A DNA stretch of 64,000 bases from Halanaeroarchaeum sulfurireducens. GTDB lineage: Archaea > Halobacteriota > Halobacteria > Halobacteriales > Halobacteriaceae. Positions within the stretch are counted from its first letter, which is position 1. Each line of letters begins with the position of its first letter. The stretch is from assembly GCF_001011115.1 (NCBI RefSeq), contig NZ_CP008874.1, positions 1,502,440 through 1,566,439 on the forward strand, written 5' to 3'. Made by a program: the position numbers and the translations under genes. The notes below the pieces were generated by a model. It did no database searches, was not told the origin of the DNA, and saw only the letters and a list, made by a program, of their open reading frames with translations. Below are positions 1 through 64,000 of the stretch, piece by piece.

Positions 1-1018
1 GGATGGCCCGAGAGTTGCGAATGTCGTCGGTGTGGGGCTTGAAGGAGAGTCCGAGGACGGCGATCGTCGTGTCGTCGACGTCGACGTGCCGTTCCAGGAG
101 GGCCAGCATCCGCTCGGGCTGTTCGTCGTTGACGGCCACGACGGCGTCCAGGAGTTCGGGCTCGTAGCCCACCTCGCGAGCCGCCGCGCGAAGCGCGTCG
201 ACGTCCTTTGGAAAGCAAGAACCGCCCCAGCCTACCCCGCTCCTGAGGAAGTGTTCGCTGATCCGGTGATCGAGACCGATGGCGTCGGCCACCTCGTAGG
301 AGTCGACGCCGAACTCCTTTGCGATGTTGCCGAGTTCGTTGATGAGACTGACTTTCGAGGCGAGAAAGGCGTTGTTGGCGTACTTGATGAACTCGGCCTC
401 GCGGATGCCGGTGTCGACCACCACGGGGTCAGCCCGATCGACGAGCGGGTCGAAGACGGCGCGCATCGCCTCGCCGACCCAGTCGGTCTCCCAGCCCAGG
501 ACGACCTTGTCGGGGTCAAGAAAGTCCTCGACGGCACTTCCCTCCCGGAGGAACTCGGGGTTCATGCCGATGCCCACGTTCTCGCCGAGGGTGTTTCCCT
601 CGACCGCCTCGAGAGCCGTGCCGACGACCTCCTCCGTCGTGCCCGGAACCACCGTACTCTTGACGACGACTGTATGTCCCTCCGTCTTGGAGGAGAGCGC
701 CGTGGCGAGCGATTCGGCCCCCGCCCGAATCGCTGAACGGTCGATGCTTCCATCGTCTCGGGACGGTGTGGGCAACGCGAGAAAGGTCACGTCGGTGTCC
801 CGGACCGCCGAATACTCGGTCGTGGCGCGGAGGCCGTCGCCGGCGTTCTCCTCCACCAGTTCCGCGAGGCCGGGTTCGTGAATCGGTGCGTTGCCGTCGT
901 TGATCGAGGCGACGACGTCCTCGTCGACGTCGACGTTGACGACGTCGTGTCCGAGGTCCGCGAAACACGCCGCGACGGTCGTCCCGACGTAGCCGCTCCC
1001 GACGATACTGACGTCCAT
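1..1018 (-). CDS. aglM: UDP-glucose 6-dehydrogenase (AglM-like), 3' end cut by window
   Basis: Oxidises UDP-glucose to UDP-glucuronate with NAD, a sugar donor for surface glycans (AglM feeds N-glycosylation in Haloferax). The reading frame from the ATG at 1018 gives an N-terminal Rossmann motif GSGYVG at residues 7-12 and the family's catalytic-Cys motif GWGGSCFPKD with Cys near residue 268. About 339 residues are visible. The C-terminal UDP-binding domain is starting (LGLSFKPHTDD) when the window ends, so no stop is seen. GDP-mannose dehydrogenase is a close alternative because the two share this fold and motif. Confidence 0.9.
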   Translation of the reverse strand, partial: MDVSIVGSGYVGTTVAACFADLGHDVVNVDVDEDVVASINDGNAPIHEPGLAELVEENAGDGLRATTEYSAVRDTDVTFLALPTPSRDDGSIDRSAIRAGAESLATALSSKTEGHTVVVKSTVVPGTTEEVVGTALEAVEGNTLGENVGIGMNPEFLREGSAVEDFLDPDKVVLGWETDWVGEAMRAVFDPLVDRADPVVVDTGIREAEFIKYANNAFLASKVSLINELGNIAKEFGVDSYEVADAIGLDHRISEHFLRSGVGWGGSCFPKDVDALRAAAREVGYEPELLDAVVAVNDEQPERMLALLERHVDVDDTTIAVLGLSFKPHTDDIRNSRAI

Positions 1019-1085
1019 GGTTTGCCCGTCGGGTCTACCCCTCCATTACCATTTCCCTCCGGGCACAGTGCCCGTTCGCACTGTG

Positions 1086-2333
1086 TCATTCGTAGTCGAA
1101 CAGCCGGGCCTGGTCGTCGATGTGCCGGTCGGGTCGGTCACCCATACCGCCGTTTCCATTCTCGTTTCCGCTCCCCTCTCCCAGCTCTCCTCCGCCATCG
1201 TCCCAGCTCTGGAGGTCCGCCTGATCGCGCTCGGAGAAACTGAGGTTGGCCACCCGCACGCCAACCTTCCGGACCGACGCCCCGTCGAACTCCGCCAGCA
1301 GGTCGAGGGCCACGTCCTCGACGAGTTCGGGGTCGTCTACGGGACCCGAGAGCGAGCGAGCGCGCGTGTTGACATCGTATGGCGGTGTAACGACCTTGAT
1401 CCCGATGGTGCGGTAGAGTGCGCTCCGGCGCCTGGCGCGCTGGGCGACGGCGCTGGCAAGTCCCGTCGCCCGTTCTGTAACCTGATCGAAGTCGTCGACG
1501 GCACCGTCGAAGGCCGATTCCCTGGAGAGGCTCTTGGGCTTCCCGCGGGGTTCCACGGGTCGTGGATCCTCGCCCAGCGCCCGGCGGTAAAATTCCTCGC
1601 CACGGTCTCCGAACCGGTCCCGCAGCGCGGCCGGGTCCGCCTCGGCCAGGTCGCCCGCGGTGTCGATACCCATGTCGGAAAGCGCGTCGGCCGTCACCGG
1701 GCCGATACCGTGGATGTCCCCAACCGGGAGCGGAGCGAGAAACGCGGCGACCTCGCCCGGCGGAACGACCACGAGACCGTCCGGTTTGTCGTGGTCGCTG
1801 GCGATCTTGGCCGTGCTCATGTTCGGCGCGACGCCGACGCTGGCCGGGACTCCCACCTCCCTGTCGATACGCTGTTTGACGTGCCGGGCGAATCCCTCGG
1901 CAACAGGCCAGGCCGTCCGTTCGGTCACGTCGAGATAGGCCTCGTCGATGCTCACGACGCGACGGGTGTCGGACAGCTCCGCCAGAATCGAGCGTATCTC
2001 CTCGCTTACCTCCTCGTAGAAGTCCATGTCGACCGGTCGATACCAGGCCGTGTCGGGATCGTCCGGGTGCTCCGATCGTCGCGGTACTCTGTCCAGAGCG
2101 GTCGAGATGCCCATGGCGCTTTCCACGCCATACTCGCGAGCCTCGTAGCTCGCGGTGGCGACCGCGCCCGTCCCGTCGCCCGCCTCGTATCCCATGCCCA
2201 CGATCACGGGGTCACCGCGCAGTTTCGGCTCCCGCAGGCTTTCACAGGAGGCGTAGAAGGCGTCCATGTCGACGTGGAGGACGATGCGGTCCTCGCGCGT
2301 TGGCGCGCCTGGGAGGGTCGCCCCGCGGGGCAT
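1086..2333 (-). CDS. dinB: Y-family translesion DNA polymerase IV
   Basis: Error-prone polymerase that bypasses damaged template bases. The 415-residue protein starts with the palm motif HVDMDAFYASCE and has the catalytic SIDEAYLD near residues 128-135, followed by a helix-hairpin-helix stretch (GDIHGIGPVTADAL) typical of DinB. The last residues, QARLFDYE, resemble a PCNA-interacting box (Q..L..Y), implying recruitment by the sliding clamp. A low-complexity Gly/Asn-rich linker precedes that box. Length fits archaeal Dpo4-type enzymes with a tail. It is transcribed away from aglM's start over a 67-base gap. Confidence 0.93.
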   Translation of the reverse strand: MPRGATLPGAPTREDRIVLHVDMDAFYASCESLREPKLRGDPVIVGMGYEAGDGTGAVATASYEAREYGVESAMGISTALDRVPRRSEHPDDPDTAWYRPVDMDFYEEVSEEIRSILAELSDTRRVVSIDEAYLDVTERTAWPVAEGFARHVKQRIDREVGVPASVGVAPNMSTAKIASDHDKPDGLVVVPPGEVAAFLAPLPVGDIHGIGPVTADALSDMGIDTAGDLAEADPAALRDRFGDRGEEFYRRALGEDPRPVEPRGKPKSLSRESAFDGAVDDFDQVTERATGLASAVAQRARRRSALYRTIGIKVVTPPYDVNTRARSLSGPVDDPELVEDVALDLLAEFDGASVRKVGVRVANLSFSERDQADLQSWDDGGGELGEGSGNENGNGGMGDRPDRHIDDQARLFDYE

Positions 2334-2384
2334 ACCCGACGGTAACGGATCGGACGCTTTGTAGCTTCTGACGGGATCCGCAGA

Positions 2385-3149
2385 TCAGCAGAACTCGCCT
2401 TCGATGTGCGTGCCCCGTTCGCGGCACGTCTCGAGGCCGTGTTTCGCTGCCATGCCGGCGTCGTGGGCGGTCGCCCCGTGACCGACGCCAACCTGGAGTT
2501 CCACGTCGGCGTCCTCACGGACGTACGTCACCGTCTCCTCGAACGCCGCGTCGTCCATTCCCGAGGTAAGGGCGATGATGTTATCGCCGCCCACGAAAAA
2601 TGCGAGCGAGCCGTGTTCGTCGTGGAGGTGGCGCATGAGCGAGGCGTACCCCTGTTCGATCTGGATGAACGTCGAGAAGGCGTCGAGTTCGTCGGTGTAC
2701 TTCCCGGTTGCATCGACGACGTCGTAGTGGGCGATCTGGACGTCACTGTCGGTGCGCTCGTCGTCTTCGATCGGCTGACCGCGCAGCACCTCCGTTCGCT
2801 GCTCGTCCTGGGCGCTGCCTTCGTCCTGAAGCTGAGCGGTCGCCTCGACGAGCGCTCTCGCCGGACGTTCGTCGTGACCAACCCCGAAGCTGACGGTCAC
2901 CGGATAGCGGTTGCGCACCGACTCCTGGATGCGTGCGTGGTCCTCTAAGTCCATCCCGTTCGTGATGGCGACCATGTTGTCGAACCGGGTGAAGAAAGCG
3001 TACCCGCCCTGCATCCCGAAGTGCTGTGAGAGATCCGCGAAAAGCCGGGACTGCATCGTCTGGAGGTCGACCTCGCGACGCGGCGCTGGCGTGACGGTCC
3101 ACGGCCCGTAGTTGTCGATCTGAATGAGGGTGACCTGTGTGTTCGACAC
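2385..3149 (-). CDS. gch3: GTP cyclohydrolase III
   Basis: Archaeal GTP cyclohydrolase (IIa/III, ArfA type) making the formylated pyrimidine that starts archaeal riboflavin and F420 synthesis. The 254-residue protein has the family's N-terminus (VTLIQIDNYGPWT) and two nucleotidyl-cyclase-like half domains, each with a metal-binding-type turn (FTRFDNMVAITNGM and FFVGGDNIIALTSGM). The two halves look like an internal duplication, as is known for this enzyme. The start is a GTG, chosen because the conserved N-terminus begins there. It sits 51 bases upstream of dinB on the same strand. Confidence 0.93.
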   Translation of the reverse strand: MSNTQVTLIQIDNYGPWTVTPAPRREVDLQTMQSRLFADLSQHFGMQGGYAFFTRFDNMVAITNGMDLEDHARIQESVRNRYPVTVSFGVGHDERPARALVEATAQLQDEGSAQDEQRTEVLRGQPIEDDERTDSDVQIAHYDVVDATGKYTDELDAFSTFIQIEQGYASLMRHLHDEHGSLAFFVGGDNIIALTSGMDDAAFEETVTYVREDADVELQVGVGHGATAHDAGMAAKHGLETCRERGTHIEGEFC

Positions 3150-3346
3150 GTTGTGTCGACGTTTGCCCGACTGGGGTTAACCGCTTTCGATTGGCCGACG
3201 AGTCCTCCCCCGTCCTCCGAACGCCGGCGTGCCCGCCGCTGAGAACCGCCGGCCCGCAACGATCTTCAACCCGTTGGTAGCCACGGGATCGTCGAAAAAC
3301 CCCTCAGTAATGCCGTTCAGTCACGTCCGCCGACGGGTACAATCTG

Positions 3347-3369
3347 GTTGTACCACAACGGTATATTAG
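3347..3369 (+). promoter_or_regulatory. tenA promoter with overlapping palindrome
   Basis: A palindrome GTTGT-acc-ACAAC (3347-3359) directly abuts a TATA-like box GTATATTAG (3361-3369), which lies about 27 bases before the tenA ATG. That spacing predicts a leaderless transcript. A protein bound to the palindrome would cover the TFB recognition element, so it is a candidate repressor site. This is inferred from position only. Confidence 0.5.
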
Positions 3370-3391
3370 TCTCGAAGCCGGACAGTATCGT

Positions 3392-4057
3392 ATGGGATTC
3401 ACGGACGAACTCGAAACCCGGGCGGAACCGGTCTGGGAGTCCATCCTGGAGCATCCGATGGTCGTCGAGTTGGGCGAGGGAACGCTGGACGAGGAACCCT
3501 TTCGGTATTTCATTCGCCAGGACTATCGCTACCTGATCGACAACGCGAGAGCGCTGGCCCAGGGCACGGCCAAAGCCCCCGATTACGAACGGATGACGAC
3601 CTTCGCGGAGCTGCTTACGTTGACCGTCGATTTCGAGATGGACCTGCACCGGAGCTACGCCCAGGAGTTCGGGATTCCCGAGGCGGAACTGGAGGCGACG
3701 GAGCCGTCGCCGACCACACGCGGGTACACCGATTTCCTCCTCCGGATCGGAGCAACCGGAACCTTCGGCGAGATCGTCGCCGCCCTCCTGCCCTGCATGT
3801 GGACGTTCAACGAAACGGGCAAGCGACTCGCCGAAAACGGGCTGCCCGACGACGAGCGATACGCGACGTGGGTACAGACGTACGCCGGCGACGAGTACAC
3901 GGAACTGACGAGGGCGGCCGAAGACATCATGGACGACCTGGCGGCCGACGCCTCTCAGGAGGAGCGCGAGCGCTATCGGTCGCTGTTCGAGACGGGCGTC
4001 AGGTACGAATATCGGTTCTGGGACGCGGCCTGGCGTCAGGAAGAATGGTCGGTCTAA
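3392..4057 (+). CDS. tenA: TenA-family thiaminase II / aminopyrimidine hydrolase
   Basis: Salvages thiamine breakdown products by hydrolysing aminomethyl-pyrimidine to HMP. The 221-residue all-helical protein matches TenA in length. Cys135 lies in the motif LLPCMW, the position of the catalytic Cys of Bacillus TenA, and the C-terminal YRFWDAAW carries the region of the conserved Glu/Trp active-site wall. The start ATG is fixed by a TATA-like box about 27 bases upstream and the conserved N-terminus. It stands alone, with no thiamine genes beside it. Some TenA relatives act on other substrates. Confidence 0.92.
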   Translation: MGFTDELETRAEPVWESILEHPMVVELGEGTLDEEPFRYFIRQDYRYLIDNARALAQGTAKAPDYERMTTFAELLTLTVDFEMDLHRSYAQEFGIPEAELEATEPSPTTRGYTDFLLRIGATGTFGEIVAALLPCMWTFNETGKRLAENGLPDDERYATWVQTYAGDEYTELTRAAEDIMDDLAADASQEERERYRSLFETGVRYEYRFWDAAWRQEEWSV

Positions 4058-4079
4058 GGGGGTCGTCGCTTTCGTCGAT

Positions 4080-4838
4080 TCACGCGGCCCTGGTGAACAC
4101 GATGAACAGTGCCAGCACGACCCCGGCCACGAACGCGATCGTCGAGTGAGTCTTCTCGTACTTCCTGGCTTCGGGCAACAGGTGCGCGGCGGAAACGTAC
4201 AGCAACACGCCCGAGACGAACCCCAGCATGAGCCCCAGGCTCGTCTGCCCGAGTTTGCTCACGATCGGATAGGCGACGAACGCCCCGATCGGCGTCGTCA
4301 GCGCGGCGATGAAAAACGCGTACGTCGCCGCCGTCGTTTCCGTCACGTCACCTTCCAGCAACACGAGGTACGTGATGACCCCTTCCGCGAACTCGTGGAC
4401 GACCAGGCCGGTCCCCGCCAGCACCCCGGTCAACACCGAGATGCTGAAAGTGACCGTGTACACGACCCCGTCCACGAAGGAGTGGATCCCGATGCCCTCG
4501 GCGGCCGTGATCCCGAACGCCAGGGATTCCTGATCGGTCCGGCGTTTGATCAATTCGTTCGAGAAGAACATGAAGAGGAACCCGAACAGAGCGACGATCC
4601 CCGCGTACTGGGATTTGTCGAGGGCCCTCGGCAGCGCCAGGACGAGCGGAGTCGTGAGGAGGACGCCGGCCGCAAAGCACATGAAATACGACAGCGACCG
4701 TTCGGCCCATTCCCGGTATCGGAAGATGGTGAAAATCCCGATCCCGTTGACGACGGCCGCGACGATGGCGAAGCCCGCGATCCAGTACAACTGCGTGGAA
4801 CTCGTTACGATAGCCGACACCCCCTCATCCCATCGCAC
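4080..4838 (-). CDS. ZIP-family metal transporter
   Basis: Membrane carrier for zinc or other divalent metals. The 252-residue protein has about eight hydrophobic segments. Metal-site motifs are present in modified form: GIHSFVDG (usual HNxxDG, with Ser for Asn) in helix IV and VHEFAEG (usual HEIPEG) in helix V. There is no long His-rich loop. It converges with tenA, leaving 22 bases between stops. The altered first motif could shift metal preference, but the family call is firm. Confidence 0.9.
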   Translation of the reverse strand: MRWDEGVSAIVTSSTQLYWIAGFAIVAAVVNGIGIFTIFRYREWAERSLSYFMCFAAGVLLTTPLVLALPRALDKSQYAGIVALFGFLFMFFSNELIKRRTDQESLAFGITAAEGIGIHSFVDGVVYTVTFSISVLTGVLAGTGLVVHEFAEGVITYLVLLEGDVTETTAATYAFFIAALTTPIGAFVAYPIVSKLGQTSLGLMLGFVSGVLLYVSAAHLLPEARKYEKTHSTIAFVAGVVLALFIVFTRAA

Positions 4839-5017
4839 CGGTGGGTAGCGAGAGTACGTCGCGTGTTTCGTGGCCGCTACCGGTCCGACAATGGCCAGCC
4901 CGCTTCATATCGAACCCACAGATGGAAGAATAGTAAGCGTTTCGTCAGTTTCGGGAGGGGCATCGATGTTCGACGGCCCGAGCGACACCCGTGGAGATCG
5001 ATATCGTCAATTCTCGG

Positions 5018-5764
5018 TCAGTCCACGAGCCAGCCGCCGTCCACGTTGACGGCAGTTCCGTGGACGAACGACGCCTCGTCGCTGGCGAGGTACCGCACGA
5101 CCCGGGCGATCTCCTCGGGCTTGGCGTAGCGACCGGCGGGCGTCCCCTCCGTCATTGCTTCGAGGTCCTCTATCATGTCCTCGGTCATCCCGGTCGCGAC
5201 GGCGCCCGGACACACGGCGTTCGCGCGAATGTCCGGCCCATAGTCGTGAGAGAGCTGTTTCGTGAATCCGATGAGACCGTGTTTGGACGTGGTGTAGGCA
5301 GCGCCACCGCCCCCGGCGACTTTTCCCGCGATCGAGGCCGTGTTGATGACGACCCCTTCCTCGTTGCCCTCCTGGAGGACTGGGAGGGCCGCTCGCGTCA
5401 TATGAAACGGTCCGTTGAGGTTGACGTCGATCACGGCGTTCCAGAGGTCGTCCGACGCCTCTCCGGCGGGGGTGAAGTCGTCGAGGATCCCGGCGTTATT
5501 ACACAATATATCGATGGTTCCGAACTCCTCGACGGATTCCTCGACGACCGATTCCACGCTGTCGGTGTCCGTGACGTCCCCGTAGACGGCCATGGCGTCT
5601 CCGCCACCGTCGGCTATCTCCGTGGCGACCGCAGCTGCGCCGTCCTCGTCGACGTCGACGACGACTACCGATGCGCCTTCGTCCGCGAACTCGTGGGCCA
5701 TTGCTTTCCCCATGCCGGACGCCGCTCCCGTGATGACCGCGACGCTGTCAGGTAGTGATACCAT
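5018..5764 (-). CDS. SDR-family NAD(P)-dependent oxidoreductase
   Basis: Classical short-chain dehydrogenase of 248 residues, close to FabG/3-oxoacyl reductase and glucose dehydrogenase types. Visible motifs in order: TGAASGMGKA (cofactor binding, residues about 12-21), NNAGI, catalytic Ser in NTASIAG, Tyr-x-x-x-Lys as YTTSK, and a C-terminal VNVDGGW. Asp in VVVVDVDE after the second strand favours NAD over NADP. A TATA-like stretch (TTATAT on the coding strand) lies about 25 bases before the ATG. The substrate cannot be read from the sequence. Confidence 0.92.
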   Translation of the reverse strand: MVSLPDSVAVITGAASGMGKAMAHEFADEGASVVVVDVDEDGAAAVATEIADGGGDAMAVYGDVTDTDSVESVVEESVEEFGTIDILCNNAGILDDFTPAGEASDDLWNAVIDVNLNGPFHMTRAALPVLQEGNEEGVVINTASIAGKVAGGGGAAYTTSKHGLIGFTKQLSHDYGPDIRANAVCPGAVATGMTEDMIEDLEAMTEGTPAGRYAKPEEIARVVRYLASDEASFVHGTAVNVDGGWLVD

Positions 5765-6082
5765 ACCCGAGAAAACGTGTCCGAACCATATAATTGTTGT
5801 CTATATTACCATTGTTCGCAATACACCCACGTCTGCCGATGATCGGTACTGACACGGAGACGGAAGGTAAATCGCCGGAGACAACGCGGTTTCGAGGACC
5901 GAGCGACCAACACCGGGCAGTGGGCGAATTCGCTACCGATACAGTAAACAGCACCGAGGAGAGCCATGACTGCGAATGTCAGGAATAGCTCGTCGAGGTG
6001 GATCGACGATCAGCATCCCGTTCCCGACACCGATCCGACCTACTCCGGAAGCCTCAGGGCAGCGAGGCTGCTCTGGCTTTGT
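5765..6082. other. Intergenic region upstream of the SDR gene
   Basis: About 320 bases without a supported gene. The left part holds the SDR promoter (A+T-rich stretch 5785-5815). Several overlapping open frames exist on both strands but lack haloarchaeal acidic bias. Confidence 0.5.
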
Positions 6083-6367
6083 ATGACACGAACTGTCGAC
6101 GATCTGAGAAACGACATTCGGCGGGCCGTCGGTCGGCACGAACGGATCGAATCCACAGCGTTCACCAAGGAGGCGCTGGCCGCGATCCAGTCGGCCGTGG
6201 ACCGGGACGTCGATACGGACACGCTCCCGCCGAAGGCGCGAATGCGGGCGCGGATCCGTGCCTCCGTCACCGACACGGACCTGGACGCCGTCGAAGCCGA
6301 TGGCCCGTTCCGAAAGGCCGACCTCGAAAGGATCGCCGATGCGCTCGAGTCGGCGGACGAAGAATAG
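6083..6367 (+). CDS. Small acidic hypothetical protein
   Basis: A 94-residue helical protein beginning MTRTVDDLRNDIRR. I do not recognise the family. The ATG at 6083 was preferred over one at 5966 because acidic, helix-forming sequence begins there, and the upstream extension is Ser/Arg/Trp-rich and atypical. Composition (many D, E, R; few hydrophobics) fits a soluble cytoplasmic haloarchaeal protein. An overlapping frame on the opposite strand is rejected because it is Arg/Pro-rich. Confidence 0.5.
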   Translation: MTRTVDDLRNDIRRAVGRHERIESTAFTKEALAAIQSAVDRDVDTDTLPPKARMRARIRASVTDTDLDAVEADGPFRKADLERIADALESADEE

Positions 6368-6724
6368 ACGGCGTCGGCCAGTCGGTCCCCTCGGACCAGT
6401 CGTCACTCATCCGACGGCAGGGTGGATAGGGGTCAAGACCGTGATTTCCGGTATTCATTCCCGACCCCAACGACGCTCGAATGCCGACGAACACGCTCGA
6501 TCGAGCACACAAGCGGACAGTGGTTGGTCAGTCTCTCGTATCGACCCGGCAATTTTTATGCTGACTTTCGGATTGCTGTACTACGAGTCCACCCGTCCGT
6601 TCAGAACCAATGACGGATTTACACCGAACCCGAGCGATGGCGGGACAGCGGGCAGTCGGGATCGGCCGATCCCACGCCCCACAGTGCGGTCACCCGTCGG
6701 TATCGCCAACAGTCAACCCTTCCA
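6368..6724. other. Intergenic region with a perfect palindrome
   Basis: No supported gene. It contains a 12-base palindrome GCTCGATCGAGC (6495-6506) flanked by ACAC on both sides, and an A/T-rich patch near 6550. It presumably holds the promoter of the downstream prenyl synthase. Confidence 0.4.
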
Positions 6725-7801
6725 ATGGAAGATAACGTATCGGCGGATGGTGCAGAACGCGACCTGAACTGGTGTCGGGACGCCGTCGGAGACGTTTCCC
6801 GTACGTTCGCGCTGACGGTCGACCTGCTCGAGGACCCGATGGCCGACCACATTACCGTCGGGTATCTCCTCTGTAGAATCGCTGACACGATCGAAGACGC
6901 CGACCACCTTCCGGCCAGCACACAGGCGTCGTTATTGCGAACCCTCGATGCGGTTCTCGACGAGGCGGATCAAACGACGATACGGACGTTTTCCGGAGAC
7001 GTCGAGCGATGGATGCCCCGGCCCTCCACGCGGAACGACGACTGGCGTGTCGTCGGAGCAGCCCCGATCATCGCCGCGACGTTCGGGTCCTTTTCGGCGT
7101 CGACCAGGCGAGCGATTCGAACGCCGGTCCGGGAGATGGTGACCGGAATGGCGGACTTCGCGGATCGGAACGCCCATCGACCGGGAATTCGCATTCAGAC
7201 GAAAGCCGAACTCGAGCAGTACTGCCACGTTGCCGCCGGGACCGTCGGGACGCTCATCACGAACCTCCTGGACGGGGACGACGTTCCTGTCGAACGCTCT
7301 CGAACCATGGCCGAGACCGCCGAAGGGTTCGGACGGCTGCTACAACTCGTGAATATCGCCAAAGACGTCCGTGCGGATTTCGTCGAAGAAAACAACGTCT
7401 ACCTTCCCGCCGAATGGCTGGCCGAGGAGGGCGTCGATCAGGACGCCGTACTCGAACCGGAGAACGCGGACGAGGTCGCTCGGGTGATAGGGCGGGTCGT
7501 CGACTTGGCCACGGGGTATCTCGACGATGGCCAGGAATACCTGACCGCGATGCCGTTACATTCGGGCAATACGCTGGCGGCGTGGGCGGTGCCTTACTTG
7601 CTTTCCGTCGGGACCCTACGGGAGTTGGAACGACGGCCCGACGACGCGCTCACCGAGGGTGGAGTGAAAATCTCTCGGGAAGAGGTGTATTCGGTCCTGG
7701 AGGTGACCGCGTCGATGTCTCGGGACGAGATTCCGGAGCTGCGGGACGTCATTCGCCAGGAGCCGTTCCACACCCGTGAAGGTGGAAAAACGGGGCTGTG
7801 A
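6725..7801 (+). CDS. Squalene/phytoene synthase family protein (squalene synthase-like)
   Basis: Head-to-head condensation of two prenyl diphosphates. The 358-residue protein has both Asp-rich motifs of the family: YLLCRIADTIEDAD near residues 40-53 and VNIAKDVRADF near residue 210. The form of the first motif resembles squalene synthase (YLxxRxxDTxED) more than phytoene synthase (DxxxD in DDxVD form), so squalene synthesis for membrane respiratory-lipid packing is more likely than carotenoid synthesis. No hydrophobic C-terminal anchor is seen. It stands alone, without crtI or crtE neighbours. Confidence 0.85.
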   Translation: MEDNVSADGAERDLNWCRDAVGDVSRTFALTVDLLEDPMADHITVGYLLCRIADTIEDADHLPASTQASLLRTLDAVLDEADQTTIRTFSGDVERWMPRPSTRNDDWRVVGAAPIIAATFGSFSASTRRAIRTPVREMVTGMADFADRNAHRPGIRIQTKAELEQYCHVAAGTVGTLITNLLDGDDVPVERSRTMAETAEGFGRLLQLVNIAKDVRADFVEENNVYLPAEWLAEEGVDQDAVLEPENADEVARVIGRVVDLATGYLDDGQEYLTAMPLHSGNTLAAWAVPYLLSVGTLRELERRPDDALTEGGVKISREEVYSVLEVTASMSRDEIPELRDVIRQEPFHTREGGKTGL

Positions 7802-8006
7802 TAATCGGGCCGGCGTGACCCTCGATTCATCGCGTTTTGCAGTCGTGCTGGACCGCCTCTGAACACCCAGTCGCGCTCGAGTGTCGCCCCGATCGATTCC
7901 TGTCCCATCGAGGGCGTGATCCACCTCGTTGTAGACTCCGCGTGGGAAGGGGTATCCCATTCTGGTGGTTGTCGGTTCCGTTGTAGCGACCGGATGGCAA
8001 AAAGAT

Positions 8007-8295
8007 AGGCCGACAGGCGAGAGTGAAATACACAGGCCGACAGGCGAGAGTGAAATACACAGGCCGACAGGCGAGAGTGAAATACACAGGCCGACAGGCG
8101 AGAGTGAAATACACAGGCCGACAGGCGAGAGTGAAATACACAGGCCGACAGGCGAGAGTGAAATACACAGGCCGACAGGCGAGAGTGAAATACACAGGCC
8201 GACAGGCGAGAGTGAAATACACAGGCCGACAGGCGAGAGTGAAATACACAGGCCGACAGGCGAGAGTGAAATACACAGGCCGACAGGCGAGAGTG
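8007..8295. repeat. 27-bp tandem repeat array (10 full copies plus a partial copy)
   Basis: Ten head-to-tail, identical copies of a 27-base unit (AGGCCGACAGGC + GAGAGTGAAATACAC) occupy 8007-8276, followed by the first 19 bases of an eleventh ending at 8295. There are no spacers, so it is a minisatellite and not CRISPR. Because 27 is a multiple of three, frames on both strands stay open through it and give spurious 9-residue repeat proteins (for example RPTGESEIH). It lies between the prenyl synthase stop and the UPF0182 start. The flank 7802-8006 shows nothing else. Confidence 0.97.
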
Positions 8296-8347
8296 GATAT
8301 CAATTGGTCGGCATACACTTTAGTAGATCTTCGCCCTGGACCTAGCC

Positions 8348-11098
8348 ATGCAGAGAGACCGCGGCATATGGTGGCGGTTGGGCCGGTGGGGTATCGTGGC
8401 CCTCGCGGTGATAGCGGTGTTCGTGGTCTTTTCCCTGTATGGCGATTTCCTCTGGTTTTCCGCCCTCGACTACGAGAACGTCTTCCTCACGATCATCGGG
8501 TATCGGCTCGGGCTATTCACCCTCACTGCCGTACTCAGTCTCCTCGTCTTCTATCAGAGCTATCGCGTTACCTCGGCGAATCTCCGCCAGGCGGGAGTCG
8601 GTTCCCTGCCGGGACTCTATCCGATCGTTCTCGTGGCGATGGCGTTCCTCATTGGTCTCACGTATGCGTCGTCGTGGGACACGGTCCTCCGATTTCTCCA
8701 CGCCACGAGCTTTGGCGTGTCGGATCCGGTATTGGGTCGTGAGGTCGCGTTCTACGTCTATTTGCTTCCGTTCGTGAACCTGATCCTTGGGTTCGCGTTC
8801 CTCGTGAGCGGTGTCGCACTGGTCTTCGCGCTCCTCGCATACGCGTTTCCGTTCATCGTCACCATGGAGCAACGGGTGGAGTCCCCGGAGACGGACGTCT
8901 CATTCGACATCCAGGGGTACCTCTCGTTTCTTCGGGACCACGCCTACTCCCACCTGGTGACGATCTTCGGAGTGCTGTTGATCCTGCAGGGAGGGTCGTT
9001 TTTCCTGAACCGATACGAACTCCTCTATTCCACGCGGGGCGCCGTCTTCGGCATGGGCGCCACCGACCAGCGGGTTTTCCTGCCACTGTTCGGCTTGCTC
9101 GCCGTGACGTCGGTGCTCGGCGGACTGGTCGTCCTCGCGAACGCTTGGGTTCGGGACTTCCGCGCGGTCTACGTCCCGGTTGCGATCATCGTCGGGTTCC
9201 TCCTAATCGGGCAGGGGGCCGGGTTCGTCTATCAGGACTTCGTCGTCGAGCCTGACGAGTTCAACAAGGAAGCCCAGTTCATCGAGAACGAAATCGAGTT
9301 CACCAATGCTGCGTACGCACTCGACCGAGTCGACGAGCGCGAGTTCCCCGTGTCCGAAACGCTGACTCGCGAACAGGTGGACGCCAATCCGGGGACCATC
9401 GAGAACGTCCGTCTCTGGGACCCAAAACCGTTATTGACGACCTACAACGAGCTGCAGATTTTCCGCACGTACTACCAGTTTACCGACGTGGACGTGGATC
9501 GATACGACATCGACGGTCGCGAGCGGCAGGTCATGATCTCGGCCCGCGAACTCGAGTTCGGCGCATTACCCCAGGAGTCACGCTCGTGGGTCAACCGACA
9601 CCTGGTGTACACACACGGCTACGGCGTCGCCATGTCGCCAGTGAGCGAAACGACTGCGGATGGCTTGCCGGAGTTTTACATTCAGGACATCCCCCCGAAC
9701 TCCACTGACGGTGTCGAGGTAACCCAACCGCGTATCTACTACGGCGAGACGACCACCGACTACGCCATCGTCAATACGGGGACCCGCGAACTCGATTATC
9801 CCAGCGGTGAACAGAACGTCTACACGAACTACGACGGGGACGGTGGCGTCGTGCTCGATTCCAGTCTCAAGAAACTCGTCTACGCGTTCAAGTTCTCGGA
9901 CCCCCAGATTTTCTTCTCGGATTCCGTGACCGCGGAGTCCCGACTGCAGTTCAATCGGGACATACAGACGCGAGCGCCCCAAATCGCACCGTTTCTCGAT
10001 TACGACCGTGATCCATACGTCGTCGTCTCCGAGGGCGAACTCTTCTGGATATACGACGCGTACACGACGACGGACGCGTATCCGTACTCGGACCGGGTCC
10101 AGTTCAAAGGCGAGCGAGCGAATTACGTCCGCAATAGCGTCAAAGTCGTGGTCGACGCGGACACGGGGGAGACGACCTACTACGTCGCCGAACCGGATGA
10201 CCCGCTGATTCAGACCTACCGAAAGGCGTTCCCGGGGCTCTTCGAGGACTTCGAGAGGATGCCCGAGGACCTCCAACAACACGTTCGCTATCCGGAAGAC
10301 GCCTTCCGGGTGCAGGCCAATCAGTACCTCGAATACCACATGAAGGATCCACAGGTGTTCTACAACAAAGAGGACGAGTGGCGCACCCCCAACGAGGTTT
10401 CCAGGGGCCAGGAGATAGCGATGGATCCCTATTACGTCATCATGACGTTCCCGGGAGAAGACAACCCCGAGTTCGTGATGATCCAGCCCTACATTCCCGC
10501 GGGGCGCCAGAACATGATCGGGTGGCTGGGGGCCCGCTCCGATCCGCCGAAGTATGGCCGCCTCGACGCCTATCTGTTCTCCAAACAGCAGTTGATCTAC
10601 GGACCGATGCAAATAGAGTCCCGGATCGACCAGGACGCCGACATCTCCCAGCAGATAACGCTCTGGTCGGAGTCCGGCTCCTCGGTCATCCGGGGCAATC
10701 TACTGGCCATCCCCATCGACGACACCGTCATGTACGTCGAACCGCTCTTCCTCGAGTCGCGTGAGCAGGGAGCGTTACCCGAACTCAAGCGAGTGATCCT
10801 CACCCACGGCGACGACGTCGTCATGGAACCCTCGCTCGAGGAAGCCATCGCCGTCCAGGTCGGTGCTGCCCGTGCCGAGCCATCGGTGGGCGGTGCCGGG
10901 CTAACCGAGGCCGAACTCGAACGGGCGCGAACGCTATACGGGGAGGCCCAGGCCGCACTACAGGATGGGGACTTCGCGACCTACGCCGAGCGAATCAGCG
11001 AACTCGGCGAATTGCTTGAGGGGGCCGAAGACCGTGAATCCGGGACTACCGAAGACCGAGAAACTGGGAATACGACGTCCGCCCGGGCGGTCGGGTAA
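8348..11098 (+). CDS. UPF0182 family large membrane protein
   Basis: A 916-residue protein of the UPF0182/COG1615 family, of unknown biochemical role. The first third has about seven transmembrane segments, then a large extracytoplasmic-type domain (residues about 320-830), including the conserved stretch EVSRGQEIAMDPYY and NMIGWLGARSDP. The C-terminus is an acidic helical tail (EAQAALQDGDFATYAERI), as in other members. A TATA-like box (TTTAGTAG, 8320) lies about 28 bases before the ATG and just after the 27-bp repeat array, so the array ends at the promoter edge. Confidence 0.93.
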   Translation: MQRDRGIWWRLGRWGIVALAVIAVFVVFSLYGDFLWFSALDYENVFLTIIGYRLGLFTLTAVLSLLVFYQSYRVTSANLRQAGVGSLPGLYPIVLVAMAFLIGLTYASSWDTVLRFLHATSFGVSDPVLGREVAFYVYLLPFVNLILGFAFLVSGVALVFALLAYAFPFIVTMEQRVESPETDVSFDIQGYLSFLRDHAYSHLVTIFGVLLILQGGSFFLNRYELLYSTRGAVFGMGATDQRVFLPLFGLLAVTSVLGGLVVLANAWVRDFRAVYVPVAIIVGFLLIGQGAGFVYQDFVVEPDEFNKEAQFIENEIEFTNAAYALDRVDEREFPVSETLTREQVDANPGTIENVRLWDPKPLLTTYNELQIFRTYYQFTDVDVDRYDIDGRERQVMISARELEFGALPQESRSWVNRHLVYTHGYGVAMSPVSETTADGLPEFYIQDIPPNSTDGVEVTQPRIYYGETTTDYAIVNTGTRELDYPSGEQNVYTNYDGDGGVVLDSSLKKLVYAFKFSDPQIFFSDSVTAESRLQFNRDIQTRAPQIAPFLDYDRDPYVVVSEGELFWIYDAYTTTDAYPYSDRVQFKGERANYVRNSVKVVVDADTGETTYYVAEPDDPLIQTYRKAFPGLFEDFERMPEDLQQHVRYPEDAFRVQANQYLEYHMKDPQVFYNKEDEWRTPNEVSRGQEIAMDPYYVIMTFPGEDNPEFVMIQPYIPAGRQNMIGWLGARSDPPKYGRLDAYLFSKQQLIYGPMQIESRIDQDADISQQITLWSESGSSVIRGNLLAIPIDDTVMYVEPLFLESREQGALPELKRVILTHGDDVVMEPSLEEAIAVQVGAARAEPSVGGAGLTEAELERARTLYGEAQAALQDGDFATYAERISELGELLEGAEDRESGTTEDRETGNTTSARAVG

Positions 11099-11194
11099 GT
11101 CGGCCCACAACTCGTGTCCGCGGTGACTCGGCAATTCGAAAACGTCAATCGTCGATCCGTAGTTTTATCATTGTCGTAGGAGTTGGTCGTGGTA

Positions 11195-12235
11195 ATGCAA
11201 GCTGTTCAATTTTCGACGCACGGCGACCGCGACGTTCTCGAATACGGGGACTTTCCCGACCCCGAAATCGACCGAGACGAGGTCCTCATCGACGTGAAAG
11301 CCGCCGCGCTCAACTATCTCGACATCTGGACCCGCCGCGGACTGCCGGGAATCGACCTCGAGATGCCCCACATTCCCGGGAGCGACGCCGCCGGTGTCGT
11401 CGAGGCGGTCGGCGAGGACGTCACGCGGTTCGAGGCCGGCGACAGGGTCAGTGTACTCGCCGGAAAGAGCGGCGGGGACGACGAGTTCACCCGGAAGGGC
11501 GATCCGACGCTCGCACCGGACTTCCACATCATCGGCGAGCACGTTCGCGGGGTCCACAGTGAGTACGCTGCCGTGCCGGCGGCGAACCTCGCACCCGTTC
11601 CCGAGGGCGTCGACTGGGAGACGGCCGCGGCCGCCCCGCTGGTGTTCCAGACCGCGTGGCGCATGCTCAGGGACCGCGGCGGCCTCCAGGCCGGTGAGAA
11701 GGTCCTCGTCCTCGGCGCCTCGGGGGGCGTGGGTCACGCCGCCGTCCAGATCGCGGACCTCGCCGGAGCGGAGGTCTTCGCGACGGCCAGTAGCGAGGAG
11801 AAGTTGGGCTATGCCGAGGAGATCGGGGCCGATCACACCATCGACTACGAGGAGACCGACTTCGCCTCGGAGATCCGCGAGATGACCGACGGACGCGGTG
11901 TCGACATGGTGGTCGACCACGTCGGGGCACAGACCTGGCAGTCCTCACTTGAGAGTCTCGTGAAGGGCGGCCGCGTCGTCACGTGCGGCGCGACGACGGG
12001 TGGCACCCCCGAGACGGACCTCAATCGGATCTTCTGGAATCAGCTGTCGGTCATCGGGTCGACGATGGCGACGCCCGGTCAGGCCGAGGAGGTGCTGGAA
12101 CTCGTCTGGGACGGGACGCTCGAGCCGCGGATCCGCGAGACGTTCCCGATGAGCGAGATCGCCAGCGCGCACGAGATGCTCGAGAACCGCGAGGGCTTCG
12201 GCAAGGTTGTGGTCGTCCCGGACAGCGAGTTGTAA
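11195..12235 (+). CDS. Zinc-type alcohol dehydrogenase / quinone oxidoreductase (MDR family)
   Basis: Medium-chain dehydrogenase/reductase of 346 residues. The N-terminal GroES-like domain has GSDAAGVVEAVGEDV and the Rossmann domain has VLVLGASGGVGHAAVQIA near residue 170. The structural-zinc Cys cluster of true alcohol dehydrogenases is absent, pointing to a zinc-free NADPH:quinone reductase-like enzyme. The ATG at 11195 was chosen over one four codons upstream because a TATA-like box (AGTTTTATC) sits about 30 bases before it and the family N-terminus MQAVQF starts there. Confidence 0.9.
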   Translation: MQAVQFSTHGDRDVLEYGDFPDPEIDRDEVLIDVKAAALNYLDIWTRRGLPGIDLEMPHIPGSDAAGVVEAVGEDVTRFEAGDRVSVLAGKSGGDDEFTRKGDPTLAPDFHIIGEHVRGVHSEYAAVPAANLAPVPEGVDWETAAAAPLVFQTAWRMLRDRGGLQAGEKVLVLGASGGVGHAAVQIADLAGAEVFATASSEEKLGYAEEIGADHTIDYEETDFASEIREMTDGRGVDMVVDHVGAQTWQSSLESLVKGGRVVTCGATTGGTPETDLNRIFWNQLSVIGSTMATPGQAEEVLELVWDGTLEPRIRETFPMSEIASAHEMLENREGFGKVVVVPDSEL

Positions 12236-12241
12236 TCGGGG

Positions 12242-12268
12242 TTGAGTGGTGGGGGTTTCGCCACTCAA
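12242..12268 (+). terminator. Putative hairpin terminator
   Basis: An 8-bp inverted repeat, TTGAGTGG and CCACTCAA, spaced by 11 bases, lies six bases after the oxidoreductase stop and is followed by AAGAAAATC. Position suggests a 3'-end element for the upstream gene. It also marks the left border of the A+T-rich island. Confidence 0.4.
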
Positions 12269-12396
12269 GAAAATCGGAGTATATGGGTGTGGTTCACGCT
12301 CGCCTCCTCCAATGTATACGGCGAGGTAATTCCCATACCCCTACGCTTATTGGGTCCTGCCATCCAGATGGCAGTAGCTCAGTTACGAAACACAAT

Positions 12397-15300
12397 ATGT
12401 CATCTAATTCCTCCTCCGTTCCTACGGAGTTCGTTGCTGAATCCTTCGAAACAGAGGTAAGCGAGGCCGAAGAGAACCGTCTAATTGAGGCTATCAACGA
12501 CGCGGTCTCGAATCTCCGCGACCAGATTGATGACGACACCCTCGAAAGCCTCCTTCGGGCCGATGCTGGATCCTATGTCTTCAGAAGCAGTATGACAAAG
12601 GACGGACTTCAGCCGGAGTCATTCACACAGGAGGCCATCATTAACCCGCTCCTCGACGTATTGGGTCACGAATACTCGATAGAGGCAGGCGGTCTCTCTG
12701 GTGGCCAAACTCAGGTGGCGGACTACACTATCTCTCTTCGTAATCATCCGGAAATTGAGTCCGCACGCCTCCTTGTTGAAGCCGAACCCATCAACAAGGA
12801 CCTCGACAGCCGGAAGCACGGTATCGGGCAGGTCCGTGATTGGCTCAGTCAGCGCGAGTTCGAATCCGACTTTGGCTTTGCTACCGACGGTCTTCGCTGG
12901 GCATTCGTCCGATACGACCCCGACTCCTACACTCACAACGTCATCGAGGAGGTGAACTTACAGCCCGTCTTTATCGCCCTCTTTGAAAATCAAACCGGGG
13001 GTCGTGAGAGTCCGAGCGGGGTTCTTTTCGACGCAGACCGTGAGCGGATTACTCGCCTCATTCGGACCTTCGAATACGAGAATTTCGTCTCAATCGCCGG
13101 TGATGCCCGCCAGGTCCTCAAACAGAAGCGCGAGGACATTACAGACGAGTTCTACGACGACTATATCCAGTACGTCTTCGGTATCGTCGGGGAGGACGAG
13201 GAGACTGCCCGTTCACTCGTTGGAGACGGCGTCGTAACTCCGGATGGGGCAACCGAAGACGATACCCGGCTATTCGCAGTCGAGTTGATGAACCGGCTCG
13301 TCTTCATCAAATTCCTTGAAGACAAGGCCCTCGTCAACCATGACCTCCTCCAGACTCTCGTGGATACCTATGAAAGTGGGATGTATGCCGGCTCGTTCTA
13401 CGAGTCGTTCCTCCAGCCGTTGTTCTATGACGTGATGAATGAACAGGCGGGAAGGCGTCCGGACCACGTCGAGAACATCGAGTTGTTCCAAGATATTCCG
13501 TACCTGAATGGCGGACTTTTTCGACCGACTATCAAGGGAGAGGAGTTCAAAGAAGATGACTTCGACGTTCGCAATTCTGTGCTGTTCTCCATCATTGACC
13601 TTCTCGAACGCTACAGTTTCTCAGCCGGTGGTGCGCCGACCGACCTCGACCCCAGCATCCTCGGGAACGTTTTCGAGAAGACTATCAACTACATCACGAG
13701 CGACAACGCGGACACGAACAAGGAACTTGGAGCCTACTATACGCCAAGCGAGATAACTCGATTTAGTGCGGAGGAGACTGTATGGCCTGCACTTCTCGAA
13801 CGGTTTAAAAATGTTCTTAGAGAGGAGCGGGAATGGCCTGAACCAGAAGTAGAGCAGTATGAAACGGTGTTTGAATTAATCGAAGATATGCCAAGTTCTT
13901 GGTCGCTCATAAGTGATTTTCTATCCGAAGTTGACGAATTGCGGGTTGTCGACCCCGCCTGTGGGAGTGGCCACTTCCTAACCTCGGTTCTTGAGGAAAT
14001 CGTCACGATTCGGAAAGCACTCTACTCCCAGTACGAAGAGGAGGATGAGGATAACGAGCCTTACCCAGATGAGTACAAATTGAAGAAGACGACAGTCCTC
14101 AATAATATATACGGCGTGGACCTGATGGGTCCGGCAGTTGAGATTGCGAAACTTCGATTGTGGCTATCGGTCATTTCAGAACTCGAAACAGAGAACGTTG
14201 ATGATCTTGCCGATGATGATGCACTTGCACTCCCCAATATCGCCTTTAATCTGCGGGAAGGCAACAGTCTGATTGGATACACCGGATTTCCGGAGACGAC
14301 GGACGACGGCGAACAATACCAGATTGGGAGTTTCAGTGAAGACAGCGTCCGAGACCGTTATCAGGACATTATTGACGAAATTGAGAAACATGAGGAAGCC
14401 ATTGATAGTGAAACAGCCGAGAAGCATCGAAACCGTGCATTCGAGAAATTGCGAAATGCACGTGAAGAACTAATTGATGATATTCACGGCGACTTTGTAG
14501 AAGCGGGAATAGAGGATATTACCCCGGAGACCGTCGAGAAGATGGAGCCATTCAATTGGGTACTGGAGTTTGCAGAAGTGTATGCAGACGGCGGTTTTGA
14601 CGTGATTGTTGGAAATCCCCCGTGGGATAAGATTGTGCCTCGGAGAGACGATTATTTCACCCGTTTCGACTCTGATTTCCGAACTCTTCTACCGGAGGCA
14701 AAACAAACTCGTCAAACGGAGTTACTGGAAAATGAGGAAATTCGCGAGGGTTGGGAGGAATACAAACAAAGAATTGAAACCCAGGCTGAGTATTTCAATA
14801 ATTCTGAAGACTTCCAACTCCAACGACCAACAGTAGCAGGCCGTACTGAAGCAACTGAAAACGACTTGTCCGCTCTCTTCCTTGAACGTGTTTTTCAGAT
14901 TGCCCGGGACGATGGATATGTTTCACAGGTTCTTCCCGGAGCAATCTTTAATGGCTCTTCCGCGAAAGACCTCCGCCTGCATTTGTTGGACGAAACACAA
15001 GTAAAATCACTCGTTACATTCGAAAATAAGGGAATTTTCCCAGAGATTGACAATAGATATAACTTTGGGATATTAGTGTTTGAAAATAAAGGCAGCACAG
15101 GTGAATTGAAGGGTATATTCAAGCAAAATACCCTCGACATTCTTGAAGAGTTTGAAAAAATATCCCTAACAATTCCACGTCGAGTCTTACACGACTATTC
15201 CCCCGAAGCGGCAATTTTCCCATATCTCGAATCTCAGGATGATGCCGATGTGCTAAATACGATACTCCGTAGCCCCTCCATTGGAGAGGAGTCAAATGAA

Positions 15301-16260
15301 TGGTGGGTAAACCCTTACTCTGAATTGCATAGGGGAAGTGACGTAGACCGATTTGTGGAGTCCGAAGAGGATGGTGATTATCCGGTCCTCGGTGGAAGCA
15401 ATATATTCCAATTCATCTATAATACCGATATTTTGGAAAGCGTTGAAGAACCTGAGTTTTGGAGCGTTGAAGAAGACAAAGACCCGGAAAAGAGCGCGAA
15501 GCGCCGGATTCGTGAAAAGAAAATCCGCTCACTAAAGCGTCGGCTCTACGACGAATTTGAAGGGGTGGGCTCACAGAAATCATTCGTCAACCAACTACTA
15601 CAAGAAAATCGGGGAAAGGAATTATCGCTGGATGATGTACTATTGGACTGTACTGACTATCGAATTGCTATTCGAAACATTGCTCGCGCCACCGACGAGC
15701 GTACCCTAATTGCTTCAGTCATTCCTCCCGGTGTCGTCTGTCACCACGCTATAAACACAGTCCAGAAATTCAAGGCCAATCCTACTGAAGACGACCTCCA
15801 TAACCTCCCTCTCCACTCTGCTTACGACTCGATTTTCACCGATGAAGAATTATTTACCGTCGTTGGTCTCCTCAACTCCTTACCATTTGATTTCTTGATG
15901 CGGACCAAAGTAGATAGTAACATTGTGATGTACAAACTGGAAGAGTCGCAGGCCCCTCGGCTGACAAAGGGCGACGAGTGGTTTGAGTACATCTGGAGAC
16001 GAGCCGCCCGACTCAATGCCTACGGTGAGGACTTCGAGGAGATGCGTGACCGGCTCGGCGGCATCAAACCAGTGACTGAAATGGACGAACGCCGAGAGGT
16101 ACAAGCCGAACTTGACGCCGCCGCGTTCCACGCCTACGGTCTCGACCGCGAGCAGACTGCATTCGTGCTTGACGACTTCCATCGAGTGCAAAATCCCCGT
16201 ATGATGGATGAGGACTACTTTGAGATGGTTTTAGAAAAGTACGATAGTCTCTCAACCTGA
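12397..16260 (+). CDS. Type IIG-like restriction-modification methyltransferase (Eco57I family)
   Basis: A 1287-residue N6-adenine-type DNA methyltransferase. Residues about 80-160 form a nuclease-like N-terminal domain (VADY at 107-110, then LVEAEP at 126-131). SAM motif I VVDPACGSG is at 517-525, preceded by the helical DPSILGNVFEK and LGAYYTPSEI, and catalytic NPPW is at 740-743, followed by an LPGAIF strand and a target-recognition region. The ATG at 12397 follows the upstream gene and a promoter-sized gap; the open frame reaches back into the oxidoreductase and that part is discarded. Codon use is A/T-richer than its neighbours, which suggests transfer. No separate nuclease or specificity gene is adjacent. 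The usual E-x-K of the nuclease site reads E-A-E. Confidence 0.88.
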   Translation: MSSNSSSVPTEFVAESFETEVSEAEENRLIEAINDAVSNLRDQIDDDTLESLLRADAGSYVFRSSMTKDGLQPESFTQEAIINPLLDVLGHEYSIEAGGLSGGQTQVADYTISLRNHPEIESARLLVEAEPINKDLDSRKHGIGQVRDWLSQREFESDFGFATDGLRWAFVRYDPDSYTHNVIEEVNLQPVFIALFENQTGGRESPSGVLFDADRERITRLIRTFEYENFVSIAGDARQVLKQKREDITDEFYDDYIQYVFGIVGEDEETARSLVGDGVVTPDGATEDDTRLFAVELMNRLVFIKFLEDKALVNHDLLQTLVDTYESGMYAGSFYESFLQPLFYDVMNEQAGRRPDHVENIELFQDIPYLNGGLFRPTIKGEEFKEDDFDVRNSVLFSIIDLLERYSFSAGGAPTDLDPSILGNVFEKTINYITSDNADTNKELGAYYTPSEITRFSAEETVWPALLERFKNVLREEREWPEPEVEQYETVFELIEDMPSSWSLISDFLSEVDELRVVDPACGSGHFLTSVLEEIVTIRKALYSQYEEEDEDNEPYPDEYKLKKTTVLNNIYGVDLMGPAVEIAKLRLWLSVISELETENVDDLADDDALALPNIAFNLREGNSLIGYTGFPETTDDGEQYQIGSFSEDSVRDRYQDIIDEIEKHEEAIDSETAEKHRNRAFEKLRNAREELIDDIHGDFVEAGIEDITPETVEKMEPFNWVLEFAEVYADGGFDVIVGNPPWDKIVPRRDDYFTRFDSDFRTLLPEAKQTRQTELLENEEIREGWEEYKQRIETQAEYFNNSEDFQLQRPTVAGRTEATENDLSALFLERVFQIARDDGYVSQVLPGAIFNGSSAKDLRLHLLDETQVKSLVTFENKGIFPEIDNRYNFGILVFENKGSTGELKGIFKQNTLDILEEFEKISLTIPRRVLHDYSPEAAIFPYLESQDDADVLNTILRSPSIGEESNEWWVNPYSELHRGSDVDRFVESEEDGDYPVLGGSNIFQFIYNTDILESVEEPEFWSVEEDKDPEKSAKRRIREKKIRSLKRRLYDEFEGVGSQKSFVNQLLQENRGKELSLDDVLLDCTDYRIAIRNIARATDERTLIASVIPPGVVCHHAINTVQKFKANPTEDDLHNLPLHSAYDSIFTDEELFTVVGLLNSLPFDFLMRTKVDSNIVMYKLEESQAPRLTKGDEWFEYIWRRAARLNAYGEDFEEMRDRLGGIKPVTEMDERREVQAELDAAAFHAYGLDREQTAFVLDDFHRVQNPRMMDEDYFEMVLEKYDSLST

Positions 16261-16261
16261 A

Positions 16262-16567
16262 TCAAAATCGATTTTTCCGATAACGATATGAGGCTAAGCC
16301 CACTCCAATACCAAGGGCAACCGAGATACTAATGGCGACTTCCAAAAAACCACTCGCGGTTAGAAATTCATTCAGGGGGAACGGGGTCAGTTTGGCAATA
16401 TAGAATTCTATCGCAATATTGAACGCACCCTCGAAGGAACCTGTTTGGATTATACCAATACTAAATCGAAGTAAGGAGAGAATCCCACTTCCGAATACGT
16501 ACATGTTGAAAGTGTTCCCTATAAGGGAGCCAATTCCATATTTGACTGTAGCGGTATTTCGCCCCAT
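16262..16567 (-). CDS. Small hypothetical membrane protein
   Basis: A 101-residue protein with three hydrophobic segments (GIGSLIGNTFNMYVFG, AFNIAIEFYI, VAISISVALGIGVG) and a basic C-terminus YRYRKNRF. It converges with the methyltransferase with one base between stops and shares its low G+C. No family is recognised. The convergent, island location makes it a likely cargo gene. The frame could be fortuitous. Confidence 0.45.
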   Translation of the reverse strand: MGRNTATVKYGIGSLIGNTFNMYVFGSGILSLLRFSIGIIQTGSFEGAFNIAIEFYIAKLTPFPLNEFLTASGFLEVAISISVALGIGVGLASYRYRKNRF

Positions 16568-16907
16568 TATAAGTGATTGATCGACGTGGATAAATGAGAG
16601 TTCTCCAACCAGGGCGAAAGTGTGAGTTTGAGATGGGAAAAGACGAAAAGCCGCTATTGTCGTCTGTAACTCGTATCCCGTTTATGCCTGCCCTTCTTGC
16701 CGAAAGCGGATCTCAATAAGGGCCGGTTTGATGCTCGTTGAGCGTGAAATCTAAATCACCGCAACACAGCGCTGGGGAGGAGTCGATTAGGGATTCAAGT
16801 CCTCTGATTCTACCCCCGCCCCTGGCTAAATAACCGAATCCGTATGGGGATTGCCATCAGTATATGGAGGCCGCCGCATGGTGGTTTCACCCGAAGGAAG
16901 TGGTATA
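16568..16907. other. Intergenic remainder of the island
   Basis: About 340 bases with no supported gene. It is A+T-richer than the flanks and bounded on the right by the tRNA-Trp tail element. A T-arm-like stretch (GGGATTCAAGTCC, about 16790-16803) may be a further decayed tRNA fragment. Confidence 0.4.
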
Positions 16908-17047
16908 GGGCCGGAGGGATGTTGAACCACGCCCGAGAACCTGCGTTCCGCAGAACCTCGGTCTGGTTCAAATCCCACCCCCATTCTCTCGGCGGCGCCA
17001 ATCGCGAGCGACGGACCAGTCGCTCGCGATTTCAGTTAGTGAGAGAA
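16908..17047 (-). repeat. tRNA-Trp tail element (inverted and direct copies of the tRNA 3' end)
   Basis: Reading away from the tRNA on the minus strand: a spacer with a 13-bp hairpin (17000-17012 with 17019-17031); an inverted copy of the tRNA T-arm and trailer (plus-strand GGTTCAAATCCC at 16965, CCATTCTCTC at 16981-16990 pairing with GAGAGAATGG at 17041-17050); a short hairpin (CTGCG-ttc-CGCAG); then a direct copy of the 3' end (plus strand GGGCCGGAGGGAT, one extra G, TTGAACC, 16908-16928). The same layout follows tRNA-Glu and tRNA-Leu. Confidence 0.75.
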
Positions 17048-17224
17048 TGGGGCCGGAGGGATTTGAACCCCCGATCGACTGATATCTCCGGCGCGTCTCG
17101 GAACTCCAGAGGGTCGTCACCGCGGCCGATGATCAGTCCGCCGCTCGGTATACCAGTCTGGAATGTCGTCCCGGACGCTGTGACCTCTGGAGTCAGTCGC
17201 CCTGCCTGGCTGGGCCACAGCCCC
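17048..17224 (-). tRNA. tRNA-Trp (CCA) with a 103-nt intron
   Basis: Exon 1 is 17187-17224 and exon 2 is 17048-17083. Acceptor GGGGCTG pairs with CGGCCCC plus discriminator A; the D-stem is GCCC/GGGC, the anticodon stem ACTGA/TCAGT with loop CTCCAGA (anticodon CCA), and the T-arm is GGGGG-TTCAAAT-CCCTC. The intron (17084-17186) is 103 nt, inserted after position 37, matching the known haloarchaeal tRNA-Trp intron that acts as a box C/D guide. A CTGA box, a GTGACGA box and CTCTGGAG, complementary to the anticodon region, are visible. CCA is not encoded. Confidence 0.95.
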
Positions 17225-17266
17225 GCGCATGGTCCGTAATCGGGACCCGCTAAAGGGAGTTTCGAT

Positions 17267-17497
17267 TCATTGCCCGTCGTCGACGGTCGCCCAGTCGCAA
17301 TCCTGGCACTTGTACCCACGGCGGTAGGCGGTCACGTCCGGCATGTAGCCAACCGTCAGGACGTCTCCGCCGCACTCCGGACATGTGCGGTCGGCACTTT
17401 CGATGCCGTCGGCCTCCAGAATCTCGTCGCCTTCGACGATCCGGGCCAGTTTACCGGGGGTGACCATCCGGCCCTGAACGACACGATTGTCAGTCAT
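17267..17497 (-). CDS. Small zinc-ribbon protein (DUF5795-like)
   Basis: A 76-residue protein with two Cys pairs (CPECGG and CQDCDW) separated by about 20 residues, forming a treble-clef or zinc-ribbon site. The N-terminal half is a short beta-rich region (VVQGRMVTPGKLARIVEG). It is a conserved haloarchaeal protein of unknown function. It precedes a membrane-protein gene on the same strand, and the pairing is probably conserved in haloarchaea. Confidence 0.75.
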   Translation of the reverse strand: MTDNRVVQGRMVTPGKLARIVEGDEILEADGIESADRTCPECGGDVLTVGYMPDVTAYRRGYKCQDCDWATVDDGQ

Positions 17498-17551
17498 GGG
17501 TCAGGACAGAGGCGTGAGGACAGTAAGCGTTCGCGTTTCAGCGGAAATCGG

Positions 17552-18451
17552 TCACATCCAGGGGGCTCTGTCGTCCTTGGGGTCGTCCACGGGGGAATCG
17601 TAACCCTGACCCAGGGAGTGCTCCGACTCGACGGAGTGGCCCTCGTAATCGTCGTTGCCCCCGTCTGAGGAGACGGACTGGTCGGGTGGCGAGGAATCGA
17701 GGTCACCATCCGGATCGTCGCCGGGCGTGGCGGCCGGATCGAACGCGAGCAGGCCCGCAACGATGAACACGGGCAGTGGCGCGTTGCTCGGGATGAAACC
17801 GATGACCGAGAACGCCAGGGTCCCGAGCGCGATGGCGGTCCCGAAGCGGAACCGATCGATATCGACGAGCCCCTCGATGTGGGGCCGGAGGATCACCAGA
17901 GCCAAGGCGAACCCGACCCCGACCAGCCCCGCGGCGGCGGCCCGGGCCATCAACTCGAGGTCCGGCGTCACGGTGAGGGCTGCGCCGGCCGGTTCGACGC
18001 TTGCGATGAGCCCGAGGGCAACGATGATACTGGGCCGAGGAAGATACTCACCGATAGTCGCCGAGGCGGTTTTCGCGGCGATCGCGATGATGACGACTGC
18101 GGCGAAGCGCTCGAAGATGACGATGTCGAGGACGCTCTCGATGGTCGGCGCGACCGCGGCTTCGACGGCGGCGAGTGCAACGAGGGGGACCCCGACGAGC
18201 AGGACGCTCGCGATCTGCGCTCGCATATCGCGCTCCATCTCGGCGATGACCACCGCGAGCGTCGCGCTGCCACCGAAGACCAGGAGGCCGATCTGGACGA
18301 TGCCGACGACCGAGTCGAGCCCGCCCGAGAGCACGAGGGCGGCGAAGATACCGTCGACGAGGGGGAGGAGCATGACCGTCGCGAGCAGTCTGGTCGCTCC
18401 ACCGACGCGTCGCTCTAGACGCAACGCGACCGGGTGCTGTGAGCTACTCAT
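17552..18451 (-). CDS. Haloarchaeal membrane protein (DUF5794-like)
   Basis: A 299-residue integral membrane protein with about eight hydrophobic helices from residue 20 to 235 and a disordered, acidic cytoplasmic-type tail of about 60 residues (rich in D, S, G). No transport or catalytic motif is evident. It is the only neighbour of the zinc-ribbon gene 54 bases downstream on the same strand, so they may form an operon. Function unknown. Confidence 0.75.
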   Translation of the reverse strand: MSSSQHPVALRLERRVGGATRLLATVMLLPLVDGIFAALVLSGGLDSVVGIVQIGLLVFGGSATLAVVIAEMERDMRAQIASVLLVGVPLVALAAVEAAVAPTIESVLDIVIFERFAAVVIIAIAAKTASATIGEYLPRPSIIVALGLIASVEPAGAALTVTPDLELMARAAAAGLVGVGFALALVILRPHIEGLVDIDRFRFGTAIALGTLAFSVIGFIPSNAPLPVFIVAGLLAFDPAATPGDDPDGDLDSSPPDQSVSSDGGNDDYEGHSVESEHSLGQGYDSPVDDPKDDRAPWM

Positions 18452-18878
18452 ACACTATCGGGGGTGCCCATGACCACGTGGGGAGTGGCGGTGAGAGCGA
18501 CGGTACCGGCCATCTGCCGGCAGGCCCCCGAAAGTGGGTTTGCCCGCCAGCCGCGTCGCAAAAGAGCCGAAAGCTGTCGTGAACTCGCCGGGGACATCGC
18601 TGTGCTTGCCGGCGATACACGTTTCGGACGGACTGGCGGAGTCCATATGATTAATTATAAAGGACAGAGCCATAAGGATTGCGTGAGACCTGTGCACAAG
18701 TAGTGAGGGTTCCGCCTCATAACCCGGAAGGTAAGTGAACGATTGCCGTGAATGCGTCCCAATTGGCGGACGATCTTGTTTTCGGGTGTCGTCGACTGGG
18801 CGGATTCGTGCCGACGGCGAGCGTCGCCAGTCGGAGCCATCTCGGAACGCTTTTGGCCGCCCGTCGTTTGGGCTTTAT
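18452..18878. other. Intergenic region upstream of guaB
   Basis: About 430 bases between divergent genes. An A/T-rich stretch (TTAATTATAAAGG, 18650-18663) looks like a strong TATA element and could drive a short untranslated RNA toward guaB. Open frames on both strands lack coding bias. No known RNA (SRP, RNase P, box C/D) is recognised. Confidence 0.4.
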
Positions 18879-20381
18879 ATGGCGAAGGAGAGCTCACAGA
18901 ACCGTCCGTTTTCCGAGAAGCTAGAGGTACCGGAGGCCCTCACGTTCGACGATGTCTTGCTCAGGCCGAGCGAGAGCCGAGTCGAACCCGACGAGGCCGA
19001 CGTCTCGACGAGGATCTCCCCGAACGTCGAATTGAACGTCCCCGTTCTCTCAGCGGCGATGGATACCGTCACCGAGAGCGGTCTCGCGATCGCGTTGGCC
19101 CGCGAGGGTGGACTCGGCGTCTTGCACCGCAATATGGACGTCGAGGAAGCAGTCGCCGCCATCGAGCGGGTCAAACGCGCCGACGAGATGAAGATCCGCC
19201 GCGAGAACGTCGTCACGGCCTCGCCCGAGCAGACCGTCAAAGAGGTCGACCGCATGATGGACCGGGCCGGCGTCGGCGGCGCGCCGGTCGTCGACGACGA
19301 GGATCGCGTTCTCGGCATCATTTCGGGGACGGACATCCGCCCGTATCTCGAGGTCGGCGAACACGACGAGGTGCGCGAAGCCATGACCGACGAGGTCATC
19401 ACGGCAGACGAGGAGGTCCCCCCACGCGACGCGCTCGAGTTGATGTACGAACACAAGATCGAGCGCGTTCCGCTCGTCGACGACGAGAATCGTCTCGCCG
19501 GCCTCGTGACGATGCAGGGTATCCTGGCTCGCCGTGAACACGAGGACGCCGCCCGCGACGAGGACGGCAGACTCCTCGTCGGCGTGGCCGTCGGCCCCTT
19601 CGAGACGGACCGAGCCGTCGCGGCCGACGAGGCCGGGGCGGATGCGCTCTTCATCGATACCGCTCACGCGCACAACCTCAACGTGGTCGAGAGCGCACGC
19701 GATATCAAAGAGCAGGTGGATGCGGACGTCATCGTCGGCAACATCGGCACCCGCGAAGCCGCCGAGGACCTCGTTGACTTCGCCGATGGTCTCAAAGTCG
19801 GCATCGGTCCCGGGAGCATCTGTACCACACGTGTGGTCACGGGCGCGGGAATGCCCCAGGTCACTGCCGTCTCACAGGTCGCCGACGTCGCCGCGGAACA
19901 CGACGTCCCCGTCATCGCCGACGGCGGGATCAGGTATTCGGGCGACGCGGCCAAGGCCATCGCAGCCGGCGCGGACGCGGTAATGCTCGGATCGTATTTC
20001 TCGGGGACGGACGAGGCGCCGGGCCGCGTCATCACCATCCAGGGGAAAAAGTACAAGCAGTACCGGGGGATGGGATCGGTCGGTGCGATGCAATCCGGTG
20101 GCGGCGAACGATATCTGAAAGAAGAACCGGAGGAGGGCGAGGAGTACGTTCCCGAGGGCGTTGAAGCGGCGACGCCGTACAAGGGCAGTCTCGCCAGCGA
20201 ACTCCACCAGCTCGTCGGCGGTATCCAGTCAGGAATGGGATACGTCGGCGCAGAGACGATACCGGAATTCAAAACCGATGCTCGCTTCGTCCGCGTCTCC
20301 CAGGCCGGACAACAGGAGGGACATCCCCACGACGTGATGATCACCGACGAAGCGCCGAACTACAAACCCCAGTCCGAGTGA
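18879..20381 (+). CDS. guaB: Inosine-5'-monophosphate dehydrogenase
   Basis: Converts IMP to XMP with NAD, the first committed step to GTP. The 500-residue protein has the TIM-barrel start (LTFDDVLLRPSESRV), a CBS-domain pair inserted at about residues 100-215, and the catalytic Cys315 in GPGSICTTRVVTGAG, then the flap KQYRGMGSVGAM. Length is standard. The ATG at 18879 was taken as the conserved N-terminus (MAKESSQNRPF); an in-frame GTG upstream adds 48 residues of non-family sequence. Confidence 0.96.
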   Translation: MAKESSQNRPFSEKLEVPEALTFDDVLLRPSESRVEPDEADVSTRISPNVELNVPVLSAAMDTVTESGLAIALAREGGLGVLHRNMDVEEAVAAIERVKRADEMKIRRENVVTASPEQTVKEVDRMMDRAGVGGAPVVDDEDRVLGIISGTDIRPYLEVGEHDEVREAMTDEVITADEEVPPRDALELMYEHKIERVPLVDDENRLAGLVTMQGILARREHEDAARDEDGRLLVGVAVGPFETDRAVAADEAGADALFIDTAHAHNLNVVESARDIKEQVDADVIVGNIGTREAAEDLVDFADGLKVGIGPGSICTTRVVTGAGMPQVTAVSQVADVAAEHDVPVIADGGIRYSGDAAKAIAAGADAVMLGSYFSGTDEAPGRVITIQGKKYKQYRGMGSVGAMQSGGGERYLKEEPEEGEEYVPEGVEAATPYKGSLASELHQLVGGIQSGMGYVGAETIPEFKTDARFVRVSQAGQQEGHPHDVMITDEAPNYKPQSE

Positions 20382-20456
20382 ATCGCCCCGGTATTCGCCT
20401 CGATAGCCGGTAATCGGCACCTCAACTTTCAAATACCCTGTCGACGGAGTACAACT

Positions 20457-21341
20457 GTGAACGTTTCACGGGTGTCCGCGACAGGCATCTCCGTTGTCGG
20501 GATCGGGCTTGGCGGGGCACAGGTCGTGGGGTCACCTGTCTCCATCGTGGGGGCGTTTACGACGTTCCCGTTCGTTTTGATGTCGGCAGCCCTCGTGTAC
20601 ACTGGGTACTGGCTGGCGAGGAGCAGCCAGTACGGAACGTACGCCGACCGTGTCCTCATATGGACGGGCTGTGCCGCGGGCACCTTCGCGGCGGTCGCCC
20701 TCCTCGTCCTCATGTCGATGAATGGGTTCGCTGCGAACGCCGTCCCCACGTCTCCGCTCGCCGATATGTTGACCGCCGGAGCGCTGGCCGGTGCGCTCGT
20801 TGGATTGTACGACGCCCAGAGCCGGGAGCGACTCGTCGCACTCGAGACCGAACGAGATCGGGTCGAGGCGTTCGCACGAAAAGCCGAGAGTCTCAACCGG
20901 TATGGAAAGGCCCTCAATCAGTCCCGAGACGTCTACGAGGTGAGTGCGCTCTCGATCGAGGTCCTCGAACTCCTCATCGGCAGCCGGGACGCCGCCGTAG
21001 TTCTGGTCGACGACGAAACGACGGTCGTCGACTCGACGATTCCCGACCAGCATCGGTCGTTCCTCGAACGGGCCGCAGAGACGATGGCACCCCGCGAGCC
21101 AATGCAGGTGACCCGGTGTCCGCAGGACGTCGACATGTCCCTCCCGTCGGCCCTGGATGGCGCGGAAATCGTCGCCGTGCCGGTTCCAACGGGAACCGAC
21201 GGTCGGATGGTGCTGATGGCACTGCCCGGAGCCGAGGACCCGTATACCGAGGAGGACCTCGATTTGCTCGCATCCCTCTCGGCCCACGTGGGCACGGCGA
21301 TCTCTAGCGTTCAGACGGACGACGCACTCTCCGCGGCCTGA
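20457..21341 (+). CDS. Membrane protein with C-terminal GAF domain
   Basis: A 294-residue protein starting at GTG. Residues 1-115 hold about four transmembrane helices, residues 120-150 a coiled-coil linker (ETERDRVEAFARKAESLNRYG), and residues 150-290 a GAF domain ending in YTEEDLDLLASLSAHVGTAI. The layout is that of a haloarchaeal sensor kinase lacking the histidine-kinase core. It may sense a ligand and signal through a partner, or be a truncated sensor. No partner kinase lies nearby. Confidence 0.75.
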   Translation: MNVSRVSATGISVVGIGLGGAQVVGSPVSIVGAFTTFPFVLMSAALVYTGYWLARSSQYGTYADRVLIWTGCAAGTFAAVALLVLMSMNGFAANAVPTSPLADMLTAGALAGALVGLYDAQSRERLVALETERDRVEAFARKAESLNRYGKALNQSRDVYEVSALSIEVLELLIGSRDAAVVLVDDETTVVDSTIPDQHRSFLERAAETMAPREPMQVTRCPQDVDMSLPSALDGAEIVAVPVPTGTDGRMVLMALPGAEDPYTEEDLDLLASLSAHVGTAISSVQTDDALSAA

Positions 21342-21766
21342 TCCATTCGCCACACCGTAACGGCGGTTGCTGGGACACGGCGTCGGGCCAATTCCGACGC
21401 TGGTGGCACCAGTTCGAGGCGGTTTCGGTGCGATCCAATGAATGTGGACTGAGGGTCTACAGTTGAACGAGTGCGGCGACGAGTGTGCTCCTCTCGTCGT
21501 GGGGTTCTTCGTGTCCCACGAATGGTCCATCAGGCGAGTTTGTGCAAAATTGACGGGCAAACGGAACAGATGAAAATCGGCAAATGATCGAGTGGCATCG
21601 GCTGTGTATTCAGTTGTGGTCGATACCGTTTGCTGAATAACAGGCACAAATTTCTCGACCGACGTCGAACGACTCCTGAGGAGTCCCTTCTGTTTTAATA
21701 GACCGACCCGTAAGATCTTGATATGGTCGTTCGACACGTGAATAAACACGCTCTCCTGAAGCAGCG
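21342..21766. other. Intergenic region with small inverted repeats
   Basis: About 425 bases without a supported gene. Inverted repeats include TATTCAG/CTGAATA (21607-21613, 21633-21639) and GACTCCT-G-AGGAGTC near 21669. The end nearest 21700 holds the promoter of the CBS protein. An antisense frame crossing the region lacks coding character. Confidence 0.4.
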
Positions 21767-23101
21767 ATGGTAGACGTTGCCTTCTCCATAGCACGGATCC
21801 TCGCTGCATTGTTTCTCGTCGTCCTGAATGGGTTCTTCGTGGCCTCGGAATTCGCCTTTGTCCGAGTTCGTTCCACGTCCGTCGAGCAACTGGTCGAGGA
21901 GGGTCGCGCCGGATCTGCTGCCCTCGAAGACGTGATGACGAATCTCGATGATTATCTCGCGGCGACGCAACTCGGCATCACCATCGCATCGCTCGGCCTC
22001 GGATGGATCGGCGAGCCAGCGGTAGCAGCGCTCATCGAACCCGTCCTCGAACCGTTGGTCCCGGCGGGTCTCATCCACCTTGTGGCGTTCGCACTCGGAT
22101 TCAGCTTCATCACGTTCCTCCATGTCGTGTTCGGTGAACTCGCGCCAAAGACGATCGCGATTGCGGACGCCGAACGGATCTCACTGCTCCTCGCACCGCC
22201 GATGAAGGTGACGTACTATTTGTTCATTCCCGGTATAATCGTGTTCAACGGCACCGCCAACGCGTTCACGCGCCTTTTTGGAATCCCGCCCGCATCCGAA
22301 ACCGACGAGACGCTCGAAGAGCGTGAAATCCGTCGCGTGTTGATGCGCTCGGGGGAGGAAGGCCACGTCGAGATGGCCGAAGTCGATATGATAGAGCGCG
22401 TATTCGATCTCAACGACACTGTGGTCCGTGAAGTAATGGTGCCGCGACCGGACATGGTAAGCGTCCCCGCAGACATGTCGTTGACGGAACTTCGCTCGAC
22501 GGTTCTCGACGCCGGACATACCCGCTATCCGGTCGTCGCGGCCGACGACGCCGATCAGGCGGTCGGATTCGTCGATGTAAAGGACGTGCTCCGTGCCACG
22601 GAATCCGGATCGACGTCGGCGACCGCAGGCGACCTCGCACGCGAACTCATCGTCGTTCCAGAGACGACCACGATCAACGAACTCCTCTTGCAGTTCCGAG
22701 ACGAGCAGCGACAGATGGCCGCCGTCATCGACGAATGGGGGGTCCTCGAGGGTATCGCGACCGTCGAGGATGTCGTTGAGGCTATCGTCGGCGATCTTCG
22801 CGACGAGTTCGACGCCGATATCCGCGAACATTCGATTCGACGGATCGACGATGACACCTATGACGCCGACGGATCGGTCACGCTGTCGGCCGTCAACGAG
22901 ACACTCGACACTGCGTTTGAGGGACAGGGCTTCGAGACACTTGGTGGATTGGTCCTGGACCGTCTCGGCCGGCTACCGGAGGTCGGCGATAGCGTCGAGG
23001 CAGACGACTACGTCGTGGAAGTGACAGACATCGACGGCACACGTATTTCGACGCTCCGGATCAGGAGGGCGGACGATAATCGGGACACACCGGGGAACTG
23101 A
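21767..23101 (+). CDS. CNNM/HlyC-CorC family membrane protein (hemolysin family)
   Basis: A 444-residue transporter-like protein. Residues 1-190 are a DUF21/CNNM transmembrane domain (NGFFVASEFAFVRVR, GWIGEPAVAAL, HVVFGELAPKTIAI), 205-335 a CBS-domain pair (DVVREVMVPRPDMV-type start VREVMVPRPDM), and 350-435 a CorC_HlyC C-terminal domain. Relatives take part in Mg2+ or Na+ movement or cation resistance; the hemolysin label is historical. It is a single gene. Confidence 0.92.
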   Translation: MVDVAFSIARILAALFLVVLNGFFVASEFAFVRVRSTSVEQLVEEGRAGSAALEDVMTNLDDYLAATQLGITIASLGLGWIGEPAVAALIEPVLEPLVPAGLIHLVAFALGFSFITFLHVVFGELAPKTIAIADAERISLLLAPPMKVTYYLFIPGIIVFNGTANAFTRLFGIPPASETDETLEEREIRRVLMRSGEEGHVEMAEVDMIERVFDLNDTVVREVMVPRPDMVSVPADMSLTELRSTVLDAGHTRYPVVAADDADQAVGFVDVKDVLRATESGSTSATAGDLARELIVVPETTTINELLLQFRDEQRQMAAVIDEWGVLEGIATVEDVVEAIVGDLRDEFDADIREHSIRRIDDDTYDADGSVTLSAVNETLDTAFEGQGFETLGGLVLDRLGRLPEVGDSVEADDYVVEVTDIDGTRISTLRIRRADDNRDTPGN

Positions 23102-23842
23102 CTTGCCGGTCACCGGTCGGTGCATTCCGACACTACCCTGGAGTTGTTCGTCTGTGCTTCCCTCACACTATATCGCACGACCAACTTCTACCAACTGGCG
23201 AACAAGTAGGGTGGGTCGATAAATAACGAACAGAGGGCGTCTCTTCACGCGAAAGTCTTGCAGAAATGTCGATCCGCAGACGGCGTACGGTGGATGACCC
23301 AATAGCCGCAGCTGTTCAATCTTGAGATCGGGTATAGCATGTCCCCCGCCCAAACGGTCGTATCCCAGCCGACGAGGATTGCTCGTGGGTGAATAGTTCG
23401 AAAATGACGTTCGGCATCCCCCCTCCCAGGAACCCCGTATCAGTAACGATCAATCGGTATCCCGCCATGACCCCCAGACCTCCCGATATTTCCCGAGTTC
23501 GCGATACTCCGTTTTCCGCTCGAAAGCGTCGTTATACTAGAGAGGACCTTGTGATTCGATAGTGGGACGCCTCTACGAGACACCTGATCTGTCTTTTCGC
23601 CCATCGATTTACCGGGGACTCCATTTGAGTACGCGGACATGACCCGTGCTCCTTTCGCTAGACCGGGGTCTAGTTTGACAAATCGAGCAGTAAATTGGCC
23701 CTATTTCTCATTTCCGCAGTTTCGAAGAGATCAAACGATTATGCTCCATCAGGGAATAGAGCACGAGATATACGGGCAAACGCATTGATTCTTCGAACAC
23801 CAGGGCAAACATATTTGTAGCACAATGTATTAAGATGTATAC
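23102..23842. other. Gene-poor region upstream of the toxin-antitoxin pair
   Basis: About 740 bases with only short open frames of non-haloarchaeal composition. It contains a palindrome CTAGACC-GG-GGTCTAG (23658-23673), a degraded tRNA-Glu 3'-end copy (23740-23757) and an A/T-rich antitoxin promoter region with CAAACATATTTG and GTATTAAGATGTATAC just before 23843. It is probably decayed mobile DNA. Confidence 0.5.
23740..23757. repeat. Degraded copy of the tRNA-Glu 3' end
   Basis: TATGCTCCATCAGGGAAT matches TATGCTCCGTCAGGGATT at 24703-24720 in 16 of 18 positions. Both correspond to the 3' end of tRNA-Glu (minus strand) plus two flanking bases. Together they bracket the toxin-antitoxin genes. 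Confidence 0.5.
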
Positions 23843-24145
23843 GTGCCATCGATCAGTGCTCGCATCCCAGAGGACGAGGAACGTGAACTCGCGGAGGTCA
23901 TCGAGATCCTTGGCGAAGATAAGAGTACGGTGATCCGGAAAGCCCTCAATGAAGGACTTGGGTCACTCAGGGAGCGTATCGCAATCCGGCGGTACCAGGC
24001 TGGAGAGATATCGGTCAATCAAGCGGCACGACTGGCAGGCGTGGGCATCGCGGAATGGCTCGAGATCGCCCGCGAACATAATCTCACCACGCAACTCAAA
24101 CCCGAGGACCTCGAATCTGACGCTGATGCTGCCCGGAAGCTATGA
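23843..24145 (+). CDS. UPF0175-type antitoxin
   Basis: A 100-residue protein starting at GTG. Residues 1-45 resemble a ribbon-helix-helix domain (SISARIPEDEERELAEVIEI, DKSTVIRKALNEG) and residues 50-80 a second helical UPF0175 region (YQAGEISVNQAARLAGVGIAEWLEIA). The stop overlaps the next gene's ATG by four bases (ATGA), the usual coupling of VapB-like antitoxins to PIN toxins. It probably represses its own promoter. Confidence 0.85.
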   Translation: MPSISARIPEDEERELAEVIEILGEDKSTVIRKALNEGLGSLRERIAIRRYQAGEISVNQAARLAGVGIAEWLEIAREHNLTTQLKPEDLESDADAARKL

Positions 24146-24666
24146 CGGGGGTATTTCTCGATGCCACCACGTTGATAAGTCTGGGTTCGATCGACGAGTT
24201 GGAATTATTCAGGGACTTTTCCGGTGAACTGATTGTTCTCCCAGCAGTGAAATCTGAGGTCGGTACGGAGCCTGCACGAACGAACCTCCAGCGCTTCATT
24301 GAAACACATGATATCCAGGAGGAAGGTCTTGAGTACGCGCAACAGGTTCCCCGGGCAATGTCAGTTCTCGAGGAATCAGCTCGGAATGGCGATGTCGAGA
24401 TCATTGCCGCGGTGCTCGCCTATAGAGCAGAAGACAGGCCTGTTGGCGTCGTTTCGGATGATCGGCGTGTCAGAACTACCGCCGATGCGTTCGGTGCAAC
24501 AGTGACGGGAACTATTGGTGTGGTCGTCCGTGGAGTCGAAGCGGGGATATCGAAAGACGATGGCCTCGATATTGTCGAACGGATAGACGCTCGGGGACTA
24601 CACATGACTGGTGAACTCCGGGACAAGGCCGAGTCACTGATTCAAGAGGCAGCCGAAGAAATCTGA
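24142..24666 (+). CDS. PIN-domain toxin, DUF3368 type
   Basis: A 174-residue predicted ribonuclease of the VapC/DUF3368 group. Acidic residues expected for the metal site occur in VFLDATTLISLG (Asp7), DVEIIAAVL and VVSDDRRVRTTA, followed by the typical VTGTIGVV. It is co-transcribed with the UPF0175 antitoxin. The C-terminal helix pair (RDKAESLIQEAAEEI) matches family length. The cassette ends 38 bases before a tRNA-Glu 3'-end copy. Confidence 0.87.
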   Translation: MTGVFLDATTLISLGSIDELELFRDFSGELIVLPAVKSEVGTEPARTNLQRFIETHDIQEEGLEYAQQVPRAMSVLEESARNGDVEIIAAVLAYRAEDRPVGVVSDDRRVRTTADAFGATVTGTIGVVVRGVEAGISKDDGLDIVERIDARGLHMTGELRDKAESLIQEAAEEI

Positions 24667-24704
24667 CTCTCACTGTGGGTCTTTTCGGAGAAAAACGTTG
24701 AGTA

Positions 24705-24816
24705 TGCTCCGTCAGGGATTTGAACCCGATGGCAAATCCTCACTTCGTTCGGATTCGCGTGGCTCAAATCCCTTCCCTGCGCGCTTCGCTCCCTCGAAAA
24801 AACTCGGTCGCTGTAG
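24705..24816 (-). repeat. tRNA-Glu tail element (inverted and direct copies of the tRNA 3' end)
   Basis: Reading away from tRNA-Glu on the minus strand: about 37 bases of spacer with a T-run, an inverted T-arm copy (plus-strand GGCTCAAATCCCTTCCCTG, 24761-24779), a hairpin (AAATCC...GGATT, 24732-24758), and a direct copy of the last 23 bases of the tRNA (24705-24727, identical to 24817-24839). Total 112 bp. The layout matches the elements after tRNA-Trp and tRNA-Leu. Confidence 0.8.
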
Positions 24817-24891
<75 letters not shown>

Positions 24892-25006
24892 GACATCCCT
24901 CAGTTACCCGGTGCGTCTAAAAAGGATGTCGTTCTTGGCCCGGATTCCGTATCGGTGGGCCACGAGCGCCGACGAATATTTCCAGGTTCGGCACTCTCCG
25001 TTCACC

Positions 25007-25579
25007 ATGAACGATCCCACCGAGGCGTTACGCTCCGATCCCTTCCTCGGGCCGATCGTCGAGGAGGAGGAACCGGTCACCGTCGCAGCCGCGTCCGATC
25101 CCTTCGAACGCCTGCTCGTCTCGATCCTCCGACAGCAGGTCTCGATGGAGGCGGCAGCGGCGATCGAAGGCCGCCTCTTCGACCGCGTGGAACCCACGCC
25201 AGCCGATATCCGAAAGGCGGACCCCGAAACGATGCGGGAGGCCGGACTGTCCACCGCCAAGGTCGAGTATGTCAAAGCGTTGGCCGAGACGTGGGCTGAC
25301 CGTGACTGGAGCGAGTCATATTTCGCGGACAAACCGGATGAGACAGTCGTCGAGGAATTGACGAACGTCAGAGGAGTGGGACCGTGGACTGCAAAGATGT
25401 TCCTCCTGTTCGGTCTGGGCCGAGCGGACGTCTTCCCTGTCGAAGACCTCGGCATCCGAACGGCGATGAAGCAGGTGATCGGCGAGGATCTGAGTCGCGC
25501 GGAAATGGTAGAGACGGCGGCGAGGTGGCAACCGTACCGGAGCTACGCCAGCCAGTATCTCTGGCGGACCATCGATTGA
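25007..25579 (+). CDS. DNA-3-methyladenine glycosylase (AlkA-like, HhH-GPD)
   Basis: Base-excision repair glycosylase of 190 residues removing alkylated bases. The HhH-GPD core shows LVSILRQQVSMEAAAAI, the hairpin LTNVRGVGPWTAKMFLL, and the catalytic Asp in VFPVEDLGIR. It lacks the AlkA N-terminal domain. The ATG at 25007 was chosen because the upstream in-frame sequence overlaps the tRNA-Glu promoter side and is not family-like. Its stop abuts that of the next, convergent gene with no base between. Confidence 0.9.
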   Translation: MNDPTEALRSDPFLGPIVEEEEPVTVAAASDPFERLLVSILRQQVSMEAAAAIEGRLFDRVEPTPADIRKADPETMREAGLSTAKVEYVKALAETWADRDWSESYFADKPDETVVEELTNVRGVGPWTAKMFLLFGLGRADVFPVEDLGIRTAMKQVIGEDLSRAEMVETAARWQPYRSYASQYLWRTID

Positions 25580-26914
25580 CTACTCTTCTTCGGTGGTGAC
25601 GTCAGTTACCTCCTTGCCGCTTTGGCGTCGGACGTCGACCTGATAGTCCTGGAGGATATCACGCCCGAGCAGGAGCGGGTACTCCATGTGGCTGCGGTCC
25701 TCGAGGCTGGCCTGTACGGTGTGCCGGTCCCCGCCAACGCCCACCACGATGTCCACGATCGGTCTCGATTTGCCGGCCTTGTGACTTCCCGTTTTCACTT
25801 TTGTCATGCTCTTGATCGGCCCTGCACCGATCGTCGCGGCAAGACTGGTATCGATGCTGGTCCGCGAGGCCCCCGTGTCGGACTTCGATCGAACCCGTTC
25901 CGTTCCGCTGGTCCCGCTGACCAGGACGTCCTCGATGTATCCGATGACCGTTCGATCTCGCTCCGTCGACGCGGGCATGGATCCAACGGAAGGGGGCATC
26001 GAGTCGTCGAGGACGCCGGCGAGTCGTTCGACTTCCTCCGCATCGACCGACCCACCCCCAGTCTCGATGGCGAGCTGTGCGATATGGGCGGCCGGACTCA
26101 CGCCGGTCGCCGTGAACAACCCCTTGAAGCCCGCGGTTGGATTGACCTCGAGAAGATACCAGCCGTCGGATCCCTTGATGAGGTCGACGCCGGCATACTC
26201 CAGCCCCAGTATCTCGACCGCCTCGAGAGCCATATCAGCCGCCGCCTCCGGTACCGTCTCGACGCCTTCGACATCACCCCCGAGGGCGACGTTGGTTCGC
26301 CAGTCGTTGTCCGGAGCGTACCGATTCATCGCTGCGACGATCTCGTCATCGACGATGTAGACGCGTAAATCGCTGTGGGGCCCGTCCGACTGGTCGATGA
26401 GTTCTTGAAGGAAAGCAAACCGGTCGCCGACCCGAGGATTGACCTCTTCTCCAACGCCGATCTTCCACGTTCCGCCGCCGTGAGTGCCGATGGCTGTCTT
26501 GTAGACGACCTCATCGGAGAACGTCGTGCGCTCCGCGTTGAGCCGTTCTGCGTCCAGCGCGAGTACCGCATCGGGGATACGGACATCGGTGTCGGCCATC
26601 GCTGTGGCCGTGGCAAATTTATGAAAGGCCGTCAGGACGTTCTCGGGCCGATTGAGCGTCGGACGGAGCCGGGCAAGGCTCTTTGCGAGTCCCAGCAGTT
26701 CCGATGGTTGTTCGGTCTTCGAGAGCAACAACCGATTGACGATGACGTCCACGTCCGGCTCGATAGTGACGTGGTTGTTTTCGATGTCGACGACGAGGTT
26801 GTTTTCGCGCAGCCAGATTCCCTCGTGGCCAAGATCGTTGACAGTGTTGATGATCGCTTTCGTCTCCTTGCTCGAATGGAGACTCAGCACGCCGACTGAA
26901 ACGGATCGATCCAT
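25580..26914 (-). CDS. RimK-type ATP-grasp ligase fused to a retropepsin-like (RimB/ATP-dependent zinc protease) domain
   Basis: A 444-residue two-domain protein. Residues 1-290 form a RimK/LysX-type ATP-grasp ligase (VVYKTAIGTHGGGTWKI, ALGGDVEG, YLLEVNPTAGFKGL), which would add amino acids such as glutamate to a carboxyl group. Residues about 325-430 match the RimB or 'putative ATP-dependent zinc protease' family, with DTGA near 346 and a C-terminal LLLGRDILQDYQVDV typical of retropepsin folds. In many genomes these are separate neighbouring genes. The target is unknown. The ATG at 26914 is supported by a TATA-like TTTTATCC about 26 bases upstream. Confidence 0.88.
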   Translation of the reverse strand: MDRSVSVGVLSLHSSKETKAIINTVNDLGHEGIWLRENNLVVDIENNHVTIEPDVDVIVNRLLLSKTEQPSELLGLAKSLARLRPTLNRPENVLTAFHKFATATAMADTDVRIPDAVLALDAERLNAERTTFSDEVVYKTAIGTHGGGTWKIGVGEEVNPRVGDRFAFLQELIDQSDGPHSDLRVYIVDDEIVAAMNRYAPDNDWRTNVALGGDVEGVETVPEAAADMALEAVEILGLEYAGVDLIKGSDGWYLLEVNPTAGFKGLFTATGVSPAAHIAQLAIETGGGSVDAEEVERLAGVLDDSMPPSVGSMPASTERDRTVIGYIEDVLVSGTSGTERVRSKSDTGASRTSIDTSLAATIGAGPIKSMTKVKTGSHKAGKSRPIVDIVVGVGGDRHTVQASLEDRSHMEYPLLLGRDILQDYQVDVRRQSGKEVTDVTTEEE

Positions 26915-27240
26915 GAGACAAAATAGGGGAGAGATGGATAAAACCGTTCGGTGGTCGGAGAACAGGTGAACCGCTTCAGTGACGCTCCCGGACAGGGTCG
27001 AGAACGTGGAAAATACGCGTAGAGTCCGGCGTTGTCTGTTAAAAGGAAAGGGGATTCTTCCTGAATCCGGTGTGTCACAGCGTCGTTCAGGGCCATCGAA
27101 CGCGGTAGACGGAATTACCGACCAGGTCGACGCCCACCACGATCGTATTCGATCCGGATCCCGACGCTCCTCGGAGGTTGTGTGTTTCTCCGAAGCGGGT
27201 AGTAACTTCTATGTGGCATGGGTCAAACAATCAAATTGGT
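26915..27240. other. Divergent intergenic region between the rimK-like gene and sdhC
   Basis: About 325 bases carrying both promoters. The sdhC side has a TATA-like TTCTATG about 30 bases before the ATG, and an inverted repeat CGGTA...TACCG lies near 27100. No gene is supported. Confidence 0.45.
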
Positions 27241-27639
27241 ATGAGTCAGTCGTATGACCGGGGCCTCGTCGAGGACTACGGACGCTGGACCGAGTTCTCG
27301 GCTGGCATGTGGGCCTGGGTATTTCACAAGTTCACCGGATGGGTGCTGATTGGGTACATGTTCGCCCATATCGCCGTGCTCAGCTCAGCGATCGCTGGGC
27401 CGGAGGTATACACACAAACACTGGGCGGACTGGAGAGTATCCTCCTCGTCCGAATGCTCGAGGTGGGTCTGCTCGCGGTCGCCGTGTTCCACACGCTCAA
27501 CGGCATCCGCCTGCTGATGATCGACCTGGGCATCGGAGTCGAACTGGAAACGCAAGCAAAAAGCTTCTACGCGTCGCTCGTCGTCACGGCCATCATCACA
27601 ATCGCGAGCGTCCCGAACTTCATGGGAGGTGCGTTCTGA
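27241..27639 (+). CDS. sdhC: Succinate dehydrogenase cytochrome b subunit
   Basis: Membrane anchor of complex II, 132 residues, with three transmembrane helices. [19 protein letters not shown] and [17 protein letters not shown] carry His residues at positions expected for haem b and quinone binding. First gene of sdhCDBA. The ATG at 27241 was chosen as the family start (MSQSYDRG). It overlaps sdhD by one base (TGATG), implying translational coupling. Confidence 0.93.
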
Positions 27640-28007
27640 TGGCTGAACAGTACTCCTCGTTCAAGTCGGGCACGACGTTGTGGTTCCTGCAGCGCGTCAC
27701 GGCGGCGATCCTTCTCGTCACCCTGATGTTCCACTTCTTCTGGTTGCACTTCGTGCACCATGCGGCGGAGATCACCTTCCAGGGTACCGCCTTCCGGATG
27801 GAACAGCTGGGGTACTTCCTGACGATGCTGTTGTTCCTGGTAGCTGGCGCATTCCACGGGGTCAACGGCGTCTACAACGCGCTGATCAACCAGGGAATCA
27901 CGGGCTCGACGAGGACCTTCCTCAAGTGGGTGCTCGTGATCGCCGGCGTCATTCTGCTCGTGCAGGGCATTCGCGTCGCGCTGGCCATGAGCGGAGGGGC
28001 AATCTGA
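27639..28007 (+). CDS. sdhD: Succinate dehydrogenase membrane anchor subunit
   Basis: A 122-residue hydrophobic protein with three helices. LQRVTAAILLVTLMFHFFWLH and FLVAGAFHGVNGVYNAL provide conserved His residues near the haem/quinone site. Start and stop are tightly packed: TGATG with sdhC, one base to sdhB. Forms the membrane part of complex II with SdhC. Confidence 0.92.
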   Translation: MAEQYSSFKSGTTLWFLQRVTAAILLVTLMFHFFWLHFVHHAAEITFQGTAFRMEQLGYFLTMLLFLVAGAFHGVNGVYNALINQGITGSTRTFLKWVLVIAGVILLVQGIRVALAMSGGAI

Positions 28008-28008
28008 C

Positions 28009-28851
28009 ATGAGTACGGAAACTCCAGACACCGACGACGACGCACCGGACCCGCAAACCCGGCGCCTCCAAGCGGACGGCGCGGGGGTGGCGGCGAACAA
28101 AGCACAAGGGGCTGACGAGATCGAGGGAGAAACCCTCGAGATCAAGGTCTTCCGCTTCGACCCGGAGATCGCGGACAAGGAAGAACCGCGCTTTGACACC
28201 TTCCACGTGCCGCGGTTCGAGGGAATGACCGTTCTCGACGCCCTCATGGACGCGCGCGACCGGTACGATCCGAGTTTGACGTTCCGGCACTCCTGTCGCC
28301 AGTCCGTCTGTGGCTCCTGTGCCATGTTCGTCAACGGCTCTCAGGAACTGGCCTGCCGGACACAGGTCTCGGACCTCAATCCGCCCCTCCAGATCGAGCC
28401 GCTTCCCCACCGACCGGTGGTCAAGGATCTGGTCGTGGACATGGAGCACTTCTACGACCAGATGCGCTCCGTCGAGCCGTTCTTCGATCCGGACGAACTG
28501 CCTGGACCGGACCAACAGCAGCTCCAATCCCCGGAGAACCGCGAGAAGGTCAAGATGAGTACGCGGTGTGTCTGGTGTGGGGCATGTATGTCCTCGTGCA
28601 ACATCGCAGCTGGAGACAATCAGTATCTGGGTCCGGCCGCGCTCAACAAAGCCTACCGCTTCTACTTCGACAAGCGCGAGGGGGAGAACCGACAGAAAGA
28701 ACGCCTCGAGATCATCGAGCAGGAACACGGTGTCTGGCGCTGTCAGACACAGTTCTCCTGCACCGAGGTGTGCCCGAAGGACATCCCCCTGACCGAGCAC
28801 ATCCAGGAACTCAAACGCGAGGCAGTCAAGAACAATCTCAAATTCTGGTAA
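28009..28851 (+). CDS. sdhB: Succinate dehydrogenase iron-sulfur subunit
   Basis: Electron-transfer subunit, 280 residues. All three cluster motifs are visible: CRQSVCGSCAM for [2Fe-2S], CVWCGACMSSCNI for [4Fe-4S] and CTEVCPKDIP for [3Fe-4S]. The N-terminal 45 residues are an acidic extension not seen in bacterial SdhB. It lies one base after sdhD and three bases before sdhA, so all four subunits share an mRNA. Confidence 0.96.
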   Translation: MSTETPDTDDDAPDPQTRRLQADGAGVAANKAQGADEIEGETLEIKVFRFDPEIADKEEPRFDTFHVPRFEGMTVLDALMDARDRYDPSLTFRHSCRQSVCGSCAMFVNGSQELACRTQVSDLNPPLQIEPLPHRPVVKDLVVDMEHFYDQMRSVEPFFDPDELPGPDQQQLQSPENREKVKMSTRCVWCGACMSSCNIAAGDNQYLGPAALNKAYRFYFDKREGENRQKERLEIIEQEHGVWRCQTQFSCTEVCPKDIPLTEHIQELKREAVKNNLKFW

Positions 28852-28854
28852 TCC

Positions 28855-30678
28855 ATGTACGAACACGACATACTCGTCGTCGGCGGTGGCGGAGCGGGAC
28901 TCCGTGCAGCCATCGCCGCCCACGAGGAAGGTGCGGACGTGGCGATCGTCTCGAAACTACACCCGGTGCGCAGTCACACGGGCGCCGCCGAGGGCGGCAT
29001 CAACGCCGCCCTCCAGGAGGGAGACTCCTGGGAGGACCACGCCTACGACACGATGAAGGGCTCGGACTATATGGCGGACGCCCCGGCCGTGGAGACCTTC
29101 GCCCAGACGGCCCCCGAGGAGGTCATCCAGCTCGAGCACTGGGGGATGCCGTTTTCGCGTAACGAGGACGGAACCGTCATGCAGCGACCGTTCGGCGGCC
29201 TCTCCTATCCGCGTACCACTTACGCAGGCGCCGAGACGGGACATCACCTCCTGCACACGCTGTACGAGCAGGTGGTCAAGCGAGGTATCGACGTCTATCA
29301 GGAGTGGTTCGTCACGGAGCTCGCGGTCTCGGGCGAGGACGACCCCAACGACCGCTCGGTCCACGGATTCGTCGCCATGGACGTCAAGTCTGGCGAGGTC
29401 TCCGGATTCAAGGCCAACGACGCCGTCATTCTCGCGACCGGCGGCGCCGGGCAGGCCTTCGATCACACCACCAACGCCGTCTCCCTGACCGGCGACGGGT
29501 ACGCGATGGCCTACCGCGCCGGCGTCCCCATCGAGGACATGGAGATGGTGCAGTTCCACCCGACGACCCTTCCGTCCACGGGCGTGCTCATCACCGAGGG
29601 CGTCCGTGGGGAGGGTGGCCGCCTGTTCAACAACAAGGGCGAGCGGTTCATGTTCGAGTACGGGTACGCCACGAACGACGGCGAACTCGCGAGCCGCGAC
29701 GTCGTCGCGCGCGCGGAACTCACCGAAGTCAACGAGGGCCGCGGCTTCGATGATGAGTACGTCTACCTCGACATGCGCCACCTCGGCAAGGAGCGCATCC
29801 TCGACCGCCTCGAGAACATCGTCCACCTCGCGGAGGACTTCGAGGGCGTCAACGCCCTCGAGGAGCCGATGCCCGTCAAACCCGGCCAGCACTACATGAT
29901 GGGCGGCATCGAGACCAACGAACACGGCGAGACCGCCATCGACGGCCTCTACGCGGCCGGGGAGACGGCCTGCGTGAGCCTCCACGGCGCGAACCGCCTC
30001 GGCGGGAACGCCCTGCCCGACCTGTTCGTCTTCGGCGCACGGGCCGGTCGACACGCCGCCGGCGTCGACCTCGGCGATCCCATGATCGAGGTCGGGCCGG
30101 TCGAGGACCCCGAGCGGACCGACGTCGAATGGCCGACCGAACTCGGCGAGACCAACCCGATCTACGAGAAACCCGACGGCACCGACACCGACCCCGACGC
30201 CATCGTCGAGGCCACGGTCCAGGCCGAGAAGGACCGCATGAACGAACTCCTCGACCGCGAGGATGGCTACGAACACATGGAGATCCGCAAGAAGGTCCAG
30301 GAGGCGATGACCGAGTGGGTCAACGTCTTCCGTGAAGAGGAGGGGCTCAAGAAGGCCCTGCAGGAGATCCGAGAGGCGCGCGAGATGTACACAGACGTGT
30401 ACGTCACCGACAAGTCGCGGACCTTCAACACCGAACTCCAGCACACCATCGAGACCCGCAACGTCATCGACGTGGCGGAGACCATCACGATGGGTGCGCT
30501 GGCCCGGACCGAGTTCCGGGGGGCCCACTGGCGCAAGGCCCACCAGGAGCGCAAGGACGACGAGTGGATCAAGCACACGATGATCTCCTGGGACGACGGC
30601 AACCCGGACCTGTGGTACCGGGAGGTCCTGCTGGAGGGCGAGGACACCGAGTGGGAGCCCAAGGAACGCAGCTACTGA
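28855..30678 (+). CDS. sdhA: Succinate dehydrogenase flavoprotein subunit
   Basis: Catalytic subunit oxidising succinate to fumarate, 607 residues. FAD-binding VVGGGGAGLRAAIAA is at the N-terminus, the covalent-FAD His is in RSHTGAAEGGINAAL, and the active-site motif HGANRLGGNALPDL is near residue 380. Last gene of the sdhCDBA operon. Length is typical. Confidence 0.96.
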   Translation: MYEHDILVVGGGGAGLRAAIAAHEEGADVAIVSKLHPVRSHTGAAEGGINAALQEGDSWEDHAYDTMKGSDYMADAPAVETFAQTAPEEVIQLEHWGMPFSRNEDGTVMQRPFGGLSYPRTTYAGAETGHHLLHTLYEQVVKRGIDVYQEWFVTELAVSGEDDPNDRSVHGFVAMDVKSGEVSGFKANDAVILATGGAGQAFDHTTNAVSLTGDGYAMAYRAGVPIEDMEMVQFHPTTLPSTGVLITEGVRGEGGRLFNNKGERFMFEYGYATNDGELASRDVVARAELTEVNEGRGFDDEYVYLDMRHLGKERILDRLENIVHLAEDFEGVNALEEPMPVKPGQHYMMGGIETNEHGETAIDGLYAAGETACVSLHGANRLGGNALPDLFVFGARAGRHAAGVDLGDPMIEVGPVEDPERTDVEWPTELGETNPIYEKPDGTDTDPDAIVEATVQAEKDRMNELLDREDGYEHMEIRKKVQEAMTEWVNVFREEEGLKKALQEIREAREMYTDVYVTDKSRTFNTELQHTIETRNVIDVAETITMGALARTEFRGAHWRKAHQERKDDEWIKHTMISWDDGNPDLWYREVLLEGEDTEWEPKERSY

Positions 30679-30747
30679 TCGGTCCCCGACTCCATTCCGA
30701 CTGATTCACGTGGGCAATGGGTGGTCGTCCCGTTGCCGTATTTCCGT

Positions 30748-30942
30748 TTACAGTCCGAGAGCGGTGAGCACGTCGAAGCCGACGCCGAGGGCCTCGATCA
30801 GTTTGTACCCGAGGTAGATTCCGACGATACCGAGTACCCCCGCGAGCGTCGGTGGTGCTGGGATCGGGACCTGGAAGTACGCGAAGACGGCCCCGGTGAT
30901 CGTTCCGGTCAGTAACGCGAGAACGGAGAGAGTGGTGTTCAT
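30748..30942 (-). CDS. XapX-domain small membrane protein
   Basis: A 64-residue protein with two transmembrane helices separated by PIPAPPTLAGVLGIVGIYLG, the XapX (DUF1427) signature. Members are small membrane proteins of unknown role. An ATG at 30942 was preferred to an in-frame GTG three codons upstream. Monocistronic and convergent with sdhA. Confidence 0.8.
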   Translation of the reverse strand: MNTTLSVLALLTGTITGAVFAYFQVPIPAPPTLAGVLGIVGIYLGYKLIEALGVGFDVLTALGL

Positions 30943-30989
30943 GTCGACCACATCGTGGGTGACAAAACAAAAACCGGTCGGGTCGGGAC

Positions 30990-31442
30990 CTACCCGTCGG
31001 CGTATTCTTTCCGGTAGCCGTGGAACTCGGTGCGGTGGGCCTCTTCGTCGGCCAGCAACGTGACTGCAAGGTCTTCGGTGACGGGATCGTCGGCCGCCTC
31101 GGCCGCCGAGATTAGCTCCCGGTAGGTGGCGATGGCGTCCTCCTCGGCCTCGATTACCCCGTCGATGACGGACACGACGTCGGTCGTGTCTGACGGCGGC
31201 TGGAGGTTCTGCTGTCGAGCCTCGAAATCCATCGACCCGGGCGGTGCCTGATCGAGTTGCTTGAGCCGGTCGCCGAGCTGCTGGGCATGGCCAAGTTCCT
31301 CCTGAATGTCCTGCTGTAGTGACTCTTTGATCTCCTCGGCGCGGACGCCGTCGAGGACGATGGAGTTGGCGAGGTAGTTCATGACCGTTTCAATCTCGTC
31401 GGCGTACGCTTTGCGAAGGAGTTCGGTTACCTCGTCTGCCAT
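30990..31442 (-). CDS. Ferritin-like domain protein
   Basis: A 150-residue four-helix protein. Glu and His residues suited to a di-iron centre occur in ADEIETVMNYL, EELGHAQQL, EAEEDAIATYREL and DEEAHRTEF. The spacing E..., ExxH twice is that of rubrerythrin/bacterioferritin-type domains. It probably handles iron or peroxide. A DPS-like or DUF892-type role is possible. Confidence 0.82.
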   Translation of the reverse strand: MADEVTELLRKAYADEIETVMNYLANSIVLDGVRAEEIKESLQQDIQEELGHAQQLGDRLKQLDQAPPGSMDFEARQQNLQPPSDTTDVVSVIDGVIEAEEDAIATYRELISAAEAADDPVTEDLAVTLLADEEAHRTEFHGYRKEYADG

Positions 31443-31487
31443 ACAATTTCTACGATACCCAACTATTTAGTGGCGGGGGAGTGCCCG

Positions 31488-32771
31488 TTACTCGCCGCGA
31501 AGTTCGGCCATGTGATCGATGCGGGACTGAACGAGTTCCTCGGTCCCAATGTCGTGACGGACGTGGAATCCCTCGTCGACGTCCGATAGCCCGTCTTCCG
31601 CGATGCGCTCGGCACGATCGATGCTGTCCGCGACACCGACGACCGCAAAGGAGCGGGACGTCGTCGTATAGATACCATCGTCGCGCTCGTCCACCGAGGC
31701 GTAAAAGAGGAGGCCGTCGCCGACGGACTCCTCGTCGACGGCGACTTCCGCGCCGTCCTCGGGATCGGTCGGGTAGCCCGCCGGGACGGCGTACTTGCAG
31801 ACTGTCGCCTGCGCAGCGAATGCCAGTTCCGGAAGGGGCTCGCCGTCGCGTGCGGCGCCCAAGACGTCGAGGAAGTCGGTCTCCAGGACCGGCAGGGTGT
31901 TCATCGCCTCCGGGTCACCGAACCGCGCGTTGAACTCCACGACCTTGAGGCCCTCGGCAGTGAGCATGAACTGCCCGTAGAGAATGCCCCGGTAGTCCTC
32001 CAGCGCCTCGACGGTTTCCTGGATGATCCCGAGGGCCTCGTCGTACTCCTCGTCGGTCATGAACGGCAACGCGAATCGGGCGTCCGAATAGCTACCCATC
32101 CCGCCGGTGTTGGGTCCCTCGTCGCCCTCGTAGGCCCGCTTGTGATCTTGCACTGCGGGCGTCCCGCGGACGTCGCCGTTGGCGACGAACGCCTGGACGG
32201 TGAACTCCTCGCCGACGAGACGTTCTTCGATAACCCACTCCTCGTAGTCACTATTGCGGATGTACGTGGCAGCCTCGGGCTTTGACAGCTGATCGCCGGT
32301 CACGCGGACGCCCTTCCCGCCGGTGAGTCCGCGGGGCTTGACGGCGACGTGGCCCTCGACCGATTCGACGTACTCGGCGGCTGAGTCTGGATCGGCGAAG
32401 GTGGCGAACTCGGGCGTCCCGGTGATGTCGTTTTCGTCCATGAACTCCCGCTGAAACGTCTTGTCCGTCTCGATCCGGGCGTCGGCCTGCCGGGGACCGA
32501 ACGCGTACACACCGACGTCCTCGAGGGCGTCGACGACGCCCGCTTCCAGCGCCGCCTCGGGGCCGATGACCGCCAGTGACACCCCCACAGACTCGGCGTA
32601 CTCGACGACGGCCGCCGGATCAGTCTCGTCGAGCGTCTCGACATCGGTGGCGATTCGGGCGATGCCAGGATTGCGGTTACTCGCACAGGCGTACAGCTCC
32701 GTGTCGGCGAGCGCTCGGGCGATGGCGTGTTCGCGACCGCCACCGCCGACGAGCAGGACGGAGTCGCTCAT
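31488..32771 (-). CDS. purD: Phosphoribosylamine-glycine ligase
   Basis: Second step of purine synthesis, making GAR from phosphoribosylamine and glycine with ATP. The 427-residue protein starts VLLVGGGGREHAIARAL and contains the ATP-grasp signature FNARFGDPEAM and AVKPRGLTGGKGV. The frame continues upstream through a low-complexity tract for 148 codons, but the family N-terminus fixes the ATG at 32771. A TATA-like CCTTTACA lies about 30 bases upstream. Confidence 0.96.
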   Translation of the reverse strand: MSDSVLLVGGGGREHAIARALADTELYACASNRNPGIARIATDVETLDETDPAAVVEYAESVGVSLAVIGPEAALEAGVVDALEDVGVYAFGPRQADARIETDKTFQREFMDENDITGTPEFATFADPDSAAEYVESVEGHVAVKPRGLTGGKGVRVTGDQLSKPEAATYIRNSDYEEWVIEERLVGEEFTVQAFVANGDVRGTPAVQDHKRAYEGDEGPNTGGMGSYSDARFALPFMTDEEYDEALGIIQETVEALEDYRGILYGQFMLTAEGLKVVEFNARFGDPEAMNTLPVLETDFLDVLGAARDGEPLPELAFAAQATVCKYAVPAGYPTDPEDGAEVAVDEESVGDGLLFYASVDERDDGIYTTTSRSFAVVGVADSIDRAERIAEDGLSDVDEGFHVRHDIGTEELVQSRIDHMAELRGE

Positions 32772-32850
32772 GGTCGACGGAGACGGACCACGGACGTGTA
32801 AAGGTTGTCTTCGAGGGTGGGTATTATATACACGAATGTGGCCAGTCCGG

Positions 32851-32995
32851 CGTGAGGTGGGACAGGTTGGGATGGGGTAGGGGTGGAGCGGGGTGAGGGA
32901 GAGTGGGGTGGGTGGAGTGAGAGGGAGGAGAGTGGGTAAAGAGGGCTGAAGTGAGGTGAGGGAGAGTGGGGTAGGGTGAAGTGGTGTTGGGTACG
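32851..32995. repeat. G-rich low-complexity tract with quadruplex potential
   Basis: About 145 bases almost without C on the plus strand, made of short G-runs separated by T, A and GA. An 18-base word, GGTGAGGGAGAGTGGGGT, occurs exactly twice (32892-32909, 32955-32972). Runs such as GGG-at-GGGG-ta-GGGG-tggagc-GGGG fit a G-quadruplex pattern. It lies between the thioredoxin-like stop and the purD promoter; a run of nine C follows at 33007-33015. Confidence 0.85.
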
Positions 32996-33048
32996 GTCGA
33001 AAGGCTCCCCCCCCCAGGACGAAGGGCGGACCGCGATCCGATAGTCGT

Positions 33049-33420
33049 TCAGTAGTCCTCGGGATCCACGTCGGAGAACTGGCTGGCGAGGTGGACGGCA
33101 GCCGGGACGGGTTCCGATTCGACGAATCGGGCGATTTCCTCGTCCTCACGCTCCACGACGATGCTCGGGATGTACTCGATACCGTACTCCTCGGTCCCCT
33201 TGCCCGTTTTCTCACTGTCGACCTCGATCTGCTCGATCCTTGCCTCGTCGAATCCCGCGGCGTCGAGTGCGGCGGCGAACGGGGGGAGTTCGTCGCGAGT
33301 GTCTGGACACCAGTCGGCGCCCCATACCGTGATAACCGCGTCGTCGAGGGCGGCGAAGGCGTCGACGACGTCCTGGTGAGCGTCGGCGTCCCAGTCGGGA
33401 GTCGGGTGCATCGAATCCAT
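33049..33420 (-). CDS. Thioredoxin-like protein with a single active-site Cys
   Basis: A 123-residue thioredoxin-fold protein. The active-site segment is GADWCPDTRDE, so the usual second Cys of CxxC is Thr, and the cis-Pro loop is EYIPSIVVE. It resembles thioredoxin-family proteins with WCPDT sites. It may act by a monothiol mechanism or as a redox-sensing/binding protein. It is upstream of purD on the same strand but separated from it by the G-rich tract. Confidence 0.82.
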   Translation of the reverse strand: MDSMHPTPDWDADAHQDVVDAFAALDDAVITVWGADWCPDTRDELPPFAAALDAAGFDEARIEQIEVDSEKTGKGTEEYGIEYIPSIVVEREDEEIARFVESEPVPAAVHLASQFSDVDPEDY

Positions 33421-33480
33421 CGGTTCGGCGGTTAGGCCATCGGAACGCTTAGCTTCCCCGTTTCCGGCAGAGATCCGGGT

Positions 33481-33933
33481 TCAATCGCCGAATTCCGATT
33501 CCGTGACGCGGACCACAACCGTGTCGGAGACGTCACGGAGGTCGTATTCCGGAACCCCATCGACAGTTCGGGCCGCGTACATTGGCTCGACGAGGCGTCC
33601 ATCGTCCACGCCGTAGATCTTGAGGTAGTCGCCCGACTCCACGGGGGTCGTTTCGCCGTTTCGTATCCGTGTCGCTAGTTCGCGCGAGAGCCACTCCGTC
33701 TCGCTGATGGACCGGTCGCGGACGAGTGTTGCTCTGGCGAGTCGCACGAGATACCAGTTCAGATCGTTTAAAAGCGAGACGGCCGCGCCGAGGCTGACGG
33801 TGTCGACGGCGATTGCGTTCTCGAAGGGCGCCGCGAGGTCGTACGGCGCCAGCGCCGACCGCGCCGTCTCGTACGCGAGCAGATCGGCCCTGATGGCACC
33901 GTCCTCGGTACCGATGATGCAGACCCGCGTCAC
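33481..33933 (-). CDS. Conserved haloarchaeal protein downstream of thiI
   Basis: A 150-residue acidic protein starting at GTG in the motif GTGA, overlapping the thiI stop by four bases, so it is translationally coupled to thiI. It begins TRVCIIGTEDGAIRADL and has an alpha/beta pattern. I do not recognise the family with certainty (possibly DUF5804). Coupling suggests a role near ThiI in tRNA thiolation or thiamine. An ATG further upstream would extend deep into thiI with Arg/Gly-rich sequence and is rejected. Confidence 0.7.
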   Translation of the reverse strand: MTRVCIIGTEDGAIRADLLAYETARSALAPYDLAAPFENAIAVDTVSLGAAVSLLNDLNWYLVRLARATLVRDRSISETEWLSRELATRIRNGETTPVESGDYLKIYGVDDGRLVEPMYAARTVDGVPEYDLRDVSDTVVVRVTESEFGD

Positions 33934-35120
33934 GACGACCCCTCCGTCCGAGACCGCTCGACGACCTCGACGGACGCGGCCGCGTCGGCGGCCCACTCGA
34001 ACAGGTCCGCCGGCTCGGCCGCCTCGACGGCCGCGACCGTCGCTCGCGTCGCCGGTTTGTCCGGTGCCACTCGCTGACAACCCGCGTCGATGGTCGCGTC
34101 ATTGTAGGTGCCGATCCGCCTGGCCGCGGCGATGATCTCCTGTTTGTCCCGGGTGAGTAGTGGGCGGTGGATCGGCACCCGGGTCGCCCTGTCGACCGCG
34201 TTCAGGTTGCGGACGGTCTGGCTCGACTTCTGGCCGAGGGCTTCGCCCGTGACGATGCCGGCGGCGTCGACGGTGTCGGCGACGTGTTCGGCGATCCTGT
34301 ACATGAACCGTCGGTAGGAGAGCATCCGCGTCGAGTCGATCGCGTCGACGAGCCGATCGACGTACTCCCCGACCTGGACGACCCGCGGTCGCATGTCCTG
34401 GGTTGGTACGTACTGGGCGAGAGTATCGATGGTCGCGAACGCCCGCTCACGATGGTCGACACCACCGTACGCGCCCAGATCGAGATAGAGGGGGACGATC
34501 GGCGCGCCCCGGCGCATCGCCTGCCAGCCGGCGACGGGCGAATCGATGCCTCCGCTGATCAGCGCGACCAGTGGCGCCTGCGTCCCGACCGGAAACCCGC
34601 CCGGCCCGTCCCGCTTCTCGACGAACACGAAAGCCTCCTCGTCGCGTACCTCCACGAAAAAGCGGTGATCGGGGTCGTCCAGGTCGACGACTGGGTCGAC
34701 GTCGTCCGAGACCGCCCGCCAGATTGCGTCGCCGCCCTCGTGACCGACGTCGTGACTGGTGAAATCGTGATCGCCGGTCCGCCGTGCCTCCACGGCGAAG
34801 GTCCCGCCGTCGTAGACCGTCCGGGCGGTCGCCGCGAGGGCGTCGGTGATCGCATCCATCCTCGCCGGCACGGCCCGGGCAGGGCTGGCGGTGTGGACGC
34901 CGAAGACGTCCGTCACCGCGTCTGTCGCCCCCTCCGGCTCGTCGGTTCGGACGAACAGCCGACCCCACTCGTGCTCGACTCGTCCCTCGACCCCCCGTGC
35001 GTCGAGCATCGCGGCGACGCGCTCGGCGAGATGGCCCTCCATCGCTGCCTGTACGTGGGCGGACTTCACGCCGATGTCGCCGTGCCGCAGGAGTACCACG
35101 TCCGCGCCGGGGACAGTCAT
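33930..35120 (-). CDS. thiI: tRNA 4-thiouridine synthetase ThiI
   Basis: Adenylates U8 of tRNA for sulfur insertion (s4U8); in some organisms it also supplies thiazole sulfur. The 396-residue protein has an N-terminal ferredoxin-like/THUMP region (VVLLRHGDIGVKS; EGATDAVTDVFGVH) and the PP-loop ISGGIDSPVAGWQ near residue 190. There is no C-terminal rhodanese domain, as usual in archaea. The ATG at 35120 was preferred to one four codons upstream; either is possible. The conserved gene downstream overlaps by four bases. Confidence 0.93.
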   Translation of the reverse strand: MTVPGADVVLLRHGDIGVKSAHVQAAMEGHLAERVAAMLDARGVEGRVEHEWGRLFVRTDEPEGATDAVTDVFGVHTASPARAVPARMDAITDALAATARTVYDGGTFAVEARRTGDHDFTSHDVGHEGGDAIWRAVSDDVDPVVDLDDPDHRFFVEVRDEEAFVFVEKRDGPGGFPVGTQAPLVALISGGIDSPVAGWQAMRRGAPIVPLYLDLGAYGGVDHRERAFATIDTLAQYVPTQDMRPRVVQVGEYVDRLVDAIDSTRMLSYRRFMYRIAEHVADTVDAAGIVTGEALGQKSSQTVRNLNAVDRATRVPIHRPLLTRDKQEIIAAARRIGTYNDATIDAGCQRVAPDKPATRATVAAVEAAEPADLFEWAADAAASVEVVERSRTEGSS

Positions 35121-35157
35121 TGGCGGGAACACGACCCGATGGCCTAAACCGGCTTCG

Positions 35158-36363
35158 CTAGAACGTCGTCAGTTCGCCCTGGATCGTCCGTTCGGTGACG
35201 TCGGCGACGTGGGCGAGGTCGTCGTCGACGATGTCCCGAACCTCCTGTTCGATGTCGCCGAGACCGACCCCCGCTGCCGTCGTCACGTGGACATCGGCGA
35301 CGTGGGGGGCGTCGATGGGGGAGCCGATCTGACTGAGGAGACGCACGCGCAGGTCACGGATGCCCTCGACGTTCTCGACGACGTCGGCCGCGATCTGATT
35401 CGAGAGGAGGTTGTAGATCTTGCCGATGTGGTTGACCGGATTCTTGCCACTGGTCGCCTCCATCGACATCGAACGGTTGGGGGTGATGAGACCGTTGGCG
35501 CGGTTGCCACGACCGACCGACCCGTCGTCGCCCTGCTCAGCGCTCGTGCCGGTAGTTGTGAGATAGATCGATCCCTCGGCGTAGTCGTCGGCCGTATTGA
35601 CGTGCACCCGCACCTCCCGGTCCGTGTACTCGACGGCCAGATCGGTGACGAACTCCCTGACGGCCTCGACTTCCGCCCGGTATGCGTCCATGTTTGGAAC
35701 GTACGCGTCGACCATGGCCGCTGCGACGGTGAGGTCGATGATGTCGCCCTCACGTTTGCCCATCACCTTCACGTCCTCGCCGAGTGCGGGGTGACCCTCG
35801 CCGAACTCGGCGTGCAGGCGTCGCTCGGTGTTCAGGACGATCCGTTCCGTCTCGGTGAGCGGGGCGTGGCCCACGCCGAAACTCGTGTCGTTCGCCATCG
35901 GGACGGCCTCGCCGTCCTCGACGAAGACCTCCTGGAGGTCACCGGACCCCTCGCCAAGCTTGACGTCGACGATGACGTCGGATTCGAGATCGAGGTTGGG
36001 CAACGTCTCGCGCAGATATTCCCGCGCGGCGGAGAGCGCGATCGAGTCGACCGGGATGGACTGGCCGTCGTAGGCTTTCGTCGCCCGTCCGACGATGAGA
36101 AGATAGATCGGTTCGATGACGTCGCCGCCGCCGAAGGCGGGGGCCGCATCGCCGGCGACCAGTTGGGTCTCGTCAGTGTTGTAGTGTAACACCTTGCCGA
36201 ACCGGTCGATGTACTCCCGGGCGAGCGCGCGCGAGACGGCCTCGGCGATGCCGTCACAGATGGAATCGGGGTGACCGATGCCCTTCCGCTCGACGATCTC
36301 GACCTCCTGGTCTTCGACTGCGCCGCGATCGAGGGCCTGAATTCGAATGTTCCGCTCGGTCAT
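35158..36363 (-). CDS. metK: Archaeal S-adenosylmethionine synthetase
   Basis: Makes AdoMet from methionine and ATP. The 401-residue protein is of the archaeal type, distinct from bacterial Met[20 protein letters not shown] near the N-terminus, [19 protein letters not shown], and [17 protein letters not shown]. Length is typical. It lies upstream of thiI on the same strand with a 37-base gap. Confidence 0.95.
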
Positions 36364-44837: not shown

Positions 44838-45536
44838 ATGTACGACGCTGTCCGGATCCACGCCAACGGTCGTACCACGACCGCCAGGTTCGTCTCGACG
44901 GCCGCAGAGGCCGGATTCGACGGCGTCGTCGTCGCGAACAGTCACGAAAACGGGGCAGACGTCGACGTCCCACACATTCGGTCGGAGTACGGAATCGACA
45001 TCGTCGGCGGGGTGGAGGTGGCGACGACCGACAAGGGCGTCGCGAGTACCGCGATAGCGGACCGTCGGCCGAAAACGGCCGTGTTGATGGTTCGGGGCGG
45101 AACCCCGACCATGAATCGCTACGCCGTCGAAACGCCGGCAGTCGACGTTCTCCGGGACCCGATGGCCGGCGACGGTGACGTGAACCACGTCCTCGTGAAG
45201 GCGGCAGTCCGCAACGACGTCCGCATCGAGGTGAACCTCGGTCGGGTACTGCGCGCGTCTGGCGGTCCCCGCGTGCAGGCGCTGCGGGGACTCCGCAAAC
45301 TTCGGGATCTGCTCGAGTACTACGATGCCCCGCTCGTGGTGACCGCCGATCCGAAGACACACCTCCAGGTTCGCGGACCGCGCGAGCTGCTGGCCGTGGG
45401 CGACCGGATCGGGTTCGACGAGGAGACGATTCGGCGGGGACTGACCGAGTGGCAACGGATCGCCGAAACCAACCGCGAGAAACTGTCACCGGAGTACGTC
45501 GCCAAGGGCGTTCGCCGGGGGAGAGACGAAAAGTGA
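44838..45536 (+). CDS. rnp3: Ribonuclease P protein component 3 (Rpp30)
   Basis: TIM-barrel-like protein subunit of archaeal RNase P, 232 residues. It begins MYDAVRIHANG and contains YGIDIVGGVEVATTDK, DVNHVLVKAAVRNDVRIEVNLG and PLVVTADPKTHLQVRGPRELLAVG, which match Rpp30. It pairs with Pop5, encoded next, as the known catalytic-activating heterotetramer. Confidence 0.93.
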   Translation: MYDAVRIHANGRTTTARFVSTAAEAGFDGVVVANSHENGADVDVPHIRSEYGIDIVGGVEVATTDKGVASTAIADRRPKTAVLMVRGGTPTMNRYAVETPAVDVLRDPMAGDGDVNHVLVKAAVRNDVRIEVNLGRVLRASGGPRVQALRGLRKLRDLLEYYDAPLVVTADPKTHLQVRGPRELLAVGDRIGFDEETIRRGLTEWQRIAETNREKLSPEYVAKGVRRGRDEK

Positions 45537-45585
45537 TGGCCGCGCTCTCCCAACACCCATGTAGCCGGATGCCAAAGCGTACCCG

Positions 45586-46065
45586 ATGAAACACCTCCCA
45601 AAACACCTCCGGCAGCGATGGCGGTACCTCGCCGTCGAACTCGAGACGTGGCCGGACGCGTCCATCTCCGAGGTCGAGTTCCAGCGCAGCCTCTGGTTCG
45701 CCGCCCAGAACCTGATCGGAGACGTCGGGAGCGCCGAGGCGGAGTTGCGGGTCGTCTCGTTCGCGTTCGGGGACGGCGCGGGGTCCGCCCTCGTTCGCAC
45801 GCGCCGCGGGGCAGAATCCCTCGCACGCGCTGCAATCGCCTGCGTCGACAGCGTGTACGACGAGCCGATCCGGGTCACGGTGGGCGGTATCAGCGGGACG
45901 GTCCGTGCCGCGGAAGAAAAGTATTTAGGCGGCCCGGCGGAAGCGACGGAACAGGAATCGGTCGCGTTCAGGAACGAGTCCCGACGAGCCGTTGCCCGTA
46001 ACGGTCGTCTCGACGTCGAGATCGACGGGACCTTCGTGGGGGCGACACGACTCGATACGACGTGA
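45586..46065 (+). CDS. rnp2: Ribonuclease P protein component 2 (Pop5)
   Basis: A 159-residue RNase P protein. KHLPKHLRQRWRYLAVELE is the Pop5/Rpp14 start, followed by AQNLIGDVGSAEAELRVVSFAFGDG and the RRM-like fold. The C-terminal 45 residues are an extension. The stop is four bases before the psmA ATG, so it is co-translated with the proteasome subunit. Confidence 0.93.
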   Translation: MKHLPKHLRQRWRYLAVELETWPDASISEVEFQRSLWFAAQNLIGDVGSAEAELRVVSFAFGDGAGSALVRTRRGAESLARAAIACVDSVYDEPIRVTVGGISGTVRAAEEKYLGGPAEATEQESVAFRNESRRAVARNGRLDVEIDGTFVGATRLDTT

Positions 46066-46069
46066 TACA

Positions 46070-46810
46070 ATGCAAGGGCAACAACAACAGCAGGCCTACG
46101 ACCGCGGCATCACGATCTTCTCTCCGGACGGACGGCTCTATCAGGTGGAGTATGCCCGCGAGGCCGTCAAGCGCGGGACGGCATCCATCGGGGTTCGAGC
46201 ACGGGACGGGGTCGCACTTTTGGTCGACAAACGGATCCGATCCCCGCTCATGGAGCAGTCCTCCGTGGAGAAGTTGCACAAAGCGGACGACCACGTCGGT
46301 GTGGCCAGTGCGGGCCACGTCGCCGACGCCCGCCGACTCATCGACTTCGCCCGCCGGGACGCACAGGTCAACCGACTGCGCTACGAGGAACCCATCGGCG
46401 TCGAGGCACTCACGAAGGACGTCACGGACCACATCCAACAGTTCACACAGATCGGCGGCGCCCGCCCCTTCGGGGTAGCGCTGCTTATCGGCGGCCTCGA
46501 GAACGGCGAGCCGCGACTGTACGAGACTGACCCGAGTGGAACGCCCTACGAGTGGAAAGCCATCGCGATCGGCTCCGAGCGCAGTGACATCCAGGCGTAC
46601 CTCGAGGATCACTACGACGAGGACCAGACCATCGACGAAGCCGTGGCCCTCGCGCTTCGAGCCCTGGCGTCCGTTCACGACGAGGGGCTCACCCCGAAGC
46701 GAATCGCGGCGGCGACCGTCGATGCCGAGTCGGAGCAGTACATCCAGCTGACCGACGACGAAGTGGAGGAGTATCTCGTCGACGCGGACGTCCTCGCCGA
46801 CGAGGAGTGA
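46070..46810 (+). CDS. psmA: 20S proteasome alpha subunit
   Basis: Outer-ring subunit of the archaeal 20S proteasome, 246 residues. The N-terminal helix motif YDRGITIFSPDGRLYQVEYAREAV gates the pore and is diagnostic. Lacks a catalytic Thr, as expected for alpha. The very acidic C-terminus (DEVEEYLVDADVLADEE) does not look like the docking HbYX form, which belongs to the activator. Embedded between RNase P and SBDS genes. Confidence 0.97.
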   Translation: MQGQQQQQAYDRGITIFSPDGRLYQVEYAREAVKRGTASIGVRARDGVALLVDKRIRSPLMEQSSVEKLHKADDHVGVASAGHVADARRLIDFARRDAQVNRLRYEEPIGVEALTKDVTDHIQQFTQIGGARPFGVALLIGGLENGEPRLYETDPSGTPYEWKAIAIGSERSDIQAYLEDHYDEDQTIDEAVALALRALASVHDEGLTPKRIAAATVDAESEQYIQLTDDEVEEYLVDADVLADEE

Positions 46811-46888
46811 TCGGCGGTTCGCCGTCGACGTCGGGACCGCGACCGGCAACTCCTACCTTTTTAATTGGTGGCGGGCCAATCATGTGAT

Positions 46889-47614
46889 ATGATTTCACTG
46901 GACGACGCGGTCACCGCGCGCCTCGAGTCACACGGCGCACGCTTCGAGGTACTGGTGGACCCGGACGCAGCACTCTCCATGAAACGGGGGGAGTTCGATG
47001 GGGATCTCGAGGACGTCATCGCGGCGCGTGACGTTTTCGAGAACGCCTCACGGGGCGACCGTCCCGCGGAGGAGGACCTCGAGACGGTCTTTGGAACGAC
47101 CGATCCACTCGAGATCATCCCGGAGGTCGTCGAACGGGGCGAGATTCAGATCACCGCCGAGCAACGCCGCGAGATGGAGGAGAAAAAGCACAGACAACTC
47201 GTCAACAAGATCGCGCGCAACGCGGTCAACCCGCAGATGGACGACGCCCCACACCCACCGGACCGAATCGAGGCGGCCCTCGAGGAGGCCGGGTTCACCA
47301 TCGACCCAATGAAACCGGTCGAGAGTCAGGTGGACGAGGCCCTGGACGCACTGCGGCCCGTCATCCCGATCCGGTTCGACGAGGTCACCGTTGCAGTGCA
47401 GATTCCCGCGGACTACGCGGGCAGCGCGCAAGCCAAGATCCGCACGTACGGCGACCTGGAGAGAGAGGAGTGGCAACCCGACGGATCGTGGGTCGGCGTG
47501 TTGACCTTCCCGGCGGGATTGCAAAACGACTTCTACGACACGGTCAACGATCTCACGAGCGGCGAGGCCGAAACGCAGATCATCAAGGACAAAGACGAAA
47601 TTAGCACGCGGTAA
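46889..47614 (+). CDS. Ribosome assembly factor SBDS
   Basis: Sdo1/SBDS homologue of 241 residues, releasing the anti-association factor (aIF6) from the large ribosomal subunit. Three domains: ARFEVLVDPDAALSMKRGE (N-terminal RNA binding), RRQLVNKIARNAVNP-type middle helix (HRQLVNKIARNAVNPQ) and a ferredoxin-like C-terminus (IPIRFDEVTVAVQIPADYAG). A TATA-like TTTTTAATT is about 29 bases upstream of the ATG, so it has its own promoter although it follows psmA. Confidence 0.95.
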   Translation: MISLDDAVTARLESHGARFEVLVDPDAALSMKRGEFDGDLEDVIAARDVFENASRGDRPAEEDLETVFGTTDPLEIIPEVVERGEIQITAEQRREMEEKKHRQLVNKIARNAVNPQMDDAPHPPDRIEAALEEAGFTIDPMKPVESQVDEALDALRPVIPIRFDEVTVAVQIPADYAGSAQAKIRTYGDLEREEWQPDGSWVGVLTFPAGLQNDFYDTVNDLTSGEAETQIIKDKDEISTR

Positions 47615-47635
47615 ACGGGCCTTCCGACGAACCGG

Positions 47636-47956
47636 TCATCCCTTCTTGAATCCGATCAAAAAGCCGCCGGTGAAGCCAGCGCCGATGGAGAGCGTCGAAA
47701 TGATGGACGTCATCCAGGACGGGGGTTGACTGGCCGTGGCGACGTCGGTGGCCTCGAGGAGGCCGCCGGACAGTCTGTCCCACTGGACGGTCAGGATGCC
47801 GCGAGATTCGAGAAACCGGAACAGCGCGAGTTCGAGGCCCACGATGACGGCGAGGATCTTCGCGACCATCTTGAACGCATAGCCGATGATGAACCCGATA
47901 ACCGCCCCGGTTCCGAGTTCGAGTCCGAGCGAGGAGAGGTTGACGTCGAGGGGCAT
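47636..47956 (-). CDS. FUN14-domain membrane protein
   Basis: A 106-residue protein with three hydrophobic helices: GAVIGFIIGYAFKMVAKILAVIVG, a central helix and TLSIGAGFTGGFLIGFKKG, the FUN14 signature. Homologues exist across archaea and in mitochondria; the archaeal role is unknown. It converges with SBDS, leaving 21 bases between stops. Confidence 0.85.
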   Translation of the reverse strand: MPLDVNLSSLGLELGTGAVIGFIIGYAFKMVAKILAVIVGLELALFRFLESRGILTVQWDRLSGGLLEATDVATASQPPSWMTSIISTLSIGAGFTGGFLIGFKKG

Positions 47957-48037
47957 TAATTCACCCTGAGAGGCGGGGGATCAAGGATCTTCCGTCCGCC
48001 GGAGGCTTAAGTGTACTCGCTACGTAGTCACGGCCGA

Positions 48038-49348
48038 GTGACCGGAGTAGAGCTATCACCCGATCGGGCCGTGGTCGTACAGCGTGTCGACAAGGGAACG
48101 CCTGATACGGCGGAGATTCGCGATCTGGCCAGCGCCGCCGGGTACGAGGTCGTGGACACCTGTACACAGAAGCGATCGGAGGATCCGGCCCTCCAGATCG
48201 GCGAGGGCAAAGTCGAGGAACTCGCGGCAATCATCGAGCGCACCGGGGCGGGAACGGTCGTCTTCGACAACCGCCTGGGTCCGTATCAGACCTACAACCT
48301 CGGGACCAACCTGCCCGACGGCGTGGAGATACTCGATCGATTCACGCTCATCCTCGAGATCTTCGGCCAGCGTGCCCAGACGCGGAAAGCCCAGCTCCAG
48401 GTCGAACTGGCCGAACTCCGCTACGAACTCCCGCGCGCGGAAACGAAGGTCAGTCTGGCGAAACGCGACGAACGGCCCGGATTCATGGGGCTCGGGGAAT
48501 ACGACGAGAGCCGGGAACAGGACATCAAGGCCAGGATCAGTCGGATCCAGGAGGAACTCGAGGACATCGAGAAGACCGAGGTCCAACGGCGTGAGGAGCG
48601 CCGCCGGTCCGGATTCGACCTGGTGGCCCTCGCCGGCTATACCAACGCGGGGAAGTCGACGCTGATGCAGGCGCTCGCCACGGACCTCGAAGTGGGCGAG
48701 AACGAGGACCTCCACCCGGATCTCGATCCGACCGCGGAGAAGGCCGACAAGCTATTCACGACCCTCGGAACGACCACGAGGCGACTCGACCTGGACCGGC
48801 GGCGGGTGCTCCTGACGGACACCGTCGGGTTCATCAACGACCTGCCGCACTGGCTGGTCGAGTCGTTCAAATCGACACTCTCCTCGGTCTATCACGCAGA
48901 TCTAGTGTTGCTGGTCGTGGACGTGTCCGAACCCGTCGAGGAGATCCGAGAAAAGCTGGTGACGAGCCACGACACCCTCTACGAACGCAACGAGGCGCCC
49001 ATCGTGACCGTCCTGAACAAGGTCGATCAGGTCGACGAAGCCGAACTGGCGGACAAACGGGAAGCACTGGCCGCCCTCGCCCCCGATCCCGTGGCGATCA
49101 GCGCGAGCGAGGGGACGAACCTCGACGTCCTCCGGAATCGCATCGACGAGGCGCTCCCGGACCGCGAACGCGAACGGCTCGTCTTGCCGATGACCGACGA
49201 CACCATGAGCGTCGTCTCCTGGGTGCACGATAACGCCTACGTCGATGACGTGGAGTACGGCTCCGAGGAGGTCGTCATCGACTTCGAAGCACGCCCGGCC
49301 GTCATCGAGAAGACCCGGTCGAAAGCCAGCGACCTCGCCGACGCCTGA
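48038..49348 (+). CDS. hflX: GTPase HflX
   Basis: Ribosome-binding GTPase that splits or rescues stalled ribosomes. The 436-residue protein has an N-terminal HflX domain (IGEGKVEELAAII, VFDNRLGPYQTYNLG), a helical linker and the G domain with GYTNAGKST (G1) near residue 200, DTVGFI (G3) and NKVD (G4). The start is a GTG; the one at 48038 was preferred because a TATA-like CTTAAG lies about 32 bases upstream. An in-frame GTG nine codons earlier is the alternative. Confidence 0.94.
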   Translation: MTGVELSPDRAVVVQRVDKGTPDTAEIRDLASAAGYEVVDTCTQKRSEDPALQIGEGKVEELAAIIERTGAGTVVFDNRLGPYQTYNLGTNLPDGVEILDRFTLILEIFGQRAQTRKAQLQVELAELRYELPRAETKVSLAKRDERPGFMGLGEYDESREQDIKARISRIQEELEDIEKTEVQRREERRRSGFDLVALAGYTNAGKSTLMQALATDLEVGENEDLHPDLDPTAEKADKLFTTLGTTTRRLDLDRRRVLLTDTVGFINDLPHWLVESFKSTLSSVYHADLVLLVVDVSEPVEEIREKLVTSHDTLYERNEAPIVTVLNKVDQVDEAELADKREALAALAPDPVAISASEGTNLDVLRNRIDEALPDRERERLVLPMTDDTMSVVSWVHDNAYVDDVEYGSEEVVIDFEARPAVIEKTRSKASDLADA

Positions 49349-49831
49349 TCAGTCGAGCGGTCGCTTTTCTTTCTCCAGCACCCGGACGTTCCCGATACGG
49401 GTGTCCGGGTACTGGCCGTCGTCGTCCTTCTCCGCGGCTTTCACCATGTCCCAGACGACGCCGAGCCCCGTCGTTACGCCCTGGAGGGCTTCCATCTCAC
49501 AGCCGGTCTTCCCAGTCGTCTCGACGGCGACCTCGAGGGTGACCCGGCCCTCGGCGAGCGTGAAGTCGGTCTCGACGTTCGTGATGGGGATCTGGTGGCA
49601 CATCGGAACTGTCTCCCAGGTGTGCTTTACGGCCTGAATCGCGCCGACACGGGCGGTGGCGAGTACGTTGCCCTTGCCGATCTCGTCGTCGCGGATGGCC
49701 GCGAGGGTCGAATCGGTGAGACGGATCTCCCCCGCGGCGACGGCCCGCCGTGCCGTGTCGGGCTTGTCCCCCACGTCCACCATCTGGGCGCCGCCGTGCT
49801 CTGTCGTGTGGGTCAGCTCCTCGTCGCTCAT
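49349..49831 (-). CDS. moaC: Cyclic pyranopterin monophosphate synthase MoaC
   Basis: Second enzyme of molybdopterin synthesis. The 160-residue protein has MVDVGDKPDTARRAVAAGE, the conserved CHQIPI (CHPIPL in most members) and EMEALQGVTTGLGVVWDM with the catalytic Lys nearby. It overlaps the upstream nnr gene by four bases (ATGA), an unusual partner, suggesting shared transcription only. Confidence 0.95.
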   Translation of the reverse strand: MSDEELTHTTEHGGAQMVDVGDKPDTARRAVAAGEIRLTDSTLAAIRDDEIGKGNVLATARVGAIQAVKHTWETVPMCHQIPITNVETDFTLAEGRVTLEVAVETTGKTGCEMEALQGVTTGLGVVWDMVKAAEKDDDGQYPDTRIGNVRVLEKEKRPLD

Positions 49832-51261
49832 CGGCGGCCGTCCCAGAGCGCCCGTGGCAGTTCGGGAAGCAAGTCGGCGGCCACCAGTCCGAACCCGTCC
49901 CTGTCGACGACCGCGTCCCCAGCCAGGCCGTTCGCGTAGGCGGCGAGGGCGGCGGCGTCGACCGGTTCGACCTGCGCGAGCAGCGCGGCGGTCGCCCCGG
50001 CGAGAACGTCTCCCGTTCCGCCGGCGGTCATGCCCTGATTCCCGGTTCGGTTGACGCGGGTGGTTTCCCCGTCGGAGATGACGTCGTGGGCGCCCTTCAC
50101 GAGAAGCGTGTGTCCGAGGTCCGCGGCGAACTCCTCGACGAGGGCGGACCGCTCCTCCCAGTCGTCGGCAGTGGGGCCACCCATTTCCTCGAGTTCGCCC
50201 TGGTGAGGGGTGCAAACGACCGTCGCGTCAGTTTCGACGTCGGGGACGGCTGCAAGCGCGTCGGCGTCAACCACGGCACGTCCATCGTACGCCTCGAGGA
50301 ACTCGGCCACCGCGGCGTGCGACTCCTCGGCGTCACCGAGTCCCGGCCCCAGCAACACCACGTCGCGATCCCGAGCGGCCGCGAGGAGGTCGTCGACGTG
50401 GTCGGGACCGATCCGCGTGCCGTCGACCGCGTCGACGATGAGATCCTCGCTGTACCCCTGAATCTGGTCAGCGACGGACTCCGGTGCGACCACGTACGCG
50501 AGGTCGGCGCCCGCCCGGAGGGCCGCCTGTGCGGCGAGCGCCGGTGCACCGGTGAACGGGCCGCCGCCAACGACCATGACGCGACCGAAGTCGCCTTTGT
50601 GGCTGTCGCTCGGGCGCTCGATGACCTGCCTGTCGCCGGGACCGACGAACCGCTCGGCGGCCACCGGAATGCCGATGTTCGCAACGGTCACGTCCTCTCG
50701 ATCGGCAAGGCCCGGCTTCACGTCGTGGAATGTAACCACCCGATTGGGATCGACGGCCACGTCCACGACCTCGCCCGTGTCCACGTCCATCCCGGACGGG
50801 ACGTCGACGGAGACGACGGCAGCGTCGGACTCGTTGATGGCCTGCACGGCCGTCCGCTCGGGTTCACGGGGGGCACCCGTGACGCCGGTTCCGAGGATGG
50901 CGTCGACGACGATATCCGGCGATCCGACGTCGATCGCCGTCGAATCCGTGACCTCCCGCGTCGGGACCCCCGCAGCCTGGAGTGCGTCCCATTTCGCCCG
51001 CGTTTCGTCGCTGGCCAGACCCGACGGACGGCCCAGAAGAAGGACCTCGACGTCGAGATCGGAGAGAAATCGTGCGGCGGTGATGCCGTCCCCACCGTTG
51101 TTCCCGCGGCCCGCCAGGACGGTCACGGACGCGTCGGGACCGCCGAACTCTCGAACCGCTCGGGCAACGGCATTGCCGGCCGATTCCATCAACCATTCCG
51201 GGGAGATGCCGAGTGCCGTGGCGTTTCGGTCCACGGCAGCCATCCGATCGCTCGTTATCAT
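49828..51261 (-). CDS. nnr: Bifunctional NAD(P)H-hydrate epimerase/dehydratase (Nnr)
   Basis: Repairs hydrated NAD(P)H. The 477-residue fusion has an N-terminal YjeF epimerase domain (GRGNNGGDGITAARFL near residue 50) and a C-terminal ADP-dependent dehydratase domain (MVVGGGPFTGAPALAAQAALRAG, TGGTGDVLAG). The frame runs upstream of the ATG at 51261 for 42 codons of low-quality sequence; the ATG at 51261 gives the family start MITSDRMAAVDRN. Confidence 0.94.
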   Translation of the reverse strand: MITSDRMAAVDRNATALGISPEWLMESAGNAVARAVREFGGPDASVTVLAGRGNNGGDGITAARFLSDLDVEVLLLGRPSGLASDETRAKWDALQAAGVPTREVTDSTAIDVGSPDIVVDAILGTGVTGAPREPERTAVQAINESDAAVVSVDVPSGMDVDTGEVVDVAVDPNRVVTFHDVKPGLADREDVTVANIGIPVAAERFVGPGDRQVIERPSDSHKGDFGRVMVVGGGPFTGAPALAAQAALRAGADLAYVVAPESVADQIQGYSEDLIVDAVDGTRIGPDHVDDLLAAARDRDVVLLGPGLGDAEESHAAVAEFLEAYDGRAVVDADALAAVPDVETDATVVCTPHQGELEEMGGPTADDWEERSALVEEFAADLGHTLLVKGAHDVISDGETTRVNRTGNQGMTAGGTGDVLAGATAALLAQVEPVDAAALAAYANGLAGDAVVDRDGFGLVAADLLPELPRALWDGRR

Positions 51262-51301
51262 GGGTGGGGATTGGTTCGGATCGATCGTAAAGGTGCCGCG
51301 T

Positions 51302-51583
51302 TCACCGTCTGATCTCGAACCCGTCGATGCCGGTCGGCTCCTCGTATTCGACGTCGACCGATTCGACGGTGGCGGACGGACTGCCATCGTGACACCACTC
51401 GACCATCTCTTCGACGGTCGCTTTTTCGCCCTCGAAGACGGCCTCGACGCGACCGTCCTCCAGGTTCAGTACCCAGCCATCCAGGTTCCGTTCTCGGGCG
51501 GCTGATCGGGTGTTCGCCCGGTAGAAGACGCCCTGTACAGTTCCGGAGACGAACACGTGTGCGCGGATTCGTCGGTCGCTCAT
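51302..51583 (-). CDS. acyP: Acylphosphatase
   Basis: Hydrolyses acyl phosphates. The 93-residue protein has HVFVSGTVQGVFYRANTR with the catalytic Arg in GVFYR and Asn in LDGWVLNLEDGRVE, plus the standard length. It is 40 bases upstream of nnr on the same strand. Confidence 0.95.
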   Translation of the reverse strand: MSDRRIRAHVFVSGTVQGVFYRANTRSAARERNLDGWVLNLEDGRVEAVFEGEKATVEEMVEWCHDGSPSATVESVDVEYEEPTGIDGFEIRR

Positions 51584-51622
51584 GGAACGGGATTCGGTGG
51601 CGGTGAGGAAAAGTCGGTCGGG

Positions 51623-52522
51623 TTACCCCTCGTCGAGGGCATCACGGTTTCGGAGATAGTGGAACACGTAGGTCTGGGCTACGCCCGGATGGGACCCGAG
51701 TCGCTCGCGGATGGCACGCGAGGTATCCGCGTACGTCCCCCGGTTCGCGCCGGGAAAGTACTCCGCGATCGCGGATTCGATCCACGTATCGAGCGGGACC
51801 GGTTCGTGATACCCCAGCGAGAACAGGAGGACGCAGTCGGCGACTTTCTCGCCCACGCCGACGAACCCCGTGGCGACCTCGCGGGCCTCCTCGTAGGGGA
51901 GCCCCCGAATGTCCTTGGCCGTGAGTTCCCCCTCGGCGACCATCCTGGCCGTCTCCGCAACGTAGGGGGCACGGTAGCCCAGTCCCAGGTCGCGGAGGGT
52001 GCTCTCGGAGACGGTCGCCAGCTCCCCCGGCTCGGGAAAGGCGTACACGAGGTCGTCGTCCAGCGAATGTGCCGTCCCGAACCGTTCGGCCAGCGTCTTC
52101 ATCAGCGAGTGGATGCGCTCGACGCGCATCTGCGCGGAGAGGATGAAGGACACGAGCGTGGGGAAAAACGGCTCGTCGACGACGCGGAGACCCGGGAACG
52201 CTCGTTTCGCGGCACCGATCACACCGTCGTCCGGGAGCGACGCGATCGTTTCGGCCATCGTCGGGTCGAGCCCGAGGCGGTCCCTGATCGCCGGGGTCGG
52301 GTCCCCGGGGGATCGCCACTCGATGTTCTCTGCGGTCTGCCGGAGTTCGACGGGACGTCCCCCGACGACGGTCCGGTACCAGGCCGTTCCGTTCCGCGGT
52401 ACGTCGGTCTCGTACATGCGCCCGTCGCGGCGCGTCCAGCTGAACGTCTGGCCACTTTCCAGCGTCGCCTGGAGGTCGAATGGCCCGACAACGTCTTTCA
52501 TCGCGAGCGTTCCCGACTGCAT
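51623..52522 (-). CDS. ogg: 8-oxoguanine DNA glycosylase (OGG1-type)
   Basis: Removes 8-oxoguanine from DNA. The 299-residue protein has an N-terminal TBP-like domain (DLQATLESGQTFSWTR) and HhH-GPD core. The lyase Lys is in VGVGEKVADCVLLFSL and the catalytic Asp in PVPLDTWI. The Q-N-N-N-type base-reading loop of OGG1 reads LSAQMRVERI, a variation. An internal ATG seven codons in is an alternative start. Confidence 0.9.
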   Translation of the reverse strand: MQSGTLAMKDVVGPFDLQATLESGQTFSWTRRDGRMYETDVPRNGTAWYRTVVGGRPVELRQTAENIEWRSPGDPTPAIRDRLGLDPTMAETIASLPDDGVIGAAKRAFPGLRVVDEPFFPTLVSFILSAQMRVERIHSLMKTLAERFGTAHSLDDDLVYAFPEPGELATVSESTLRDLGLGYRAPYVAETARMVAEGELTAKDIRGLPYEEAREVATGFVGVGEKVADCVLLFSLGYHEPVPLDTWIESAIAEYFPGANRGTYADTSRAIRERLGSHPGVAQTYVFHYLRNRDALDEG

Positions 52523-52608
52523 CGACCGGGTTTGGGTACTGGTCGGGAGAAACGTGTCGGTTCGGGGCCAATCTATTTTACCGGGGGCGCAAATTATGCC
52601 ACATAACC

Positions 52609-53031
52609 ATGGATTGTAGGGTCGTCGTCGAGGCGGCGGTACCGGTCTACGACGTGGAATCGGCCGACGAAGCGGTGCGCATCGCCATCTCCAAGACTGG
52701 CGAAATGCTCAATCCGGACCTGAACTACGTCGAAATAGATATGGGCGAGCGGCAATGCCCACACTGTGGCGAACCGCTCGAGCCCGCCTTCGTGGCCGCC
52801 GACGAGAGTCTCGTTGCCCTCCTGCTCGAGATGACGGTTTACAACGTGGAACGCGAGGAGCACGCCTCGCGCATCGCCCGCAAGGAGATCGGACAGCGTC
52901 TGGAGAACATCCCCCTCGAGGTTATCGAGGTCGAAACCATCGAAACAGACGACGATAGCTCGGACGATTCAAAGGCGGAGTCCGACGACGAGGACGTTCT
53001 CCCCGAGTTCGACGATCTGATGGAAGACTGA
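52609..53031 (+). CDS. DUF555 / UPF0212 family protein
   Basis: A 140-residue archaeal protein. Residues 1-45 form an alpha/beta unit (DCRVVVEAAVPVYDVESADEAVRIAISK), followed by a zinc-binding CPHCGE pair, a helical stretch (VALLLEMTVYNVEREEHASRIARKEIG) and a disordered acidic tail of about 30 residues. The family is conserved across archaea without known function. Single gene, divergent from ogg. Confidence 0.9.
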   Translation: MDCRVVVEAAVPVYDVESADEAVRIAISKTGEMLNPDLNYVEIDMGERQCPHCGEPLEPAFVAADESLVALLLEMTVYNVEREEHASRIARKEIGQRLENIPLEVIEVETIETDDDSSDDSKAESDDEDVLPEFDDLMED

Positions 53032-53188
53032 CGTCAGTGGGTATTCGGTCGCAGACACACACACCGCCAATCGACGGACAAGACCCGGTCGTGTTGCGTC
53101 GATGGGACACTACTCCAGACGATTCGTCTCGTTTCAGGCATCGCTCACAGCGGGCGTTTCTAACAGACGTGACGAGCCGATCGGTGAG

Positions 53189-53428
53189 TCAGTCGGCGCT
53201 GGGAGAGACGGTCTCCGAGCGTTCCGGGGATTCGAAGGCACCCGTGATACCGTCGGCCAACGCAAAAACAGCGGTTTTGTGGTCAGTTTTCGATTTGTGA
53301 ATTGACGTCGGTCGTACCCCGAGAGAATCGTAATCATCGAGGTCCAGTTCTGCCGGTGTCGTTTCCTCGTAGTAATTTCCGATCTCTGCGAGGAGTCCAT
53401 GAAGATGGATAAGCTCCTGCTTCTTCAT
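53189..53428 (-). CDS. UPF0058 family protein
   Basis: A 79-residue protein starting MKKQELIHLHGLLAEIGNYYE, the UPF0058 signature, with His residues that may bind metal. The C-terminus KSKTDHKTAVFALADGITGAFE is also conserved. The ATG at 53428 was chosen as the family start. Small proteins of this type are common and multi-copy in haloarchaea; role unknown. Confidence 0.88.
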   Translation of the reverse strand: MKKQELIHLHGLLAEIGNYYEETTPAELDLDDYDSLGVRPTSIHKSKTDHKTAVFALADGITGAFESPERSETVSPSAD

Positions 53429-53564
53429 TGCAATCATTGCTAGCGACTGCTGGGTTATAGTATTACTCTGAGGCCCGTTAACATACACACACTTCCACAA
53501 CACCAGCTACGGGTCCCGGCCGGGCGCTGAAAGGCTTTTAGGCCCGTACCTGTTCACGGGAACT

Positions 53565-53963
53565 ATGGACTACGACGAGCAACTCGATCGGGCGCTCGAA
53601 AACAAACCGGATACCGCCGGAGAGGAGACGCGTTTCGACGTCCCGGAACCACGGGTCCGTCCCGAGGGGCACGTCACGGTCTACGAGAACTTCCAGGCCA
53701 CCGTCGATCGGCTCGGACGCGAGGAAGACCACGTGCTGAAATTCCTTCAGGACGAACTCGGAACGAGTGCCCAGATCGACGAACGAGGGAGGGCACGACT
53801 CAAAGGCGAGTTCAACAGACGTCGCATTCAGAACGTCCTCGACGAGTACGTGGAGACGTACGTTCTCTGTCCCGAATGCGGTCTCCCGGATACGAAACTC
53901 ACGACCGAGCAGGGCGTCGAACGCATCGCCTGTGATGCCTGTGGTGCCCGGTCCTCGGTGTAA
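53565..53963 (+). CDS. aif2b: Translation initiation factor aIF2 subunit beta
   Basis: Small subunit of archaeal initiation factor 2, 132 residues. An N-terminal helix, the central domain (HVLKFLQDELGTSAQIDERGRARLKGEF) and a C-terminal zinc ribbon (CPECGLPDTKL and CDACGARS) are all present. A TATA-like CTTTTAGG is about 30 bases upstream, so the mRNA is leaderless. It binds Met-tRNAi with aIF2-gamma. Confidence 0.96.
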   Translation: MDYDEQLDRALENKPDTAGEETRFDVPEPRVRPEGHVTVYENFQATVDRLGREEDHVLKFLQDELGTSAQIDERGRARLKGEFNRRRIQNVLDEYVETYVLCPECGLPDTKLTTEQGVERIACDACGARSSV

Positions 53964-54010
53964 CCGAACGGACCGCGCGCCCGGTCGCGGCTATCACGCC
54001 AGTAACTGTT

Positions 54011-54196
54011 TTACTCCTGTAACTGTTTCAGCGTCTCCAGATCCCTGTTTGTGTGGAGGAACTCCGACGTTCGGGCGGACGCATTACAGGCCGGGCACGC
54101 GTAATTGTCGTCAGGCGCCGGGAGGTCGCTCGGCGTCTCCTCCCACGTTTTCGAGCACTCTGGACAGGACAGCTGGACGAACGCCTCGTGTGGCAT
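54011..54196 (-). CDS. Zinc-finger microprotein
   Basis: A 61-residue protein with two Cys pairs (CPECSKTW, CPACNASA) about 20 residues apart, a zinc finger of the treble-clef or C(P)XCG type, and a helical tail (RDLETLKQLQE). Conserved small haloarchaeal family. It is the last gene of a same-strand run with EF-1 beta and a second zinc microprotein. Confidence 0.8.
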   Translation of the reverse strand: MPHEAFVQLSCPECSKTWEETPSDLPAPDDNYACPACNASARTSEFLHTNRDLETLKQLQE

Positions 54197-54256
54197 GTTC
54201 GAACATCCGACGCGATGAGGGAAAAAGATTGTCGCCGGACGGTCGGGCCGGTCCGC

Positions 54257-54523
54257 TTAGATACGGCCGACTTCTTTGACGGAGACGGACTCCACGCCCT
54301 CGACCGAGCTGAACGCCTCCTCGACCGATTCTGTCCCGCCGGCGTCGTCCGGAACGATCACCGTCGGGATCAATGCGACGAGACCGAAGGCGACGTCCTC
54401 GGTCTCGACGGAGTTGATCTTCGCCCCCTCCGGGAGCGCGGTCTCGAGGCGCTCGCGGAGTTCGTCCAGGTCGAGTTCCGGACTGTTCGGCATCACCTTG
54501 ATGGCCGCGGCGACTTTCCCCAT
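54257..54523 (-). CDS. ef1b: Translation elongation factor 1-beta
   Basis: Nucleotide-exchange factor for EF-1 alpha, 88 residues, ferredoxin-like ([43 protein letters not shown]). Its ATG lies one base after the stop of the zinc microprotein upstream, so the two are co-translated. Confidence 0.94.
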
Positions 54524-54524
54524 G

Positions 54525-54698
54525 TCAGGGCCCCCTGAATCCGCACTCCGGACATTCGTAGAGGTTGCTCTGTTTGCGACACTTCGCACACCGGTAGATC
54601 TGGCGACCGCACTCGGGACACTTGAACGAGGCCGCGTTCGTGCCGGAGATGTTGATCCCACACGAAACACACCGCCTCGCCTGCTGGGTCTCGCTCAT
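54525..54698 (-). CDS. HVO_2753-type zinc-finger microprotein
   Basis: A 57-residue protein with four C(P)XCG-type pairs (CVSCG, CPECG, CAKCR, CPECG), enough for two zinc sites. It matches the HVO_2753 family, whose Haloferax member has two zinc fingers and affects swarming and biofilm. It is immediately upstream of EF-1 beta, as in Haloferax (from memory), with a one-base gap. Confidence 0.88.
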
Positions 54699-54794
54699 CC
54701 TTATGTTTGTGTGCCGTCTGCGGCGGTTTAACCGTTGTCTTTCGTCGTCCACGTCAAGCGTAGGTTTAAACGCGATGGGACGGAACTCGAACGT

Positions 54795-55631
54795 ATGGAA
54801 TCGCAGGGGTGGTTCGTGGACCTGGACCCGGACGACCGCGACACGGCCGTGGCCCGCATTCGCGACGGTTCTGCCCCGGCCCCTGACCGGTGGCCGACGC
54901 TCGCGGTCGAAGCCGGATTCGCGGCCGACGAGTCGTCGTACTACGACGAACTTCACGAGGCGACCGTCGAGGCCGCGGGAGCCACGGTGGCCGAACGCGA
55001 GCGAGCGGACGACCAGCAACTGATCCACGCCGTTCGCACGATCGACGACGTGACCGCGACCACGAACGAGCTGGCCGAACGACTCGCTGAGTGGGCTGGC
55101 AGCTACTACGGCGAGTCGGGCGCGGGAACGGAATACGCGGCGACCGTCGCGGATCGCGACCCCCAGGATCCCGTCGAGCGGCGCATCGTCTCCCTGGCAA
55201 ATCGGGTGACAGCGCTCGAGGCGGAGCACGAGGCCGTCGAGGCCTTCGTCCGGCGGCAGGCGCCGGGGGTGTGTCCGAACCTCTCGATGCTGGCGGGGCC
55301 GGTCCTCGCCGCCCGTCTGATCGCCCTGGCGGGCGGACTCGAATCGCTCGCGAAAAAACCCAGCGGGACGGTGCAAGTGTTGGGCGCGGAGGACGCCCTG
55401 TTCGCTCACCTCCGGGGCCACGCGACCTCCCCCAAACACGGCGTCATCTACACCCACGAGTACGTCCGCGACACGTCGCCGGACCAGCGGGGGTCCGCGG
55501 CCCGGGCACTGGCGGGGAAACTCGCCATCGCGGCCCGCATCGATCACTACTCCGGCGACCGTCGTCCCGAACTCCGCGACGAGCTCGACGAGCGCATGGC
55601 TCGCATCCGAAGCCGAGGTGAGGACAATTGA
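54795..55631 (+). CDS. nop5: Nop5 (Nop56/58 family) box C/D RNP core protein
   Basis: Scaffold of the archaeal box C/D methylation RNP. The 278-residue protein has an N-terminal domain, a coiled-coil (residues about 85-160) and the Nop domain ([37 protein letters not shown]). The ATG at 54795 was chosen because a TATA-like GTTTAAAC lies about 30 bases upstream; an earlier in-frame ATG adds non-family residues. Overlaps fibrillarin by four bases. Confidence 0.94.
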
Positions 55632-56257
55632 GTCGTCCGGACGGAGTCGCGTGGCACACGTTCGACGGAACGCGATCGCTCGCAACACGGGGGAAACCGG
55701 TGTACGGCGAACAGACGGACGGAGAATGGCGACGGTGGGATCCACACCGCTCGAAGCTCGGGGCAACCTTCGAGAAGGGCCTGGAGACCGGGTTGCGGAA
55801 CGGCGATTCCGTGCTCTACCTCGGCGCAGCGAACGGGACGACCGTGAGTCACGTCGCGGACTTCGCAGGCCCGACCTATGCCGTGGAGTTCGCGCCACGT
55901 CCGGCCAGGGACCTCGTTGCGGTCGCTCGGACGCGCGACCGGCTGTTTCCCCTGCTGAAAGACGCCCGAACGCCAGAGACGTACGCGCACGTCGTGGAAA
56001 GCGAACTGGACGCGATCGTCCAGGACGTGGCCACGCGTGGTCAGGCACGGGTGGCGAACGAAAATCGTCGGTTCCTCGCCGACGACGGGCGTCTGATCGC
56101 CGCGATCAAGGCGCGAAGCGAGGACGTCACCCGGGAGCCACCGGCGGTCTTCGAGGAGGTCCTGGAATCGCTAACCGCGGAGTACGAGGTCCTCGAAACC
56201 GAACGCCTGGAACCATATCACGACGATCACCTCGCCGTCGTCGCGCGTCCTCTGTGA
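55628..56257 (+). CDS. flpA: Fibrillarin-like rRNA/tRNA 2'-O-methyltransferase
   Basis: Methyltransferase of box C/D RNPs, 209 residues. It has PVYGEQ and [14 protein letters not shown], typical of fibrillarin, the SAM motif [17 protein letters not shown] and the VYAVEFAPR-type strand ([12 protein letters not shown]). The start is TTG within TTGA, overlapping the nop5 stop; no ATG or GTG fits the conserved N-terminus [10 protein letters not shown]. It would act with guides such as the one in the tRNA-Trp intron. Confidence 0.94.
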
Positions 56258-56311
56258 CGCCAGGTGCCGGTTTCGGAACTGTTTATGGGGCCCGACACAT
56301 TTTTTCTCACG

Positions 56312-57385
56312 ATGCCAACGGGTTCGCGTGCGGCCTTCGCGGAGATGGGGACACTCGGGGTCGAAGAAGAGTATTTCGTCGTTGACGACGAGGGCCAACC
56401 GGTTGCAGGGTCCGACGAACTCGTCTACGAACGCGATCCACCAGAGACCCTCTGTGGGAACATCGACCACGAGCTGTTCAAATTCGTCATCGAGACCCAG
56501 ACGTGCAAGATGTCCGACCCCACGTCGGCACCCGAGGAGATTCGACGGACCCGCGAGACCCTCATCGATTACGTCGCTGAGAGCGGCTACCGCGTCGCGA
56601 CGGCCGGCCTCCACCCCACGGCGGACTGGCGCGACCACGAACACGCCGAGAAACCACGGTATCGCTCCCAGCTCGATCGTATCCAGTATCCTCAACACCG
56701 GAATACGACCGCGGGGATGCACATCCACGTCGGGGTCGACGATCCCGACAAGGCAATGTGGGTGGCCAACGAGTCGCGCTGGCACCTCCCGATGCTCCTG
56801 GCGCTGTCGGCCAACTCCCCGTACTGGAACGGGTATGACACGGGGCTCGCGTCGGCTCGGGCGAAAATATTCGAGGGGCTTCCCAACACGGGGATGCCGA
56901 CCCCCTTTGACTCCTATGACGAATTCGAGCGCTTCGAGGAGCAAATGACCGAACACGGGTCGATCGAAGACCGTGGAGAATTGTGGTTCGACGTCCGACC
57001 CCACTCCGGCCACGGCACCGTGGAGGTCCGCGTCTCGGACGCCCAGGATCGGGCGGGGATCGTGGACGCGTTGATCGAGTACGTCCACGCGCTCGTCGTC
57101 GACCTTTCAGAACGGTACGAGGACGGGGAGTCCGGGACCGACGTCCGGCGCGAACTCCTCGACGAGAACAAGTGGCGGGCGATACGACACGGCCACGACG
57201 CGACGTTTATCGAACCCGATGGCTCCTCGGCCGTCGCACTCGAGGACCTGGTCGTCCAAGAGATGGACCGACTCGGGGTCGCTGGCATCGGGGACGTCCT
57301 GGCTACCGAGAGCGGTGCGGAACGCCAGCGACGGATTCGCGACGAACGTGGCGCAGCGGCGCTCCGGGACGCCATCGTCCTGTAG
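56312..57385 (+). CDS. gshA: Glutamate-cysteine ligase
   Basis: Makes gamma-glutamylcysteine, the main low-molecular thiol of haloarchaea. The 357-residue protein has [18 protein letters not shown], the conserved [16 protein letters not shown] and [20 protein letters not shown]. The ATG at 56312 was chosen as it gives the family start and lies 30 bases after a TATA-like TTTATGG; two earlier in-frame starts add unrelated residues. No gshB is adjacent, consistent with gamma-GC being the end product. Confidence 0.93.
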
Positions 57386-57435
57386 GCCAAATGGTTTAAA
57401 CAGTCACGTCACTTGTGTCCTCTATAAGACGACGA

Positions 57436-58083
57436 ATGTCCGACGAAGAACCTACAGACACCGAGGCGAACGAGGCAGAGGGCGTTGAGATCCCGGTCGA
57501 TACCGAAGAAGGCGATACGGAGGCGGGCGGCGGTGCCCGCGAACGGCTCGAGGAGGAGGCCGACCGCGCGCGCTCGGAGTTCGACAGTCGCGTCGTGGAC
57601 ATCCTCTCCTGGGTGCTCGACACCGAGACGCGAGCCCGAATCTACGTCCAGTTGCGGAAGGCTCCGTGGAGCACGAGCGAGGAGGTGGCCGAGGGGACTG
57701 GGCTCTACCCGAGCACCGTCCGGGAGGCGCTCGCCGAGCTGTACGACGAAGGCGTGGTCGATCGCCGGAAACGAGAGAGCGAGGGCGCAGGCAACAACCC
57801 CTACGAGTACACGGCCATCGCCCCGAGCGATCTCGTCGGGAACGTCGTCGGGCGGGTGCAGGACGAACTGAATACGCTGTTCAATCTCGATTCCCATCTG
57901 GAGGAATCCGAGCCCACCTCCGAACCGACCTCCCAACCGGTCTCCATCGAGGTGTCCTCTGAGGACGAAGAAGACGAAGAGGGTGAAGAGGAAAACGTAG
58001 AGGGTGAAGAGGAAGACGTAGAGGGTGAAGAGGAAAACGTAGAGGGTGAAGAGGAAGACGAAGAGGGTAAAGAGGAGAGATAA
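57436..58083 (+). CDS. Winged-helix (ArsR-like) regulator with acidic repeat tail
   Basis: A 215-residue DNA-binding protein. After an acidic N-terminus, residues 55-130 form a winged helix (DILSWVLDTETRARIYVQLRK; TSEEVAEGTGLYPSTVREALAELYDEGVV). Residues about 150-215 are disordered and acidic, ending in four 7-residue repeats (EGEEENV/EGEEEDV) and EGKEER, then TAA. The same frame stays open for 30 more acidic codons past the TAA to a TGA at 58174, suggesting the stop is recent. Confidence 0.85.
   Translation: MSDEEPTDTEANEAEGVEIPVDTEEGDTEAGGGARERLEEEADRARSEFDSRVVDILSWVLDTETRARIYVQLRKAPWSTSEEVAEGTGLYPSTVREALAELYDEGVVDRRKRESEGAGNNPYEYTAIAPSDLVGNVVGRVQDELNTLFNLDSHLEESEPTSEPTSQPVSIEVSSEDEEDEEGEEENVEGEEEDVEGEEENVEGEEEDEEGKEER
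57979..58080 (+). repeat. 21-bp coding repeats in the regulator tail
   Basis: Four 21-base units (57979-58062) coding EGEEENV, EGEEEDV, EGEEENV and EGEEEDE, then a partial EGKEER. Units 1 and 3 end AAC-GTA; 2 and 4 have GAC. The alternation implies a 42-base higher-order repeat that duplicated once. Antisense frames here are open by chance. Confidence 0.9.
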
Positions 58084-58176
58084 GTGGAAGACTGCGAGGA
58101 CTCCCACCACTCCGAGACCGGCAACGACGGGTCGGGCACCGATACCGAGGCCGATACGCCGGCGGACGACGCGTGA
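58084..58176 (+). other. In-frame continuation after the regulator stop
   Basis: Directly after the TAA, in the same frame, 30 codons run to TGA (58174-58176), beginning with GTG and encoding an acidic peptide with the same D/E/G/T bias (ends DTEADTPADDA). It looks like the original C-terminus cut off by the stop. It could instead be a start-stop coupled microprotein. Confidence 0.55.
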
Positions 58177-58215
58177 ATCCCAACCACTAAAGCCGAGGCA
58201 GTCCTCGCGAGCCGT

Positions 58216-58707
58216 ATGGACGTCGCTCTGGGCGGGACGTTCGATCCGATACACGATGGCCACCGGAAACTGTTCGAACGCGCGTTCGAACTCGGTGACG
58301 TCACGGTCGGTCTCACGAGCGGCGATCTCGCACCGAAGACCCGACAGGAAGACCGGTACGTTCGGTCGTACGAAGAGCGCAAGGCCGACCTCATCGAGGA
58401 ACTCGAACCCCTCGCGAAGAAGTACGACCGTGATTTTTCGATCCGAACACTCGCCGAACCCACGGGGGTCGCGACCGAAGAACAGTTCGACGCCCTGGTG
58501 GTTTCCCCGGAGACCCGTCCCGGCGGGGAGCGCATCAACGAGATTCGCGCCGAGCGGGGCCTCGACCCCCTCGAACTGGTCGTCGTCGATCACGTTCTCG
58601 CGGAGGACGGGGACATTATCTCGAGTACCCGCATTGTCAACGGCGAGATCGACGAGCACGGCAACCTCACGCCCGACCGGGACGGGCGCGAGCGCTCCCG
58701 CGCCTGA
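58216..58707 (+). CDS. coaD: Phosphopantetheine adenylyltransferase (archaeal)
   Basis: Fourth step of coenzyme A synthesis, making dephospho-CoA. The 163-residue archaeal-type enzyme has the nucleotidyltransferase HxGH as GGTFDPIHDGHRKLF and the second motif SSTRIVNGEIDEHG. Single gene, head to tail with the regulator and convergent with the TFB-like gene (no gap). Confidence 0.95.
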   Translation: MDVALGGTFDPIHDGHRKLFERAFELGDVTVGLTSGDLAPKTRQEDRYVRSYEERKADLIEELEPLAKKYDRDFSIRTLAEPTGVATEEQFDALVVSPETRPGGERINEIRAERGLDPLELVVVDHVLAEDGDIISSTRIVNGEIDEHGNLTPDRDGRERSRA

Positions 58708-59016
58708 TCACCACTCCGGTGGCTCGAGGCCCGCCTCGGCGAGGAGGTCCTTCCAGCGTCGCTGAATCACGAGTCGCGACACGCCCGCAGCCTCGGCGAC
58801 AGCGGTCTGGCTGCGCTGGTCGCCCGCGATGAGCGACCCCGCGTACAGACTCGCCGCCAGCGCGGCCCGTTTCGATCGATCCTCCTCGGGAAGTGTCGAG
58901 AGAAAGAGGTCCTGGGCGGTGGAGCGAGCAGCCGCATCGAGTTCCAACCGATCGGCTGTCGCCTGCAGTTCGGTTAGCCACTCTCGTTGGCTTACCTCGT
59001 CGCCCGCGCGGTACAT
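58708..59016 (-). CDS. TFB-like cyclin-fold protein (transcription factor IIB family, short)
   Basis: A 102-residue protein resembling one cyclin repeat of archaeal TFB: TADRLELDAAARSTAQDLF, AALAASLYAGSLIAGDQRSQTAVAEAAGVSRLVIQRRW. It lacks the zinc ribbon and B-finger of a full factor, so it may bind a promoter or TBP without starting transcription. Similar short TFB-family proteins occur in other haloarchaea. Divergent from tRNA-Leu. Confidence 0.85.
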   Translation of the reverse strand: MYRAGDEVSQREWLTELQATADRLELDAAARSTAQDLFLSTLPEEDRSKRAALAASLYAGSLIAGDQRSQTAVAEAAGVSRLVIQRRWKDLLAEAGLEPPEW

Positions 59017-59119
59017 GACACGTGTGAAGGCGCGCCGCCGGTAAAGCCCCTGTGTTCGAACGGCCGCAGAACCTCGTGACGTTTAAGGGTGAAACACGCG
59101 AATTTCTCCACACGGACGA

Positions 59120-59202
59120 GCGCGGGTAGCCAAGTGGTCAACGGCGCAGCGCTTAGGACGCTGTCCCGTAGGGGTCCGCAGGTTCGAATCCTGTCCCGCG
59201 CA
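59120..59202 (+). tRNA. tRNA-Leu (UAG)
   Basis: An 83-nt class II tRNA with long variable arm. Acceptor GCGCGGG pairs with CCCGCGC plus discriminator A; the anticodon stem-loop has loop CTTAGGA with anticodon TAG; the T-arm is CAGG-TTCGAAT-CCTG. No CCA encoded, no intron. Three partial copies of its 3' end follow. Confidence 0.95.
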
Positions 59203-59323
59203 GTGAGCGAGCGTAGCGAGCGAACGAGCAGGACAGATTCGAGCCCTGTCAGTCGCAGCCCGGGAAGCGACCGAAGGGAGCGACCCGGAACGTCTGATTC
59301 CGGTTCGAATCCTGTCCCGCGCA
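59203..59323 (+). repeat. tRNA-Leu tail element, copy 1 (121 bp)
   Basis: Spacer with GAGCGAGCGTAGCGAGCG, inverted T-arm copy CAGGACAGATTCGAGCC (59229-59245), a G+C-rich hairpin-forming middle and a direct copy of the tRNA-Leu 3' end (GGTTCGAATCC...CGCGCA, 59302-59323). The inverted and direct halves pair as GGACAGATTCGA/TCGAATCCTGTCC with one bulged C. Confidence 0.85.
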
Positions 59324-59444
59324 GTGAGCGAGCGTAGCGAGCGAACGAGCAGGACAGATTCGAGCCCTGTCAGTCGCAGCCCGGGAAGCGACCGAAGGGA
59401 GCGACCCGGAACGTCTGATTCCGGTTCGAATCCTGTCCCGCGCA
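59324..59444 (+). repeat. tRNA-Leu tail element, copy 2 (121 bp)
   Basis: A tandem copy of the preceding 121-bp unit with no difference noticed by eye, again ending with the tRNA-Leu 3' end at 59444. The near-identity implies recent duplication or gene conversion. Confidence 0.85.
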
Positions 59445-59608
59445 ATGCGAGGTCGAGCATCGCGAGACCTCGGGTAGCGAACGGGGAGGAACGACCCGTG
59501 AGCAGTGAACGGAGGGCAGCGAAGCTGCCCGGAGCGAACGAGCAGGACAGCGATTCGAATCAGGGAGGAGCTGTGCTCCGACCGTGGTTCGAATCGCTGT
59601 CCCGCGCA
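59445..59608 (+). repeat. tRNA-Leu tail element, copy 3 (164 bp, diverged)
   Basis: Same plan but different spacer with hairpins GAGGTC/GACCTC and GGGCAGC/GCTGCCC. The paired arms are a perfect 15-bp inverted repeat, GGACAGCGATTCGAA (59545-59559) and TTCGAATCGCTGTCC (59588-59602), around GGAG-ctgtg-CTCC. Relative to the tRNA, one G is inserted in the direct arm and the matching C is present in the inverted arm. It ends CCGCGCA. Confidence 0.85.
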
Positions 59609-59852
59609 CTTCCACTTTTTCCGAAGCGGGTTCGCCGATGGCTCACCCGCTTCGCAAAAACGTGGGGAAAAAGACAGCTATCGGTTGCGGATATCCGACA
59701 CGACCGCAGGTCGTGTCGGGCAGAAAGTCGATCCGGGCTCCATAAAAATAAATTGGCCAACAACTATAAAGTACTGATCGTTCCCGAACTATTAGAATAT
59801 TCACACGTGTAAAGCCGTCCGGCTCTCGACATTCAAGCGAGGTGACCAATTA
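59609..59852. terminator. Two hairpins between the tRNA-Leu array and the DUF4870 gene
   Basis: GAAGCGGGT/ACCCGCTTC (59623-59631, 59645-59653) followed by CGCAAAAA, and an 11-bp stem with a 3-base loop, CCGACACGACC-gca-GGTCGTGTCGG (59695-59719), followed by A/T-rich sequence. They may end the tRNA transcript. No gene seen here; the last 60 bases carry the downstream promoter. Confidence 0.5.
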
Positions 59853-60278
59853 ATGGCTACCACGTCGGCCGACGAGGCGGATCGCACGACAAGTACGGGG
59901 GAGACGAGTCTGGGGCTCGAGGAGAATCTGGGTGCGGCATTAGCGTACGTGCTGGGTTTCCTGACGGGCATCATCGTCTTTCTTCTGGAACAGGAAAACG
60001 ATCACGTCCGCTTCCATGCTGCCCAGAGCATGGTCGTCTTCGGCGGCATCTTCGTGGTCAGCATCATCCTGAGCATACTGGGAGGGGGGCTCTCGACGAT
60101 GATGGCCGGCGGGGCGGGATCGTTTGTGGCAACGGGACTGTCGCTCATCCTGGGTCTCGCTTCGATGGTACTCTGGCTCGCCAGCCTGGTACTCTGGGTG
60201 TACCTGCTCGTCCGGACCTATCAGGGCTCGGACCCGCGCATTCCCGTTGCCGCGGGAATCGCGGACGGGCTAGTTTGA
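59853..60278 (+). CDS. DUF4870 family membrane protein
   Basis: A 141-residue protein with an acidic 25-residue N-terminus and three to four hydrophobic helices. ENLGAALAYVLGFLTGIIVFLLEQENDHVRFHAAQSMVVF in pieces (AYVLGFLTGIIVFLLE, HVRFHAAQSM) is the DUF4870 signature; the loop HAAQS is conserved. Role unknown. Confidence 0.9.
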   Translation: MATTSADEADRTTSTGETSLGLEENLGAALAYVLGFLTGIIVFLLEQENDHVRFHAAQSMVVFGGIFVVSIILSILGGGLSTMMAGGAGSFVATGLSLILGLASMVLWLASLVLWVYLLVRTYQGSDPRIPVAAGIADGLV

Positions 60279-60512
60279 ACCGAACCACCTCTCCCGATCT
60301 GGCGTGGTAGGACAGACTCGTCAGGTGACTGTCCGCGATGACCAGCGGTGGACCGATCGCAGACGGCGCCGGTTTTCGATGAAGGCCGATGACGTCGACC
60401 CCGCGGGACAGGTCGCGTTCCGTACTGGACCGGGGTTCCCGAGAATGGGTAACTATCCCGGCATGGTACAACCTGCACCGAACGGGCCTGGCAGAACGGG
60501 CCGTTTCGACCG

Positions 60513-60890
60513 TCACTTGATCCAGAACGAATCGGGTCCGTCGGTGGCGCTGTTCTGGCGTCGATCCGACCCAATCGGTGACACGCACTGTCGACAGTAC
60601 CTGTACCCGGGTTCGTTCGGGGTCTCGCAGTTCGGACAGATCACGACATCCTTTCGTTGCTCCGGTCGAGCCGATGTGGACCCAGACTCGCCGTTTCGTC
60701 GATCGGCCCGTGGCGTTCCTGTGTCGTCGTTTGAAAGCCAGACGTACAGGCCAACCGTCGCGATGGCGTGCCCAATTGCGATCGCGATGAGCGCGTAGAC
60801 CCAGCCCTGGGTTATACTGTAGAGATGGTAACTGCTGAAAGTTGACTGTTTCGTTGCACCGAAAACGACGGCGGTGTCATCAGGGCTCAC
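60513..60890 (-). CDS. Zinc-ribbon protein with N-terminal membrane helix
   Basis: The coherent part is WVYALIAIAIGHAIATVGLYVWL (written here as a helix at about residues 37-59), a polar linker, a zinc ribbon CPNCETPNEPGYRYCRQC and a Ser/Asp tail. Similar haloarchaeal zinc-ribbon membrane proteins start just before this helix, but no ATG, GTG or TTG lies there; the nearest start is a GTG at 60890, giving 125 residues. The gene may use that GTG, a rare start, or be decaying at its 5' end. Confidence 0.6.
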   Translation of the reverse strand: MSPDDTAVVFGATKQSTFSSYHLYSITQGWVYALIAIAIGHAIATVGLYVWLSNDDTGTPRADRRNGESGSTSARPEQRKDVVICPNCETPNEPGYRYCRQCVSPIGSDRRQNSATDGPDSFWIK

Positions 60891-60926
60891 GAACTTTTTT
60901 GCCAAGTGGCCGCAACGATATTTGTA

Positions 60927-61739
60927 ATGGCAGGAATCCTCGATCTTTGTGATTCGATCGTGTCCGACGTCGACGCGCTGTTTCTCTTCTCGCCGAGTAG
61001 TTCGTACTACGAGAAGGCAGGTGACATCGACGACATCGATCTCGTCGTCGTCGCAAACGAGAACGACGTCGACGCGGGGACGTTCGTCGAATTGCCCCTG
61101 CAGTTCCGTGACGTGCGCGAACGCATTCGGTTCGGTGTCGAGGGCGCCCTCGATAAGGGACACGTCGAGGACGGCGACGCGATCGCAACCGCCGTTCCGC
61201 TGTTCGAGGACGAAATCGACACGATCTCGCGGACGAGAGCCGACGAATCACAGCATACCGGCATCTATGACCTGTTCGTCAAGTCCCGCGCCGACGCCGC
61301 CGTGATCCGGAACATCTTCGAGCTGGCGATCGAACTGGGCAAGAAGGGCCAGAAGGGCGAACCCGTCGGCGCCCTGTTCGTGGTCGGCGACGCGGGGAAC
61401 GTGATGAACAAGTCCCGTCCACTCTCGTACAACCCCTTCGAGAAATCCCACGTCCACGTCGGCGACCCGATCGTGAACGTGATGTTAAAGGAGTTCTCCC
61501 GACTCGACGGCGCGTTCATCATCTCCGACTCCGGGAAGATCGTGAGTGCGTATCGGTATCTCGAGCCCTCCGCGGAGGGCGTCGACATTCCCAAGGGTCT
61601 CGGCGCGCGGCACATGGCCGCGGGGGCCATCACCCGCGATACGAATGCCATCTCGATCGCTCTGAGCGAAAGTGACGGAATGGTACGCGCGTTCAAGGGG
61701 GGAGAATTGATCTTGGAGCTGGATCCGGAGGCGTACTGA
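60927..61739 (+). CDS. dacZ: Diadenylate cyclase DacZ
   Basis: Makes c-di-AMP from two ATP. The 270-residue protein has the DAC-domain motifs DGAFIISDSG and ARHMAAGAITRDTNAIS near residues 190-240 (DGA and RHxAA-type). The N-terminal domain (residues 1-110) is the archaeal regulatory part. In Haloferax, DacZ is essential and tied to osmotic balance. A TATA-like CGATATTTG precedes the ATG closely. Stop overlaps the next ATG (TGATG). Confidence 0.94.
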   Translation: MAGILDLCDSIVSDVDALFLFSPSSSYYEKAGDIDDIDLVVVANENDVDAGTFVELPLQFRDVRERIRFGVEGALDKGHVEDGDAIATAVPLFEDEIDTISRTRADESQHTGIYDLFVKSRADAAVIRNIFELAIELGKKGQKGEPVGALFVVGDAGNVMNKSRPLSYNPFEKSHVHVGDPIVNVMLKEFSRLDGAFIISDSGKIVSAYRYLEPSAEGVDIPKGLGARHMAAGAITRDTNAISIALSESDGMVRAFKGGELILELDPEAY

Positions 61740-62512
61740 TGGTGGTCTGGGACCAGCTCACGTCGGCGCAGTTCCGGTTCGTGGCTGCGGTCGTGGTCCT
61801 CTTCGGTGGCCTGGTGTTCGGCCACTTCCTCGGGCGATTCAACGTCCGGATTCTACAATCGATCGGCGTTCCCGGGAGCGTCGAGGGTACCACCGTCGAG
61901 CGGACGGCCCGGAAGTTCGGCACGTCCACCGTGGCGGTCATCGGTCGACTGACGTCATGGATCGTCTACTTCGTGGCCGCACTCGTTGCCCTGGAGGTCG
62001 CGGGGTACTTCGGGACGGTCGTGTTCCTGATTCAGGCCGGCAACATTATTCCGAACCTCGTCCTGGCGGTCGCCATTCTCGTTTTCGGATTGCTCGTTGC
62101 AGACAAAGCCGAAGTGTTCGTGAGCGAGTCGCTCCGAAGCGTCAAATTACCAGAGATCGGCCTCCTCCCGACGGTCGTCCGGTACACCGTCGTCTTCGTT
62201 TCGATCCTGCTGGCGCTCGCACAGGTGGGTATTTCGACCACTGCACTCGTAGTGCTGCTCGGCGCCTACGTGTTTGCCGCCGTCGTCTTTTCTGCGGTAG
62301 CGTTCCGACACCTCCTCAGTTCCGGCGCTGCCGGCGTCTATCTACTCCTGAATGAGCCGTACGGGATCGGCGACCGGGTCGCCGTGGCTGGCAGAGAAGG
62401 CATCGTCCAGGAAGTGGACGTCTTCGTCACCCTCATCGAGGCAGAGGATCGAGAGTTCGTCGTGCCGAACCACCTGGTCCTCCGCGAGGGCGCCGTCCTG
62501 ATCCTGGACTAG
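61739..62512 (+). CDS. MscS-family mechanosensitive channel-like protein
   Basis: A 257-residue membrane protein with about five helices. LNEPYGIGDRVAVAGREGIVQEVDVFVTLI and EDREFVVPNHLVLREG match the MscS beta-domain and its PN.. motif, but the large C-terminal vestibule of MscS is missing. It overlaps dacZ by one base, so c-di-AMP synthesis and the channel are coupled. Confidence 0.88.
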   Translation: MVVWDQLTSAQFRFVAAVVVLFGGLVFGHFLGRFNVRILQSIGVPGSVEGTTVERTARKFGTSTVAVIGRLTSWIVYFVAALVALEVAGYFGTVVFLIQAGNIIPNLVLAVAILVFGLLVADKAEVFVSESLRSVKLPEIGLLPTVVRYTVVFVSILLALAQVGISTTALVVLLGAYVFAAVVFSAVAFRHLLSSGAAGVYLLLNEPYGIGDRVAVAGREGIVQEVDVFVTLIEAEDREFVVPNHLVLREGAVLILD

Positions 62513-63015
62513 TCCCGGGTGACCGGCGTCGCCGGGATGCCAGCCACCGTTTCGCCGGCGGGCACATCCTCGGTCACAAGCGAGTTCGCCGCCACGTTCG
62601 CCCCGGCGCCGACGTGAACGCCCGGCAAGACGATGGCGCCCGCGCCGATCATCGATCGCTCACCCAGAATCACCTCCCCCGTCCGGTACTCGTCCTGAAG
62701 GAACTCGTGACAGAGTATCGTCGCGTCGTAGCCCACGATGGCGTGGTCCTCGACGGTGATGAGTTCGGGCCAGAACACGTCCGGGGTCGCCTCGAGCCCC
62801 CAGGAGACACCGGTACCGACGCTCATGCCCAGCCGACGAAGCAGCCAGTTTTTGAGTCGAAGGCTCGGCGAGTGGCGCGCCGCAACGATGGCAGCGTAAT
62901 TTTTCGCGACCGTCGCTGGTCGTTTCGCGTCGGGCCAGTGCCACAGCGAGTTGTGCTCGCCGGCAGCCGTTCGCCGAGTGAGTCGATCGTGGCGCCGTTC
63001 GGTCACGCTAATCAC
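62509..63015 (-). CDS. Hexapeptide-repeat acyltransferase
   Basis: A 168-residue left-handed beta-helix acyltransferase. VGTGVSWGLEATPDVFWPELITVEDHAIVGYDATILCHE (in pieces: VGYDATILCHEF) and IGAGAIVLPGVHVGAGANVAANSLVTEDVPAGETVAGIPATPV show hexapeptide turns and the typical C-terminus. The catalytic His is probably in CHEF. Convergent with the MscS gene by four overlapping bases. Substrate unknown. Confidence 0.88.
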   Translation of the reverse strand: MISVTERRHDRLTRRTAAGEHNSLWHWPDAKRPATVAKNYAAIVAARHSPSLRLKNWLLRRLGMSVGTGVSWGLEATPDVFWPELITVEDHAIVGYDATILCHEFLQDEYRTGEVILGERSMIGAGAIVLPGVHVGAGANVAANSLVTEDVPAGETVAGIPATPVTRD

Positions 63016-63104
63016 TACATTCTGGGCCGTCGTAAAAACATGGGGTTCGACTACCGTCGTTGGAAGGATTTATTATCGTCGAAAACGTGGCTACAATTGA
63101 CGAC

Positions 63105-63329
63105 ATGGCCATCCAACAGACGCCGAAATCCCTCCCCGGTGAGTTGCAGTCGCCCCGAGGAAAACTCATCTATCTGTACCTCGTCCAGTCCGACGGCGCG
63201 ACGCTATCGGACCTCAAAGAGCACCTCGACCTCGGTGCACTCACGCTGTACAGCGTTTTGAAGACGTTACGAGAGCGTGGACTGGTACGGAAAGATGACG
63301 ACCGGTTCGTCACTGCACGACCGGTGTGA
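63105..63329 (+). CDS. Small winged-helix protein (TrmB/MarR-like)
   Basis: A 74-residue DNA-binding-type protein: SPRGKLIYLYLVQSDGATLSDLKEHLDLGALTLYSVLKTLRERGLV with a wing DDDRFV. Only the DNA-binding domain is present. The ATG at 63105 is the first that gives a haloarchaeal-type N-terminus. Its 3' end overlaps a convergent gene by 20 bases. Confidence 0.82.
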   Translation: MAIQQTPKSLPGELQSPRGKLIYLYLVQSDGATLSDLKEHLDLGALTLYSVLKTLRERGLVRKDDDRFVTARPV

Positions 63330-63477
63330 ACTCGCCCGTGATATCCCAGGAGTGGATGCAGTAGATGTCGCCGACAGCGTCGGTTACTTTCCATACCTTC
63401 TCCTCCTCGTCGTAACGTTCTTCCCGTCCACATCGTACGCAGGTTCGATGCGTGGGTGTGCGAATCTGGGCGCTCAT
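63310..63477 (-). CDS. HEWD-family small zinc protein
   Basis: A 55-residue protein with CVRCG, a second Cys in YCIHSWDITG, and a basic/polar N-terminus. It matches the HEWD family (C-x-x-C ... C-I-H-E-W-D), here with Ser for Glu. The ATG at 63477 was chosen as the family start. It overlaps the winged-helix gene by 20 bases tail to tail. Confidence 0.8.
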   Translation of the reverse strand: MSAQIRTPTHRTCVRCGREERYDEEEKVWKVTDAVGDIYCIHSWDITGEFTPVVQ

Positions 63478-63614
63478 TATCATGCGAAACGAACTCACAG
63501 TACTTAAACTCACGCAACTGTGTCAGATTTGTCGCCTTCCGAAACGTGGTAGCAATTGACACAGTACACCCCGCCGCAGGGTTGCGATTTCAGGAACCTT
63601 AATGACTTATAATT

Positions 63615-64000
63615 TTAGTCGACGGGCTGAACTGTCGGAAGTCCGAGTTGTACTTCCCCTTTCGAATAGCCCTCGGCGGACCCATCGGGTCGGATCCGGT
63701 AGACGACCGCGGGGCGGTGTCGAACGTCGGGACGTTCGTCGCGGACGGCGGCCCAGTCGTCGTCACGGAACCCCGAACAGTCGACAAACAGCACCACGCC
63801 ACCCGCGTGCTCGTCGAGCTGACCGTTGACCTTTGTCTCGGCCGTGCTCCGGACCGCAGAGATGGGGTTCGAGGTTCGGCGGCGATGGGGCGGTGCAGGT
63901 CGCGTGACCTCGACGAGCGAGACCGTCTCGCCATCCTCGACGCGGTAGTCGATCGAGTGACCCGTCGAAACGGGCGCTTCCGGCTCGATATCGTGCCCGG
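63615..64000 (-). CDS. Hypothetical acidic protein, 5' end outside window
   Basis: The minus-strand frame is open from the window edge to a TAA at 63615. The visible part reads GHDIEPEAPVSTGHSIDYRV near the edge, then LDEHAGGVVLFVDCSGFRDDDWAAV and ends GLPTVQPVD. Beta-rich with Asp bias. Family not recognised. About 128 residues are visible. Confidence 0.6.
   Translation of the reverse strand, partial: GHDIEPEAPVSTGHSIDYRVEDGETVSLVEVTRPAPPHRRRTSNPISAVRSTAETKVNGQLDEHAGGVVLFVDCSGFRDDDWAAVRDERPDVRHRPAVVYRIRPDGSAEGYSKGEVQLGLPTVQPVD

Follow-up and report, generated by a model that had tools for sequence, protein, structure and literature searches.

Hairpin tails that carry copies of the tRNA 3′ end behind tRNA genes of Halobacteria

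Why should the end of a tRNA gene be repeated, once inverted and once directly, in the DNA that follows it? The question is raised by the three tRNA genes of the window, by which we mean the whole 64-kb stretch of DNA analysed here. A first-pass annotation had placed tails of this kind behind tRNA-Leu, tRNA-Glu and tRNA-Trp, and all three are present in the sequence where it put them. We consider how the tails are built, how widely they occur, on which strand they fold and how they might have arisen.

Three tailed tRNA genes and the edges of the unit

Rfam identifies three tRNAs in the window (Leu, Glu and Trp), of which ARAGORN misses the intron-containing Trp. Read 5′ to 3′ on the tRNA strand, the tRNA is followed by a hairpin (h1), an inverted copy of the T-arm (I), a second hairpin (h2) and a direct copy (D) of the last 22 nucleotides of the same tRNA, positions 52-73. 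The last nucleotide of D corresponds to N73, precisely where the mature tRNA ends.

The tRNA-Leu(UAG) gene (59120-59202, forward strand) carries three such units in tandem, with its last 22 nucleotides (59181-59202) the template of the copies. Unit 1 (59203-59323) starts with h1 and continues with I at 59231-59245, the h2 core at 59251-59295 and D at 59302-59323; in unit 2 (59324-59444) the corresponding segments are at 59352-59366, 59372-59416 and 59423-59444. Both D segments match the tRNA at 22/22 positions and comparison of the sequences reveals the two units as identical 121-mers. Unit 3 (59445-59608) has I at 59545-59561 and D at 59586-59608, the latter with one inserted base that is matched in I, and its h2 is of a different family (AGGGA..GACCGT) from that of units 1 and 2. 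Past the last D, on the same strand, a T-run and an inverted repeat (59616-59660) make 59609-59680 a possible terminator region, and a similar stretch comes after the C1:1856530 tRNA and its tail. The longer T-rich stretch after the last unit (59609-59740; CACTTTTTCC...GCAAAAACGTGGGGAAAAAGACAGC) recurs behind another tRNA-Leu tail, at C1:1856417-1856501. Several tRNAs are followed by a separate T-run module, TCCACCTTTTTACTCGTCGGG.

The other two genes lie on the reverse strand. tRNA-Glu(UUC), called by Rfam at 24817-24891, is followed by one unit (24705-24816) with h1 at 24787-24816, I at 24761-24774, h2 at 24727-24760 and D at 24705-24726 (22/22). The tRNA-Trp gene with its intron (17048-17224, Rfam only) is followed by a unit at 16906-17047, in which h1 occupies 16984-17047, I 16965-16978, h2 16929-16964 and D 16906-16928; this D differs from the tRNA end by one insertion and one mismatch. 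The I:D hairpins of the window fold with z-scores of -3.8 to -7.3 against dinucleotide shuffles (Leu unit 1, -3.97; Leu unit 3 at 59530-59608, -7.27; Glu, -3.78; Trp, -6.44).

Across 196 units the edges of the copy are sharp. Identity to the tRNA rises from 0.34 at position 51 to 0.88 at position 52 and 0.91-1.0 over positions 53-73, then falls to 0.57 at the first nucleotide beyond. An inverted copy specific to the tRNA is present in 150 of the 196, in keeping with the earlier argument that an attachment-site scar by itself leaves this element unexplained. The h1-I-h2 cassette is approximately 100 nucleotides and first units have a median length of 125 nucleotides, too short for a gene. T-runs stand behind 32 of 123 units and at the start of 56 of 196, compared with 5 of 162 in the background.

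The inverted copy follows its own tRNA, agreeing with it in 93% of cases at position 57 (54% with swapped tRNAs), 82% at position 62 (63%) and 71% at position 63 (41%), while the gain in the outer acceptor helix of I is slight, 3.7 bp against 3.2 bp when swapped. Where D and the tRNA differ, I agrees with D in 13 cases and with the tRNA in 8. For the tRNA at C1:231990, two congeneric species differ at one base, and in each of them I and D both reflect that species' own version.

A second type of tail copies the acceptor part only (approximately positions 62-73) around another module (GTAGTCCC...CGGGACTCCC). It is seen in genome G000 at C1:1889176, 326428, 1435119 and 264995 and at the orthologues in G152, and is sometimes nested in a D.

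Frequency, range and turnover

The observation is confirmed and is far larger than first reported. In the genome to which the window belongs (2.2 Mb), a D matching at least 17 of 22 positions lies within 500 nucleotides downstream of 27 of the 45 tRNA genes, and in the genome of a congener D lies downstream of 21 of 43. A set of 161 tRNAs, assembled from three sets including loci of named species, gives D downstream of 115, a number that is not a prevalence since 73 of these tRNAs were drawn from loci selected with a tail motif. The same search finds D upstream of three, in two when the end of another tRNA is substituted and in none of the Markov-shuffled flanks. The view that every copy fits its own tRNA is borne out by the swapped ends and by the behaviour of I at position 57.

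A covariance model built from 19 units matches 186 of the 196 genomes of the order, and 155 of the 158 good genomes, so that a layout noted behind three tRNAs of one genome recurs behind tRNAs order-wide. In that genome the model finds 36 sites at E < 1e-3, every one in a tRNA 3′ flank. In the rest of the phylum there are weak matches in 6 of approximately 240 genomes; the tails are limited to the tRNA genes of Halobacteria. A pattern search of named genomes returned 77 haloarchaeal matches, 72 of which sit 65-415 nucleotides behind a same-strand tRNA called by ARAGORN, and 63 of these 72 copies differ from the adjoining tRNA at no more than two of 22 positions. Of the other five, one has a tRNA by Rfam, two are at the edge of a locus and two are without a tRNA that could be found. 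Named genera with tails include Haloferax, Haloarcula, Halorubrum, Halobacterium and Natronomonas. Two haloarchaea of approximately 47% G+C (G060 and G010) have no tails in the 30 tRNAs examined, while two congeners of G060, G115 and G139, are tailed.

The plasmids and phages searched contain no tail match. In viral contigs, three tail motifs and the I-gap-D pattern gave 0, 16, 0 and 17 matches; we do not accept these as tails, as a pattern this short would yield about 16 by chance and the 17 are attributable to chance or to palindromes of another kind. Absence from the viral contigs, phages and plasmids searched weighs against the cassette reading preferred below, since a mobile element might be predicted to use such carriers. 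Separately, the GC-rich proviral contigs L329, L331, L333, L335, L337 and L338 have in common a palindrome CATGGATTTGAACC...GGTTCAAATCCATG beside GCCCCGCTAC, which resembles a doubled tRNA T-arm and acceptor and is distinct from the haloarchaeal tails.

The pattern turns over fast between species. Orthologous tRNAs of congeners differ in the number of units and in h2 family (tRNA-Cys 0 versus 1, tRNA-Gly 1 versus 7), and in another genus the number of units at one tRNA-Leu ranges from 0 to 2 among 13 species, with differing h2. In G152 (L098) the tRNA-Gly at C1:1877974-1878045 is followed by about seven near-identical units in tandem. Among units retained between congeners, identity is 98-99% for D, 91% for h2, 89% for I and 66% for h1, with 70% in the flank. 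The h2 hairpins fall into many unrelated families and yet near-identical modules occur behind unrelated tRNAs; one is identical at 45/45 positions behind the tRNA-Leu of the window and the tRNA at C1:458547. This recurrence implies that cassettes or modules move, while the sequences of D and I are brought back into agreement with the host tRNA. The proposal that tails arise locally and are not one mobile repeat is therefore upheld for the copies, which are tRNA-specific, but not for h2, which is common to different tRNAs, nor for whole units, which are gained and lost between relatives. That units jump together with a foreign D was considered and set aside, as copies nearly always fit their own tRNA and no clear foreign copy was seen. 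None of the genomes compared offered a clean empty site whose flanks match closely.

Folding of the sense strand

I pairs with D across positions 52-63. Those I:D pairs that are not Watson-Crick are almost all G-U on the sense strand; counted per genome and tRNA, sense wobble accounts for 81 cases (positions 53, 54 and 60) and A-C for three (positions 56, 58, 59 and 61). Such wobbles would read as A-C mismatches on the opposite strand, which identifies the sense strand as the folded one. The folding molecule is most naturally RNA, with sense single-stranded DNA the alternative. h1 is more stable in the sense than in the antisense orientation in 104 of 137 cases (p ~ 1e-9), while h2 has no strand bias. 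Covariation in the alignment is 0.397, compared with 0.169 when shuffled, and exceeds both controls; 9 of 17 paired positions have changed on both sides. The functional hairpin suggested in the first-pass annotation stands as far as a folded sense strand, on the evidence of wobble asymmetry, h1 strand bias, covariation and the match of I to its own tRNA, and no further. The roles suggested there for it, as a decoy or stop in tRNA 3′ processing, as a terminator or as a product of tRNA-primed copying, are conjectural. Inspection of the I:h2:D folds by eye revealed no bulge-helix-bulge splicing motif.

The acceptor half of D pairs poorly with I but is kept as well as the T-arm half, and so is not explained by folding alone. 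Possible reasons are that gene conversion acts directly between the tRNA and D, that the copies are young or that D pairs with the 5′ strand of the tRNA. Equilibrium folding favours the last of these in the model, although co-transcriptional folding would come first. We also considered that I might protect the tRNA from D, but equilibrium folding lends this no support, as the acceptor strand of D is predicted to pair with the tRNA 5′ strand with or without I.

Origin of the tails and comparison with known systems

Several questions bear on origin. How is a unit gained with such exact edges? How is it lost? Does the folded strand serve the cell? The reading that we prefer, to which we give slightly less than an even chance, is that the tails are tRNA-trailer cassettes found across Halobacteria, gained in an insertion-like manner with duplication of 22 bp, lost by recombination and folded as trailer RNA. 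A cassette of h1-I-h2 would enter directly behind a tRNA gene and leave D as an exact target duplication, by site-specific recombination or by ectopic gene conversion between tails via the universal T-loop sequence. Archaeal integrases prefer tRNA 3′ ends (PMC8371274) and a 22-nucleotide tRNA duplication flanks a Haloquadratum prophage (PMC3119063), making a tyrosine recombinase the obvious candidate for the inserting enzyme; ectopic gene conversion through the common T-loop sequence is an alternative for the spread of h2. A unit could be lost when the tRNA end recombines with D, which would leave the empty site exactly as it had been. The cassette shares a strand with the tRNA, and its probable transcript is a long trailer, in which h1 and h2 would form hairpins and I would base-pair with the T-arm part of D. 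The duplicated tRNA end would then be held in a duplex, a fold that may make the cassette tolerable. Several results speak against this reading: the failure to find copies on the viral contigs, phages and plasmids searched or a clean empty site, the good preservation of the acceptor half of D, and the predicted pairing of that half with the tRNA 5′ strand whether I is present or not.

The unit might instead be beneficial, acting in tRNA 3′ processing or freed as a small RNA, which is possible but which we regard as doubtful. Excision with a tRNA-like 3′ end is conceivable because D ends in the tRNA's own tRNase Z site. The exact stop at N73, the conservation of D, I and h2 between congeners while h1 and flanks drift, the sense-strand folding and the enrichment of T-runs are all supportive, as is the mapping in H. 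volcanii of two RNA 3′ ends downstream of tRNA-Pro, tailed or not (PMC7237163). However, about half of the tRNAs are without a unit, orthologous tRNAs differ in its presence, the two low-GC haloarchaea manage without tails in the tRNAs examined and h2 is drawn from many unrelated families. Mimicry of a T-arm is also discounted, since in the hairpin the T-loop sequence is taken up in base pairs.

Local copying would dispense with selection, as template switching during replication at the near-palindromic T-loop, followed by gene conversion and quasi-palindrome correction, could generate I and D from the adjacent gene. The fit of every I and D to its own tRNA, the identical tandem units, the arrays of up to seven and the extra base of Leu unit 3 matched in I are what it would give. 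It is nevertheless unlikely, given h2 modules nearly identical across different tRNAs and edges that are constant at 52-73 across almost all genomes of just one order. Correction of DNA would, moreover, erase G-T mismatches, at odds with the excess of sense wobble over A-C.

Ordinary attachment sites, that is scars or mini-elements of tyrosine integrases using the tRNA 3′ end, draw on the same integrase preference and Haloquadratum duplication as the cassettes, but appear less plausible still. The units are too short for genes, have a tRNA-matched inverted copy, fold as sense RNA and affect about half of all tRNAs. A useful contrast is offered by the outgroup genome G198 (C1:1519494, L304), where a plain duplication of the tRNA 3′ end overruns the end of the tRNA, lacks an inverted copy and looks like an ordinary attachment site. 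Reverse transcription, tRNA-primed on RNA or target-primed, would fit the 22-nucleotide edges as a source of tails but would require a widespread reverse transcriptase. Chance or composition, with GC-rich palindromic spacers meeting a universal T-loop sequence, can be dismissed almost entirely: in its favour, h1 and h2 consist of GAGCGAAC-like sequence of low complexity and tails are missing from the low-GC haloarchaea, but the shuffled, upstream and swapped controls refute it, as do full 22/22 copies that include the tRNA-specific acceptor part, and the covariation.

The cassettes matter for several reasons. They concern the ends and the processing of archaeal pre-tRNAs, a probable and so far unrecognised recombination activity that would target tRNA genes, and the concerted evolution of a tRNA with sequences outside it. 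For annotation, D copies can be mistaken for tRNA fragments or attachment sites. Experiments are feasible in genetically tractable haloarchaea. Above the Rfam gathering score only the tRNAs match in the window, with no meaningful match at E up to 5. A description of such tails was not found in the open-access literature searched, which is no proof that an earlier one does not exist elsewhere.

Integron cassettes stand in tandem, each ending in a folded site (attC) of which the structure rather than the sequence is kept. Tails resemble them in having tandem units with a folded end site and in keeping structure over sequence. They differ in that no gene fits the units of approximately 100 nucleotides, whereas integron cassettes carry genes, and in that tails are fixed to tRNA genes, with a stem sequence that tracks the host tRNA.

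Integrase attachment scars are similar in duplicating the tRNA 3′ end while leaving the tRNA intact, as in the 22-nucleotide Haloquadratum case (PMC3119063), and tails do have a direct downstream copy of that end. A scar would hold nothing else derived from the tRNA, whereas most tails have the inverted copy, and the distance between copies leaves no room for an integrase gene or cargo. Modular hairpins, tandem units and presence at about half of a genome's tRNAs set tails further apart. The MITEs and PATEs of Haloquadratum (PMC3119063) are likewise short, non-coding repeats with palindromes near their ends. MITEs occupy varied sites and have element-specific terminal repeats; tails are found order-wide at tRNA 3′ ends, where all the E < 1e-3 matches in the window's own genome fall, with a 22-nucleotide target copy and a tRNA-specific inverted partner, and their arms follow the tRNA. 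Nor were they carried by the viral contigs, phages or plasmids searched. In Methanopyrus a palindromic motif occurs approximately 10 bp downstream of tRNA genes (PMC5217627) and, like the tails, can form a hairpin and accompanies roughly half of the tRNA genes in the genome, but it is one fixed, short palindrome in one species, without copies of tRNA ends.

It is conceivable, though we would not rate it as probable, that a recombination activity specific to haloarchaea reads the universal T-loop and inserts gene-free, tRNA-templated cassettes behind almost any tRNA, duplicating positions 52-73. If true, such a system would be unlike integrons, CRISPR arrays or transposons.

Follow-up and report, generated by a model that had tools for sequence, protein, structure and literature searches.

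The tRNA-Leu(TAG) gene of Halanaeroarchaeum sulfurireducens is followed on the same strand by a tandem array of three units within the 64,000-nucleotide stretch of DNA that was analysed (the window). From 5' to 3', a unit of this kind consists of a spacer hairpin (SL1), an inverted arm, a core hairpin and a copy of the tRNA tail. The inverted arm complements the half of the host tRNA's tail that contains the T-loop and T-stem; together with the core and the first half of the tail copy it forms a long hairpin, SL2. The features of the array and of like hairpins elsewhere in the window are given in Table 1. Two identical 121-base units end in tail copies 1 and 2, both of which are identical to the tRNA-Leu(TAG) tail, GTTCGAATCCTGTCCCGCGCA. 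Tail copy 3 reads GTTCGAATCGCTGTCCCGCGCA and is one base longer than the tail of the tRNA. Comparison of the arms of the third unit (copy 3) revealed that GGACAGCGATTCGAA at 59545-59559 and TTCGAATCGCTGTCC at 59588-59602 are exact reverse complements, confirming what a sequence-only reading had claimed for this element: a perfect 15 bp stem despite a difference from the tRNA, and an extra G/C pair that is missing from the tRNA itself. A zero-mismatch search of the window with TTCGAATCNNTGTCC returned these arms alone, and the inverted repeat extends to 59542-59565 and 59582-59605 (24 nt, 88% complementary). The range of 59545-59602 originally assigned to the element spans the hairpin and misses the full unit (59445-59608) and the array (59203-59608). 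The covariance model R1 matched all three units, at 59234-59313 in unit 1 (E 1.4e-10), 59355-59434 in unit 2 and 59550-59597 in unit 3 (E 2.6e-5).

Table 1. Features of the tRNA-Leu(TAG) array and like hairpins in the window.
Feature	Position	Strand	Identified by
tRNA-Leu(TAG) gene; its tail GTTCGAATCCTGTCCCGCGCA, copied downstream, at 59182-59202	59120-59202	+	ARAGORN, Rfam RF00005
Unit 1: spacer, inverted arm (59231-59245), type A core, tail copy 1 (59303-59323)	59203-59323	+	
Unit 2, tandem duplicate of unit 1: inverted arm (59352-59366), tail copy 2 (59424-59444)	59324-59444	+	
Unit 3, spacer (SL1) region; kin to the tRNA-Leu(TAG) spacers of G003 and G009	59445-59544	+	
Unit 3, inverted arm GGACAGCGATTCGAA, with the extra C	59545-59559	+	
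Unit 3, type B core hairpin TCAGGGAGGAGCTGTGCTCCGACCGTG	59560-59586	+	
Unit 3, tail copy 3, 22 nt, with the extra G; 59588-59602 pairs with 59545-59559	59587-59608	+	
Like hairpin behind tRNA-Glu(TTC) (24816-24891, minus strand)	24715-24772	-	R1; tRNA by ARAGORN, Rfam
Like hairpin behind Rfam tRNA match (17048-17224, minus strand)	16916-16976	-	R1; Rfam

The last tail copy is followed at 59609-59725 by CACTTTTTCC ... hairpin ... CGCAAAAACGTGGGGAAAAAGACAG, a stretch with a T-run and a long inverted repeat. It recurs nearly unchanged behind tRNA-Leu(TAA) of the same genome, and in diverged form behind tRNA-Leu(TAG) in two species of another genus of the same family (G003 and G009). It is a second repeat type, located at the 3' end of arrays. 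Elsewhere in the window, the 177-base Rfam tRNA match at 17048-17224 on the minus strand was missed by ARAGORN and is probably an intron-containing tRNA; an SL2 hairpin lies downstream of it. The SL2 model also matched weakly at 36558-36619 (E 0.014), where neither ARAGORN nor Rfam placed a tRNA nearby; this could be a unit on its own or a chance match. Positions 57970-58076 hold a 42-base tandem repeat that seemingly codes for an acidic low-complexity stretch.

A sequence search for copies of the array in the host genome returned many other tRNA loci. tRNA genes with their downstream sequence were taken from four genomes, giving 44 from the host (G000), 43 from its genus mate, a sister species (G001), 42 of 44 from G003 (omitting a match at the end of a contig and one of a tandem pair on contig 2) and 42 from G009, 171 in total. 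Copies of the gene's own tail were found within 900 nt downstream of 88 of these genes, 152 copies in all. Tails of foreign tRNAs were found in the same downstream stretches in 844 of 7122 tests, because tRNA tails resemble each other. An own-tail copy lay upstream of two of the 171 tRNAs, a count taken over 200-300 nt as against 900 nt downstream and therefore over unmatched lengths. Spacing from tail to tail is mostly 68-150 nt, and the largest arrays contain six tail copies. The number of units behind a given tRNA varies: where one species has a single unit, another may have several or none. No tail copy was found within 700 nt of tRNA-Asn, Thr, Ser-GCT, Ser-GGA or Leu-CAG in the four genomes; the Leu-CAG gene of the host is closely trailed by apparent coding sequence. 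Behind tRNA-Arg(GCG) of the host (G000:C1:458547) there are two nearly identical units of ~251 bases, with the second tail copy decaying.

The inverted arm is typically GGATTTGAA or GGATTCGAA, depending on the tRNA, and 133 of the 152 units contain the arm motif when a single mismatch is allowed. A rough rule placed 47 units, behind 20 kinds of tRNA, in core type A and 28 units, behind 14 kinds, in core type B, to which copy 3 belongs; another 28 units were left without a type by this rule. Representative cores, although unlike in sequence, fold alike into a T-arm duplex, a small internal loop, an inner stem and an apical loop. The outer arm complements the 3' end of its own tail better than that of foreign tails, with a mean rank of 0.33 (p 2e-10), and pairing in SL1 was 0.61 compared to 0.49 (p 1e-9). 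The 15 contiguous Watson-Crick pairs of copy 3 form the longest stem among 140 distinct arm/tail units of the four genomes, for which the commonest uninterrupted Watson-Crick length is 10. Being the longest of 140, in a family that folds far below dinucleotide shuffles, this stem is beyond chance.

The extra pair of copy 3 had been read as covariation, a sign that base pairing is maintained by either selection or arm-to-arm conversion, and the arms of the whole family were examined for such pairing. At tail positions 4, 6, 9, 10 and 11, Watson-Crick pairs were formed in 116, 119, 105, 81 and 61 of 121 distinct arm/tail pairs, compared to permutation means of 71, 97, 74, 51 and 34, and the observed values were never reached in 500 permutations. 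The arms were found by similarity to tail positions 1-8, which inflates the counts at those positions and leaves 9-14 unaffected. Pairing at positions 12-14 was at permutation level, with no excess. Maintained pairing therefore stood family-wide at positions 4, 6 and 9-11, and did not hold beyond position 11. Orthologous tRNAs with differing tails allowed 116 comparisons. The arm fitted its own tRNA 83 times, the ortholog 17 times and neither 14 times, and two were G.U cases; the comparisons overlap and are not independent. In the sister-species subset the arm matched its own tRNA in 15 of 20 cases and the ortholog in one, and tail copies matched their own tRNA in 107 of the 116 comparisons. 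The clearest case is tRNA-Lys(TTT), where the host has tail GTTCAACTCC with arm GAGTTGAG and the sister species has tail GTTCAAGTCC with arm GACTTGAG, C and G being exchanged in tail and arm alike.

Folding was compared between strands. SL2 folded better on the tRNA-sense strand in 102 of 115 distinct hairpins, and SL1 did so in 88 of 114 stretches (24 did not), while the fold-strand control gave 204 against 203 of 409 stretches. The SL2 energies had a mean z of -5.5 relative to dinucleotide shuffles, with 113 of the 115 hairpins below -2. When 35 SL2 hairpins were aligned to a hand-written structure, 89.7% of the cells paired. Their covariation score was 0.397, compared to 0.171 after shuffling (reached in 0 of 500) and at most 0.136 with the partners slid; these controls are not probabilities, the units being related by copying. 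Covariation above both the shuffled and the slid controls is the behaviour of a structured RNA. Core types are common by descent or copying, so that the units are not independent. The type B alignment contained four pairs with double changes, and the T-loop pairs comprised 52 G.U and 8 A.C combinations. The better fold of the sense strand points to RNA. A single-stranded DNA fold of that strand would also produce such a preference, and part of it may be due to tandem G.A mismatches.

The relatives of copy 3 bear on the origin of its extra pair. Behind tRNA-Leu(TAG) the sister species has a type B unit with the inverted arm GGACTGC-GATTTGAA and the tail TTCAAATCCGGTCC, and the counterparts of copy 3 in G003 and G009 read GGCACG-GATTCGAA and TTCGAATCCTGTCC. 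The C beside GATT in the inverted arm is common to the host and the sister species, whereas the opposing G in the tail occurs in the host only. The cores of the two species, GGAGC/GCTCC in the host and GAAGC/GTTCC in the sister, differ by a paired double change. As the sister species has the odd C in its arm and a tail without the G, the tail G was probably added later, or was lost there. On these sequences the extra G of tail copy 3 is probably a later correction matching an older odd C of the inverted arm; in the alternative order both bases would be older, and the sister tail would have been overwritten from its own tRNA, losing the G. The extra G/C pair is an event of one lineage. Independent divergence of the arms in related strains had been named in advance as the result that would speak against maintained pairing, and it was found for the outer arm: the counterparts of copy 3 in G001, G003 and G009 have imperfect outer arms, so that in this outer part the arms diverge independently.

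Among the 133 arm-bearing units, 27 have a deviant tail copy, which pairs with its own arm better than the tRNA tail in six cases, worse in 14 and equally well in seven; random substitution of these tail copies is expected to give 1.9 better and 20.6 worse. The possibility that deviant tail copies are generally corrected to match the arm was rejected, since six of 27 against 1.9 expected is a slight excess only. Nor does maintained pairing extend to a general rule, deviating tail copies losing pairing more often than they gain it. Copy 3 has the top pairing score of the six better-paired deviants, with tRNA-Arg(TCT) of G009 showing a slightly larger gain. One-base tail insertions also occur in tRNA-Thr of Halobellus rarus and tRNA-Arg of Natrialba sp., where the tail copies read GTTCACAATC and the tRNA GTTCAAATC, with no obvious matching change in the arm.

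Whole units and cores also differ between arrays. Units 1 and 3 behind tRNA-Leu(TAG) of the sister species are alike in spacer, arm and tail, and their cores are type B and type C respectively. A difference in the core alone indicates that cores were exchanged between T-arm-like borders, which here are GATTTGAA and GTTCAAATC. The tRNA-Glu(CTC) genes of G003 and G009 agree over 75 bases. A 102-nt unit comes next in G003 and none in G009, where the flank found after the G003 unit follows the tRNA directly (141 of 151 positions identical). This is the clean case among 13 filled/empty pairs, several of which were unalignable at the junction, and the difference could be an insertion or a deletion between tail copies. 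A similar core was found behind the same tRNA in the sister genome for 12 of 20 units (G003 compared with G009) and 8 of 19 (G000 compared with G001). In these two comparisons the retained cores are 0.97 and 0.92 identical, a figure inflated by taking only units with a core identity of at least 0.75, the spacers are 0.80 and 0.73 identical, and sequence 600-700 nt away is 0.61 and 0.53 identical.

The hairpin was found by R1 in 112 of 116 genomes of the order and in 42 of 44 genera, with at most 35 matches per genome. In a sample of the phylum, 39 of 196 genomes gave matches: 38 members of the order and one other genome with a single weak match. After five antisense duplicates were dropped, 100 non-overlapping matches were counted in four genomes (G000, G036, G084 and G109), and 95 of them have a tRNA on the same strand less than 1 kb upstream. 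Exact matches to the 30-base core pattern of copy 3 were found in 12 species of a public genome collection, including members of Natrinema, Natrialba, Halobellus, Natronomonas, Halosimplex and Haloterrigena. Each of the 12 lies behind a tRNA, these tRNAs are of eight kinds (isoacceptors), and the arm and tail are those of the local kind. One query each against the plasmid and phage collections gave no match. Rfam at gathering score reported tRNA alone in the region and no family for the hairpin.

We favour, with a probability of about 0.6, the reading that copy 3 is a unit of an RNA hairpin family forming tandem arrays in tRNA 3' trailers, with a maintained fold and recombination-driven turnover. 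It builds on the established anatomy, covariation, strand preference, tRNA placement, core-only differences between units and exact presence or absence of units. The hairpin would be transcribed along with the tRNA and fold in the trailer RNA, where selection would act on the SL2 fold. Arrays would gain and lose units through recombination between tail copies, and cores would swap among arrays at the flanking T-arm sequences. In copy 3 the inverted arm would already have had its odd base, and the direct arm would have been corrected to match it through mutation followed by selection or through template switching inside the hairpin. Template switching of this kind is the mechanism of quasipalindrome correction.

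The most likely role of the units, though one that we hold weakly, is to serve the folding or processing of the pre-tRNA trailer as a module in which the tail copies are locked in duplex. By analogy, a part in tRNA 3' processing is attractive, because Haloferax is described as cutting tRNA-like elements with tRNA-processing enzymes (PMC4326828). A masking model, in which the arms hide the tail copies so that the tRNA folds correctly, was rejected. Equilibrium folding of 72 pre-tRNAs gave a native acceptor stem value of 0.92 for the tRNA alone and 0.22 with the array, and scrambling the arms lowered the latter only to 0.15 (p 0.046), a marginal effect. Counting against the favoured reading, most outer arms are imperfect, and the retention of the same core in 12 of 20 and 8 of 19 units of sister genomes implies fast turnover for a cis-acting signal.

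Under a purely mutational origin the units would be functionless quasipalindromes that DNA template switching and gene conversion generate and keep uniform at the near-palindromic T-arm, and copy 3 would be an ordinary quasipalindrome correction. The arms and tail copies that change together with the tRNA, the exact tandem duplication, the precise gain or loss of units and the match between the direct arm of copy 3 and an inverted-arm base seen unpaired in the sister species all fit such a process. It is strand-neutral, however, and does not predict the sense-strand bias; the excess of G.U over A.C in T-loop pairs, the one core pattern exact in 12 species behind eight tRNA kinds, and the strict placement 3' of tRNAs on the tRNA strand are likewise unpredicted, making this origin unlikely. 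Alternatively, the core or the unit could be a non-autonomous mobile cassette moved by a T-arm-acting recombinase or transposase, with the tail left as a direct repeat of ~21 bp. We consider this quite unlikely, since the matches are concentrated at tRNAs instead of being dispersed, the single plasmid and phage queries returned nothing, and mobility alone leaves arms that match the host tRNA unexplained. The presence of like cores behind different tRNAs in many genera, the tandem arrays and the core exchange bounded by GATTTGAA and GTTCAAATC do suit a cassette, as does the clean pair of filled and empty sites, but recombination loss between tail copies explains empty sites equally well.

Spacing argues strongly against attachment sites left behind by integrated plasmids or viruses that had the tRNA 3' end as their attB, as tail copies mostly 68-150 nt apart leave no room for genes. 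The inverted arm and common core type that precede the copies are also unlike att duplications, about half of the tRNAs of the four genomes are affected, and the hairpin is present in nearly all genomes of the order. This origin is very improbable, even though haloarchaeal viruses and plasmids are described as integrating at tRNA 3' ends and leaving partial copies (PMC3119063, PMC8371274). Chance resemblance between a near-palindromic T-arm and nearby inverted sequence might be suspected from GGTTCGAATCC, which is near its own reverse complement, and from a looser pattern search that gave 7 matches compared to 3.1 expected, a number reached by 3 of 100 shuffles. The z-scores, the covariation at positions 9-11 and the distribution make it vanishingly improbable, and it is refuted by the arm/tail pairing permutations and the SL2 covariation score.

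A bolder proposal, which we regard as distinctly doubtful, is an undescribed, order-wide element that is confined behind tRNAs, copies the local tail, carries an anti-T-arm and spreads by swaps of core cassettes. In its boldest form the anti-T-arm would guide the element to tRNA tails, or would be rewritten from them. If the favoured reading of a hairpin family in tRNA trailers holds, nearly every haloarchaeal genome has structured RNA modules, unnamed in Rfam, behind many of its tRNAs, and the units may affect tRNA 3' maturation in haloarchaea. The units would then also lend themselves to the study of arm-to-arm conversion and compensatory change, as the expected sequence is set by the tRNA and any departure from it is recorded in the unit.

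The units share features with several known systems. RNase P and tRNase Z both act on t-elements, and tRNase Z processes the known Haloferax t-element, which is located upstream of 5S rRNA (PMC4326828). Like the t-elements of Haloferax volcanii, the units are haloarchaeal, look tRNA-derived, lie outside mature tRNAs and, by analogy, are possible substrates of tRNA-processing enzymes (PMC4326828). They differ in being tandem and 3' of tRNA genes and in having the T-loop itself paired with the inverted arm; Rfam found only tRNAs in the window. The small mobile repeats (SMR) and MITEs of Haloquadratum, described as chromosome-wide and highly conserved within type, resemble the units in being short, haloarchaeal and without coding capacity and in having inverted terminal repeats (PMC3119063). 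In contrast to dispersed insertions away from tRNAs, the units are confined to tRNA 3' flanks, with 95 of 100 matches less than 1 kb downstream on the same strand. Their ends adopt the local tRNA sequence, and instead of fixed terminal inverted repeats the arms vary with the host tRNA. Presence and absence of an element-sized piece was seen at tRNA-Glu(CTC) (102 nt), for which recombination loss is equally possible. Duplicated tRNA att sites likewise place partial, direct copies of the tRNA 3' end downstream of an intact tRNA, but the units are too short for genes, the gaps between copies (mostly 68-150 nt) hold no integrase or other mobile-element genes, and an inverted arm and core are present. 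REP/BIME sequences and integron attC sites are also tandem or alternating hairpin units with imperfect paired arms and unit-wise gain and loss. Unlike those systems, with their RAYT and integron integrase, the units fold on the tRNA-sense strand and copy the tRNA tail. No description of tRNA-tail hairpin arrays was found in open-access full text, subscription journals and preprints lying outside the search. Of the known systems, t-elements, small mobile repeats and att-site duplications come nearest, and the units lack a defining feature of each.
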